Positions 1-64,000 of a stretch of 64,000 bases of DNA are shown here, one piece after another (position 1 is the first letter of the stretch; every line of letters begins with the position of its first letter). The translations under genes were made by a program, and so were the position numbers. The DNA is from Crambe crambe. Its lineage: Eukaryota; Porifera; Demospongiae; Poecilosclerida; Crambeidae. The notes below the pieces were generated by a model. The model did not search any database, was not told the origin of the DNA, and worked only from the letters and a program-made list of their open reading frames with translations. Location: assembly GCA_963924555.1 (NCBI GenBank), contig OZ004591.1, positions 806,001 to 870,000 on the forward strand. Direction: 5' to 3'.

Positions 1-341
1 GGTGCACGGGTGTTCCAATTGTTTATGCATTGCAATTTTAATAATCAATATATCAAAATGTGTACAGCTACAAAGACATAGGTTATAGGAAAAAGCCACT
101 ACAACAGAAACCATAGAAAACTTCCTGGTTCATTCCGACTGAGTGAGGTGCAACATAACTATCTGAAGTGATAATAAGTGGACTTCACACTCGTAGCATT
201 ATTGGAATAACTGTATGTACACAGTCGTATGGCTTTTTTTTTTCCCCCTATAATAGCTAGGTATAGCTAGTCAGTCAAAAGAACAAGAACTACATACCTA
301 CTGTTTCTATATCTGCTCTTTTTTGAAGTTATATTGCTAGC
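1..341. other. 5' flank of the filamin-repeat gene
   Basis: AT-rich sequence with no convincing coding exon. It should hold the promoter and 5' untranslated region of the filamin-repeat gene that starts at 342. A T/C-rich run lies at about 234-247. I see no recognisable core promoter element. Confidence 0.4.
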
Positions 342-3300
342 ATGACTGAAGTCAAAGTTCTAACTCCTTTGGCACAAGACTGCTCTACTGTCAACTTAGT
401 TGCTGCAGGTTATCCATTGCACATAGAAATCAGCAACATAGCAGCTGCTGGAGATGATAAAGAAGAAGACTCTGAAACCCAGACATTACCAGACAGGCCT
501 CAGGAGTTGTTTGTCACAGCAAATGCTACTAGAGAACTGACTGGGCTGAGTTCGGTTTCAGATTTGAGAGTAGTGCCTACAGAAGGAGGTGATTATATCG
601 TTTTATTTAATCCCAAGATTGAAGATAAAGAAGATTTCACCCTGAATGTGTTTTGCAGTGGGCAACACATCAAAGGGAGTCCTTTCCTTCTGCGATACGT
701 TCAGCCACTGGCTCTTAGTTCTGTGCACACTGAAAAGAGAGAGGCTGTTATGGATGCAGGAAAGCGTGTCAACCTCATAGTCCCTTATGAAGGTAACAAA
801 GAAATGCATGCAGTTGTGGAAGGACCTTTTGGACTATGTCCCGTCGAAACCAACTGCTTGCCTGCTCAGTGTATCTCCATTGGCTTCATGCCTAAAGGAG
901 TTGGAGCTTATTCCGTGAATGTGACCACTGCAGATGGAGAAGAGATTACTAACAATCCCTTTGTGATATTAGCTGATTTCACTTCCGAGGAAGCAGAGAG
1001 CTGCTACATCATCAAAGAAGATGAACACTTATTCAAGAAAGTGATCAAGTTCACCCAGGAAGGAGTATCGTTTCGCATCTTCACAGATCAAGCTCCCTTG
1101 AATTCTAACGGTCGTACGAATCTCAACATCGTATGCTCAGGCCCGGGAAAAGCCACCGTGAAGATTGGCAGAGACCCGGAAGAACTCGGGTTGAAGAAGT
1201 GCGAGTTTGTTCCCTCAGTGGCAGGAAGCTACAGACTGAATATTCTCTGGAAAGGCCAGCACATAAGTGGGAGTCCATGTACACTGCTATTCAGACGACC
1301 AAAAACTCTAATAGGCAGTAACGGGTTGAATCTCCACAGGCAGAAGTACAACATCGGAGTGCCTTATAAATTCAGGTTGAATTGCTCAGAGATAACCGAG
1401 GAAGATTTATGCATTCAATGCACACCTCCAGAGGCTGCCGATATCGTCACTGAAGCTGTGGAAGGTAGGAAGTACACATACAAGTGCAGGATTCTTCCCA
1501 AGGAGATCGGTGAGCATGTTATAACCATCAAGTGCAAGGAGAAGGATATAGTAGGAAGTCCCTTTAAAGTGTCCTTTGAGGACTCCAGTGATCCGTCAGC
1601 GTGTGCGATTGTGAAGGACAGTAGATGTTACGAGCCAGGTGGGACGATGAGTGTGAATGTCACTACGGAAGGAGCAGGTTATGGGGTGCTGGCTGCCACA
1701 GTTCAAGATCTGGACACAAGTACTTTTCTTCCCGTTACGACCAAAATGTTGTCAAAGACGCTGTACAAAGTTGCATTTGAGCCTGGTGAGAGTGTAGCAT
1801 GTAATTTAAGTGTCACTTACAACAAACATGATATCTGCGGGTCACCTTTCAAGCTCGTCTTTAGTGACCCGAACAAATTCAAACTTAAGGGGGAGGGGTT
1901 GTTGGGAGGACATGTAGGAGAATGGAACAGCTTCTCATTGGACGTTTCAGATCCCCCACCTGGAGACCCGATGGTTTGCATTGAGCGGGATGATGGTCAA
2001 AGTGTTGAATCCACCATAACTCTAAAATCCTCAGAACAATTTGAAGTGAAATATCTTCCAAGATTCCCAGGAAACTACAAGATTGGTGTCAAATGGGGGC
2101 AGATTCCCATTCCTGGATCTCCATTCCACGTTCGCTGTTCCACAGCTGTTTTTGAAATCAAAGATCAGCCAAAAGTCATCAACACCGATAGGCCACTGGA
2201 GTTCAAAGTTCATCTAGTCAGTGGAAGCATGGAGAAGGGTGAAGAGAAGTTCAGAATTGCCGCTAAAGGAAGCCTTAAAGGTGATGAGTTATTGGGCATT
2301 ATCTCTCCTGTTGATGACGAGCAGCGTATATACTCCTGTACTGTACCTCTTCAAAACCCGGGAAGATACATGGTAAGCATCAAATGGAATAGACTCAACA
2401 TCAAAGGAAGTCCCTTTATGGTGAAAGCCTTGACGCTGCCCACTCCTGAGAATGTCCGTGTCTCTGGGCCGGGAGTGGAAGATGGCGTAGCGGATGCAGA
2501 GAAAGAGTTTACCATCGAAACTAAGGATGCGGGGTCAGGTCTGCTCGCCATCAAGGTAAATGGTCCAAGTCGAAAATTGAAAGTGAAGACAGTGCAGGAT
2601 CCACAGAATAAGCGGACAATACACGCACATTACCACCCCACCACCCCAGGACTGTACACAGTAGAAGTGCTGTGGGCGGAGACTCATGTTCCTGGTAGTC
2701 CATTCAGGATAGCCCTTGCCTCTCCGCCCCCAATGAATACTGGAGATAAGCTGATGATAGTGGTTGATGTCCACTCGGAAGTACATCCAGAGAATGAACC
2801 CACACAGAGGGATCGTGAAATTCAGTCACAGATCAATCCAGAGGCTCCTTCTGCTGTTTGTGTGGATGTTCATCCAGAAGATGTAGCTTTGACATTGGAG
2901 GATTGGAAAGTGGAGAAGAGCAACAATAAGAGACAGAAAATCAAGCACCAGTCACACATGGAGTTGGAGGAGTTGAGCAGAGAAGAGGAGCAAACTGGTA
3001 ATGTGGATGGTGAGAATGATACTGCTGTCTATATGAACGGAATAACAGAAAGCTTGTCACAGGAGGTGGTATCCAATGAAGAAGAAGTGCAAAGTAGTAA
3101 CCACACTTCTCTGAGTATCGACGGACAAGTACTCCCTTGTGATACAAACCACAACCCTATAACCCCCAGCTACCACAGTATCAATCAAGCTCAACTCAGC
3201 AGCAATGGATACACGAACTTCAAACTGCTGCCCAACCAGGAGAGTCTGGAATCTACTACAAGTCTCCATGATATTACACAAACTTACAGCGACAGTGCTA

Positions 3301-3377
3301 GCACTGACGATGAGATTTGTATCACTCTGGAGAGTGAGGTATCTTTTAACAAAATCATCTTGTCATCTAGTATTTAA
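342..3377 (+). CDS. Filamin-repeat protein, intronless, no actin-binding domain
   Basis: A single uninterrupted 1011-residue reading frame. It shows about eight filamin-type immunoglobulin repeats, each ending in the typical G-S-P-F or close variant (near residues 113, 205, 310, 410, 505, 600, 698 and 790). Filamin repeats are beta-sandwich scaffolds that bind receptors and signalling proteins under the membrane. The family's N-terminal pair of calponin-homology actin-binding domains is absent, so this is not a full filamin. The last 220 or so residues are acidic, Ser/Thr-rich and look disordered. I see no signal peptide or membrane segment. The lack of introns contrasts with every neighbouring gene and could reflect an old retrocopy, though TRIM/NHL-like filamin-repeat proteins are also possible relatives. 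The start is the first ATG of the frame. Confidence 0.85.
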   Translation: MTEVKVLTPLAQDCSTVNLVAAGYPLHIEISNIAAAGDDKEEDSETQTLPDRPQELFVTANATRELTGLSSVSDLRVVPTEGGDYIVLFNPKIEDKEDFTLNVFCSGQHIKGSPFLLRYVQPLALSSVHTEKREAVMDAGKRVNLIVPYEGNKEMHAVVEGPFGLCPVETNCLPAQCISIGFMPKGVGAYSVNVTTADGEEITNNPFVILADFTSEEAESCYIIKEDEHLFKKVIKFTQEGVSFRIFTDQAPLNSNGRTNLNIVCSGPGKATVKIGRDPEELGLKKCEFVPSVAGSYRLNILWKGQHISGSPCTLLFRRPKTLIGSNGLNLHRQKYNIGVPYKFRLNCSEITEEDLCIQCTPPEAADIVTEAVEGRKYTYKCRILPKEIGEHVITIKCKEKDIVGSPFKVSFEDSSDPSACAIVKDSRCYEPGGTMSVNVTTEGAGYGVLAATVQDLDTSTFLPVTTKMLSKTLYKVAFEPGESVACNLSVTYNKHDICGSPFKLVFSDPNKFKLKGEGLLGGHVGEWNSFSLDVSDPPPGDPMVCIERDDGQSVESTITLKSSEQFEVKYLPRFPGNYKIGVKWGQIPIPGSPFHVRCSTAVFEIKDQPKVINTDRPLEFKVHLVSGSMEKGEEKFRIAAKGSLKGDELLGIISPVDDEQRIYSCTVPLQNPGRYMVSIKWNRLNIKGSPFMVKALTLPTPENVRVSGPGVEDGVADAEKEFTIETKDAGSGLLAIKVNGPSRKLKVKTVQDPQNKRTIHAHYHPTTPGLYTVEVLWAETHVPGSPFRIALASPPPMNTGDKLMIVVDVHSEVHPENEPTQRDREIQSQINPEAPSAVCVDVHPEDVALTLEDWKVEKSNNKRQKIKHQSHMELEELSREEEQTGNVDGENDTAVYMNGITESLSQEVVSNEEEVQSSNHTSLSIDGQVLPCDTNHNPITPSYHSINQAQLSSNGYTNFKLLPNQESLESTTSLHDITQTYSDSASTDDEICITLESEVSFNKIILSSSI

Positions 3378-4005
3378 CGAATCATTTTGAAAACCTGTCA
3401 TTGCTAATTGGACTAGACCACCATTTTTATCCTTCCTCCTACTATTATTGAGAACCTCAATTATCTACACTTCATTTATCCGAGTTTATTTATTTATTTT
3501 TTGTGAGTGCTTTGCACTTTTTCTCCCTTCGTTATTATGCTATGCTTCAATGCCAGAGCCCCTGCCCCCATTATGCTCGATGAAAATGCTCCAATTAGCT
3601 ATAAGAAGACTTGTAGCTTCCTTTAGTCTATAATGCTATGGGAAAAGGGCCCAAAAGTGCATCCTTTGCTGGGAGGTTGTCCTTTTCTTGGAGGGTCACT
3701 CAGAGGTTCCACTGTAGACTGAATCCTTGGACCCCTGGACATAATAATGGCCAAAAAAAAAAAAAACTTTCAAAAGTCACACCACTTCCGGAAAATAAAT
3801 CAACTACCTAATAGATTACATCATTGTTTACACATGCCAGAAGACTTGTGTCGCTGGTTTTGCACTAGAAAGCAGAATCATAATATGTCCATGTGCAAAC
3901 AGAATACATACATAATTATTATTATAATATAATGAAAAATAAATACTCCCTAGGTCCACATAGCTTCCCATGACTCCCTTATTCTTCCGGGATACAGTTC
4001 AGGTT
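3378..4005. other. 3' flank of filamin gene and kynureninase 3' end, with transposon scraps
   Basis: No coding exon seen. The stretch carries the 3' untranslated region of the upstream gene, one end of a repeat matching the CAGTGGAACCTC inverted-repeat family (reverse complement AGGTTCCACTGTA near 3704-3716), and a 14-base A-run near 3751. The two flanking genes converge here. Confidence 0.5.
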
Positions 4006-6773
4006 TCAAGTTTCTTTGTGTATGGCTGCTTTGAGCAGCTGGTAGAATTGCTGGACGTCAGTGAACGAGTTGTAGAGGGGTGTGGGCGCTATTCGCATCA
4101 CAGATGGCTCTCTTAGGTCTGCCTAGGAAGTGGAAAAGAGTATTATTAACTAGCTTCCTGCACCTGATATATTTTCTTTTTACCTAAGTGTTAATTTGAG
4201 TACCTAACTTGCTTAATTCTTGACAAAATTCCGAATGCCAACAGAGATGATGACCCACACTCTCTGCTGATAGGAATTTGGTCAAGAATTGAGGAAATTT
4301 TAACAGCCACAGGCTACAACCAAGGTGAAAAGCTAATTTTTAATCTAGGGACTGGCTTACCATTACTCCTTTTCTTGAGAGGAATTGGTGAACTTCTTTG
4401 ATGGGCCACGAAAACTGCAAGGAGAGTTGAGATCCTCTCTCTGCTGGATCTTGCGATGTTATTATGGTGACATATCTACCAGTATCTGTGTCATGGAAAT
4501 GATTATTTTTAAATTGAATTGTTGCTATGGGACATAATCTCGGTATTCAAACTTTTCTAGGGGTTTGAATTAAAGGTGACATTTTTTCCAGTTCAAAGTA
4601 TAAACCATGGTAACATTAGTGCTTCCACTTTGAGACATTGTGACAAATTTCACCTTTTTCAGAGATCACCTCTCCACTTGGTTGTGCTTGTACTATTGAT
4701 TTTGACCTCTGTAAAGAGACCACCTTCATTAAGAGGTGGCACTGGCTTCACTGTACTAAGCATGTTTCCCCACTAATTTAGCATACTAGTACCTGCTGTC
4801 ACTTTATCTTTGGTCAAGTTCTCTTCAATGAGCATCTCCAGGTAGCCAGTCAAAATGCGAGACTTACGGCAGAGGTTGGACATGGAGGTCCTTGAGAATA
4901 CATCCAAGCTTGCCTTCAGCAGCATGCTCTGTAGGACCGGGGGGTTGGAAACGTGGAAACCCCTTGCCCCTAGAATCAATTCCAACTCTGTGTTGTGAGA
5001 AGGGAAACGCAGAATATTAATTAGAATACAGTGTTTATACTGATTAGTATACTAAGAAGGAATACAGTGGTATACTGACTAGTATACTGGCTAGTTAAGG
5101 GGCATATTGATTAGTAAAAAAAGATAAGATCTTACCTGGCCCCATGTCTAGACGGTTAACTCTGTTGTGACTCCACCACCCTAACAACCTGCATACAGAG
5201 AACACACAGGAACACTGACAATGGTTGGATGTCACCAACAAACTGATTCGTGAATGATACCCAGCACTTTTTTCCTTTACTGAGAGGCTCAAATGATTCA
5301 CTGAAACTGAATGCAATCAGTGGACTCTTGATTACCTTGGAAGTTTGGGGTTATTGGCATGCTTCTCATGGACGTAGAAACCAGCTATGCCTCCAGGGCC
5401 TGCATTCAGGTACTTGTAGGAACACCACATGGCAAAGTCCACCTCCCAGTCGTGCAGGCAGAGCTCAACATTCCCAGCTGCATGAGCAAGGTCAAACCCA
5501 GCACATATACCCTGCAAGCAGAGAAAGGGTGTGGTTAATACTTGACCTCTCCCATACTGGTTGGCCACTTCTCCCCTCTGTACCTTGCTATGGGCAGCTT
5601 CAGTAATGGCCTTGATATCAAACAAGTGACCAGTAGCATAATGTATCCCTAATATAAACAGTCCAAGTCAAAGCTACGTAGTAAGAATTGCCCAAATATA
5701 CTTACCAGAGAAGAAAACAAGAGCAATGGAGTCACCTTGTTCTTTGATGACCTTCACAATGTCTTCTGTTCTCCATAAAAGTTCTCCCTGTGTAAGATAA
5801 TGAAAGAGATGGTCTGTAAAGTTTGAATTCCTCCGTTAATGGTTGCATGAGAAAGGATACTTACCTCTCTCGATGGAACTTTGACCACAGCTGAGTCAGG
5901 GTCGTAACCATGCCAGCGAACTTGTGACTGAACAGCAAACTGTGCAGTGCAGCATACATAAGGATCACATGATGAGAGGGTGACCTTTCAGCTTACATAA
6001 TCGGAAGGGAAGGCTCTGTCTTCCATGAGTATTTTGTACCTCTCTTTTGTTGGTTGGTAGAAACTTGCCTGACGATATTATATATATATTTTTGAAGAAT
6101 CCACACAAGTCATTATTGAGCACTTACCAGTGCAAAGTGAATATTCACTGATAAAGTGTTCATAGCTGTCACTTCCAATGGCTTGCAACCCATTATCTTT
6201 GCACTGGTCTCAGCATTTATGTCCTCAATAGTGTACCACGGATACTGACCAACCGTGTGCCCATGTGCACCTTTGCACGCCCATTTATCCATAGCTTCTT
6301 TGATCATCCCCTGGGCGTTCTTTGGCTGGAGGCCAAGGGAGTTTCCGAGGAAGTAAAGGCAATCCTGCGTGATGTCTACATCTGAATAGAGAGGGAACAA
6401 CAAATGGTACAGTTGTATTCAAAAAGGTTGCCCTCTTCTTCATTGTGCTTTGCCACTTTATAATAGCTATTTATATGGTCCTCCCAAATCTGGACCGGTT
6501 TTTCAATACCACACCTTTATCTCTCTCATTCTCATCCAACAACTTTCCAATCTTGGGGACCTCAAATTTCTCCCGGAAACCTGCCAACTGGTCCCTCTTG
6601 TCCAGTTCTGCAGCCACATGGGGGCTGCTCAGAGCTCCGCCCACTTCTTTCTCCACTGTCTTTAGATAGCTCTGGATTTCCCCTCTGGACCTCAAATCAG
6701 GCAGAACCTTATCCATGATGGTAGCCATGTCTGGAAAATCACTCCCTACGCACGTAGTGCTAGTGGGAGGCAC
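4006..6773 (-). CDS. KYNU: Kynureninase, 11 exons
   Basis: Minus-strand exons at 6773-6515, 6381-6128, 6068-5997, 5939-5865, 5787-5706, 5648-5584, 5511-5336, 5188-5136, 4987-4793, 4485-4361 and 4122-4006 join in frame to 490 codons, close to the human enzyme. The product is a pyridoxal-phosphate enzyme of the tryptophan-kynurenine pathway that cleaves kynurenine or 3-hydroxykynurenine to anthranilate or 3-hydroxyanthranilate plus alanine. Recognisable blocks include [38 protein letters not shown] (with the PLP lysine), GWWSH, SNPP and [11 protein letters not shown] near the C-terminus. Introns follow GT-AG. I chose the upstream ATG at 6773; a second in-frame ATG follows 15 codons later. It shares a 131-bp divergent promoter with COG8. 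Confidence 0.95.
4213..4295. repeat. Small foldback element in the last kynureninase introns (AATTCTTGAC family)
   Basis: Inverted repeats with TTAATTCTTGAC at one end and GTCAAGAATTGA at the other flank an inner pair of CAACAGAGA- and TCTCTGCTG-like arms. Related copies occur near 48498-48590, 56686-56793 and, more weakly, 59945-60066. It lies in the intron between KYNU exons 10 and 11. Confidence 0.6.
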
Positions 6774-6904
6774 GACGCGACCTCGACCGAAGGTTGGTAA
6801 AGGGTCGGCTACGCCAGACTAGAGGCGCATGCGCATCGCATATGTATTATATAATGATGACCTTTTTATTGAGTCCCTTTACCAACTGATGCGCTCTATT
6901 AATT
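6774..6904. promoter_or_regulatory. Shared divergent promoter of kynureninase and COG8
   Basis: Only 131 bp separate the two divergent start codons. At 6825-6834 lies GCGCATGCGC, a perfect palindrome that matches the NRF1 consensus seen at many animal housekeeping and bidirectional promoters. Next to it (6791-6820) is a half copy of the TAGTCTCGCGTAG foldback family. The assignment is inferred from position and motif. Confidence 0.6.
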
Positions 6905-8784
6905 ATGGCTGACCATGTTGGTGTCTACTGGTCACTCTTCAAAGGAGCATTCCCAGGTATATCTGCACCTTACACACAATTATATGAACGTTCTTTTCCC
7001 TCATGAACCTGTGCAGAGGAGTGGAAGAATGACCCTGAGTTTGCCTGCTATATGTCTGATCTCACCTCCTATTCTATTGAAAAACTTCGTGAGTACATAG
7101 CTATTCAAACAAATCACTAAAGAGTATCACCATGGTTATGCAGGACTGGAGCCTGATGCTCTTAAAGATGAAAAGAGGTTTGTGCTAAACTCCACTCAAA
7201 AACTGGCCTTCAATAACTACCAGGCATTCATAGAGACAGCAGAATGCACCAGGGAAGTCTTTAAAGAGGTAAATTATTGTATACGGTATTAAAGCTGTGT
7301 TCTATTTTGAATACCTTGGAACTTAGTTTGTGGCTGTGGAAGATCATGTTGGAAAACTGTTGGATAAGATTCCTGCATTCTCTACTGCTTGCAAAAATTT
7401 TTCTGTTGAATCACAGGAAGTCAATACAAGGTACGATTAAAATGTTCACTGTGAATCAATACAGAATCTGAAACCTTCCTTCTTGACCTATTTGAGTCCT
7501 TAAGACTTTGAGTCCTTAAGACTTTTATCCCTTACCTAAAACTCAACTACGACCTAAATCTCTTGATTTTTACATTTCATATCTTGCTGCCCTTCTCAGA
7601 CGTAAGCTGAATTCGCTTGCTCTTTCACGCCACACGCAATTGTTAGAGGTGTTGGAGATTCCTCAGGTGATGGAGACGTGTGTGCGTAATGGATACTATG
7701 AGGAAGCCCTGGACCTCAATGCTCATGTCAGGAGGATGGAAAAGAAACATGGAAACATTCCTATCATCAAGGTGTGACAAGCACTTTATACTCTGTAGAG
7801 CTGAGCTCCATAAAGTAAAGGAGATCACAGAAGTGAAACCTGTCTATAGTGATCACTTCTGGGCCACCAAAAGGTTGTCTCTTAATAGAGGTCGTACAAG
7901 CACTATTGGGACATAAGTTCACATAACCAAGTGGTCTCTAAATAGGGTGGTCTATTGACAATACTCGTGATGATCATGTGATAATCATGTGATGATCATA
8001 GGCCATTGGGAAGGATGTGGAAGGCTCCATGGACTTGATGCTTCACCAGCTGCTTCAACAGCTGCGGGGGACCATCCAGCTGCCTGCCTGTCTGAAGGTG
8101 GTTGGTTTTCTCCGCAGAATGGAGGTCTTTTCTGATATGGAGCTTCGTCTGAAATTTCTTCAGACGAGGGACAGTTGGTTCCAGGGAGTGTTGGGTCTCA
8201 TCCCTAAAGATGATCGTGAGTCACGTATATTAGGACTAGGGAGTGCTAATAATGAAGTGTGCATTAATTCAAGACCTATCTTCCTCCTCTCCAGCCTACA
8301 CTCATATCAATAAAACCATTGAAGTGAGTCGAGTCCACCTTTTTGATATCGTGACCCAATATCGTGCCATTTTCCCTGATGATGACACCATGAGAATTAG
8401 CTCTTCCATACTCCCTGTCGGAGGGGGAGGGGACAAGGTGGAAGGGGCTCTCTTCTACAGTTGGATTAATGAAAAAGTGGGTGTGAATCAATGGGTGTGG
8501 TTACCCCTCCCAAATTTGTGTATTATGTGTTGTGTTAGATTTGGAAGTTTTTGCATGTTTTGGAGGAAGATTTGAGTCGAGGTGTTGGCGGTCGCTTGGA
8601 CTCTTTGCTTGGACAGTGCATGTACTTTGGCCTCTCCTTTGGTCGGATCGGAGCAGACTTTAGGAGCTTGATTGTACCTGTCTTTGTGCGTGTTGCTCTC
8701 AACTCATTCAGAATAACTCTCCGTAACAGTAAACACGAGTAAGTAGAGAGAGTGTAATGAGGACACTTGTCATATTGAGACGAG

Positions 8785-8855
<71 letters not shown>

Positions 8856-10004
8856 GATTAGGATATAAAGTGTCTGCATTGAGACTTTCACTGTAGCTTA
8901 ATGATTCTTACCTATCTATATGAATGGCAGTAAAAGCCTCTTTCTGAAACTTGTTTTCCCATTCTGTAGATTTCATGAGGCGATGAAGCGTTTTGTATTG
9001 GTGTTGCCAATGAGAAGCCCCTCCACTCCTCACCCGTCGTCCTTCCGCACCTCAACCCTCCTCCCTTCTCCCCCTCACTCCCTCCTGGACTACCCCCCAC
9101 TGGCCAGTCTCACCAACGGACTCATCAAAGCCTTCAATGAGCTTCGACAGTGTGCCCCCCTTGCAGGGGGTCCTGAGATCTCCCAGGAACTAAAAAGACT
9201 GCTGGAGAGTACTGTGCATGATGTGGTGGAGTATCATAGGTGGGTGTGGTCTTATGTAGTGTGTATATATATGGAGGAGTAGTGGGTGTGGTCAGATCAT
9301 AGATGGGTGTGGTCTGATGTGTATGTTTATAGGTGGGTGTGGCAGGTGATTTTCCATGTACTGTATAAGCAGTTAACCCCAATGTGAAGGGAAGATCTTT
9401 TTGCTTGTTAATTTGGGTATCTTCATGTTTCAGGATTGAACACGAGGCATTTACTGATAAAGAGAAGGTGGCATTCAAACAACTTGTGCGCGTCATGATC
9501 AGTGACTTTCTCCCTTTTGTAAAGAGAACATTTGACAACCTCTACCCTGAAGATAAAGTCAGCCAACTTGCCCTCTCCACTCCTTACGCCCTCAGGCACA
9601 GACATGCTGTTCCCCTGGCCTCAGGGCGTGGCATTTACAAGGCTGGTGTGGATTTGAGAATGGAACTTAATGTCAGGGGAATTGGTGAGGGTTTGAGAAG
9701 TGTTGCTCCTGATGTGTTTGAAGACTTGGAACCAGAGAGTGAGAGACTGGAGTTAGAGCTGGATGAGTCCCAGGATGTGGCTGTAGGGGAGGGGTCAACG
9801 GAAGCTGGGGGTGGAGCTATGGAGTCGAGAGGACCAGGAGAAACTAAGGAAGAATGTGTAGAGAATTTGAACATAATAAACCAGCAGCAAATGAATACAG
9901 GCTTGGAAGAGAGAACGAGGGACGTTGTCACAGATCTGCAGTCAATTAATGAAGAACAAATAGAAGATAAGCAGTTGGAAGCAGCAACAAAGAAAAAAGA
10001 TTAA
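6905..10004 (+). CDS. COG8: Conserved oligomeric Golgi complex subunit 8, 10 exons
   Basis: Exons at 6905-6956, 7017-7088, 7144-7268, 7327-7430, 7600-7771, 8002-8215, 8295-8476, 8539-8738, 8970-9239 and 9434-10004 join to 653 codons. COG8 is a subunit of the eight-protein Golgi tethering complex that guides retrograde vesicle traffic and keeps glycosylation enzymes in place. Diagnostic blocks shared with animal COG8 are [53 protein letters not shown] (here [16 protein letters not shown]) and [15 protein letters not shown]. The C-terminal 100 or so residues are acidic, Glu/Gln-rich and poorly conserved, as in other animals. Introns are short and GT-AG; intron 8 carries a TA/GA microsatellite. 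Confidence 0.95.
7826..7958. repeat. Dispersed repeat in COG8 intron 5
   Basis: The sequence from GAAGTGAAACCTGTCTATAG to AGGGTGGTCTATTGAC resembles 17715-17825 in an MRE11 intron over most of its length, including AACCAAGTG and AGGGTGGTCTCTT-like blocks. It looks like a small interspersed element; the family is not recognised. Confidence 0.5.
8788..8850. repeat. (TA)n(GA)n microsatellite in COG8 intron 8
   Basis: A run of TA dinucleotides passes directly into a run of GA dinucleotides. It is non-coding and lies between exons 8 and 9. Confidence 0.9.
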
Positions 10005-10024
10005 TTTTTATTATAGTTGTTATC

Positions 10025-10035
10025 TGCGCATGCGT
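10025..10035. promoter_or_regulatory. NRF1-like site between COG8 and the next gene
   Basis: TGCGCATGCGT matches the NRF1 consensus. It sits 57 bp upstream of the ATG of the small gene at 10092 and 21 bp past the COG8 stop codon, so it probably marks that gene's promoter. Confidence 0.5.
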
Positions 10036-10091
10036 ACGAACTGCGCATGTCATGTCAGCTGGTAGCGTGCAGCACTTGATCAACTATAGCC

Positions 10092-10883
10092 ATGGGCTTG
10101 AAAAGAGGTGCTATGAAGATCCCTAAACTTACCTTGACACTACCTCCTATAACCCCAGCACCCAGTCCTGAAAACCTCCCATATTCCAAGTAAGAAGGGG
10201 GTGGGGCTGGTAAGGAAAGCTACAGTAACTAATATCACTCTCCATGATAGCACCAGTCCTTCCAAGTACCAGACAATTTATAAGAGAGATTTCAAACACA
10301 CAGAAGTTACTTTACCAAGAATACCTTCTACACAACCCAGTTCTCCCAATCGCAAACACAGACCTCAACCAACTCGAGTCTTCCTCTTGCATGGACAAGA
10401 CAAAAAGAAAGTAAAAATAAGCAAAAAATATAAATCTGTGGAGCAACCATGTACAGTGGAACCTCCAATATTAAAAGGACAATCCTAAAAGAGGACAAAC
10501 TGAGCTCTTTTAATAACGAACTAAAAGAACTTTGTATCACACTCTACAAAAGATAACCTCTCTACCAAGCTAAGGATAAAAGGCTGCAGTGTCTATAGTC
10601 AGAGGTTCCACTGTATCACTTTATGTAGCTAGAAATGTTTTTCTTGCATGATCGTGTCTATTTTTAGCATGTGTGTGGTGTTTGCGACCCTCCAAAGCCT
10701 GTCCGTGTGAGCAGACAACCTACTCCGATAGCCACCACTTCAATCCCTTTGGTCCACAGCACCCTCAAATCACAGTCCCAAAAGTCCTACACGTCACATG
10801 ACGGTCATCTGAACTACAGGGTCAAACCAACACGATATGCAGCCAATAAGACCAAGTACCATCCAGCAAGAGGCATAAGTTAA
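10092..10883 (+). CDS. Small basic protein of unknown function, 3 exons
   Basis: Exons 10092-10189, 10251-10410 and 10668-10883 join in frame to 157 codons with GT-AG introns. I do not recognise the family. The protein is rich in Pro, Ser, Thr, Lys and Arg, has no signal peptide or membrane segment, and looks largely unstructured. Short motifs such as SPSKYQTIYKRDF, VCGVCDPPKP and a C-terminal KTKYHPARG are the most structured-looking parts. Small proteins of this style are common among ciliary and axonemal components, but that is only a guess. The start lies 87 bp after COG8 on the same strand, behind an NRF1-like site. Intron 2 carries a small transposon (10452-10615). Confidence 0.65.
10452..10615. 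mobile_element. MITE with 14-bp perfect ends, pogo/Tigger-like
   Basis: The ends are TACAGTGGAACCTC and its exact reverse complement GAGGTTCCACTGTA, including a TA that could be the target-site duplication. The interior is non-coding and contains AAAGGACAA-type motifs shared with copies near 15832, 17540 and 27021. The ends resemble those of pogo/Tigger elements of the Tc1/mariner superfamily, which is an inference. Confidence 0.75.
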
Positions 10884-10948
10884 TAACCTGTCACAAACTA
10901 TTCATATGTACAATTTTGCACGAGTGTTTTTTAAATAATACAGTTCCC

Positions 10949-11442
10949 ATGAATAAGGAGAGAAAGGGAGAATTTATTAAAAAGAAGAAAGGCCCCTGTG
11001 CAGCATATGGTGAGAACTACACCTCTCTCTAACTAGCTAGCTAGTCTCGCGTAGTTGACCCTTTACCAACCCTCCTTCCCTCGCGGTTGGTAAAGGGTCG
11101 GCTGCGCCACATATAGCTAGCTGTAATTGCTAGGGGGAAATAATTAACCATGTAGTGCTGAACCAACATCTCCCCCAAGACTTAGCAGTGGAAGACATGG
11201 AGGAAAGGGCTGATACCAGCGATGAGATCTATCAGAACCAAGCTCTCCCAAGACGATCCCGCAAAAAATGGCTCAGCGATTTCGGTTCCTGCTTCACTGG
11301 GTCAAGTCCTCTAGTAGTGGAGAACAGAATCAGACAAGATAAAAATAGCTGTGACAATTGTACCAGGAGGAGATACTACCTGCACTCACTATTTTCTGAA
11401 CAGCAACCATATTGGGAAGGATCTTTACGCTTAATAAGGTAG
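10949..11442 (+). CDS. Possible small two-exon gene, unknown function
   Basis: A first exon at 10949-11009 starts with ATG and ends at a GTGAG donor. Joined to 11156-11442 after a TGTAG acceptor, it gives 115 in-frame codons ending in TAA. The product would be charged, with a basic N-terminus (NKERKGEFIKKKKG), a middle acidic stretch, and a CDNCTRRRYY cysteine pair. I do not recognise it. The downstream open frame itself has no ATG at its left end, which favours the spliced model. A half-palindromic foldback element lies in the intron (11048-11110). Confidence 0.4.
11048..11110. repeat. Foldback element of the TAGTCTCGCGTAG family
   Basis: The left arm has TAGTCTCGCGTAG followed by TTGACCCTTTACCAACC. 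The right arm has GGTTGGTAAAGGGTC followed by GGCTGCGCC. It is an imperfect copy of the family whose perfect palindrome lies at 37259-37332. A half copy lies at 6791-6820. Confidence 0.7.
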
Positions 11443-12566
11443 AAGTTAACATTTTCATCAATCAAAAAAAAAATTTTTTTTTTCCTTCATCAAAACCATC
11501 ATAGAACAAATCATGCATGGCCTAGAAATAATTGAAATAATGTTTATAATGCATTCTTTCTTTGTTCTTTGCTCCTACATAATATATCACTCATTATAAT
11601 CAATATTTGATATTCTTTCATTCGAAGCTTTCATTGGGGTCGTCCAAAACTGCTTTCCCAGTAAAACTTAGAGGAAAAATTCCAAAAATAATGAAGACTC
11701 AGACTACCAAGGCTGAGCAAAATCACGAAAAACATCCAAGCACCAGCAATGGCAGTAAAACGAAAAAATGTTCCGAGATCAATAAATCACTTTTGATCAT
11801 CCAAAACAAAACAAAAATCTTGAATCCAATCTGCAGCACTTTAGTAGTAGTCCAAAACTGAATGCGAAAAACGAGCGGTCTTGAAACTTCTTTCAGTTTG
11901 GAAAAAGTGACCTTTTCTTTAACACATCAAGTAGGACAGTTCGTATGAGAGCAATGATGACTCCAATGGCTGCAGATATGATGGAAGTAGTTACATGGAG
12001 TCTTTAAAAGCTGATGGTACGAATTCTGCTCTCATGATTAGATAGAAGAGAAAATGAAAGATAATAGAAGAGAAAATGAAATAAGAGAAACAGACTGCTT
12101 TCAAAGCATAGATTATAGAAAAGATAATTATAAGGAAATCAAAGTGAAGAAAGATGAGAATGTGTACATGAATGAGCTGAGTTTCACCCAGCTCTATAAC
12201 ATACAATGTAATTAATATTACAAGAATGAGAAGAATCTCTTTGAGAACACAGTGACATAACATACGTACAGTGCTTTGCAGAATCAAAGTGTGCAGGAAG
12301 TCCTTAAAGGATAGAGCTTAAGATTAAAATACCTATTATAAATAAAAGTAGCCCAAAGCTCTTCTCTGAATTTGTGGTAAAGGGGAGAGACAAGAAGAGA
12401 ACAGAGACTAAAGATTAGAAATGGATTGTTCAGAAGAAAATGAATTAAATTTGAGATTGAATATATAATCATAGTATAGTATAGCATGAATAAACCAGGA
12501 AGATGTGCATGAGAGAGAGGAACACTAGTTCAAAAGAAAAATCTTGGGGTACGCGGATTAATTTAG
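11443..12566. other. AT-rich intergenic stretch with doubtful membrane-like minus-strand frames
   Basis: No confident gene. On the minus strand, open frames at 12487-12284 and 12287-11991 encode very hydrophobic, Phe/Ile/Leu-rich peptides. A possible last exon near 11960-11889, after a TGCAG acceptor, reads AIGVIIALIRTVLLDVL and then a stop. These could be exons of a small multi-pass membrane protein, but T-rich DNA readily yields such frames and I could not join them in phase. Confidence 0.3.
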
Positions 12567-14848
12567 CTAAGGTTGGCCTGTAGAAGTGGGCGAAGCTGAG
12601 CTCTTCTCTTCTGTCTCAGTCTGAAATTCTGCTACATAGAGTCTCTTGTCGATAACCTTTGGAACTGGTTTGATTTCGGTGCTTAGTTCCTTTTCGATTG
12701 TCATCAGACTAAAGCGATCTTCATGGGTGATGAGACTAATAGCCAAACCCAAGTGTCCATATCGTCCTGAGCGACCTATTCTGTGCAAGTAGGTTTCTGA
12801 AGTCTTTGGGAAGTCGAAATTAATGACGGCATTTACAGCTTGAATATCGATGCCTCTAGTGAGAAGATCTAAAGGAAAGAGGTGATTGCTTACATTTCCA
12901 CACAATACTCAAATCAAAAGCTTACAAAACAGAGAATTGAATTGATAGATCTTAGTTAATGTCTTACATAACACAGTAGGTGCAATTATCCTTGTACACT
13001 AAGCAATGCATATTTCCATAAGTATTCTAGTGTACCTGTACAGACGAGGTTCCTACACTCCCCATTCCTAAAATCATGGAAGACCTTATTCCTGTGTGAC
13101 TGAGACATCTTGGAGTGGATAAAGAAGCACGAGTATCCCAGTTGGGTGATCTTCTTGGCAAGCAGTTCGACCCTTTGGACCGAGTTGCAGAATATGATGC
13201 TCTGGTTGATCTGGAGTTTTGAGAAGAGGGTGTTGAGACAGTGCACCTTCTGTCTCTCCTCTACATAAGCGTAGTATTGTGTCACCCCCTTCAGTGTAAG
13301 CTCATCCATCAGGTTGATGGTGTAAGGGGATCTCAGGTACTTCTCCTATTAAATATAATCAAACAGTGAGATACTGGAGCTTGATCATTTGAAATGGGTC
13401 CAATCAATTTAGGACTCTGACTCACAGTGAATCCTTGTATAGTGGTGGGGAATGTGGCAGAGTAGAGGAGGATTTGCCTGTCCGAGGGTAGGAATGAGAT
13501 GAGTTTGTCCAAGGGTCGCTGGTAGTCCATAGAGAGAAGTTTGTCTGCTTCGTCCAGCACTAAGATTTGGCACTGACTCATGTTAGCAATGCCCTTTTCT
13601 ATCAGGTCGAGAATGCGGCCTGGAGTTGCCACGATCACATGCACTGCAGGTCAAGAAACAAAAGGAATGAAACAATACGATTGTAATCAAAACAATTATT
13701 TACTGCCAGGCAAAGTTATTATAAACCCTTTCAGCATCTACAACTGGTTGTTTTCTATCATAAATCTAGACAATTCTCATTACAGCAGATTGCAGTGATC
13801 TTGCAACATGAAATCCAGAACAGCAAAACCAAAATTTACATAGTCTCCTTTCAAATGGCTTTGGAGTTGGGCTACTTGAAAGGAGGCTATGTAAATTTTT
13901 GGTTTTGGCTGTTCTGGATTTGTATTGCAAGATCACTGCAATCTGCTGTATCTTCCCATACAATAAGAGAGCATGCTAGTAAAAAGAATGAATCACTGAG
14001 GTAACATTCATAACAACCTCAATTCCACGAAAACAACACAACATGTGTTTATTGCCCATGCCCTCTCTCACTCTATAATGGACATAATCCTACCTATATC
14101 ATCCAGTCTCATGATATCATCCTTCAAGCTGGTGCCTCCTGTAGTCACCATAACACGAGCTTTCATGTACTTCCCAAGCTCGATACAGATCTGAGAGGTT
14201 TGTAAGGCCAGTTCTCTTGTGGGTACTACCACTAAAGCTGTGCAAAATACAGAATACATCCAGCTAGTTAATACCAACCTAGTTTCAAGCCTACAAAGTG
14301 ATGTTTACTTCCAAGGTGGGCATTAAATAGAAAGTTTTGGGACCCCCATGTCACATCTCTTCTTAGCACTCCTACCCTACCTTGTACATAGTTATGCTCT
14401 GTGTCTGTCTTTTCCAGTAAAGGAATGAGGTAAGCCCCTGTCTTCCCAGTGCCATTTTTAGCTCTTGCCAAGATATCCCTCCCAGCCAGGGCAATGGGGA
14501 TGCTCTCTTCCTGAATGGGTGAAGGCACTTCGTATCCTTTCTCAAAGATACCCATCAGGAGTTCACGTTTTAAACAGTAGTCTTCAAACTCGTTACCTTT
14601 TCTTCTTGTCACATCCTGCAAAATGAATTTAAAAAGGCTGGGCTAACTACACACAGGGCAAGTGATACACAAACACACCTCTGTTTTTTTTCTTGTGTCC
14701 TTAGGTGGTAGCTTAATTTGTGCTTTCCAGTCACTGTTAGACCTAAAACGAATAGTCTATGGCTATCATGGCTACCATTAAAATGGGTGGCTACTTACGA
14801 CGAAGAAGCTGACGGGACCTGGTGATTTATCATGTTTTCCGTTGCCAT
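12567..14848 (-). CDS. DDX6: DEAD-box RNA helicase DDX6 (Me31B/Dhh1), 7 exons
   Basis: Minus-strand exons at 14848-14799, 14742-14679, 14615-14381, 14237-14094, 13643-13426, 13345-13036 and 12868-12567 join to 440 codons. DDX6 is the cytoplasmic ATP-dependent RNA helicase of P-bodies that represses translation and promotes decapping. All DEAD-box motifs are visible in order: [19 protein letters not shown] with the Q-motif [15 protein letters not shown] (motif I), PTRELALQ (Ia), TGG (Ib), [16 protein letters not shown] (II, DEAD), YSATFP (III, SAT), IIFCNS (IV), [17 protein letters not shown] (V) and [13 protein letters not shown] (VI). The C-terminal [17 protein letters not shown] block is specific to DDX6. 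It lies 194 bp downstream of, and on the same strand as, MRE11. Confidence 0.97.
13781..13950. mobile_element. Foldback MITE-like hairpin in DDX6 intron 4
   Basis: Two nearly identical inverted arms of about 75 bases run from TACAGCAGATTGCAGTGATC to its reverse complement GATCACTGCAATCTGCTGTA. They are separated by only a few bases (GGCTTTGGAGTTGGGCTAC region). There is no coding content. The transcript of this intron would fold into a long hairpin. Confidence 0.8.
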
Positions 14849-15042
14849 TTTTGTTTCCTGGTAGATTTTTAACCTCTTGGTTCCAAACGAGCGTATGTAT
14901 CTTTATGTTAGCAAGTAGCAGCTACCTCTTTTTGACTGCTTAGTTTTTGGATAAAGAAAAACGTGACGTCATCATTGGATCACGTTTAAAATTAATGACA
15001 TAATAATTATTATAGCTATTTACAGCCAATTGCATTGTGAAG

Positions 15043-18000
15043 TTATTTTTTAGTCCTTCTTGATTTGTGAACGGACTTTACAGAATGGCTTGTGTTGGAT
15101 TGAACTTTCATGTCTTCATCACTATCTTGAGTTAGCTAGGAAAGAAAGCCAATAAACACCTATATGAGGGGGGGCGGGGGCACTTACATCAATGCTCTCT
15201 TGATAGTCTTTTTTGGGTCTTTTTATTGATTGAAAAGTAGTTCCTGTATCAGAGTCATCATCATCTATGAATAAACTGCGTTTAGATTTGCGTGAAGTCT
15301 ATGAAAAAAATATTAAAACAAACGAAAAGCATTTCTCTATGCGCATACCGGTAATCCTTCTTACCAAATCAAGTATCGGTGAAGCTGGAGGATGAGGGGA
15401 CTCTTGGGTTTTCTTACCCCTTCCTCCCCTCCCACCACGTGACTTTGTAGTGCCCTGAGCAGCCCCACTTAAAGTCCCTCTTCCTCTTGCAGAGCTGCCA
15501 CGTCCCCTCCCTCGTCCTCGTCCTCGTTTCGGAGCTGCAGGTGCACCTGAAACATTACTATCAGAGTCGGAGGAACTGTCCAATGCTCTGTCTGGGCGAG
15601 CTAATCGACTTTCTTTCAGTTCCTGCATATGAAAAGCTGGTCAATTTATGACGTCATAATAATCACTAACTTGGATGGACTCAGTCAATGGGATCTAGCA
15701 ACCCTTGGGGTAGTACCTTCACTGCACGTAGTGGTACACTATGTATGTACATCCCAGGAGTCACTTGGCTTAAAAGGATTTTCTCATTGCTGACTACATA
15801 TCCAGAGCTTTCCTCTGGATATACAGTGGAACCTCCGGATAATGGACACATTTGGGACCCAGCCTTTTGTCTCCTGTAGAGGGGTTGTCCGGTTATTTTG
15901 TATAAAGCATACTTTGAGAGGTTTTTGTCCTCTTTAGGAGTGTCATTTATCGGAAGTTCCACTCTATGATACGCAAAAAACATGTGGTCATCACATGATC
16001 ACTGACCTTCCGAGCAGCTGTCATCCCTTCGGTCTCTTGCTTTTCAAAGTACTCTACTCTGTGTTTATCCATCTGATAATTGTGAAGAAGATTATGACAA
16101 AAACATACACAAGGCCCATACATGTAAAAGCTAGAGGATATTCTGGGATCATTGTACATTTCAGTTTATATACATTTGAGGACAAATTTTGTGGTCAAAC
16201 TTCAATACACAATAGAAAGATCCCAACATCCATACTTCCTTTCCCCCGATTTTCTCACTTACATGATCCTCTATGTCGTCTTCTTTTACTTTCATCGACT
16301 TTAAATGTTCCTGTGAGACTTGCAAGGAATACTTCACACATCTACATGTACAAAATACACAAATAAAACCAACTCATTACTCATTAAGGGTAAAGAGTAC
16401 AGCTAACGTTTCAACAGAGTCATTTTCCATCTTGTCTACATACTCATGGATTGCTTCAGCCATGTTTTTATCTGACAAAATGTCTATTTTTTCCTTGGCT
16501 ACTTCTTGGTCCAGGTATTCAGATATGCCAGTGCTACTCAATGCTCTGATGTCTGCATTCAAGTGTCCATCTTCCTCTCCACCTTCTTCTTTCCTTACTT
16601 TGTTGGCTATGAATTACAGAATAGATACAGTTATGATAAATTCTTTCAGTTACCTTGTGATTTGTCACGCTTTGAATGCCAGAGAAGTATATTTTTAGGG
16701 TTAGCCACTTTATCGAGGAATTTCTGTCCAAATCTTGCCAGACTGAAAGTACTATATCCCCCATGGTAATCCACCTATAACACGCATTATCCATAAGTAA
16801 CTGCAATGAAAGCATTTCCTGAGTGTGCCTCTGTAGCTCAGTGGTTAGAGCACTGGTCTTGTAAACCAGGGGTCGAGAGTTCAAATCTCTCCAGGGGCTT
16901 TTTTTTTTCTTTTCTTTCTTACCTTCAATCTTACAAGAGGGTGCTTGTCGTTTTCACTCTCTGCTTTAACTTTCTCTATTAGCTTATTGACTTTCATGGT
17001 AAGAAAGGACTCTACTTGCTCGATATCTTGAGGATTTATGCCTGTATCTGAGAGACTAACAGAGTCCAAGATGAATGGCCTGACCGTTTTCAACTTCACT
17101 GGTTCCATTCTGAAGGTACAATCACTCTTGATATACAAGATTCCACAGTGCCTGTAGTCATAGGAACACAAAGAGTCAAGTTTTCTATTAAGCTATCTAA
17201 CTTTGACATCTGTTCTCCATCACTGAGTGAAGTAGCAATAGAAGAGCCAGGCTGACTGATGAAGATCCCCAGATCTTCTCCATCATCCCCCACGGTTCCT
17301 GTTGGAACAAACTCAGGCTCAAGGCGGCATTCGTGCTCGTGTCCCCAGATCACAAGGTCAAAGAAATCGGGGAGAAAGGAAGGAGGGATGTAGTTGGTTG
17401 TGCCATGCTTTGCTCTGCAAAGAGATAAGAAATTTTGAAGTTTACCTATCTCCCGAGCTCAGAGCTCTAGCCTTAGTCCTGAGCTAGAAATTTCTGAGGA
17501 AATGAATGATTGACTAAAATTTCAGCATTTCAAGTTTATAAGGTACAATTGAATCTCAGTGGACACTTTGATAAAGGAGAGGACAAACCTCTCAATAAAG
17601 GACAATCTTAATTGTATAATACACATTACTACAAAATAACCTCCAAAAGAAGACAACCTCTCTACAAAGATAAACGAATAGGACCCCCAAGTGTGTCCAT
17701 TATTTTGGAAAGCTTACAGTGAAACCTGTCTATAGTCACCACTTCTGTGGTCAAAATCAATGGTACGGGACATAACCAAGTGATCTTTAAAGAGAGGTGG
17801 TCTCCAAATAGGGTGGTCTCTTAACACAGGCATAACACAGTTGATAATATTTTGCGAATTGCATGTGGAAAGTCATACACTTTCTGTGATTCCAGGAAGT
17901 TTTTGCTAATAGTTATAGTGTGTCCACAGTACAAAAGAGGAACAGTGTTGTTCTGGGGTACATAGTGCCTTGGAGGCCATATAGTAGAGACAGAAAGTAT

Positions 18001-20157
18001 CATACTCCATTGGGATATATGTACATAAGTCTTTAGGGAGTTGACTCATTTTATTACACCCAGATCAGGATGCACTTAGCGCCTGAAGTATATAGGGGTC
18101 AGTGTAGAGACAAGGGAATTCAGGAAGTAATCATAGAATATACGTAGGGGAGTTTAAAGCACCTAAGACCAGGATGCACATAGCACCTTAAGTATATAGG
18201 GGTCAGTGTAGAGACAAGGGAATTCAGGAAGTAATCATAGAATATACGTAGGGGAGTTTAAAGCACCTAAGACCAGGATGCACATAGCACCTTAAGTATA
18301 TAGGGGTCAGTGTAGAGACAGGGGGATTCAGGATATAATCATAGAATATATGTAGGGGAGTTTAAAGCACCCAAGACCAGGATGCACATAGCGCCTTAAG
18401 TATATAGGGGTCAGTGTAGAGACAGGGGAATTCAGGATATAATCATAGAATATACGTAGGGGAGTTTAAAGCACTGAAGGTTTATCAAGACCAGGATGTA
18501 CTTGTCAGTTTAGTGACAGAAAGTAACAGGTTTATCAAGACCAGGATGGTTCACACTCGTTTTGTTCTACACAACCACCAAGACTATACCAGGAGAGTTC
18601 ATCCATACAAGTTTGTAAGAACGTTAATATTACTTAAATTACAGCAGTTTTTCTCAAACAGATTCTGTATTGATGTGATTACTAATTACCTGTTCTGATG
18701 GAGCACCAGCACATTGAGCCACTTATCCTTGTCCTCACTTGGTCTCAGGAATTTGACGTTCCCTTTCCGAAATGTGCGGTGCAGACGTTCATCCCTGCAG
18801 CTTCCCAGCCCATAGAGCGCCAGTTTAGTGTCTCCCTTCTGGAGAAGAAGGGGAGAGAGTTCAATCTTCTCAATATCATCGATCTTTCCAAAGTAGTTGA
18901 TGAGGTTAGACACTTGGAGAATGTCCATGGCACTCAGGGTCCCTTCCTGAATGTGGAGGAGGAAAAATTTGCTTTTGGAGGGAGAAAGGATAGAGGGAGG
19001 GAGAGGTCTGGGAATGAGACTTCTCACATTAGATGAAAAATACCATACTTGTAGAGATTGTACACAACAGGTTAGTGATTTTGTAAATATGGAGGTGATG
19101 GAATGACAACATACCACACGTGTTATCCCACAATATGCTAAAAAAGATGCTTTTTAGAGAGACACAACAAAAGGGCTAGCATCTTTCATTTGATATTAAA
19201 ATTCTGCCTATTAATGCTCACCCCCACTGGGTTGTTATTAGATGAAAAGGCGAAATACCATACTTGTAGAGATTGTACACAACATGGAATTTTTACAGGT
19301 TAGTGATTTTGTAAATATGGAGGTGATGGAATGACAATATACCACACGTGTTATGTGCTTTTCACAACAAAAGGCTAGTATCCTTGGAAGCAATCATTTG
19401 AGATTGAATGAAAATACTGCCTATTAATGCTCACCCCCACTGGGTCGTCATGGTTTCCATGAATAGTGAAGACAGGGATGGAGACATTGTAGTTGGGATC
19501 TTCATAATTGACTACTGGAAATCTAAGCACACATACAAATCATAACATTGAAATGGATCAGAAGCTTCAACAGACTTGGAATGGTGAAAGTTATATGAAG
19601 GGTCACTTCGGAACTCGATGGGGCAAGGACGGTCTCCCATGCAGTAATACCGTAAGAGTTCCATGCTCCTGTGAAGTGTCTGCCTCGAGGGCTTATTCTC
19701 GTGATACATATCCCCACCAAGTAGGATGAAGTCAACCTGTTATGATTGTAGTTCAACAAAAAATCACTTTTGTGTGTGTCCCATGTAAACCTCTGCAAAA
19801 TTCTGCAGGGATTATCTATATTTACATACATTTTGCGACTTTGCAATCTTGAGTATCTCTTCGAATGCCTCGAGGGAGTCATTGAAACGCACAGGGTCCT
19901 TCTCCATGTAACCAATGTGATTATCAGTGGCTGAAAGAAGACACATTTCAATAATTGAGGGGATCAGGGGAGTGGCACAATTACTGGTGATCCCTTTGTT
20001 GTGGTTAGTGTTAAGGGATGCATCATGAATGGGTGGGTTATGTATGTATGCATAAAAATGTGTCAGATAATTAGTAAGCTTACGTACCAATAAGTATTTT
20101 CATCAAGTCATCATCCAAGTTCCCATCATCATCCATGTCTTTATCAGGTGATGCCAT
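15043..20157 (-). CDS. MRE11: Double-strand-break repair nuclease MRE11, 14 exons
   Basis: Minus-strand exons (20157-20082, 19930-19830, 19736-19576, 19522-19435, 18946-18690, 17414-17208, 17151-16923, 16774-16654, 16606-16381, 16341-16263, 16072-16007, 15622-15365, 15298-15188, 15135-15043) join to 690 codons, near the human 708. MRE11 is the Mn-dependent nuclease of the MRE11-RAD50-NBS1 complex, which senses and resects DNA ends in the nucleus. Phosphoesterase motifs are present: [28 protein letters not shown] and VIWGHEHE, followed by SQPGSS. The C-terminus has an [12 protein letters not shown] glycine-arginine-rich stretch, as in animal MRE11, and a terminal basic patch. Intron 6 is only 56 bp with a weak GTCAAA donor. 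Introns hold transposon copies, tandem repeats and a tRNA gene. Confidence 0.95.
15832..15966. mobile_element. MITE of the CAGTGGAACCTC family in MRE11 intron 11
   Basis: Begins TACAGTGGAACCTCCGGATA and ends TATCGGAAGTTCCACTCTA, an imperfect inverted repeat. It shares ends and GGACA motifs with the copy at 10452-10615. The interior is non-coding. Confidence 0.65.
16827..16899 (+). tRNA. tRNA-Thr (anticodon TGT)
   Basis: A 73-nt cloverleaf with complete arms: acceptor GCCTCTG pairs with CAGGGGC (one G-T pair), D-stem GCTC/GAGC, anticodon stem CTGGT/ACCAG around loop CTTGTAA, and T-stem GAGAG/CTCTC with loop TTCAAAT. The anticodon TGT reads ACA (threonine). The internal A box (TAGCTCAGTGGTTAGAG) and B box (GGTTC-like GAGTTCAAATC) are intact. 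A run of T residues directly after the gene suits RNA polymerase III termination. It lies inside MRE11 intron 7, on the opposite strand to that gene. Confidence 0.95.
16900..16909 (+). terminator. Poly-T RNA polymerase III terminator
   Basis: A run of T residues starts immediately after the tRNA discriminator base, the usual terminator for RNA polymerase III. Confidence 0.8.
17530..17825. repeat. Two interspersed repeats in MRE11 intron 5
   Basis: The part at about 17545-17705 carries CTCAGTGGACACTTTGATAAAGGAGAGGACAA-like and CAAGTGTGTCCATTATT motifs shared with the element at 27021-27380. The part at about 17712-17825 resembles the COG8 intron repeat at 7826-7958. Both are non-coding. Confidence 0.55.
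18050..18500. repeat. 104-bp tandem repeat in MRE11 intron 5
   Basis: AGGATGCAC recurs at 18067, 18171, 18275 and 18379, exactly 104 bp apart. Each unit carries TATATAGGGGTCAGTGTAGAG and ACGTAGGGGAGTTTAAAGCAC. A degenerate fifth start follows at 18493 after a small insertion. Confidence 0.9.
19028..19455. repeat. Direct duplication spanning the MRE11 exon 4 splice donor
   Basis: The block around 19029-19140 (AATACCATACTTGTAGAGATT through CACACGTGTTAT) recurs at about 19248-19353. The sequence TTAATGCTCACCCCCACTGGG, which contains the exon 4 donor at its real position near 19426-19446, also occurs in the intron near 19211-19231. About 200 bp was therefore duplicated in tandem. Confidence 0.8.
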
Positions 20158-20447
20158 ACTATTGGGATGAAACGAGCTATCTTATTTGGGAATGCAATAA
20201 ATCACTTGCTAATCAAATAACTACTGGACCATTTTGCATGCAAACAAGACACAATGCTTTAAAACAATTGCAAGAAGACCAACACGCGACAAACACTCGA
20301 TCTCAGAACCTTAAAAGGCATGTCCCAGCATCAAGTACAGAGGTTACAGTTCTACTCTAAATAGAGAGCAGTATAAAGCATAGTATACGCCCGCGGCTTA
20401 GTGTCCAAGGATTTACGGACAGATCAGCTTCAAACCTTCAAGAAGTC
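20158..20447. promoter_or_regulatory. Divergent promoter region of MRE11 and CBL
   Basis: 290 bp separate the MRE11 ATG (minus strand, 20157) and the CBL ATG (plus strand, 20448). No coding exon is visible. It must carry 5' untranslated sequence and promoters for both genes; I see no clear named motif. Confidence 0.5.
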
Positions 20448-23400
20448 ATGGCCGCTAAGTGGCTACAAGACATACTAGCAGTCAAGCATGGTGGGTCTAA
20501 GCCCGCAATTGATAAGAAGACTATAGAAAAAGCATGGAAGCTTATGGACAAAGTGGTGAATGCCTGCGCAAATCGGCGAATGAACTTGAAAAACAGTCCT
20601 CCATTCATTCTGGATATTCTACCAGACACTTACCAGCACCTGAGGTCAATTTTCAAGAAATATGAAGATAATATCGCCTTCCTAAATGACAATGAATACT
20701 TCAAACTGTTTATGGAGAACCTCATGAACAAATGTAAGCAGACCTTGCATCTCTTCAAGGAAGCTAAAGACAAGATATATGATGAGACCAGCTCTTATAG
20801 AAGAAGCTTGACCAAGCTTAGTTTGATTTTCAGCCACATGTTGGCAGAGTTGAAGGGTCTTTTCCCCAATGGCATGTACGGAGGAGATACCTATAGGATA
20901 ACAAAGCAAGATGCAGCTGAGTTCTGGGCACGCTCATTTCAGACAAGGTATGTACAGCTAGCTAGCTAGCCAGCCACAGTAGTTATCCAATTGTTTGTGA
21001 ACTTTCATAAAGAGCTGACTACATCCATTAAGTGTTTCTAAGTGATCCAGCATCATAACTAAGTACACGTCCATCTGTCTCAGAAGCTTTGAAAGTGTTA
21101 TCTTTAATAATATTATCAGTCCCCATTCTTCTGTAAATCCATGTATGAGGTTCTTCTAAATTGGCATATACATGCATGTCAATTACTGTATCAGACTTCT
21201 TGGCCACTTTTTAATACTGTCATGAATGCAAGGTTTTTCCTTGTTCCTGGTACTTAAATGAGATGTCATCATAAAGTTCCTACATGGTGTGCATACGATC
21301 AAAGTCAACCTTCAGGGCCTCTATATTACCCTTATATAGATCTGTACTGCTTAATGGGAGGTATATTGAAGGAAATGGAGTGGGAAAGCATATCGGTTCC
21401 CCATTCCTCTCCCATTTTACCATGACGACATTGCATAACTTTAGCATGATGAGCAACTTCTTTTATTAAATAAGCATCAGTTTCCTTATTTCGGAGAGTA
21501 CAAAGGAGTGATGTTGTGACATGTTTATCAAAACTACCAAGACTGGTTTCGTGTTTTATTTTAACACTCTACATAATAATTTGTGTGTTCTTTATGCTAC
21601 CTGATTTCTGGTCATAGGCAATTTCAGAATGGGTGGGTTGCTCTGCCTTCCAGTTATTTGGTGTGATTAATGTAGTATTGCTAAAGTGCAAGTATGCTTT
21701 TTATTGCGCTCGCTCTCTGGGTCAAAACACATCCCCTCTGAAGGTTTTTCAAAGGAGATGTGTCAAGTAGAGAGGTATGCATGTGTAGAGTGGAATGTAC
21801 CCTCCCACAAGCTTCACTAGTGTATTTCTATGAACACTACTTCCATTTAATCCGTATGAGAATCCCATTTTAACACATGACCCATTCACATTAGAGCCAT
21901 CTCACACTTCTGTAGAGTCCCCCCCTCCCCCTTGTGAGAACAGAATCATGTACATATATTTATCCATGAAGAGTTCGCTATGTGTCTATCATCTAAGATG
22001 ATGATCAACACACACACACACGAGAGACACAGGTGAATATAGTCTCCCTGTGCAAACTGTTTGTTTTCAGTACAAGATGTATTATGCATGCTTTTAGCTG
22101 CTCCTTTCCTGGCAAGGGACTCCATATGCCGGGTGATTGAAGTGGTTTTGAGTCGTTGAGTATGCAATCTAACAAGGGAATTAATTGTGTCACAAGTATT
22201 GTATCAAATGAGAAGAGATACAGTGGAGAGATAATTAGTAGAGAGATACAGTGGAGAGATACAATGGAGAGATACGGTAGAGAGATATAGTAGAGAGATA
22301 CAGTGGAGAGTACAGTACAGTAGAGATACAGTGGAGAGTACAGTACAGTAGAGATACAGTGGAGAGTACAGTAGAGAGATACATTAGAGATAGAGTGGAG
22401 AGATCCTCTCAGTGTTAGATTCCCAAGAACCTCTACAGTATAATCCACTCTATAACACTCGTCAATTTTCCCCACACCTCTCTAGCTGATCAGGACACCT
22501 CTAATCAGGACAACTCTAGCTAATCAGGACGTGTCTAGCTAACCTCAGGACACCTAGCGAATTATGACATGTATTTAAACATGTCTGGTTACATGTGAGC
22601 GATATGGATGTGTTTGCTTTCCTTGGGAAGTGTTTTAGTGTCAGGAGGGAAATGGTCTGTCTCTGTTCCATAGCACCATTGTTAATACCTTTTAAGGTAG
22701 GCTTTATGTTTACTTAAAGGAAGTTACCCTTCCAGGGAAGGTGCTAACACCAAGGAGAATCCTGTTGCTAACACCATACTAGCACCTGAGTATATTACCA
22801 TGAAGCTAATACTCTTTAGGGAGACCTTTATAGTCCATCACTGATCAGATGGTATCACCCTTGAGAACCTTATACTCCATCAGAGTGTAGTTACCATGCT
22901 AATACCTCTTTAGGGAGAATCCTTGTATGTCCTTTATCGATGCTGCATCTTCAGGAGCATTGAAGAGAGGAAAAGAAGCCTCAAATTCACCAATTCTTTT
23001 CCTATTTATTGAGGAATGTAAAGCATGTGTTTCTATAATTCAATACGAACAGCCTAGCTATGACCACATTGACTGAAGTGTAGCTTCACACACATTCTAC
23101 TTGATGATGGCATCACAGTTGTTCGACTAGCCGGAGACAACTAACTGTGGGACAGCAGAATTGTTTAAATAAGAACTCCAGACTAATGGTGGATGTTGGG
23201 CTGATACCTTGCTATGCATTTCAGTGTTTGTTCAGAGACCTTAGAGATTTGGTGTAGCCATTACAGTGTACAAGACAGAAGTACATGTTTACCTCAGTGC
23301 AAAACTGTCGGTATACTATCAGTGAATAATCAGTAAACTGTCAGTATATCTTTTGTTTACTACTGGGATTAAGAATTTATCAAAGGATGTCAGTGCAAAG

Positions 23401-23959
23401 TTTATTGTTCGTGTACCATCAGTAAACTGTTATTACATCTTGGTTTACTACAAAGCACATAGTAGCTTCATGTTTTCCTCAATACAACATGTGCATGTGA
23501 TGCATGTATGTGCATGTGATACATGTACAATACATGCATGTGATACAACATGTACAACATGTGATACAACATATAATACATGTATGCCATGCATGTGATA
23601 TAACATGTACAATACATGTGTGTAACAGAGGCTGGGTTGATCATTACATGCCATAACATTATCCTATTAAGTGCATTCAATAGCGAAAGTTTTCTCTTCC
23701 GTTTAACTGAAAGTGGTCCTTTTGCTCGTTGAATTACTAGGTACCTGACTGCCAGGAGTTAGTGGTTAGTGGTTTAAAAAAAGGTGTCACAACCCATCCC
23801 TACATGCCATGGTGCTTTGTGAGAGTGATTACTCCAATGGTGGAATGGTAGCTAGTGGTATGGTCAGTCTTTGTGACTGTTCAGCGTGGGCTTTGTTATT
23901 TCAGGCAATGGCAATGAAAACTAATCTAAAAGTATTCCAAACAGTTGAGATGTTGACAT

Positions 23960-24030
<71 letters not shown>

Positions 24031-27000
24031 TTCAGTAATAAGACTTACCTTTGCTTACCATGGCTCCACTGTACTGTGTTGCTGGTGTGTGATATGTCTC
24101 TGCACACATACATGAAGGAAGCTCATGTCTTGTGTGTTGATGAGAATCATTTTTAAAGTGTATAAATTCATCTTCATTTTCAATATGTCACCTTTGTAAA
24201 TGTACATTGTCCAGAGGTGTGGGTTTTTTTTTCTTTGTAGATGCTATATGTGCATATCTGCATAAATTAATCCTGTTTGCTTGGCTCACAAAAGTTCATT
24301 GTTTGGAATCAGTAAATTAGCCATATTCAAGCATAGGCAACTTCAGTAATCTGGCCATATTCAAGCATAGATGACTTGACTGTATTCAGGTGTGCATAGT
24401 TGAGATCAATATATCAACACTGTAGAAACCAGAAGGGTGGAATTCAGTGACAAAAGTTGCTAAGGACACATAAATGGTAGGGTGACTTTCTTCCACTGAT
24501 TTGCTGCTTTTTAATAGTTTGGCAAACCACATTATACGACCATTGAAGCTAATCAAAGAAAGGGTAGCAAGCACATTCAAACAATTTTAGACTGTTTATA
24601 GTTATGATAATGTCTAAAATGAGGGGACTGCATTATATTAGTGTGCCTTATTGCCATTTCAGTGTGGTTCCACAGTACAGCGATTCTTATTCTTCTGTAA
24701 ATAGAAGCTTTCTCCCCCTTAGGGGTGGGAGGGAAGGTGGTCATGAGTGGCATGTCTGTGTATGTAGTTTGAAGGCTTCTCTCTCTCTCTCTTTCATAGA
24801 GCCATAGTTCCATGGCGACTGTTCAGACAGACCCTTCATGAGTCCCATCCCATCCACTCCTCATTGGAGGCCATGGCCCTCAAGTCTACCATTGACCTCA
24901 CTCTCAATGACCACATTTCTGTCTTTGAATACGACATATTTGCAAGGTGAGTCTGCTATCATGGTGGGCTTTATGAAGATTACTGTATTCTGCATGCGAA
25001 ACCTTATTGATGGTGGGCTTTATTTTGAATATGGGATGCAATACATTGCAAAGTACTCAGCAGCTGCACAGATAAGGGAGAATGTAAGACGGCACCCTAG
25101 CCCTAGCCTAAGCCCCAATAACCTCAAGTGCTAGACTTTGCAGCCAGTATTGATGGTCAACTTTTTGTGTGTGTGTGTGTGTGTGTACAGATTGTTCCAG
25201 CCATGGAGCACATTACTGAAGAACTGGAATGCCTTGGCAGTGACCCACGCTGCCTATCAAGCCTTCCTCACCTACGATGAGGTCAAAGCTATGCTTCAGC
25301 CCTACATGAACAAACCTGGGAGGTAAGGTGATAGCATACACTGTGCCTTCATTTATTTCCATCTTCATCATCCTTTATGCTAGTTACATTTTCCGGCTGA
25401 GTTGTACTCGACTGGGGCAGTGGGCCATTGGCTATGTGACGCAGGAGGGATCAATTCTACAGACCATTCCCCAGAACAAGTCTCTCTGTCAGGCACTGAT
25501 CGATGGTTACAGAGAAGGATTGTAAGTTACCCAAGTTGGGCAAGGCAATTCAGGTTTCCAATGCCCTGTTGTTACTATGAGGCCTCCATTACTTATTAAG
25601 AGGGGGAAGGAAACATGTTTTTTTTTTGTTTGCAGCTCCTTATCTGTGATCTGTTTAGCTTGTGCTGTTGTTATTGTGGCTGCTTGTGTGCTTTTTTCTT
25701 CTCCTGTTGTTGTTGTTGTTGTTGTTGTTGTTGCTAATTTAAATCAGCAAACCACCTGACCAGTCTATTTGCTCTACCAGTGTGCATTATCTTAATTGGT
25801 CCGAATTCTCGACCATTTCTCTTGACTTAATTAAATAATTAATTGCCTCTGGTCATTGGATATGTATCCAGTATGTAGTACAACATTATTAATAGTAAGG
25901 CTTGGGTGGGGTGAGGTGGGAGTAGTCTAATCTATGTATGGTTAGATATTGGCATGTACAATGGAACCTCTATATGGTGGATACAGCTATTTTTGTCTTA
26001 TTTTCCTTACTTAATAGAGAGATTTCCAATCTTTAGAGGTTTAATTTGTATTAGCAGTATGGTTTGATTCAGGTTCTACCATTAGTAAGACTCGGCTTTA
26101 TTTTTGCTAATTCAAGGTAGCTTATAGGGTCAGATGGGGACCATTTATCTGTTATTGATTTTCGATAGTATGCTCAATTGTATGTCAACTTTGCAGATCC
26201 CCTAATTGATAAGCATTTTCCCCATCATCCTAGCAGTGACTGACAGCTGTTAACAAGCTGCCCATGTACACAGATCGGTAGTCCCAATCTCATCTTGTTT
26301 CCTTTATGTTTAATGACATCAAAAGAAAAATCATAACTTCAAAATTGACATACAATAGTAATTTAAAGAGCTTGGAGTGAGGGATAAGAAGGGTGTGCAC
26401 GGGGGGAGGGGGGTGCTCTAACCTGTTCCCCTGGATCTCCTCCCTTAACGTTTATCCATTTCTTTTTTCTGCTCCAGTTACCTCTACCCGAATGGACAGG
26501 ATCAGAACTATGACTTGACTGAGATTCTCTCCCCAACGGAGGAGAAGCACATTGAAGTCACCCAGGAACAGTATGAGATCTATTGCGAGATCAACTCCAC
26601 GTTCCAGATGTGCAAGATCTGTGCAGAAAACGACAAGGACATGCGACTTGAACCTTGCGGGCACCTCATATGTCATGTTTGTCTGCACAGTTGGCTGGAC
26701 TCTGGCCGGACTGACTGTCCTTTCTGTCGTGAGGAGATTAAGGACTCGGAGCAGATTGTTATTGATCCATTTGGGTCCTCACGGCCCAGCAGTGACGACA
26801 AGGAGAAGAAGGAACAGAGTGCTTTTGCCTCCGCCTCTGCCTCCACTGCCACTCCCCCTCAGCCTAAAGCGCGCACCACCACGACTCAGGAACCCTCTAG
26901 GGTACAGTCGCCAGGAAAAGACGAGGGGGCTGATATCGCAGCTGAGTATACTCTAGCTGGCCCCTCGGGGGACAATGAAACTGGGGATCATGAGGTAGAT

Positions 27001-29384
27001 AGTACATATTAACTAAGAGTACAATAGAGCCTCCGATAAAGGACACTCTGAAAGAGGACAAACCTCTTTAGAAAGGACAATCCTTGTATATGCACTCTAT
27101 ACAAAAAGAGGACAACCTCCCTACATAGGACAGAAGGATGGGTCCCAAGTGTGTCCATTATTCCCTTCTGGGTCCCAAGTGTGTCCATTATTCCCTTCTG
27201 GGTCCCAAGTGTGTCCATTATTCCCTTCTGGGTCCCAAGTGTGTCCATTATTCCCTTCTGGGTCCCAAGTGTGTCCATTATTCCCTTCTGGGTCCCAAGT
27301 GTGTCCATTATTCCCTTCTGGGTCCCAAGTGTGTCCATTATTCCCTTCTGGGTCCCAAGTGTGTCCATTATTTCTGTATAGTATATAATTTATTTTGTGA
27401 AATTTTCCTAGAAACACACTGAGCATTTTATGGTCTACCAATTTTCAGTGTTTTGAGTGTTATAGGGTTGAATGCTAGTATGTGGATGTCCCACCAAACT
27501 GGATCAGAATATGTTAACTGTTGCTTTAATTAATAGCACTTTTCAACTGAACTATAAGAACTATATTAAACTTCATTTTTTAAACCCTAGACTGTTGAAA
27601 AATGGACACTGCGGGAAATCCAAGCACAGATTAAAAGCGGAGGGACATCTGCTTTCCACTCTTCCTCTGGTTCACACCACCCTCCTCCCATCCCTGCTAG
27701 GAGGATGGTCTCTGTTCAATCACATGGCCAAACCAGTCAGACTGGTCAGACAGGACAACAAGCAAAGCCGCCAGAAAGAAAGAATGTACAACGCGAGTCG
27801 CAATCAGCCCCATCATCCCCTACAGAAACCACTCCTGAACAGGAGATTCTATTTCAAGATAGTCACGAGTCGAACAGAGGAGGACAGATGAATGCTTTGG
27901 CTGCTCAGCGTTCGTCTCCTGGCAGACCAAGATCAATGATGGTCGATGAAGGAGGTGTAAAATACACCACGATTACTTTCGCCCAGGAGAGCCACGGTGC
28001 CCTGCCCCCTCAGCGTAGGAACACCAAATATAGCAACATCATGCACCAACCTATTCCCATCAAAGATAACAGCAAGGATGGGGCTTCTTCGCTTGCAGTG
28101 GATCAATCCGATGGGGAACCATCTCCAAGTTCCCCTTCTTATGTCTCAGTGGGAGTGTGTAGCCTTGTCCAACATAAAGATGACGAATCAGCACATTTCG
28201 AAAAGGCAGATAATACGTTGTACGATGTGCCACCACCTCCTGTTCCTATCAGATTCGACGGTGTGGCGGCACCAAAGACGACTCCGGATTCTGGACCTGA
28301 TGATCCCTTTTCCCGTGACCCGTTCACAGATCCGTTTGCAGGGGGGGATTCATGGAATGATCCGACTGCTTTTTACGATAAACCTCGTAGCAGAAATTCT
28401 GTGAAAGTGATTGATGATAAAGTTCAAGAAGATGGTTACTTTGAGATCGGAAAGACTGTTACCACTCTCTCCTCCGTCAATTCATCAGATTTTACTGGCG
28501 AATCTTCCTACGAGGACACCAGCGCGTTCCTTCAGGATATTCGCAGTCAGTACAAAGATAGGCATGAAGATGAAATTAAGGCTGCTCATAGCAAATCGCA
28601 CAAAAAATTAAATGATGATATCGTTGAAGATGATGATGTCACGTCATATGAATTACCTCCTGTGGAGTATAGCAAGAACTTGGAGGTGTCCACCTCACAA
28701 GCTCAGGAGGAGGATGTCGTACTCGGTAGCTATGATTTCCCTTCTGCCCTCACTCGCTATCCTTTTAAGGAAGGAGGAGATGGAAAATCGTCCAGCAGGG
28801 AGGAACCTACACTTCACACGATGCAGTACCCTATTCAAAAATTGCCCTTGCTCAGTGGTGGCGGGGGAGGGAAATCAGAGTCCGCACGTGGTTCACGACA
28901 CCATGTCCCCCTCCCGCCCACTCCTTTGGAGCATGATTTGAAGGACGGGCATCCTCCAGGTGACCCTCCCCCACTACCAGCTCGTCAGGTAAGCCAGGGA
29001 ACAAAAGCTCCTGCGAGAGACGGACCTCTTCCTCCTGTCCCCCAGGCGGGTGTTGATCGTCCACCCCTCCCACCTATGAACCACCCTTGGGGTAATAAAC
29101 GAACTGTGAACGCCAATCAGCAGTCGACTTGCCCTCTCCCTCCAGACCATCAACACCCTCCACTCCCACCAAGAAGAAAACCAGGAAATGCAAACGGCCA
29201 TGGTGGTGATGGAGGAAACTTGACCACACCCTCTCCCCCACTGCAACCATCAGAGGATCCAATTCTGGCCGAGATGATGAGTAAGGGGTACCAACTGGCT
29301 GACATACAGCGTGCTCTACGCATAGCAAAGGGAAATTTCGAACTCACAAAGAGCATCCTAAAGGAGTTTGGTGGGCGACATTAA
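20448..29384 (+). CDS. CBL: CBL E3 ubiquitin ligase, 6 exons
   Basis: Exons 20448-20947, 24800-24946, 25191-25322, 25384-25521, 26478-26994 and 27591-29384 join to 1075 codons. CBL binds phosphotyrosine on activated receptors and ubiquitinates them for endocytosis. Order: TKB domain (four-helix bundle with [14 protein letters not shown] [13 protein letters not shown] and [14 protein letters not shown]-hand; SH2-like part with [18 protein letters not shown]); linker [12 protein letters not shown] with the two regulatory tyrosines; C3HC4 RING (CKICAEND...CGHLICHVC...CPFCR, about residues 350-393). A long disordered tail follows with PPPPVP, PPPLPAR, PLPPVP and PPLPPRR proline motifs for SH3 domains, three DPF motifs, and a C-terminal UBA domain ([15 protein letters not shown]). 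Intron 1 is 3.9 kb. It is unusually complete for an early-branching animal. Confidence 0.95.
22222..22405. repeat. Degenerate tandem array in CBL intron 1
   Basis: About ten imperfect copies of a 15-17 bp unit built on GAGATACAGTGGAGA. Confidence 0.85.
23962..24028. repeat. (GT)n microsatellite in CBL intron 1
   Basis: An uninterrupted run of about 33 GT dinucleotides. Confidence 0.95.
25703..25733. repeat. (TGT)n microsatellite in CBL intron 4
   Basis: A run of about ten TGT triplets between CBL exons 4 and 5. Confidence 0.85.
27021..27380. mobile_element. MITE-like element carrying eight perfect 30-bp tandem repeats, CBL intron 5
   Basis: The left part (GAGCCTCCGATAAAGGACAC, AAAGAGGACAA) matches the CAGTGGAACCTC family. 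From about 27142 to 27371 a 30-bp unit, GGGTCCCAAGTGTGTCCATTA plus TTCCCTTCT, recurs eight times without an obvious change. The unit includes the GTGTCCATTATT motif that the family has near one end, so the array arose by expansion of the element's own end. Confidence 0.8.
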
Positions 29385-29993
29385 TTAATTGTTTTTATTT
29401 ACATTTTTGTTGTTATTTACATTGTTATTGTTGTTTAGTGATAGTATTTACTGACTCATTGTCGGTTGTGTCTCAGTTTCTGGGCAGCCTATATTATATA
29501 TATACATGTAGCAGCAATATTCATTTTTCCAGCTCAGCTGTTTTTCATGGTGCACTCCTCTTGCGTATTTCTCTCTCGTTTCCTTTCTCCCCTGCCCCTG
29601 TGTATGTAGCTATGTCATTATCTTACCACTGTAGCTTTGAATTGAATGTGTTCATTATTAACCCTGCTTGTTGTCTTGTATTGTACTATTATTGATGTAT
29701 TAAATGGACTGCATCTGTAATCATAGCCTATGATTATATGTAATGTGGCTATAGGATACAAGTTCTGCCAGTGATAATCTACTCAAATAGTGACTCTACT
29801 GCGCATGTGGAGTTTATACAACCTGAGAGTTGGATGCACAATCGTGTAATTTTCACTAGTGGATAGCTTATTCACAGAGTTATCATTTCAATACTAGATC
29901 TACTACAATGTCACAGGAGCTAGCTAGCTAGTTTATAGCTATGTGCATATGCACACACATACTCTAATTAATAGAATAAAAGTAAAGTAAGTT
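29385..29993. other. Gap between the CBL and P1 3' ends
   Basis: AT-rich, with no coding exon seen. It holds the 3' untranslated regions of the two convergent genes. Confidence 0.5.
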
Positions 29994-31254
29994 TTAAAAA
30001 ATACTAAGTAAGATGAAGAGGAGTCCCACGAGAGGTCCTGTGGCCTTTATCTGCTCAGCTTTGTTCGTGTCTACAGGGAGGTGACAAAACAGGATAAACA
30101 GGCTATGAGGGCAGAAGTTGTGTGTGCTCTCTCACTGAATGTAACCTCTGAAGAAGTGATGTTTCCAGTGAAAGTGGATGCTTGAAGTATCACATTGTAA
30201 ATAGCATTGGGTTCCAGTCTACTGACAATGAAAGAAAATGATGGAGGTCTTCCTTGGTAGTCTTGACTCAAAATGATGGGTTCTCTTCTCATGTCATCTT
30301 GTCTGAGACTAAGCATCAATGTGACTATTTGGTAGTCACAAACACCAGGAGGCTATATATAGTGGGTATAATTATATATTATGTAAAGTTAAGTGCAAGG
30401 ATTTACACATAGCTTGGTCTCACCTGGACAGTAATATTGACTTCTGGATTTCTCTTTTGTGGGAATTGAACTTGAGGAATTATGCTGCCAAATGGTTCTG
30501 GAACTGGGGAAGGGACACAGCTAGTTAAAGGGAGAGGGGGGGATGAGGAAGAGGAAGCTCATGCAAATTTTTTAAATGGCAGCATATCTTTCCCGTAAAA
30601 CACCACCATTGTGCTACTCAGCATACATGTAAGCAATGACCAACTCACATATCGGTAGTCCAGTGATGACGCTTGCTGGTTCACTCAGCCCCAGGTCACT
30701 GTATGCTAATACCATGAAGGTGACATTTTGACAAGACTTCCTTACTGTTCCCGAGGAGTTAGTATAGGAGTGGGATGTGTTAGTAGTGTTGAAGGACTCA
30801 GAGCTTTGTGATGAGACTTGACTGATGTGGTAACCTTGGACCCCGTGGCCGTACCAAGAGAAAGGCTCTTCCCACCAATAAAACTTCACTTAAACTGATG
30901 AAACGAACCCTGATCTCAGGAGGTGAGGGTGGACCTGTACATGGTGGAATAGTATAGAGGCTCCAATATGATAGAAACTCCATTATTCTGGGAGCTCCAG
31001 TACACACAAAGCTAGCATATTTCCTACATATTTCTAGGCAAGTTTGATTGATTTCTACAGTGTTTGTTTTATCAAAGTGGTAAAGTGGATTTAGGTCTAG
31101 GCTTAACCAAGTAGCTATAAATGTTTTGTTTACAGCTTCCTACATGCAGCCAGTTATTCTCTGGAACCACTTGTCTTACAATTGTACCCTAGGTAATCAC
31201 ATGCAATTTGGGCATTAGAAACTGTCTAAAAATTAATTTTATACTCTGACTTTG

Positions 31255-31375
31255 TCTCATGCAATTACCTAGCCTTCTCATGCAATTGCCTAATTAGTGG
31301 CTATGTCTCATGCAATTACCTAGCCAGTTTCTCATGCAATTGCCTAATTAGTGGCTAGAGTTAGCCACATGAATT
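31255..31375. repeat. Short direct repeats in P1 intron 3
   Basis: CTCATGCAATTACCTAGCC and CTCATGCAATTGCCTAATTA alternate, with two copies of each. Confidence 0.8.
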
Positions 31376-31695
31376 GCAGTCATGGGGGTGGTAGGTCAAA
31401 TTTTTCTGTCCACAAGCATGCAGCCACCCACCAAATCAAAGCTACTCCCTTTGCAAAATACCAGGACAAGGACACAAGGTTAATTTAGTACATGAGCTTT
31501 ACATGTGTACATGCACTGCCTAGACACCATGTCCATGTCCATGGAATCAAGCCCTCAGATGGAGTCCAGCCTTATAAATTCCTAGTCTATTATTTAGACC
31601 ACTTATTCAGGATTAAACTTTGGTCTTTAAATCAACAACAGCTACACCAGTGGTTAGAAAAAAGGGCAATGCCATGGTTGCAAGGTGTAGCAATT

Positions 31696-31766
31696 TAAAG
31701 GAGGAGGTTGCTGTATGGAAAAAGTATAGTTTGCAACTTTTTCCATACAGCACTTCCTCCTTTAGG
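31696..31766. repeat. Hairpin in P1 intron 3
   Basis: TAAAGGAGGAGGTTGCTGTA...GGAAAAAGT and ACTTTTTCCATACAGCACTTCCTCCTTTA form inverted arms of about 29 bases. Confidence 0.75.
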
Positions 31767-32808
31767 TCTAGTAATGACTGATCATTAATACGGGTAGTTG
31801 TAATGGCTACTGCACTAAGAATGCAGGGTTGTATATAGTGGACTGGACTTACTAGTCTAGACTGACCTTTGACCACAAATTAGATCATATTATAGAGTAC
31901 ATTATGGTTCCAAATGCGAATTCATAGCCACAGTGACAGTTTAGGGGATTAAAGGTATCCATTAGTGACTGTCAACAGCCGACTTGCAGTATATATACAT
32001 TACACTGCCTCTTATCCTAAAAAGATTGGCTTAAGAGGGTTACTCATTGCCGAGTGTCATTTCAATTGCCCATGGCTATAGCTACTCTCCTTGATTAATT
32101 AGCTAAAATCCTTACCTAGAACAGTCAAGTTCAAAGTCTCACTGAATTCATTATCTGAAAATGGATGAAAAACTCTACATTGAATTTGTGTATTATTATT
32201 CTCCTCTGATGCTAGCACTGTCAAACTGGCATTAACAGTATTCACAAAAATTCCTCTCCTATTCAGTTCCTCTAGCTGTAATTGTGTTCGTGAGTCATAG
32301 AAGCGGTCTGGGTATTGAGGTAATACTACACTCCAATATAATAAGCCAGAATTATTAGTTTCACAGTTAAAGGAGGCATTGGTGTTGATAGGAGCAGACC
32401 CATTATTCACTTCTCTAAGTGTTATTGCTGCACCTATTGCTAGAAACAAAACAAAAAAAAATGGCCGGCTAACACTGGAATAAAGAATAGTGCTTATTAA
32501 GGTTGTAGCTATAACTTACAAGTCAGTCCCAGCAGCAGAGGCAGCAGAGAGCAAGGCTGAAATGAATACCTTGTAAAGAGAATAGTATAGTGCAGATTAC
32601 TTGACCATTAGGCTACGTATTATTTTAACTCACATCATTCAATCAACTGCCGATGATATCTCAAACACAGTCTGCAGGCTACACTGGACTATTGGCTATA
32701 AAAGACGGTGCCAAATATAGGACCTTTTCTCTAGCTAGGGCTTCTGGCAAGTTATTGCGCATGTGTAGTTCTGTGGGAAGCCATAGTATTCGTGGTACCT
32801 ACCCAGTA

Positions 32809-35800
32809 GGGCGAATTTTTTTTTTGGGACCACTTTCGACTTAGAAAAATTTACAATCCTGTAAGGTCAAAGGTCATATAATAAAGTTTGCTCATTCACG
32901 TGCATGCGCATGCAATGTAGCTATTGCATTACATGGGTGTACATGATGGTGTGCCAGATGCTTCAAGGCAACCAAAATAAATGAAATAGACTGAAGGAAA
33001 AAATCTCATTGACTAGCTAGCTACAAACTACCATTTGCCAGCATTTTGAGTTCCAGATAATATATTTGCTTGTAAAGAATGCAATCTTTTCCCAGGAGGT
33101 TGCTTGCGACATGGAAGTTGGTATCTTGAAGTTGGGTATTGGGCAATTTTCATCCCTTTGGGACGCCCTGAAGGTAGTTTTGCTTTGCCTCTTGACACAA
33201 ATTTGCGTCTACGGCCAGCTGCTTTGGCATTAACTGGAATTCTTCTGCCACGGCGCATATATCCACCTTGAGAGGATCTAATAGTTCCTCCGAACACCCA
33301 TCCAAAACGATGGAGAGCACTGGATAGCCTTGCATTCTGAAATGTTCCATTCTGAGTTAAATTTTGATATCTTCTCAGAAAAGTCTGCATCCCTTGTGCT
33401 ACCACAGCATTTTCTTTGACTCTTGTTGTGATGTCATCAGCAAACTCCTGAATTTGTTTCTCAATTGCATCAACATCAATTTTTCTGCTGTTTGTGGGAT
33501 CCTTGAAGTCAATCAAGTCAGAGTCAGGGGTATCACTGTTATCAGCTTCAGACCGCACTAGATTCCATGCAGTTCCTGAGAAATCCGACAAGTCAGGTTG
33601 GCCAACACCATTCTCAGCAATAGCATAATCATCACACTTTTGTTTTTCGTGAAGAGAAGAATAGAACGTAGGATCCTGAATGGCTTTAGGACCGATTGCG
33701 ATTTCTGCTAAAATTCTTCGTGTTTCTGGTGATTGTGATGGTATGCAGTTAACACTTGGAATTTTGAAAAGATTTATTATGGCGGCTTGATGAGAACATG
33801 GGGAACCATCTTGACCGGCAATGCAGCTACATACTCCCAGCTTCATATCAACAAGGTAAGACACTCCACGCTCACTTTGACTGCTGACAAGATAAGTTAG
33901 GTTTGATTCATCTAGCTTTTGCACTTGAGCTAGTGAAATACCCGAGCATTTTAAGCCCTGAAACTTGAGCGAAATGTGTCGATCAAATCTGTTGTGTGCT
34001 ACACTAAGTATCTTCCTGGTGTAGTACAATTCTAGACACTCTGTAACAAAACTGAACATTTGAACCAGGTTATATGCCTTCACTCGACTGAATACCAGAT
34101 CCTTTAGGATTCTAATACCTGCCTCAGCATAGTTATTTGTGTGATTTCCTCTTACAAGAAGCTTTTTTCGATAACATAAAGCCCATTCTTTTCGACGATC
34201 CCACTGAGATTTGATATACTCAGAATAGTGAGGATATTTCTTCCCGACATCACTTTGCTGGAATTCATTATAAAAGCGAAATAGTTGATCTTCTGTGTCA
34301 GCATATACCATCATTTTTGTTTTATTAATGAGGATAGAACGATCCTCATTAGCAATTTGATTTTGGCCATCATGTAGCCATGTCCATTTTGCTTGTAAGA
34401 AATGAAATACACAGAGAAGACGACATGTGGCAGGCCACACTGAATGAAGTGCATTCCTTTCTGCAAGTGAATCATCGGTCATTACTACCATAGGTCCCTG
34501 CTGGACTCCACGACCATGAAATGCTTCATTTGGTAAGACTCCCTTTAGCATGCTCAGTCCATGTAACAAAGTTTCTTCTTGTTCATCTGATGTAATCATT
34601 ACAGCTAAAGGCATTCCACCAGTGGGATGACTAGTGGAGAGGATGAATAAGGATGTGTTAAACCTGTCTAAAGTTGAAGTGGAATCACAAAATACTACTT
34701 CTTCAGCTTGCTTAATACACTTGTGAACTCGAGACATCAAAGGGGTACATATTGCAATTATCATTGGTTTCTCTCTTCTTTCTTTTGTGTTTTTTCTTTT
34801 CTTCCTAGGAGGATTATCAGAATCCGAAAAGTCAGAATCCTCACTATCTGATACATCTTCATAATTCTGAAAAAACTGAAAGTCTGCTTTACCTCCAAGC
34901 TTGCTACTAGCATTGTTATATGCTTCAATTTCTGATTGCAGCCTATCAAACATTGACTTTCCATTATCATTTCCTAGTTCCTTCTTCTGCCACTCAATAA
35001 ACAGCCGACTTATGTCAGTCTTTGTAGGATTATGAGCCCTGTCTGCCAGCAAGACCTGGTCTTCACCACCGTCAAGAAAAAGCTTAGTCTCATGCCAATG
35101 ATAAGCAGAAGAAGCTGTGTGCCCCTTACAGAAAAGCTCATAGAATTCTTCTTTAGTTTCTGGAGCAATTGGACGAAAAGACAGGACATGGGCTGAACCA
35201 ATTGGATGGTTATGATTGAAAGTGATTTGGACTACAGTAGGGTGAGTTAAGAGAAAAGGCTTATCTCTTGATTGCATCTTATCTTTCTTTGTTGGAATAT
35301 TCACGGTTACAGTCATTTTTGAAGGACACTCCGTTTTCTTTTGCCTGTTATCATGTGCTAAAACTTTCCTGGAATTTTTTGATTTAGCTTCAGCACTCTT
35401 ATGTTGCTGTTTCAAAGAAGGGGTCTTTTTTTTGTGCTGGCAATGCATCATAGCTTTATAGATAACTCTTTTCAAACCCAACTGTCTTCCTTTAGTATGC
35501 CGATATGTGCAACAACAATGGCTCATCATTTTCTGCATCCAACTTTTAGCCGAGTCTTCATTGGTAATATTAATTCGTATAGTAGTTTTGTAAGCATACA
35601 TAGGGGCTCCAGGAAAGCGTTCAGTAGAAAGAGTGGTGAATTCAGTGATAATATAACTAAAGTTCTTATCAGGTGGTAGAAGATTTTGTAATGCTGGGTT
35701 AAGTTTCTTCCATTCACATACTTCATTAACAGATTCGACAGCATTTGAAGCTGATTTTGAGACTTTCTTTATATCATCACCAGATATACAAACACTGGAG

Positions 35801-37235
35801 GGTTGATTTGCCATTATAGACAAATTTTCTTTTTGAGATGAGAAGAAAAAGTTTCGATCTTGAATATGACCATTTTCAAGCTCAGTAGCGATGATATTAC
35901 GAAGTAAAGGCATATGATCCTATACATGTGAGCATGAATAGAGTTACTACATAATTAAAAGTTACATAATTATAGTTTGCTGAAAATATACTGTGAGACA
36001 GTTGGCACATATATATATACATGTAAGTGTAAGGGAACAATGTACTTCACTGTAAGTATAGGCTGTTGCTAATTGCTGTATGTAATTTATAGGGGCTATC
36101 AAACATTTACCTGGGAGAAATACATTGGAACTCTTAGAAGCACACAGTATGCGAACTAAAAAAGCAAGAAACATTTAGCTATCTGCTGCAGCATAAAACA
36201 CCATGCTCACCTGAGCCACAAAAACACCACAGTCACTACCATTTAATTGCTTGGGAATGCTCTACAAGAAGAAACAGCATTATAAATAGTAATCTATAAT
36301 TGTATCTATTTTTTTCCAGATCTCTAATTGCTAATTTAGAACAATGATCATGTGCCGATATGTAGGGGGCCTGTCTAGTCCTTATTTAAATGGATACAAG
36401 CCCACAGGAATAATTACCTTTTCTATGGTAAATGTCCATTTACTCCAATCAAAACATTGGTAGCCCAGTAGCTTTGCTTCATAATCAAGAAAGTACCTAT
36501 GAAGATCATTATAATAATGGTCACTCAAAATGCTCAGTGATATAATTAGTTGAGCATACCACATGTGAGGTGAAGTAAAATAGTAACACTTTTCAGGTAA
36601 AAAGGAATCGTAATACTTTACAGATTCACTGTTAGGATCAATAACCTATAAGACAATGATTGAAGATGGTATTATAATAAACTTCCAAACCAACCATTAG
36701 TGTCCAATGATTTCCTTCAGGATTCAGGTACCAAAGAATGAGGTCTGCTCCAACAATATCCTGAATTATTGGAAACTTTATGTATCATCAAAGCGCAAAG
36801 CATAACTTTGATACCTTTCTATGCTTCCAATGCTGTGTTGCTTCCTCACAACTTCTTTTGCTCTCCAATAATTTCATTAGCTGACTTGATAATATTACAA
36901 CAGTAATACCATGTCTCTATAGCAGTCGAAATATCAAGTAAATTAATAATGATGCTCTACTCTATACCTTATGAGCTTCTGCTACCAACAAGGAGAGATA
37001 CGAACCAATTCCCTAGAGAGAGAGGAGGGAGGGGAAGCTAGGAGAAGCTATTCTAGCCATGTAGGTAGTCTTACACAGTCAGATATCCAGTGACCCTCTC
37101 GGAACCTGCTGATTTCGTCCATCTCTCAGCACGCGGTCGGCTGGCAAGGTAAGACCACTCCTACTTATTAAACTTTGAACTCCGTGCAAGTGGATTTTCT
37201 AAGTCGAAAGTGGTCCCAAAAAAAAAAATTCGCCC
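32809..37235 (-). mobile_element. 4.4-kb MULE transposon with terminal inverted repeats and Ulp1-transposase gene
   Basis: The left terminal repeat (32809-32848) runs from GGGCGAATT through a T-run to GGGACCACTTTCGACTTAG. The right end (37195-37235) is its reverse complement with a one-base difference in the T-run. Between them lies one spliced minus-strand gene that fills most of the element (33028-37122). No clear target-site duplication is visible: the 9 bp at the left are TACCCAGTA and those at the right are CAGGCGGCT. The reading frame is intact, so the element may be recently active or under selection. It sits 171 bp upstream of the P1 start codon. Confidence 0.85.
33028..37122 (-). CDS. 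Ulp1 cysteine protease fused to MULE transposase, 8 exons
   Basis: Minus-strand exons 37122-37075, 37012-36968, 36916-36815, 36760-36695, 36645-36418, 36261-36211, 36155-36111 and 35919-33028 join to 1158 codons; all seven introns are phase 0. Residues 1 to about 205 form a Ulp1/SENP-type protease: NHWTLM (catalytic His), YYDSF (Asp), KQLNGSDCGVF (Gln and Cys), then the family's closing FSQDHMPLLR, which crosses the last splice junction. Then follow a FAR1/FLYWCH-like zinc finger (HCQH, ECPSKM, FNHNHP), an acidic linker and a nuclear-localisation-like PPRKKRKN. The MULE DDE core comes next (VVFCDST, D about 606; MVVMTDD, D about 677; CVFHFLQ; NNYAEAG, E about 794), then a SWIM finger (CSCIAG...CSHQ) and a basic C-terminus. 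It resembles ZSWIM1/3-type MULEs. Exon 4 uses a GTTGGT donor. Confidence 0.9.
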
Positions 37236-37258
37236 CAGGCGGCTACCCAACTCCTACA

Positions 37259-37332
37259 TAGTCTCGCGTAGCCAGACCCTTTCCCGGTTTTTGGCGCCAA
37301 AAACCGGGAAAGGGTCTGGCTACGCGAGACTA
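37259..37332. mobile_element. 74-bp perfect palindrome flanked by 9-bp direct repeats
   Basis: TAGTCTCGCGTAGCCAGACC through to its exact reverse complement, with no unpaired base, centred on GGCGCC. ACTCCTACA lies directly on both sides (37250-37258 and 37333-37341), consistent with a 9-bp target-site duplication like those of Mutator-like elements. It inserted 24 bp beyond the end of the 4.4-kb transposon. Confidence 0.85.
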
Positions 37333-37491
37333 ACTCCTACATAGGTAGACCTTTACTTTTGATTGGGTAGGTAATCATGCACTTTTATGCTTGAGCAAGT
37401 GAATTTAATTGCACTCAAAAGCATGATTGTGTACCTGATACTTATCATTATTGGCAACCTGCTAATACTAAGTAGAAAATTTCTGTAGCTG

Positions 37492-37707
37492 TAAGGTAAA
37501 GCGGGGCTATTTCGAACGGCGGGGCTATTCCGTAGGTTCAAATATTTCTGAAACTACTGAGACTTCTGAGGCTCAATGTTGGAGGATATAATCTACTATA
37601 ATAGTAGAATGTATCTTTCAAAATAGAGCTCGTAAGCTCGTGGAGTTTTGAAAATATTTGACCCTACGGAATAGCCCCGCCGTTCGAAATAGCCCCGCTT
37701 TACCTTA
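37492..37707. mobile_element. 216-bp MITE with about 52-bp inverted repeats
   Basis: Begins TAAGGTAAAGCGGGGCTATT and ends with the reverse complement AATAGCCCCGCTTTACCTTA. The arms continue through CGAACGGCGGGGCTATTCCG and AAATATTT. The interior is non-coding. The terminal TA may be the target site. Confidence 0.85.
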
Positions 37708-38034
37708 TTCATGCACTATTAATTTCATCCTTCCTATTAAACTGCATGGTCATAACACCTTCCCTCTTCTCATGCTATGTAAGTTATTCCTGTTAATGAT
37801 ACTGTTACTGTAGCAACATGTGCTATAGCTAATAATTGGAAGCCTGCATGCATGGTTCTGATATGTTATAGCTACTACGTGTTTTCTATGGAACTTCCTG
37901 AGTAGGTACCTATCATTGGCTACTGGTAGCCACATGGTGCACATAGTTATGTAAGTCCTGCACATGTGCATATACTTTTTGATGGTGATAACTAAAGAGA
38001 TCAACATTATAGCTAACTAACTACACATGAATCA

Positions 38035-38830
38035 GTGAAATAACAAAGACAAGTCCCACAAGGGATCCTGCATGTTCAGCCTTATTACCTCTTAGCTACA
38101 ACCATATTGTTTGCATTTGTGTCTACAGGAAGATGAGTTAGATGTTACACTATTAATAAGGCTATGAGGGTAGTAGATGTACTCCCACCAAATGTGACCT
38201 TTGAGGAAGTGATGTTTCCAGATGCTTGAAGTGTCAAGCTGTAAATAGCATTGGGTTCCAGTTAGGCATCAGTCGCTTTTGAGCAATTCCCCAAAATGCA
38301 TTTAATTATGCGTTTGACCTGGCCCATTATGCTCTAGATTGTGCCCATAATCTTACTGAAAAACGTTTTCTTCTTCATAAAAGGTTGTTCAGGGCCATTA
38401 TTGCATGCAATATGGTTCATGAGACGACTAAACATTACTAGCTTCCTTGACCCTAACACTTTGCATGATAGTATGCCTGCTACCATTATGCCTGATGCTT
38501 GGGAGTACTTATTATGCCTGAAATTATGCCGGCATAATAGACTGGTCCCTATAGTTCCAGTCCACTGACAACAAAAGAAAATGATGGTAGTTTCTCAATT
38601 AGCCTTGTCTGAAACTCAGAATCGATGTGGCCAGTCACAAATATCAGGAGGAGGCTATTTAGTGGGCATGTAGTATATTATAAGGAACTTGTACATAGAT
38701 TGGGCATGCTTGGTGGACAGTAATATTGACTTCTCTCTCTTCTGGATTCTTGCTTTGTGGGAATTGAACTTTGAGTCAGTGTTTATGCTGCCAAATGGAT
38801 ATCATTTCCTGCCGGTACTCTATATAGAGA
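38035..38830 (-). pseudogene. Relic of the 3' end of an Ig/FN3 paralogue
   Basis: Reading the minus strand, 38825-38700 resembles the short FN3 exon, 38650-38170 the second FN3-like exon, and 38130-38035 the tail exon of P1 and of the giant gene. In the tail exon the frame soon stops. A 291-bp element (38263-38553) interrupts the second exon. The upstream exons are missing, so this is a decayed tandem copy. Confidence 0.7.
38263..38553. mobile_element. 291-bp insertion with 8-bp target duplication, hAT-like
   Basis: GTTCCAGT occurs immediately on both sides (38255-38262 and 38554-38561), whereas the paralogous exons carry it once. The ends (TAGGCATCAGTC and, reversed, TAGGGACCAGTC) are loosely inverted. 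An 8-bp duplication is typical of hAT elements. No coding content. Confidence 0.7.
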
Positions 38831-39203
38831 AAGGTTAATTGAAAAATGTTATTATTTAGAAGAAGCTGGCTAGAGTAGCAGCAGGAAGTTACGGTACTTT
38901 TATCCAGCCCTTGCCCCACCCTTTGTCCATATAATTTCCTATCGGGGAGATGACATTCTATACAACTACACAATTAGCTTATAAACTATTGAACTGAAGT
39001 CTGTAACTAATATGATTGCTGCATTTGAGGTCCATAAAATCCTCTTAGAGAAATAAGCAGTTTCTAGCTAATCATGGTCTAGTGCATAAATTATTTTATA
39101 GCTAAGTTTTGAATTGAGCTGTAGGGATGTGATGATGATGATGATGATGACCTAAAATGTTATGATGATGAGCTACAATGTCATGGCAACTTGGCAAACT
39201 AAC

Positions 39204-41441
39204 TTAGTTATATGCTGCATTGGTAATGATGTCTTCATAAAGTGGAGCAGGTGGATGTTGGTGGTTCAGCTGCCACTTCCTACGACAATACACGACCAGA
39301 ACACCACCAGCAAACCCACCCACCACTCCAACAATGAAGAACACAACGCTGCAGATCACAGTCACAAATGCAGACTTTTCTTGTTCAATAGCTGCAAATC
39401 AATAAACTACCATTATTTTGTCTCAATTAAGATTTATGCACTTATACTTTTATTTGGATGAGTGAAGCCATGGTAGTGCTTGATTGATGTATTGTGAATT
39501 CCTTCAATGTGCAGGACTAGTGCAACAGTTTGATAGTAACAGACAAAGGGAGGCTAATTATTGTTAAACTCAATAGCAACAGTAATGAATATGCATACAT
39601 GTTGATCTTACCTCTACAGTAATGCTCAATTCTGGACTGCCGCTTTGGGAGAATTTAATCTCATTGAATATCTGTCCAAAATCTCCTATAACTACCAACG
39701 AGGCATGTTATGACAAGGATACAATAATAACAACATCATTCACTGGCAATTCAGCTTCCTCCCCTACCTTCTTTAGCTAAACAAACATGCAATTACGTTT
39801 TGGTATCCCAGTGATGATGCTTGCTGGATCACTCAGTCCCAAGTCATCATACAACATAGCTAATTTCTGTGTATATCTGCCCGTAAAACTGTGCTACTCA
39901 GCATAACATTACCTTCAAGCAATGACCAACTTACATATCGGTAGTCCAGTGATGATGGTTGCTGGTTCACTTGGCCCCAGGTCACTGTATGCTGAGACCA
40001 TGAAAGTGACATTTAGACAAGACATCCTTACTGTTCCTGAGGAGTTACTATAGGAGTGGAATGTGTTAGTAGTGCTGAAGGACTCGATCCCTTGAGATGA
40101 GACTTGACTGATGCGGTAACCTTGGATCCCATGCCCGTCCCAAGAGAAAGGCTCTTCCCACTCCAATAAGACTTCACTCAAACTGATGAAATGAACCCTG
40201 ACCTCAGGAGGTGAGGGCGGGCCTGTACATGCAAATAATAAGGAAATCCATCTACACTGAAGGAGTGAGCAGATGTGTGTCATTAAAGTAACATAGGAGT
40301 GATTCTTCATTTTCCCCACCATGGGTGTGGCCAATAGAACACACGTTTTTGTCAATGATTTCTCATTGAATTTCTTCTGTCTACTACCATCGGATCATCC
40401 TTCTCCCAATCATTGGGGCAAATAGCTAATATTTTGGGTGAACATTAAGTTCCCCTGTTTTTCATTGGAGATCCTTTGTGTTTTTCTTTACTGTAGCTAT
40501 GGTAAACTTCCATTATGGCACAGCCATAAATGTTGTGTGTTTGGTGTACTGGGTCTATAGCTTGATTATAATATTAGTGGTTAGTCATTAAAGGAGGGGC
40601 TGCTAAAAACAGAAAAGGATGTGAACTAGCTCGTGCTGGCCCAGCGGGGAAGTCAGTACTTTGACTTGCAGTATTGATTCAATGGTTGCCACAGGCCAGG
40701 GTTCCTCACTGTGAACCATCAATTGAGTGTCATTTCAATTACCTGGCTACTATAGGGAAATGCAAAATATTATGGCAAGCGAAGCTTTGGCCGATGACGT
40801 CACCATATTGCAAAGGACAGAACCAGAAGAATGTACTTAAATATTATGATCCCCTAGTGGATGCAATAACTATACTGGGATGGTTCACTCTCTCCTTAGC
40901 TACAATCCTTACCTAGAACAGTCAAGTTCAAAGTCTCACTGAATTCATTATTTTCAGGAAAAAATGGATGGAAGAATCTACATTGAATTTGTGTATTATT
41001 ATTTTCCTTTGATGCTAGCACTGTCAAACTGGTGCTAGCATTGTTCACAAAAATTCCTCTCATATTCAGCTCATCTAGCTGTAATTGTGTTCGTGAATCA
41101 TAGTTGCGGTCTGGGTGCTGAGGTAATACCACTCTCCAGCTCAATAAGTTAGAATTATTAGTTTCACAGTTAAAGGAGGCATTTGTGTTGATAGGAGCAG
41201 ACCCATTATTCACTCCTGTAAGTGTTATTGCTGCAAAACAAACAATATTAATGGCTAACACTGAGATGAAGAGGAATCCATGGCTTGTCAAGATTCTATA
41301 ACTTACAAGCATAGTTACAAGTCACTCCCAGCAGCAGAAGCAGCAGAGAGCAAAGCTGAAATGAATACCTTGAAAAGAGATTATACAATAGCTAGTTAGC
41401 TAGATGGCCATATGGTGGGCTACGTATTTAAACTCACATCA
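39204..41441 (-). CDS. P2: Ig/FN3 type I membrane protein
   Basis: Minus-strand exons 41441-41437, 41368-41307, 41230-40913 (Ig), 40222-39935 (FN3), 39691-39612, 39553-39448 and 39391-39204 join to 348 codons. Signal peptide MMYSFQLCSLLLLLLGVTC; one Ig domain with C...W...C (NCET, SWRV, IQCRF); one FN3 domain; a shortened second FN3-like exon (106 bp against about 217-220 bp in relatives). The last exon encodes a transmembrane segment (FVTVICSVVFFIVGVVGG), the stop-transfer sequence CRRK, and a 27-residue tail ending APLYEDIITNAAYN with a YxxI motif. The Ig and FN3 parts closely match P1 and the 3' end of the giant gene, but those end in GPI-like tails. No partner is known; a cell-surface recognition or adhesion role is inferred. 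Confidence 0.8.
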
Positions 41442-41544
41442 TTCAATCAATTCTGCCGGTGATAGCTATCTCAACCATACATAAATAGCACTTTTGTGCA
41501 TGCAATTACCTAGTAGTCTAGCCCTTTCCGCTGGCCGCGTGAGA

Positions 41545-43530
41545 CTATAATAGTAGAGCGGCTTAACACCAAAAAAGGGAGGTTTTGTGCACTTTCTGAT
41601 AAAAGCATGAAATTTGGTATATAGTTTTTACATATCATAAATTCAGATAGGGAGCCATCTTGAATTTGACCTCTGGTGACCTCTAGACGTCAATTAACTT
41701 TGGAAACCACAACCTCCTATTTTAGTATCATTTATGCTTTGATTAACTATCAAGTATTAGGTATCAGAACAAAGCTGATACTTTAAGGAGTAATATGGGA
41801 TTGGACTCATGCCCATATCTCATTCCATTCCAAAGTTACGAGAATTTTAATTGTGACTGTATGAATTAAAGGTTATTGATAAACTGTGTCAGTTTATTAG
41901 CTACTGGCAATCTCCATAATAGGGGCACAGAGTGGTGCACAAGGGCAGCCTTCACACGCTTGCACCATCTAGTACAGCCTTTCTTGTATCCACAATGGAT
42001 CAATTCATAGCATGCCTATAATGCTTCTGAAAAAGTGGTCCACAGTGGTTCCCAACTCCTTTCTCCATCCCCAGTCTGCTGGATTGGGAAGTCCCTCTGT
42101 TGAGCAAATAGAGCCTTCTTCCAGTAGTTAGACTGACAAGCAGCTCATTTTATGTGCTGCATTAGGCTCCTAGATTTTGTGCAAAATGCAATACCATGGA
42201 GATGGGCATCACTGTCACTTTTGCGGTGATATTTGGTCTCAAGAGCAATCATGTCCACAGGTGCAAATACAAGCTTAGCCAACAGAGCAGTGTCTTCCCA
42301 CATCTCCAAACCTCACCAATATTGTAGGTAGAAGCATTGTGAAGACCTGCAGATCCTTACAGAGGAAACATTTGGCCTCTTCGAGGTCAACTGTTACTTT
42401 ATTTGCACAGATACTGGTGTACCTTCAGATTTTTCTGCAGTCGTTCCTATTTTGTTTGGTTAAACTTCAACCGATTTATGCTAGCCAGCATGATGTCTCA
42501 TCAATGTTGCCTCTTTGCCATCCCAGAGCTGGAGCCAGCTCATTTGTAGTGGTACGGCCATGCATAGCTACCATCTGGGGGGTAAATGTTATTGATTCGA
42601 TTTCAATCTAGTATGATCTAGGCAATACCATGCACTAACCTATAAGCCATTGTTATTATTCAAATTGCATACACACAAAACAAACTGAATGGTGGTACGG
42701 CCATGGCCATACCAGCCGTAGTGCCTCCGGCCATGCACATCCCCATCATTAGGTCATTCAATGTCAATGTTATTGGCATGTATCCAAGACTTGGATACAT
42801 GCAAATGAACATTGACATTGAACAACTTGAAATTTGTCGAAGTCGCTAAAGATTTGTAGTGGGTGCCTTGTTATTGTAAATCTCTTCTTCAGTGATGGCA
42901 GCTAATTTAGGTCGTTTTAAAGTAGATACAGTAGCATTTACAAACATGTGACATTTTGCCTTTGGTATAACAGTAACACAAAGCTGACTAGCTACATGCA
43001 ATAAAGTGTGGTAGTTAGCAAATACTTAACTTACTTGACTTGGTAGCAGATCAGAGCACAGTAATCAGAGTGACCGTAATTCCATGAATGTGCTTACAAT
43101 TTCAGACATGTGCTTGCAACTTTTGCTTTTGTAGCTACTAGCACTAATAAAGTTATAACACTAATTATTAAGTAACATGCCATCAAACATAGTGGTTAGA
43201 GGTGTATACATTGCATACATGCAAATAAGATTAAAATTATCATAATTTTGGAGTGGAATGAGATATGGGCATGATTCTGGTCTCATTTTACTCCTCAAAG
43301 TGTCAGCTTCGCTCTGATACCAAACACTTAATAGTCAATCCAAGTATGAATGGTACTAAAATAGGAGGTCGTGGTTTCCGAAGCTAATTGATGACTAGAG
43401 GTCACCAGGGATCAATTTCAAGAGGGCTCCCTATCTGAACATAACCTTTATGATGTGTAATAACTATGTACCAAAATTCATGCTTTTATCAAAAAGTGCA
43501 CAAAAAAATTGCTAAACTGCTGTACTATAA
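41545..43530. mobile_element. 2-kb non-coding transposon with about 310-bp inverted repeats
   Basis: The left arm (about 41545-41855) and the right arm (about 43222-43530) are imperfect inverted copies along their whole length: for example GATAAAAGCATGAA, GATAGGGAGCC, AACCTCCTATTTTAGTA-like and CATGCCCATATCTCATTCCA on the left, matched by the reverse complements on the right. The interior shows no intact reading frame; degenerate fragments could be transposase remains. It separates the P2 start from the 3' end of the giant gene. Confidence 0.75.
42766..42825. repeat. Hairpin inside the 2-kb transposon
   Basis: TTCAATGTCAATGTT...CATGTATCCAAG and CTTGGATACATG...AACATTGACATTGAA form inverted arms of about 27 bases. 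Confidence 0.75.
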
Positions 43531-43768
43531 AGGCAGTTTAAATAGAAAAATTCTGTATTCATTTCATCTTTCCTCTTTTAAACTTGCATGGTCGTCCCAC
43601 TATGCCCACCTGATGGGGGCAATTTTCTCATTTTTATTTCACTCCTTATTTGTATTTCACTCCTACCTGTTTGTGCCCCTGCAGCTTATTCAAACATGAA
43701 TTGAATTGAAATTGAATTGCGGTGTATATATGTATTCAAATTAATAGTTGTCAAGCTAAACCTTAAAA

Positions 43769-44312
43769 TTAACAAAATTTAACAATAAAGATGAAGAAGA
43801 GTCCTAAAAGATGTCCTGTGGCCATCATCCTTTCAGCCCTATTGTTTTTCATCTTTGTGTCTACAGGAGGTGACACACAATAGTGTAAACAAGGCTACGA
43901 GGGAAGTAGATGTACTGACTCTCACCAAATGCGACCTTTGAAGAAGTGATGTTTCCAGTGATAGTGGATGCTTGAAGTGTCAAGCTGTAGGTGGCATTAG
44001 CTTCCAGTCCACTGTTAATGATAAAAGAAAATGATGAAGGTCTTCCTTGGTAGTTTCGACTCAAAATGATAGGTTCTCTTCTCACGTCATCTCGTCTGAG
44101 ACTAAGAATCAATGTGGCCATTTGGTAGTCACAAACTTGAGGAGCCTATTGTGGATACATTCCAAGAACTTACATAGCCCCAATATAGATTAGCATGGTT
44201 TGTCTTAAGCTTAGCTACCTGGACAGTAATATTGACTTCCGGACTTCTGCTCTGTGGGAATTGAACTCGAGTGCTTACGTTGCCAAATGGTCCAGGAACT
44301 GCAGAAGGGACA

Positions 44313-44348
<36 letters not shown>

Positions 44349-44755
44349 GGGAAGTGGAAGAGGCTCATGAAAACTGTGGCTGCACATTACTGTTGTGCTA
44401 TTCAGCATAAGCAATGACTGACTTACGTATTGGCAGTCCAGTGGTGACACTTGTTGGTTCACTCGGCCCCAGGTCATTGTATGCTGAGACCATGAAGGTG
44501 ACATTTTGACAAGACTTCTTTACTGTTCCTGAGGAGTTACTATAGGAGTGAGATGTGTTAGTAGTGTTGAAGAACTCGATCCCTTGTGGTGAGACTCGAC
44601 TGATGCGGTAACCTTGGACCTCATGGCCGTCCCAAGAGAAAGGTTCCCCCCACTCCAACAAGACTTCACTCACACTGATGAAACGGACCTTGACCCCTGG
44701 AGGTGAGGGTGGGCCTGCATTATTAACAACAGAAAACGAAAGTAAAATGCCTTTA

Positions 44756-44812
<57 letters not shown>

Positions 44813-47800
44813 ATAAAACAACAAACCAACTAATAATACCTATGATTATTAGTTTTGAAGTATTGCTAATGGTGCCTTGACGGAATGATGGAAATATCCT
44901 ACACTGAACTTCTGTGTTGTTATTCTGCTGTGATGCTAGAGCAGTCAGAGTGAACCTTGTTCCATTACGTTCCACAGAAATCCCTCTCTTGCTGAGAAGT
45001 CTCCTTTCATCAATTTCTCGTGTATCATAACTGCGATCTGAGTTCTCTGGAAGCTTCACCGTCCAGTACAACGAAGCAGGACTGATATCAGCCATACAGG
45101 CAAAGGAGGCATTGATGTCAATAGGAGTGAAGCCATTGTTATGCTCACTAATTGTTAGCACTGCAAAAAGAAGGGAGAGAAATAAAAAGGTTCTGTATTG
45201 AACTATACTGTGAATGAAGTGATTCTCTATTACTATGTTAAGGAATCAGCTTATATATATTCATACTTTTTGTGGAATGATCAACTTCTCAGTGACTGAT
45301 GTACAGAGAATTTATTTACTTACTGTCATTATCTAGAATGAAGACAGAAGCATTAATGGATACATTCTTTCCTTCCTCAGGTATCACAACCAGAAAGAAA
45401 CCTTCTTCTTCTTCAAACACAGTGTCATCTACTACTGTCATGTTGAAGCACTGATGAACACTTGAGCCTTCCCCAAATGTCAGGACTTTGAAAACCTCTA
45501 TGTAATCCAAGTCAACTACAGCATAATTATTATGATTATGATTGTGGTGAAATCATTCCACAGATTCTTCAATATCAAACTCCCCTGAATGCTAAAGTGT
45601 CCTGGTACAATATCAGGACACAAAGAGAGGATTTGTTATTGCTCACCTGAAGCACTGCCATTACTCAATGATCTCACTGTCGAAGTGATATCTACCTCAA
45701 GACCATCCGTCAGAGAAACACAAACTTCTAACTGATCAGCTGACTCACTCACTCTGTATATGCTCTCATCAAAAGACAAAGGTAGATCTGCATAAGAAAA
45801 AAAAAGTATATTTATTATATATCGTATAATCATGGTACCTTGTGGTTGCAAAATGATCTCTGAAGTAAGACGATAGGCATAGAATCCAGGCACTCCAGTG
45901 TTGGTGCCATTTTCAGTGTCAACAACACCACTTCTTGGAATCATGAAGGACTGGTGAGTAGATCCAACTGAAGAGGAAGGACTGAAACCAACAACCACTG
46001 GACTCAATGGAATGTTGGTCTCATTGTAGAAGAAGAAAGCAAATGAAGTCTCATTGTTATACACCAAAGCCACTTGAAATGTGTTCACCTGCATGCAAGA
46101 GGGATGCAAGAACATACTTTCAAAAATTGTTAGAATGTTCTTTTCTTACCAACTGTGGATTGCCAATGGATTCATGTGGTACTTGGTACCATGTCACTAT
46201 GATGATGTTAATCGGTTGAAAGTTTACAGTGAGAAAATGTTTCTTTGTCAGATTCTTTGCCCGTTGTAGAGTGTCTGGATCAGTGGACATGCGATAAAAT
46301 ATTTCACCTCCTTGCCTACTGTGGAGGTCAGTCCAGAGAGGAGCTATGAGAGGCTGAGAGTGGGAGAAGCTAAAATCTCTAATAGGCGAAGAGGAGAAGG
46401 TGCCTCTGAAGGAAAGGAGGCCTTTCTCGTTGACCTGAAGTCATAAAAGTATCATGATTATAGATAATCAAAGGAGCAATCTTGGAATCTGTTTTTCCTC
46501 TAAATTAGCACTTAACCAAGCGATGATGAAAGACATAATTTGATTCACTAATGATATTTGCTCTCACATAGAGATTTGTTTCACTCAGTCCATAGAAGGG
46601 GAAAGGAGTTGAAAGAAATAGCAAAGCAGAGAAAAATTGAAGCCTTCTGTCCCCCAGCACCCCACCAAAGGGAAAAGAAGCACCAAAAGCACCAACTGCA
46701 AGACAACAATTTGTCACAATATGCCACACGCAATGAAAACTGCAATCGGATCAATGGTTATATTATCATGTAAAGAGTAGTTTGCCCCACTGAGCATGGA
46801 TTGAAGAGTTATCGCAAGTAAGCAGGAGGGAGAAAGTGGAAGGGTACCTCCGTAATTACAAACTTACCATCATTATCTCGGATCATCACATTAGCAGTAG
46901 CAGCTGCGATGGCAAGAGGGTAGAGAATTCGCAGTCTAACTGTGAAGACCTCACTACCTTGGGGCTCAAAAATAGTGTCATCGATGATAGTCACGTTATA
47001 ACACTTTATTCCTCCAGTGGATGTCACGTTCAGAGAAAAACCGTCAAAATCCTCACCATCTGTAGAATGTGTATCATCAATTGAGGGGACTTTTGAGATC
47101 AGAAAAAAACAACAATGCCCTGATTAGAGGGGTATGTTTGAAGAGAGGGGTGAGGGTATGCCATAATTAGAGGGCCGGGTGTCCTTATGCATGGCACAAT
47201 TAAATTGCCTTATAGTGAACTGCATGCTTTCAAGCCACACCTTCAGCCTTGTACCCAGGCCCACTTTCTCCCACTCTGTGAAAAAATTGAGGCCTGGGTA
47301 CAAGGCTTAACCTCACCTTCTGCAGTTCCATTGGCTGTCTGTATGTTATAGAGTAGAGTGGGTGGTAGCAATGGTCTGCGCTCATTCACACAAATCTGAA
47401 TGAGACCATTGGACTCTGATGCAGCGTAGCTACTCCTCACGAACTCTATGGCTCCTGAAGAGAAAGGTATTTTAACAAGGTTACACATCAGTAGCTCCCT
47501 TCATGTATACCTTGAGGTTGTTGTATTGTGAATGAATCCACACGGAACGCATAAAATCCTGGAAATTCGAGGTTACTGGTTTCCTCGATATTCACAGTGG
47601 CATTGGTCAGGCCAATGGGGATCATGAAGGGCTGACTCTGAGGATTGGAAAAACGTGATGGCTCAAAGCCAATGTTGCTGAAGCTGCCCCACTCGATCTC
47701 GCTATAGAAGAAGAAGACGAAGGACTCTCCTCCTATGCCTGAGACAAGCACGGCTTGAAATGTGTTGGACTGTGGATGAACCAACAAAATGCAAGTCATG

Positions 47801-50800
47801 GATGAAACACAAGTTAAAACAAACTGTAACTTACCTCATCTCTGCTAGAGCTGAACTGGGCCACCTTGAACCATGTGACCACTGTTACTTGATTGGATGT
47901 GAAGAGGGGCACATTAGGGAACAACTGATTCACCAGTCGTGTAGCTTGTGATAATGTGGTATTTCTCGTTGTTGTACGGTAGAAAATCCTCCCGAATCGG
48001 TTCAAGTCGACATTGCTCCAGAAAGGAGCAATGAGAACTCTATCGTTTCCAGTGCGGGTGAAACGTCTAGGTAAATTATTGACAAACGAACCAAAGAAGG
48101 AAAGTAGTCCATTTTCATTGATCTGCAATGATTAGTGGATCTCAATAGCAAGCAACAATCTTGTCTAGCTAGCCATCATACTGAGAGAGTGGATGAGGAT
48201 TGTCCATATACTCTGAACCTCTGTGGTAGGATTATGTTGACAGCTCCATCGAAGAGTGGTCTAGCTTCCTCATCTCCAACGAGAAGACCAAACTCAAAGG
48301 ATAAACCAAACTGACCAACTGCAACAAGATAAGTCATGAGTTAGACTAGCTAACTCTGTGCAACTGTTGAATACTGAGGTCTTTCTGGTAGCTAGGAATA
48401 TCTCACTGTACTTGTATTAATTGTGTACTGGGAATGATGACATTTATATTCACTCTTCACCTCGAGTATATTTATTAGGACTACTGTAATTTAGCTACTC
48501 AATTCTTGACCAATTACCAACACCAGTAGAGAGATAACAACTTACACTCTCTTCCAATGTCTTAAAGTATGAATTCAGTCAAGAATTGAGAGTTATATAC
48601 AACTCACTGCTGCTGTCTTGAATAAACACTGAAGCATCAACGCTTATCACAGCCCTTCCCTCCACAGGCAGTACAGTTAGGAAGAATCCTTCTTCTTTCT
48701 CAGGCTCTGTGTCATTGAGTATTGTCACGTTGAAGCATTGACGAAGATCCATACTACTTTCCGAAAATGTAAGAACAGCTGAAACTCCAACATAATCTAA
48801 GTTCACTGCAAAGTGTATTAAGAGTTTTGCATAACTAGCTATTAAATTTTGTTATTAATTTTACCTGAAGCACTGTTGTTATTCTGTGATCTTACGATCA
48901 AGGTGATATTCATGATGTTTCCTTCAAGAAAAACACACACTTCAAATTGGCCAACTGACTCATTCACCCTGTACATCCTCTCTTCAAATTTCACAAGTAT
49001 ATCTGCAGATTTATAATAAGAGATGAAATTCTAATGTTGCTATGGTGGATTCCACACCTTCTGGTTGAAGAATTACATCTCTGTCAGTGCGATAAGCATA
49101 AAAACCAGGCACTCCAGTGTTGGTGCCATTTTCAATGTTATTAGTATCACTTCTTGGAATCATGAAGGACTGGCCAGTGGATCCACCTGAAGAGGAAGGA
49201 CTGAAACCAACAGTTACAAATCTCGATGGGACATTGGTCTCCTCATAGAAGAAGAAGACAAATGAATTCACACTGTTGCAAGCTAAAGCAACTTGAAATG
49301 TGTTCACCTGTGAAATATGTAAGGATTTTAAAAATAAAGAGCATGATGTGTTTTTTTGTATCAACTGACCAACTGTGAGCTCCCAAAGGATTCATGTGGT
49401 AATCTATACCATGTGACTATGATAATGTTAGTTGGTTGAAAGCTGTTCACATTAGGAAAATATTTCAGAGTCAAATTCCTTGCTTGTTCCAAAAGACCCA
49501 TATCAGTGGATGTTCGATAAAAGATTCTTCTAAGACTGAGGTCTGTCCAGTATGGAGATATGAGAGGTTGAGAGTGGGAGAAGTTGAGATCTTGACGAAT
49601 TGTTGAGGAGAAAGAACTTCTAAATGAAAGGATGCCATTCTTGTTGACCTGGAAAAAAAAAGATTACTTATTATAATAACAGAAGTTGTTGAACTTACAA
49701 AGAGCGTATTTTCCCGTTCACCATAAAAGGGAAAGGAAAAGGGAAGAGATACTCTGAAGTTAGAAGTCTGGAGAGTTGCATCGCCTGCTGTCACACCAAA
49801 GGGGAAAGATGCTCCAAATTGACCCACTGCATATGGAAATAATTGAAAAAATTGCTCCATCATTATCATACGGCTGAATAGAAGTCAGAAAAAAAGAGAA
49901 AATTAATAATTGAGCCATAACTTAACTTGTAATGTTGGAGATAGTCCAACCATATGGAAAATTTGACATAAATGTTCGAGAAAGTTAATGTCAGGTTAAT
50001 AGTCCTATCTCCCATATTAGCTATGCATGGTATGACTTGCCATCACTATCCAGGATGATAATGTCAGCTGTGACAGTTGAAGGTATGAGAGGAGGAAGAA
50101 GTCGTAATTGAACCGTCAAGTTCTCACTTGGGGATTCAAAAATCACGTCATCAATAAGAGTCACATTGAAACACTTGATTTCTCCAGAAGATGTCACAGT
50201 CAGAGATAAGCTAGTGTAGTCCTCGTCACCTAGAGGTTATTATTTCCACTTACCTGTGTTATAACAAGCTAGCTATTTCCAGCTTACTCTGTGCACTTCC
50301 ATCAAGAGTGTATATGTGATAGACCAGAGTAGATAACGATTGTCTAGTCTCATTCACACAGATCTCAACAAAACCAGCGGACTCTAACACAGTGTAGGTA
50401 CTCCTTGTAAACTGCACAGCTCCTGTATTATTTCCATGGAGATCATTCAATGTGGATATTATTCAACAAAACACACTTTTTGGTTGCTGTATTGTGGTTG
50501 TGTCCACACGGAAAGCATAGAATCCTGGAATTTCGAAATTACTGGTTTGGTTGATATCCACAGTGGCACTGGTCAGGGCAATAGGGATCATGAAGGGCTG
50601 ACTTCCAGAAACTGAGTAGAAAGAGTAACGTGATGGTTCAAAGCCAATGTTGCTGAAGCTGCCCCACTCGATATCTCCATAGAAGAAGAAGACAAAAGAC
50701 TCAGAGCCAGTCCCTGACACAAGGACAACTTGGAATGTGTTGGACTGCAACAAATCATTATTATAGTATACAATTAGGTAAGATAAGGAGCTGAACTATA

Positions 50801-53800
50801 GCTCACCCGTCTATCAAAAGTCAAGGAAGTAGACTCAGCCACTCTGAACCATGTGACTACTGTTACTTGATCGGACAGGAAAAAGAGTACATTAGGGAAT
50901 AACATTTTCACTAGTCGTGTGGCTCTTGATAAGGTATCACGGTTGGTTGTCGTGCGGTAGAAAATGCTCCCAAACCGGTTGAGGTCGATGTTACTCCAAA
51001 AGGGAGCGATGAGAACTCCATTGTTTGTAAGGGAGAAAGGTCTGGGAGTCCTTATGAATGATGAGGTGTAAAAAGATAGGACCCCATTTTCATTGATCTG
51101 TAATACAAACAGGACCACAGAATGGAATGACTGATTAATGCCTTATATACCAGCCAAACACTATATATAATAATCTGTTTGTGGTGCTTGTTTGTGGCTA
51201 AGATTGGTGAAGATTACTGCCTTCTTCTTTACATAGATTTATGTTATTATGAGATCATTCATATCACATGACTGACGCACCAAGAAACTTGTTGAAGATT
51301 GGCCATATATTGCAAAGCTTCGCTGCACAGTGATGCTGATTGCTCCGTCAAAGATTGGTCGAACCAGACTATCACCGATAACAGGGCCAAAGTCAAAGGA
51401 AGAGCCAAACTGACCAACTGCATGGTATGATAACAATACAGTATCTAACTAACATGACTGTGGCAAGTCTTATTAAAGAGGTGCATGCGATACAGTCTGT
51501 AGCTGCTCACCATCATTATCTTGAATGAAGACAGAAGTGCTCAAAAACAGCACACTCCTTCCTTCCGTGGGCACCACACCCAGTGAGAACCCTTCCTCTT
51601 CCTCTGGTATATTATCTTCCAGTATTCTCACATCAAAGCATTGACTGAAGTTGAAGCCTCCCCCAAACATCAAGACAGAGGACACTTGCACATAGTCTGA
51701 GTTGACTGGGTGTAAGAATAAAGGATTAGTCATGAAGGGGCCTTATAGCTAATGGGATGGAGCTACATAGACCACAAACTTACTGGAAACTAAGTTAGCT
51801 CATCAGGGTTACAATTTTTGTGGTTGCATAGAAATCCACGAAAATTTTACCCATTTGATATTATAGTGAGACTTACTTGTGATTCACTGGGGTGTGATTT
51901 ATGTATATTTGGTCTTCACGTATATTAATTTTGGTGTTCCTACCTGAAGCACTTCCATTCTGTGATCTTACTGTCAGACTGACCAGCTCCATCATAGCAC
52001 CTTCAACAGAGACACACACTTCAAACTCTCCTATGGACTCACTCACACGGTACACCCTTTCTTCAAATCTCAACAATACATCTGCAATAATCCAAGAAAC
52101 TAACAAATGAACTACCACCATTGTTAAAGTATTAACACTATCATTACTCATGCTATCACCATTGTTAAAGTATTAACACTATCATTACTCATGCTATCAT
52201 CATTGTTAAAGTATTAACATTTACTCATGCTATCACCATTGTTAAAGTATTAACACTATCATTACTCATGCTATCACCATTGTTAAAGTATTAACACTAT
52301 CATTACTCATGCTATCACCATTGTTAAAGTATTAACACTATCATTACTCATGCTATCATCATTGTTAAAATATTAACATTTACTCATGCTATCATGCAAT
52401 TATTTGACTAGCTAGACTAATTTCACACCATGTGTTTGTAGAATGAAATTTCTATCAGTGCGATAAGCATAAAAACCGGGCACTCTAGTGTTTGAATTCC
52501 GTTCAATGTTATCAGTATCACTTCTTGGAATCATGAAGGACTGGCCAGTGGATCCATCTGAAGAGGAAGGACTGAAACCAACAGTTACAGATCTCGATGG
52601 GACATTGGTCTCGTTGTAGAAGAAAAGGGCAAATGAAGTATCACGGTCGTAAACTAGTGCCACTTGAAACGTGTTCACCTGCGATATGAAAGGTAGTCAA
52701 TTAGTAGCTCTTAACATAAGTAAATATATTAGACTAACTTCTGTGCCAAGAGAGACGTGGGGCACTTTATACCAAGTCAATATAACAACATTAGTAGGTT
52801 GGAAATTGGCACTTGGAAATAGATTTTGTATCAGGTTCCTTGCTTGCAAAAGAGTGTCTGCATCAGTGGACATGCGATAAAGGACGTCCCCTCGTCTGCT
52901 GAGACTGAGGTCGGTCCAGTATGGAGCTATCAGAGGCTGGGAGTGGAAGAAACCAAAGTCTCTAGTAAATACAGAGGTGAAAGCATTTCTGAAGGAAAGG
53001 ATACCGTTCTCGTTGACCTGAAATGATAAAAGCAATTACTCATTAATCATCATAGCTACTGACTGAATTCACTTACATTTAAAATGTTTTCACGTTGTCC
53101 ATAGAAGGGGAAAGGAGGGGAAAGAGTTTCTCGGATGTTAAAATTTGTAGAGGTACGAAGACTTCTGTCTCCCACCATCTCACCAAAAGGGAAAGAGTTC
53201 CCAAATTGGCCAACTATCATAAAATATTTGACTATTTAACTTTTTTTGAATCTTTACTGTTGGCTACATACCATCATCATCGATGATGAAGACTGATGCA
53301 GTAAAGTTGATAATCACATGTCTTCCATCAGGTGGTAGCAAGGTCAAAGTGAATGTTTCCTCCCTCTCAAACTCAGAATCATTGAATATTGCCACATTGA
53401 AACACCGACGAAGATTTGAGCCCCCTTCAAAGGTCAAATTGATGAAGACTTCACCATAGTCCAAACCAACTACGTATGACCATTGTAAAGACACAACTTA
53501 TAGGTAGGTGTTGGTAAGAGTCATAAAGGTTCTACCTGAGGCATTGTTATCCCGTGATCTCACCATCAGGGTGACATTATCCGTTAGTTTGCCTACTACC
53601 AAGGAAACGCACACTTCTAGGTGGCCAGCAGATTCTCTCACTCTATAGATATCCTCTTCAAAAGAGGCTAATATATCTATGAGCAGTGTAATAATGAGAT
53701 ATCATATGATTTCAGCAAAGATTACCACTACCTTCTTGAGCCAAAATATTAAGTAAATCAGTGCGATACGCATAAAATCCCGGCACTCCAGTGTTGGTTT

Positions 53801-56800
53801 TATCCTCAATGTCATCAGTGTCTCTTCTTGGAATCATGAAGGACTGTCCAGTGGATCGGGAAGGACTGAAACCAACAACTACTGAACTCGATGGAACTTT
53901 GGTCTCATTGTAAAAGAAGAAGGTGAATGAAGTCACATCATTGTGAACCAAAGCCACTTGAAATGTGTTCACCTACAAATGGGAAAAGACACAAAGCTAC
54001 GTAAGGCATGCATGACTATTCAACTTCATTCTGACTAACCAACTGTGCACTGCCAAGGGAGCGATGTGGCACTCTGTACCATGTGACTATAATGATATTA
54101 GTCGGTTGGAAGTTCACTAGAGGAAACTCCTCCTGTGTTAGATTCCCTGCTCGCTCCAAAATTTCTGGATCAGTGGACATGCGATAGAATATTTCACCTC
54201 CTTTCCTGCTGAGACTGAGGTCAGTCCAGTAAGGAGCTACGAGAGACTGAAAGTGGGAGAAGCCAAAGTCTCTAATAAATGAAGAGGAGAAGGAGTCCCT
54301 GAAGGAAAGGATGCCATTTTCGTTGATCTGAAGAATTCAATAATGCAGAAATTCGGTGGTGAGTTGTAGTCACTAACGAGTTATCTTACAAAGAGTGTTC
54401 CTTCTTGTCTATTGTAGAAAGGGAAGTTAGTTGGAAGAGATATTCTCAAGTTAGAACCAGAGGAGAGCTGAAGACTCTCATCTTCCAGAATTGGACCAAA
54501 GGGGAAAGACATTCCAAACTGACCAGCTGGATGAACAAACAAACAAACAAACAAACAAACAAACAAACAAACAAAATAATAAATACCTTTCCACACTATT
54601 TCTCATGCATGCATTTTCTACTCACCATCATCCTCTATGATGATGACTGAAGCAGTCAAGTTCCCAAATGCGCTTCTTCCCTTGGGGGTCTGCAAGGTCA
54701 AGAGGAATCTTTCTTCTCCTTCAAACTCAGAATCTTCCAGTATTGTCACAATGAAGCACTGGCGAAGTTCACCAAAAGTTAAATTGGTGGCAATTTCAGC
54801 ATAGTCTGAACCAACTATATTCATGAAGAAGAAATCTTGAATTTCAAATTTTCACTGGTAAAATTTAATTTGAATAGAGAAAAAATTCACTATGAACAAT
54901 GTTACAGAAAGCCATGCATCAAAATCACACACCAAAACCATCAATACTGACCCAAATCAGATGTGCCAGTGTCTTAAGTTTTCATAAGGTCACACTTAAG
55001 TTTTGATCACATGACTACATTTATGCTACCTGTTGTGCTGTTATCTTGTGATATGACAGTCAAATTAACGCCTCCTGTCACGTTTGCCTCCAGAGTCACA
55101 CACACTTCAAACCAACCAACTGATTCATTCACGTGGTACACAACCTCTTCAAATGATACCAGTAAGTCTGCACAAACACACATGATCATGAATGCACAGG
55201 ACAAAGTCATGATTCACCTTGTGGCTGTAGAATCACATCCAAATCGATACGGTATGCAAAGAAACCAGTCACTCCAGTGTTAGTGCCGTTTTCAATGGCA
55301 TTGATATCATTCCTTGGAAGTAGGAGGGATTGGAGGTTTAGACCAAAGCGAAAGGAGGGACTGAAACCAACACGCACCGAGCTTGGAGGAACAGAAGTGA
55401 CTTCATAAAAGAAGAGGGCAAACGAGTGCTCTTGATTGAAAACCAATGCTGCTTGGAATGAGTTCACCTGTGGGGAGATGATGAATGTTACATTGAGTGT
55501 CTTAGGGAGTATACTAACTGACCGATGTAGCACTGCCAATGGAGCTATGTGGCAGTCTGTACCACGTGACTACGATAATGTTGAGAGGTTGAAAGTCCAC
55601 ACTGGGAAATTGTTCATCAATCAAATCCTTTGCCCTCTGCAGTGTGTTAGAATCGGTGGAGAAATGGTAGAAGATGTTCCCACCAAACCTGCTGAGACTG
55701 AGGTCAGTCCAGTAGGGAGCAATGAGCGGATTATTGAAGGAGAACTCAAATCTTTGAGTGATGATTGAAGATAAGCTACCACTGAACGACAAAACCCCGT
55801 TCTCACTGATCTGAAAGCATAATCCAAATTATAACTGAATCCTTCCACTATTAATTAAGATGTAATAAAGCATAGGGTTATATGTAATCCTAAATCCTTC
55901 TGATATGTAGCTAAAGTTTCCTTCGCTCTGGAATGATGAGTGCTTATAAAGAATCTATTAATTGGTGGCCATGAATAACCAAGTGTCCTTCCCAAAGGAA
56001 ATCTAAATTCTTACAAAGAGACTTCTTTGACTTCCTCCATAGAAAGGGAAGAGAGTAGGAAGGAATAGGTTCAGGTTATCATTAGAAGACAGTCGTAGAC
56101 GTCTTTCCAGAAAATTGAAGGGGAAAGAAGCACCGAATTGACCAACTATAAAATTAATACGTATTCGTCTCCTTTATAGCTGTTTTCTCAACTACTAGCT
56201 AACGAACCGTCATTATCCAAGATAAGGACTGTAGCACTGAAGTTGCCAAATACAACTCTGTCCTTAGGAGTTTGTATGGTCAAATTGAACCTTTCCTCTG
56301 CCTCAGTCTCCATGTCCTCCAATATAGTCACACTGAAACACTGACCATCTTGCAATCCTTCTCCAAATGTCAAATTGGTGAAGACTTCAGAGTAGTCTAA
56401 GTCAACTAAACAGTTGCAGAGAAATCAGCTTGAGGGCAGAATCTATTGTACCAAAAGGCCTTGGGTCACTGAATCATACCTGAAGCATCACGCTCCTGTG
56501 ATACAACTGTCAGATTGACACCTTCTGTTACATTGCCTACCAAGGTAACACACACTTCAACTTCACCTTCCGACTCCCCCACTCTGTAAACATTCCGCCC
56601 AAATGATACCAGTAGATCTACACATAAATGAAACACAAATATTAAAGTCTATTTGCATTCACCTGACATTCACTATAACTGCTACAACTTTCTCAATTCT
56701 TAACTAAAATTAATTTCTAGTTTAATGCATCAACAGAGAGCTGATTATTCACACTCTCTGCTGGTGTTTGAAATTTGAAGAATTGAGAAAGTTATAGCAG

Positions 56801-58149
56801 TATAGCTACATCCATGGTGCCATGCCAGATGAATCCAAATAAACAAACTTTAGCATCAACATAGTGGACCTTTAGCCCCTTGAAATAAGACAGATTCTCT
56901 CTAATCTTACAGTACATAATGATTTCGCACCATCAGGTTGTAAAATATAAATGGTGTCTGTGCGGAAGGCATAGAACCCAGGCACTCCAGCATTGCTGTT
57001 GTCTTCAATGTCATCAATATCACTCCTTGGAATCATGAAGGAGGAGAGAGTGGAACCAAATGCAGAGGAAGGACTGAAACCAACGACTACCAATCTCGAA
57101 GGAACGTTGGTCTCTTCGTAGAAGAAGAAAATGAATGAAATCTCACTGTTATAAACCAGAGCCACTTGAAATGTGTTATTCACCTATATGATGTAAGAAA
57201 TAATTCATAAAAACTATAGCAACTAATCACTCACCAATTCTGCATTGCCAATGAACTGATGTGCTACTTCATACCATGTGACTACAATGACATTGGTGGG
57301 TTGGAAGTCCACATTGAGAAAATGTTTCTGAGTCAAGTTCTTTGCATATTGCAGAGTATGAGAGTTTGGATCAGTGGACATTCGATAGAAGATGTTTCCA
57401 CCTTGTGTCTGGAGTCTAAGGTCAGTCCAGTGAGGAGCTATAATGGGTTCAAAGTGAGAGAACCCCAAATTGTTGAAAAGGCGAGAGCCAATGGAAGACC
57501 TGAAGGAAAGGACTCCATTCTCATTGATCTGAAAGTGACATAATTAGAGTAATGCATCCATTATAAGAGTTTGTCATTTACGTAAAGGGACGATTCACGT
57601 CGTCCATAGTAGGGGAAGGCGGTTGAGAGTGATACCCGATTAAAGTTAGTGAGATCCGTATCTCCTTCTATCTCGCCAAATGGGAAAGAGGTTCCAAACA
57701 TACCAACTGCATGAAATAACAATAAGAAAAATCATGGAAAGAGGAGATTCTGGGGGATAGAGCAATCAGACACCCAATCTAGTCTTGTACCTGGCCCGTT
57801 TTTGTATCTACCCTCAATTTTTTTGCCGTAGATACGAAAAATGGGCCAAGCACTCAATCTCCTATGATTATTCCTTTACCTTCGTTATCCATGATGAAGA
57901 CAGAGGTGGTCAAGTTTCCAAATAACCCCCTCCCTCCCAGACCTGGAGACCCCGTCAGCATGACCAAAGAGAACCTCTCCTCTCTCTCCAACTCAGTGTC
58001 CTCCAGAATTGTGACATTGAAACACTGACGGAAAGAAGATCCTCCTCCAAATACAAGAACAGTAAGAACTCCACTGTAATCTGAGTTGGCTATAAAAGAA
58101 GTTGTATAATATTAGAACCCTTCACTGTGGACTCCTTGAAATACAAAAT

Positions 58150-58188
<39 letters not shown>

Positions 58189-61100
58189 AACAACAATAAC
58201 AATAAACAAAAAAATACACTCCTTTTAGGACACTCTTTCTGCTATACATTTGTTGCAGTATTCTAGGATATCTCTCTATGGCTCAAATCCAACAAAACTT
58301 AAACAGTGTCCAACAAGTTCCAGCATCATCTCTCAACTTACCTTGGGCTTCATTCTCTCGTGATTCTATTATGATACTAATACTGTCTGTTGCATTTCCC
58401 GTGACAAATATGCAAGCCTCGAAATAGCCGACAGACTCATTCACTCTATACACGCTCTCTTCGAATGAGGCAAATATGTCTGCATTAAAAAATATGTAGA
58501 ATATTGACATCACATTAATTTTGAGCACAGGAGTAAGTGACCTACAGGATCATGCTAGGAAGCCCATCTAGTAATGATGCTTGTTTTCTAATCACAATAG
58601 TCTTACTATATCAATAATTATACCATTTGGCTGCACAATATTGGTGGAATGAATGCGATACGCATAGAGTCCGGTGACTCCAGTGTTGCTATCACGTTCA
58701 ATGTTATTTGTAGCAGTTCTTGGAAGGATCATGAAGGGTCGGACAAGACGAGAGTCTAAGGCAGATGAAGGACTGAAACCAACTACTACCGAATCAGATG
58801 GAACAGTAGTGGTCTCATAGAAGAAGAAGGCGAATGAAGTCTCGCTGTTGTGAACCAAAGCCACTTGAAACGTGTTCACCTGTACAGAGTAAAATTCCAT
58901 GCAGTATAAGAAGAGATAATTGGAATATTCACTCTTTCTACAGTACTGACCAATTCTGTATTTCCAATCAAGCGATGTGGCAGTTTATACCATGTGACTA
59001 TGATGACTTGAGTTGGTTGGAAGTTCACATTGATGAAGTATTTCTGTGTCAGATTCCTTGCCTGTTGCAGAATATCTGGATTTCTGGATGCACGGTAGAA
59101 GATATTTCCACCTCCCCTGGCCCTGCTGAGACTGAGGTCACTCCAGTAAGGAGCTATGAGAGGTTGTGAGTATTGAAACCGAAAACTAAAGAAACTCTCA
59201 ATGCTTGCCGAAGAGAAGGAATTCCTGAAGGAAAGTATCCCATTCTCGTTGATCTGAAAATAAAAGAAATATTAAAAATTGCACATCAAACACATCAAGA
59301 GGATTTCTAACAAAAGGATATAGGGATGATCAGCATAAACACCTAAAAAAAACTAATAAAGGTGTAGATATAAGATAATATTATGTTGGCTAATCAAAGA
59401 AAATGTTCTTATGTGACATACATAGAGGCGTCTTTCACGCTCTCCAAAGAAGGGGAAGCGATTCAGAGGGAAAATGGATATCACGGAAGAAAGGGTCCCA
59501 TCTCCTGCTGGTCTGCCAAAGGGGAAAGATGCTCCAAATTGACCAGCTACAAGGAGAAGAACAGTCTTGTGTTTTTAATGCTAGTTTTTCAGCCTTACTA
59601 CAAGAGAAACGTAATGAACTAACTTACCATCATCATCCTCAATAAATACTGAAGCATTCAAAACACCAACATAGGACATTGCAGTTTCAGTTGGCACTGT
59701 GACCAGAAAGAAACCCTCCTCACTCTCAAAGATGGAGTCATCATATATGATCAGATTGAAGCACTGACGTGTTGTGTTGCCAGAGTAGGTCATGAGAATT
59801 GATACAGATTCATAGTCAGTTGTATCTGAATTAGATGGACATTGAATTGATACAGATTCAGAGAGAGTTAATATTGTTAGATGGACAACAGTAATAGTCA
59901 GTTGAGTAGCTATTGATACTGAGAAACCTATCGTCCCTCTCAAATTATTCTCTGATTGAGCTGATTTAGCATTTAGTACTACACGAATTAAACATCTCAG
60001 ACATCAACAGAGAGTGTGGATTATCACCTCTCTGATGGTATTCGAAATTTGGAATTGGAGTAAGTTAAAGGAACTTTAACACATTCGAGGAGAAAAGTGA
60101 ACAGAAATTGTCTAGCCAGCACTGACTTACCATTAGCAGTGCCATTAGTTACTGACAGCACTTCAATCGTGATATTCTCTTCTTCGACTCTTCCTTCCAT
60201 TGATAGACAAACTTCCTGAACTTCTTGTGCTTCTCTGACGAAGTAAACTCGGCGGTCAAATATCAGAACAATATCTGTATCAAACAAAAATAAAAATGAG
60301 AAGTCCAAAAACCATTTCTCATTTAAGAGTACCTCGAGGTTCAACGATGAAGGGATGGTCTGTGCGGAAAGCATATAACCCAGTCACACCAGATAAACCA
60401 GTGTTGCTGTCACTTGCTAGATCAGTTTCATTAGTGAATACTCCAGGTATATTGAAAGGTATGGCCGTGTTTGCATTAAACGATTGCGAGGAAGGGGAAA
60501 ACCCTGCACTTATATTTCTAAATCCCTCAACTATTTGGTCATAGAAGAAAAATACGAAGGACATTCGGTTATTGAAAATCAGAGCTGCTTGGAAAGTGTT
60601 CACCTGAAAAGAAATGGGAAATATATGAACCATTATGGATCCACAATTAAGATAAGGCCGTTCCAAATAAATCACTTGTTTAGCGGATTTTTTCTTCTTT
60701 CTTATAAGCAGGCAGGATGAAATAAACTTAAACATAAACTACCTCAGTATACTATGCACCATGTTTATATGGTCATGTGTTCTAGTATACAAAGAAACAG
60801 CAGTATACTGGGATCTAGTATACAAAGATAAACAGCAGTATACTGAGGATATACAAGTTTAAATAATTTCAGAGGCTGTACTCTACTTCGCTTAGCATAC
60901 TTCTACAATTTACATTTGATTCATTGCCAAGAAATGCATGCCCCAATTCAAACCAGGTGACTATGACGGTATTTGTTGGTTCAAAGTCCAAATCGGGAAA
61001 GTGTTGTTGTGTTAGGTTTCTTGAGTGTTCGAGAGTACTAGCATCTCTGGCCATGCGAAACAGGACCCTCCCACCAAATCTACTCAAGTCCAGATCAGTC

Positions 61101-64000
61101 CAGAAAGGAGCAATAACAGATTGAGATAGTCGGAAAGTGCCCAGTTCTTGAATGAGGCTGCTTGTGAATGGATATCGGAAGGAGAGTATCCCATTCTCAT
61201 TAATCTGCAAGGAACATAAGAAATTGACAAATTGGCCATATTTATCACAAGAGGTTATTGGGGCAAAAATTAGATAATTCTCTAGCTGCTATCAGAATTG
61301 GTTTATAAAGCTGTGAGGGAAGGGGGAGGGGGAGGGGGAGGGGGAGATGAGGGGGAGGGGAGAGGGGAGAGGAGGAGGAGGGGGAGGGGGAAGGGGGTGG
61401 GGAATTAGGCTTTTATCAGTGTACATGGATAGAAGAGGTTTCTCGGATTCCATAGAAGATGACCGGAGTTAAAAATCCTAAAGGCACGCGGTTGAAGGGA
61501 CGGTTCAGTTCTCCGTCTCCCACAACAGCACCGAAAGTGAACGACTCCCCAAATCTGCCAGCTGTAAGAATAACAAGAAGTAAGCTCTACAAGACATGTT
61601 TTGCATTGATACACAAGCTATAGAATTTACGGTCGTCATCTTGTATGAGGACTGAAGCATTGAGAGTAAGGATTGTCACATTCTCAGACTGCATTGTTAA
61701 AATGAAGTTTTCTTCTTCTTCATAGACCAAGTCATCCAACACCATGACATTGAAACACTGGCGATTACCTGACCCCTGACCAAACGTCAGATGGACAGTC
61801 ACTCCCACATAATCAGAATTTACTATTTTTATATGAGATCAAAGTAAATCAAAACTACTTATATTTTCTTGGCATACACACCTTCCGCACTGCCATTACT
61901 CTGTGATATCACAACCAAAGTCAGGTTGCTACCCTCGGGTATTCCTTCAGTCACCACACAGACTTCGTATTGTGAGTCTTCATTCACAGAGTAAATGTTT
62001 TGCTCGAAAACTGCTATGATATCTGGGATTAAATAGTTGTAGATTTGTAGGGTTAGACTGCATTTATATATATAAAAAGGCATACCATTTGGCTGTGAAA
62101 TGAATAAACGGTCGACACGGAAGGCATAGAGCCCAGGAACCCCGGCATTACTGGTGTTCTCGATGTCCACAGTGGCATTGGTCAGGGCGATGGGGATCAT
62201 GAAGGGTTGACCATTGGGGGTGGACGAGAAGCCAGTCCGAGCAGGACTAAAACCAATGTTGCTAAACTCTCCCCATTCAATGTCTCCATAAAAGAACAAG
62301 ACAAAGGAGGCATTTCTTCCAGACACTATGGCAGCTTGGAATGTGTTGGACTGAAAATGAAAATCATGCAGCTCGGATCAGTTAAGCTTATTTATTTATT
62401 TACTTACCGCATTTGAATTTGAAGAAGTAGATTCTGCTACTCTGTACCAAGTGACAATCACCAGACCTTGAACTGTGACACTGACGTCTGGAAAAAATCT
62501 GTTCATCAAGATGGAAGCACGATGCAGATCATTTCCATCCGAGACTATTCGGTAAAACACATTCCCAAATCTCTCCAGATCGACATTGCTCCAAAATGGA
62601 GCCAGCAGATGTGTTGATAAGACCAGGTCATTAAAATCCCGAGGAATGGAGTTAGAATATCCTCCAGGGAAAGAGAGAATTCCATTAGAGTTAATCTGAC
62701 AACAAGACAGTATTAGTGATAGCTATAACAGACTTATGCTAGCTGTATTAATAGTTGAATGTAGCTATACTGTATTAATAGTGAGGTATCCTTAAATAAA
62801 GCTGTATTAATAGTGGGGTATCCTTAAATATAGCTGTATTAATAGTGAGGTATCCTTAAATATAGCTGTATTAATAGTGGGGTATCCTTAAATATAGCTG
62901 TATTAATAGTGGGGTATCCTTAAATATAGCTGTATTAATAGTGGGGTATCCTTAAATATAGCTGTATTAATAGTGGGGTATCCTTAAATATAGTCTGTAT
63001 TAATAGTGGGGTATCCTTAAATATAGCTGTATTAATAGTGGGGTATCCTCTAAATTAAAAGTAGCAATTACTCTATTCTTAGTCGTACTTGAATACTATT
63101 AGCAGAGAGCTGTCTTCCATAAATTATGGGTCGACTGAAAGTGTCAGGAAGAAAAATGGAGGTGCTGAAGCGCACTGGATGCGCCACTCTATCTCCTGCC
63201 AGTGGTCCATACCTGAACGACATCCCAATCTCTCCAACTATTATAGAAACAAAAAAAACAAAACAAAAAAAAAAGAAAAGAAAAGAAAAGAAAGATGCCA
63301 TTCATACAGATTGGGAGCAGTTGGAAAGGACTTACCATCATTATCGGTGATGATAACAGTGGAATTGAAGTTAGACTTTACACTGGGTATTGTCGATTGA
63401 AGGATTAGGAAGAATCGTTCGTTTTGCTCTATGAGATCATCGTCAACTATTGACACGTTGAAACACTGGATCTTCCCAGTTATCTCAGAGAAAGTCAAGG
63501 TGATCATCACAGGGACGTAGTCAATAGTAGATGCTAAAATTCATGGAGAATATAATGCAGAGTGAATAGGCTTGGGAATATATGTTTTTATTAAGGGGGG
63601 AGGGCTTACAGATATGTGATTAGAATGCTGGCTGGTATCAATCGAAAAGGGAACTCTAGACTATAGTCTAATACACTTATCACTTAAGTTATAGCTTAGC
63701 TACCATTGGAACTTCTGTTGTTGAGGTTGTGCACTTGTGCAGTGATGTTGTCCCAACTCCTTCCTTGCACTGACACGCACACTTCAAGAAATCCACTACT
63801 TTCAGACACTGTATAGTCAGTCTGGTCAAATGTCACTAGCACATCTGCAAAATGAAAGGAAGAAGAAGTTTATGTATCCATGAATGGATTGGGAAATGAA
63901 GTGAAAGTTATTGTGCAACACTTACCTCTTGGTTCAAGAATTACATTCTGATCCACACGGAAGGCATAGAATCCAGTCACATTGGTATTGCTGCCATTAG
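43769..64000 (-). CDS. Giant NIDO/Calx-beta repeat surface protein with Ig-FN3-GPI-like end (5' end outside window)
   Basis: A minus-strand gene of at least 63 exons and about 4180 residues within the window; its start lies beyond base 64000. Eleven full modules and one partial module each consist of a NIDO domain (three exons: FGxSFPFG...GD; ENGILSF...IAPFWTDL...FYR...VTWY; NTFQVAL...FFFY...GFSPS...FMIPR...GFYAYRTD) and a Calx-beta domain (two exons: FEExVYRVNESVG...EVCV; LTFGEG...QCFNVTILDD...EExF...NASVFIxDDDG). NIDO domains occur in nidogen and mucin-like extracellular proteins; Calx-beta domains form Ca-dependent adhesive rods. The end has one Ig domain, FN3-like exons and a hydrophobic tail without a cytoplasmic part. 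Each complete module adds up to a multiple of three and joins in phase 1. Large Calx-beta proteins form demosponge aggregation factors, but I see no other aggregation-factor-specific part, so that link is inference. Confidence 0.85.
44314..44346. repeat. 33-base G run (C run on the coding strand) next to a splice acceptor
   Basis: An unbroken run of 33 G on the plus strand. On the coding strand it is a C tract 15 bases upstream of the acceptor of the exon at 44298-44219, so it doubles as the polypyrimidine tract. Such runs are error-prone in sequencing, so the exact length is uncertain. Confidence 0.85.
44757..44823. repeat. (ACA)n microsatellite between Ig and FN3 exons
   Basis: About 20 ACA triplets in the intron between exons 45160-44840 and 44714-44427. 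A similar run lies at 58150-58187 in the module 3 Calx-beta intron. Confidence 0.9.
45324..46696 (-). repeat. NIDO/Calx-beta module 11 (type B)
   Basis: Exons 46696-46568, 46434-46150, 46088-45839 (NIDO) and 45787-45647, 45514-45324 (Calx-beta), 996 bp in total. The last module before the Ig domain. NIDO type B: NTFQVALVYN...TNIPLSPVVVGFSPSS. The second NIDO exon starts VNEKGLLSF where most modules have ENGILSF. Confidence 0.85.
46868..48318 (-). repeat. NIDO/Calx-beta module 10 (type A)
   Basis: Exons 48318-48182, 48122-47835, 47769-47511, 47454-47317 and 47059-46868, 1014 bp. NIDO type A: IAPFWSNVDLNRFGRIFYRTT and IEWGSFSNIGFEPSR...PFMIPIGLTNATV. It closely resembles module 8. A hairpin with AGCCTTGTACCCAGGCC arms lies in the intron near 47235-47309. 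Confidence 0.85.
48498..48590. repeat. AATTCTTGAC-family foldback element
   Basis: CTCAATTCTTGACCAATTAC and TCAAGAATTGAG ends with an inner AGTAGAGAGA/ACTCTCTT pair; related to 4213-4295. It lies in the intron between modules 9 and 10. Confidence 0.6.
48608..49826 (-). repeat. NIDO/Calx-beta module 9 (type B)
   Basis: Exons 49826-49699, 49648-49370, 49307-49058, 49002-48865 and 48805-48608, 993 bp. NIDO type B (TNVPSRFVTVGFSPSS). The most compact module, with short introns. Confidence 0.85.
50041..51417 (-). repeat. NIDO/Calx-beta module 8 (type A), GC splice donor
   Basis: Exons 51417-51281, 51097-50807, 50744-50477, 50422-50288 and 50229-50041, 1020 bp. NIDO type A, close to module 10 (FWSNIDLNRFGSIFYRTTT; PFMIPIALTSATV). 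After the final exon the donor reads GCAAGT where the other modules have GT, giving a GC-AG intron. Confidence 0.85.
51511..53213 (-). repeat. NIDO/Calx-beta module 7 (type B)
   Basis: Exons 53213-53077, 53017-52739, 52678-52429, 52081-51944 and 51705-51511, 999 bp. The intron between NIDO and Calx-beta is expanded by a tandem repeat (52115-52395). Confidence 0.85.
52115..52395. repeat. 41-bp tandem repeat in module 7 intron
   Basis: About seven copies of a unit containing CCATTGTTAAAGTATTAACA and TCATTACTCATGCTAT; two copies have a shorter form (TTAACATTTACTCATG). Confidence 0.9.
53272..54526 (-). repeat. NIDO/Calx-beta module 6 (type B)
   Basis: Exons 54526-54390, 54327-54040, 53972-53732, 53676-53536 and 53469-53272, 1005 bp. 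The third NIDO exon is three codons shorter than in neighbours (GFSPSRSTGQSFMIPR). A (CAAA)n run follows the first exon boundary near 54536-54571. Confidence 0.85.
54626..56145 (-). repeat. NIDO/Calx-beta module 5 (type B)
   Basis: Exons 56145-56015, 55810-55523, 55467-55218, 55167-55030 and 54814-54626, 996 bp. The NIDO core is more diverged (GFSPSFRFGLNLQSLLLPR). The second NIDO exon ends at a GTCAGT donor. Confidence 0.85.
56208..57706 (-). repeat. NIDO/Calx-beta module 4 (type B)
   Basis: Exons 57706-57582, 57528-57235, 57183-56931, 56617-56480 and 56405-56208, 1008 bp. An AATTCTTGAC-family foldback (56686-56793) lies in the intron before the Calx-beta exons. Confidence 0.85.
56686..56793. 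repeat. AATTCTTGAC-family foldback element
   Basis: AACTTTCTCAATTCTT and AAGAATTGAGAAAGTT ends flank an inner CAACAGAGAG/CTCTCTGCTG pair; the family is that of 4213-4295. Confidence 0.7.
57880..59546 (-). repeat. NIDO/Calx-beta module 3 (type B)
   Basis: Exons 59546-59422, 59253-58951, 58879-58624, 58479-58342 and 58089-57880, 1032 bp. The last Calx-beta exon is the longest (210 bp), with a Gly-rich insertion (SPGLGGRGLFG). An inverted repeat (GGCCCGTTTTTGTATCTA arms) lies in the preceding intron near 57803-57846. Confidence 0.85.
59628..61561 (-). repeat. NIDO/Calx-beta module 2 (intermediate type)
   Basis: Exons 61561-61425, 61204-60914, 60603-60333, 60274-60131 and 59825-59628, 1041 bp. 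The NIDO third exon differs from types A and B (IVEGFRNISAGFSPSSQSF; PFNIPGVF). The first intron holds a purine-rich GGGGGA run. Confidence 0.85.
61319..61402. repeat. Purine-rich (GGGGGA)n tract
   Basis: 84 bases made almost only of G and A in module 2's first intron. The G-rich strand could form quadruplex structures. Confidence 0.85.
61631..63237 (-). repeat. NIDO/Calx-beta module 1 (type A)
   Basis: Exons 63237-63089, 62695-62408, 62350-62086, 62022-61882 and 61822-61631, 1035 bp. NIDO type A (FWSNVDLERFGNVFYR; IEWGEFSNIGFSPAR; PFMIPIALTNATV). The first intron contains a tandem array. Confidence 0.85.
62752..63048. repeat. About 31-bp tandem repeat in module 1 intron
   Basis: About nine copies of a unit containing GTATTAATAGTGGGGTATCC and TTAAATATAGCT, with single-base differences. 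Confidence 0.9.
63336..64000 (-). repeat. NIDO/Calx-beta module 0, cut by the window edge
   Basis: The last 75 bases of the third NIDO exon (GFYAFRVDQNVILEPRG), then Calx-beta exons 63844-63704 and 63533-63336. The upstream NIDO exons lie outside the window, so the gene continues. Confidence 0.85.

Follow-up and report, generated by a model that had tools for sequence, protein, structure and literature searches.

A Mutator-like transposon of the sponge Crambe crambe whose predicted transposase probably carries an Ulp1/SENP-type protease as its N-terminal domain

In the genome of the sponge Crambe crambe, a predicted Ulp1/SENP-type protease lies directly ahead of a Mutator-like (MULE) transposase, which raises the question of whether the two form a single protein or whether the protease is a neighbouring gene, or a host fragment, carried by the element. 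The locus falls in a 64,000-nucleotide stretch of contig OZ004591.1 (hereafter the window), where a 4.4-kb Mutator-like transposon occupies positions 32809-37235 on the minus strand. Terminal inverted repeats (TIRs) of about 40 bp had been proposed to bound it, and they are indeed present: relative to the gene, the 5' repeat is at 37195-37235 (minus strand) and the 3' repeat at 32809-32848 (plus strand), matching through a perfect 33-nt arm and an outer 20-nt arm at 95%. The 23-nt core of these TIRs occurs twice in the window, against 0.00 expected. A clean target-site duplication abutting the ends of the window copy was looked for and not found; the 7-mer TGGGTAG is common to both flanks, 7 and 3 bases off the element ends, and two random window 16-mers share at least 7 bases in 0.7% of 20000 draws. 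Within these ends, the initial annotation's model of eight exons with phase-0 introns proved sound, as every exon length is divisible by 3, all seven introns are gt..ag, and the joined exons encode a predicted protein of 1146 aa with no internal stop or frame break. We infer that the mRNA is spliced as modelled.

The first seven exons, all on the minus strand like the eighth, are short and belong to the predicted protease. Exon 1 (37075-37122) holds the start ATG and the HWISDC motif with W12 (37089-37087), exon 2 (36968-37012) the N-terminal part of Ulp1, and exon 3 (36815-36880) more of the same domain; exon 4 (36695-36760) brings the putative catalytic His, H71 (36709-36707), exon 5 (36418-36645) the Asp, D88 (36609-36607), and exon 6 (36211-36261) both Q156 (36249-36247) and the catalytic Cys, C162 of NGSDCG (counted at 36231-36229). 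Exon 7 (36111-36155) ends on the residues FSQ. Pfam matches the joined protein to Peptidase_C48 (PF02902) over residues 44-197 with E 1.2e-16 and 61.7 bits against a cut-off of 20.7, and when the protease is aligned to SENP1 the His, Asp, Gln and Cys fall in register, in agreement with the earlier view that the catalytic domain is complete. SENP1 and SENP2 are its best PDB sequence matches (SENP1, E 5e-16). The domain is wider than the Pfam match, since HWISD.. in exons 1-2 aligns with QWLTDE.. of a sister family described below, family B. We expect the window protease to be active. Scanning all six reading frames of the genome with Pfam for Peptidase_C48 returned 8 matches, and the window was not among them because its exons are short. 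A protein search with residues 1-330 of the joined protein drew 6 matches; a named Aspergillus ULP1 and a SENP1 from a sea cucumber were among them, but no fusion of Ulp1 with MULE. A search with the 209-aa Ulp1 domain by itself gave zero. Because such searches depend on shared words of 5 residues, the absence of matches there means little.

Exon 8 (33028-35919) opens on the last Ulp1 helix (DHMPLLRNIIATEL) and continues as the MULE transposase, with candidate DDE residues D595, D665/D666 and E782, a SWIM-like C-x-C..C-x-H and a TAG stop. The MULE profile (PF10551) matches this exon at E 2e-6, its 28.6 bits lying just above the cut-off of 27.6, and is matched at E ≤ 1 by 24 of 24 aligned rows. 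Across these 24 rows neither the second D pair nor the E varies, and the first D is present in 23, with N in P0007. A structure model of the transposase (mean pLDDT 66.9) has the ISCth4 transposase as its best PDB match (E 1.7e-6). While the assignment as a MULE DDE transposase stands, the two accessory fingers proposed alongside it fared differently: the SWIM match of the window protein (E 0.0086) falls short of the cut-off, with 22 of the 24 rows matching SWIM at E ≤ 1, and FAR1 found no Pfam match at E ≤ 1 in any of the 24 rows.

The exon 7-exon 8 junction bears on whether this is one protein. An ATG sits two codons into exon 8, several database proteins start at the matching Met, and plant KI-MULEs have Ulp1 and mudrA as distinct genes, so that one might suppose that the transposon holds two genes, one for Ulp1 with many introns and one for MULE with none, beginning at this ATG. 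We consider this unlikely. Such an arrangement would sever the last protease helix and strand it at the front of the transposase, but the Peptidase_C48 match crosses the last intron, and the helix is kept at the start of the transposase exon in 12 of the 24 rows, with Arg and Glu present in each. A sister family in the same genome, family B (6.2 kb, five TIR pairs, TIRs of 50-53 bp), repeats the architecture in one 1119-aa Ulp1-MULE frame that is only 29% (Ulp1) and 36% (MULE) identical to the window protein. Six of the seven window introns fall at the same aligned place in family B and the seventh, in a gapped stretch, is displaced by one codon; all are in phase 0. Family B has an additional phase-2 intron after the last helix and before the MULE part, and the phases are compatible with one frame. 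The proposal that the closing protease motif spans the last intron of one predicted protein is borne out by this evidence.

A single protein could nonetheless be a host gene of transposon origin that no longer moves. For Amphimedon and other animals, MULE-derived genes of the FHY3 type have been described (PMC10027918), and the window holds the only intact copy found of its family. We regard domestication as very unlikely, given the matching TIRs at both ends, a 99%-identical TIR-bearing copy elsewhere in the genome and the mobile look of family B, which has TIRs and perfect 9-bp target duplications at two of the three copies read. Family B copies are near-identical, one with all frames open. 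A genome search for further copies with the same ends had been suggested; the 99%-identical one (L007; 40 substitutions in 3703 aligned bases, with a putative 7-bp target-site duplication judged by eye) has TIRs, but a 722-bp deletion has removed its His, Asp and Cys exons; among the copies found in the genome, only the window copy has intact Ulp1 exons of its subtype. This loss, together with the habit of MULEs of capturing gene pieces (PMC13317346, as far as the text available goes), would suit a passively captured, Pack-MULE-like host fragment with no role, but we find that quite improbable: the predicted catalytic residues are intact in both the window and family B despite 29% identity and with introns at matching places, the Ulp1-MULE frame is kept in two of three family B copies, and Ulp1 is present in families C and F too. 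The DNA itself shows that TIRs delimit the element, that its exons join in phase, that the protease and DDE motifs are intact, that nearly identical copies exist and that a divergent second family has this gene too. We conclude that the window locus is probably a Mutator-like DNA transposon that looks autonomous and whose transposase gene encodes, at the N terminus of its product, an intact protease domain of the Ulp1/SENP type. Scans with the MULE alignment for relatives' DNA outside this genome gave 190 pattern stretches in genome contigs and 18 in viral contigs, none confirmed.

The sister families add a second predicted protease. A USP deubiquitinase (Pfam E 4.1e-35) is encoded upstream of Ulp1 in the order USP-Ulp1-MULE in families B, C and F, and genome-wide a same-strand USP match lies at most 9 kb upstream of 13 of the 54 MULE matches, where random placement would give 0.15; one family B locus, L056, with its USP-Ulp1 junction at 2885/2938, reads through 1455 aa with a single terminal stop. 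Family C is broken, with Gln in place of the catalytic His and Asn in place of the Asp, and its putative 8-bp target duplication is offset by one base at one end. Another locus (L063), between a USP match and a MULE match on C1, has only weak Ulp1-like motifs and was excluded from the counts. Judging by sequence, the window element likely belongs to a clade in this genome some of whose members also encode USP upstream of Ulp1. A further, tentative reading, to which we give somewhat less than even odds, is that the sister elements make one polypeptide of USP deubiquitinase, Ulp1 deSUMOylase and DDE transposase, uniting on the transposase itself the two deconjugating activities of that SUMO-targeted, ubiquitin-linked pathway, and that the window element derives from such a form by loss of the USP.

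Why might a transposase carry such enzymes? In what we propose as the most likely mechanism, the protease would travel with the transposase to transposon ends and chromatin, where Ulp1 could strip SUMO from the transposase and from host proteins nearby; SUMO removal would oppose SUMO-dependent silencing and SUMO-targeted, ubiquitin-dependent turnover, and in the sister families USP would act on this pathway too, by taking off ubiquitin. The role we infer for the proteases is to counter control that depends on SUMO and ubiquitin; they may thereby help the elements to escape their host. The alternative of transposase processing, with the protease cutting the fusion protein to which it belongs, was already raised for this locus and fits the N-terminal position of the protease. 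Ulp1/SENP enzymes cleave after the Gly-Gly of a folded ubiquitin-like protein, however, and residues 181-330 of the window protein lack a Gly-Gly, nor do its Pfam results include a ubiquitin-like domain, which leaves self-processing scarcely probable. Ulp1-like domains are found in several transposon superfamilies, where their role is described as unknown (PMC13317346, available portion). Here the transposase itself apparently includes the protease, divergent families have retained it, and a second deconjugase accompanies it in the sister families. This arrangement makes it directly testable whether transposition or escape from silencing needs SUMO or ubiquitin removed from the transposase or chromatin, and the near-identical family B copies offer material for testing the protease's role.

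The initial annotation's suggestion that a metazoan Ulp1-MULE would be a distinct class was overstated, since Ulp1-bearing MULEs have already been reported from plants (PMC2836005) and from Hydra and lancelet (Repbase Reports 2008 and 2009, as cited in PMC2836005), and the window element is therefore no new class. The Hydra and lancelet MuDR elements, compared here through that citation only, are like it animal MULE-superfamily elements with Ulp1; unlike for our sister families, the citation mentions no USP. As far as searched, an N-terminal Ulp1 in a MULE transposase, its retention across one genome's families and the added USP are unreported in the open-access PMC literature. Among the plant MULEs that carry an Ulp1 protease, KAONASHI/KI-MULE and KIU (VANC-Ulp1), the available accounts describe Ulp1 as a separate gene in non-TIR elements, reversed relative to mudrA in KI-MULEs (PMC2528002, PMC13317346), with same-orientation cases also in melon, rice and grapevine; the window Ulp1 is on the same strand as the transposase exon and in phase with it, between TIRs, and we do not class it with them. 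SENP1 and SENP2 share the C48 domain without a transposase fusion. Other fusions and proteases, as described in the portions available, differ in superfamily or enzyme: rice CACTA-ULP joins a Tnp2 transposase and ULP1 in one protein (PMC2528002), the cnidarian MULE MuDR-6_HM has a deubiquitinase-type protease of the Ovarian Tumour (OTU) rather than the Ulp1 or USP kind (PMC6446971), and Helitrons, which are rolling-circle elements, also hold deconjugating proteases within a transposon protein, of the VTD and OTU deubiquitinase families (PMC9741609). In the Ginger1 transposons of animals, too, the transposase protein includes a protease domain, either Ulp1 or OTU; the transposase is reportedly Gypsy-integrase-like, the protease C-terminal and the target duplications 4 bp long, whereas the window element joins a MULE transposase to a protease at its N terminus.

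The window (C14:806001-870000 of a genome of 143 Mb in 119 contigs), in which filamin, Cbl and nidogen-domain sequences point to an animal host, carries on its minus strand a Mutator-like transposon (32809-37235) with a Ulp1 protease predicted to be fused N-terminally to a MULE transposase. The initial annotation had proposed one protein from eight exons, and at the sequence level the in-frame joining was confirmed: joined as modelled from 37122 to 33028, the predicted exons form a single frame of 1146 aa with no stop or frame break, and each of the seven introns is in phase 0 with gt..ag ends. The protein matches the Ulp1 profile Peptidase_C48 at residues 44-197 (Pfam, E 1.2e-16), as that reading required, over a span that includes the last intron, and the MULE match lies in the last exon (Pfam, E 2e-6). 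When solved structures were searched by sequence, the top match for the protease was SENP1, with the intact catalytic residues in register, and alignment with family B, a sister family described below, shows that exons 1-2 supply the Trp motif fronting the catalytic domain. Inverted repeats were likewise found at each end, as described (32809-32848 and 37195-37235). Beside the element lie a 37-nt perfect palindrome and two 64-nt inverted arms of 94% identity (37259-37332 and 37492-37707), perhaps small non-autonomous elements. The core of the terminal inverted repeat (TIR) occurs at 6 places in the genome at ≤2 mismatches, and one pair encloses a second, near-identical copy, L007, with 40 substitutions over 3703 aligned bases. 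L007 lacks the His, Asp and Cys exons, owing to a 722-bp deletion, its MULE exon is disrupted by two 1-bp insertions, and by eye its flanking repeat is the 7-bp GCCCTCC. Two further loci (L008, L009) are fragments of this family, and the five genome matches to the window Ulp1 protein each fall within the window copy or L007.

The last exon, used as query in a protein search, returned 71 matches. When 23 of these were aligned with the window, the second D pair, the E and the C..H motif were invariant across the 24 rows, and the first D was retained in 23. The C-terminal helix of Ulp1 stands at the exon start in 12 of the 24 rows, and its Arg and Glu are retained in all 12, these being rows chosen because the helix was recognisable; the others start further down, start within the helix (P0024) or differ in letters there (P0006, P0025, P0030). 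Two predicted proteins, P0015 and P0020, extend upstream into a possible polypyrimidine tract plus CAG, which, as read from protein letters, would be compatible with an intron where the window has its last. P0057 sits on family B in our tree (branch 0.0013) and P0025 reads like a family F protein; evidently some of the 71 relatives stem from C. crambe or a very near species. An AlphaFold model of the transposase built from the 24-row alignment (mean pLDDT 66.9) had the ISCth4 transposase as its top PDB match (E 1.7e-6).

More surprising than the window's own fusion are the sister families that also carry a deubiquitinase (USP). A genome-wide Pfam scan gave 54 MULE matches, and 7 of the 30 with extracted loci (L040-L045, L047) are closely related to the window protein (tblastn E <1e-100). 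Loci L055-L057 are copies of a single 6.2-kb element, family B, with 97.7-99.4% identity, TIRs of 50-53 bp and, in two of the three, perfect 9-bp target duplications; the genome holds five perfect family B TIR pairs and three single near-matches. The L056 coding region, hand-modelled as 21 exons with matching phases, encodes a 334-aa USP at 1159-2885 (C16:731658-733384; PF00443 E 4.1e-35, profile 2-254 of 254) upstream of Ulp1 (PF02902 E 4.6e-21) and a MULE exon (PF10551 E 6.3e-10) in which Pfam found no SWIM at E<=1. Ulp1 and MULE form a single 1119-aa frame in this model, and a 52-bp candidate intron, whose acceptor is weak, would link the USP to it in phase, giving a putative USP-Ulp1-MULE polypeptide of 1455 aa. 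Identity to the window is 29% in Ulp1 and 36% in MULE, and in an alignment read by eye six of the seven window introns have a family B counterpart at the same place and phase, the seventh's lying one codon away in a gapped stretch; family B carries two introns more. L055 retains the Ulp1-MULE frame and has a 2-bp deletion in its USP, and in L057 both frames are broken.

The order USP, Ulp1, MULE recurs in L058 (family C), which is decayed (catalytic His to Gln, Asp to Asn), and in a family F locus on C5 (L062+L060), whose USP and Ulp1 match those of family B at tblastn E 2e-14 and about 4e-6, and in L051 a decayed USP and Ulp1 are followed by a family B-like linker. USP exons stand upstream of Ulp1 in L055, L056, L057, L058, L051 and L062, and none lies within the window. 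The MULE frames of family F in L060 (108-4091) and L061 (minus strand), of 1328 and 1200 aa, have long GPLTPT-like repeats separating linker from transposase, and beyond the decayed element of L051 (~7400-9000) are retrotransposon-like frames, presumably part of a BEL/Pao-type element. Genome-wide there are 98 USP matches, and 13 of the 54 MULE matches have a same-strand one ≤9 kb upstream (downstream, 1; opposite strand, 0), against a mean of 0.15 and a maximum of 3 in 2000 trials of random placement over equal contigs. Because the 13 count family B five times, family F twice and one near-duplicate pair on C12, the independent cases are fewer, and Ulp1 was read at part of these loci only. Family B Ulp1 has 49 genome matches, the majority within five family B copies and others a few kb upstream of MULE matches on C5 (7.57 Mb), C8 (family C) and C19. 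The window was not among the 8 places given by a genome scan for Peptidase_C48, which means that exon-wise scans of this kind undercount Ulp1. Nine similar USP matches lie away from MULE matches (C1:7369889, C18:4284883, C8:3283282, C11:5074452, C10:4003498, C11:5322809, C9:6095375, C16:3941217, C14:2936003), cover up to 205 of 254 profile positions with several internal stops, and are perhaps another repeated USP-carrying element. Of two other Ulp1 frames (L016 835-1824, L017 1174-1875), one has a sub-threshold HIRAN match and the other precedes a PHD finger, a combination for which Ginger1 is listed too.

In a tree of 30 rows (the window, family B and 28 of the 71 relatives), a branch with support 100/99 holds the window and family F (P0025), with family B outside. 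Homology between the USPs of families B and F would imply that the window family has lost its own; we offer this tentatively, since the outgroup rows are long-branched and weakly grouped (52% of bootstrap trees). The protease is probably active. We speculate that Ulp1 may take SUMO off the transposase and off host factors present at the element, and that in the sister elements the USP may likewise take ubiquitin off them, countering silencing or turnover; this is the likeliest role we can name, yet as a specific role it is less likely than not. Earlier papers offer related ideas: plant KIU/VANC elements, some with a Ulp1 domain of unknown role, induce hypomethylation in related elements (PMC13317346), transposon deubiquitinases may protect proteins required in transposition (PMC9741609), and ubiquitin and SUMO pathways may take part in Ginger transposition (PMC2836005).

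Neither a MULE transposase with Ulp1 at its N-terminus nor an element combining USP, Ulp1 and MULE turned up in our searches of the open-access full-text literature. The main text of one MULE survey (PMC6446971) has no words starting ULP, protease, peptidase, sponge, Amphimedon or accessory, but its list includes a MULE from a cnidarian that carries an OTU gene. Ulp1 in MULEs has been reported from plants, Hydra and lancelet (PMC2836005), transposase-Ulp1 proteins from Ginger1 (PMC2836005) and rice CACTA elements (PMC2528002), and another transposase joined to a C19 peptidase from one Trichomonas protein. FHY3-type MULE-derived genes of Amphimedon and other animals are described as domesticated transcription factors (PMC10027918), and it could be that part of these are live transposons like the window element.
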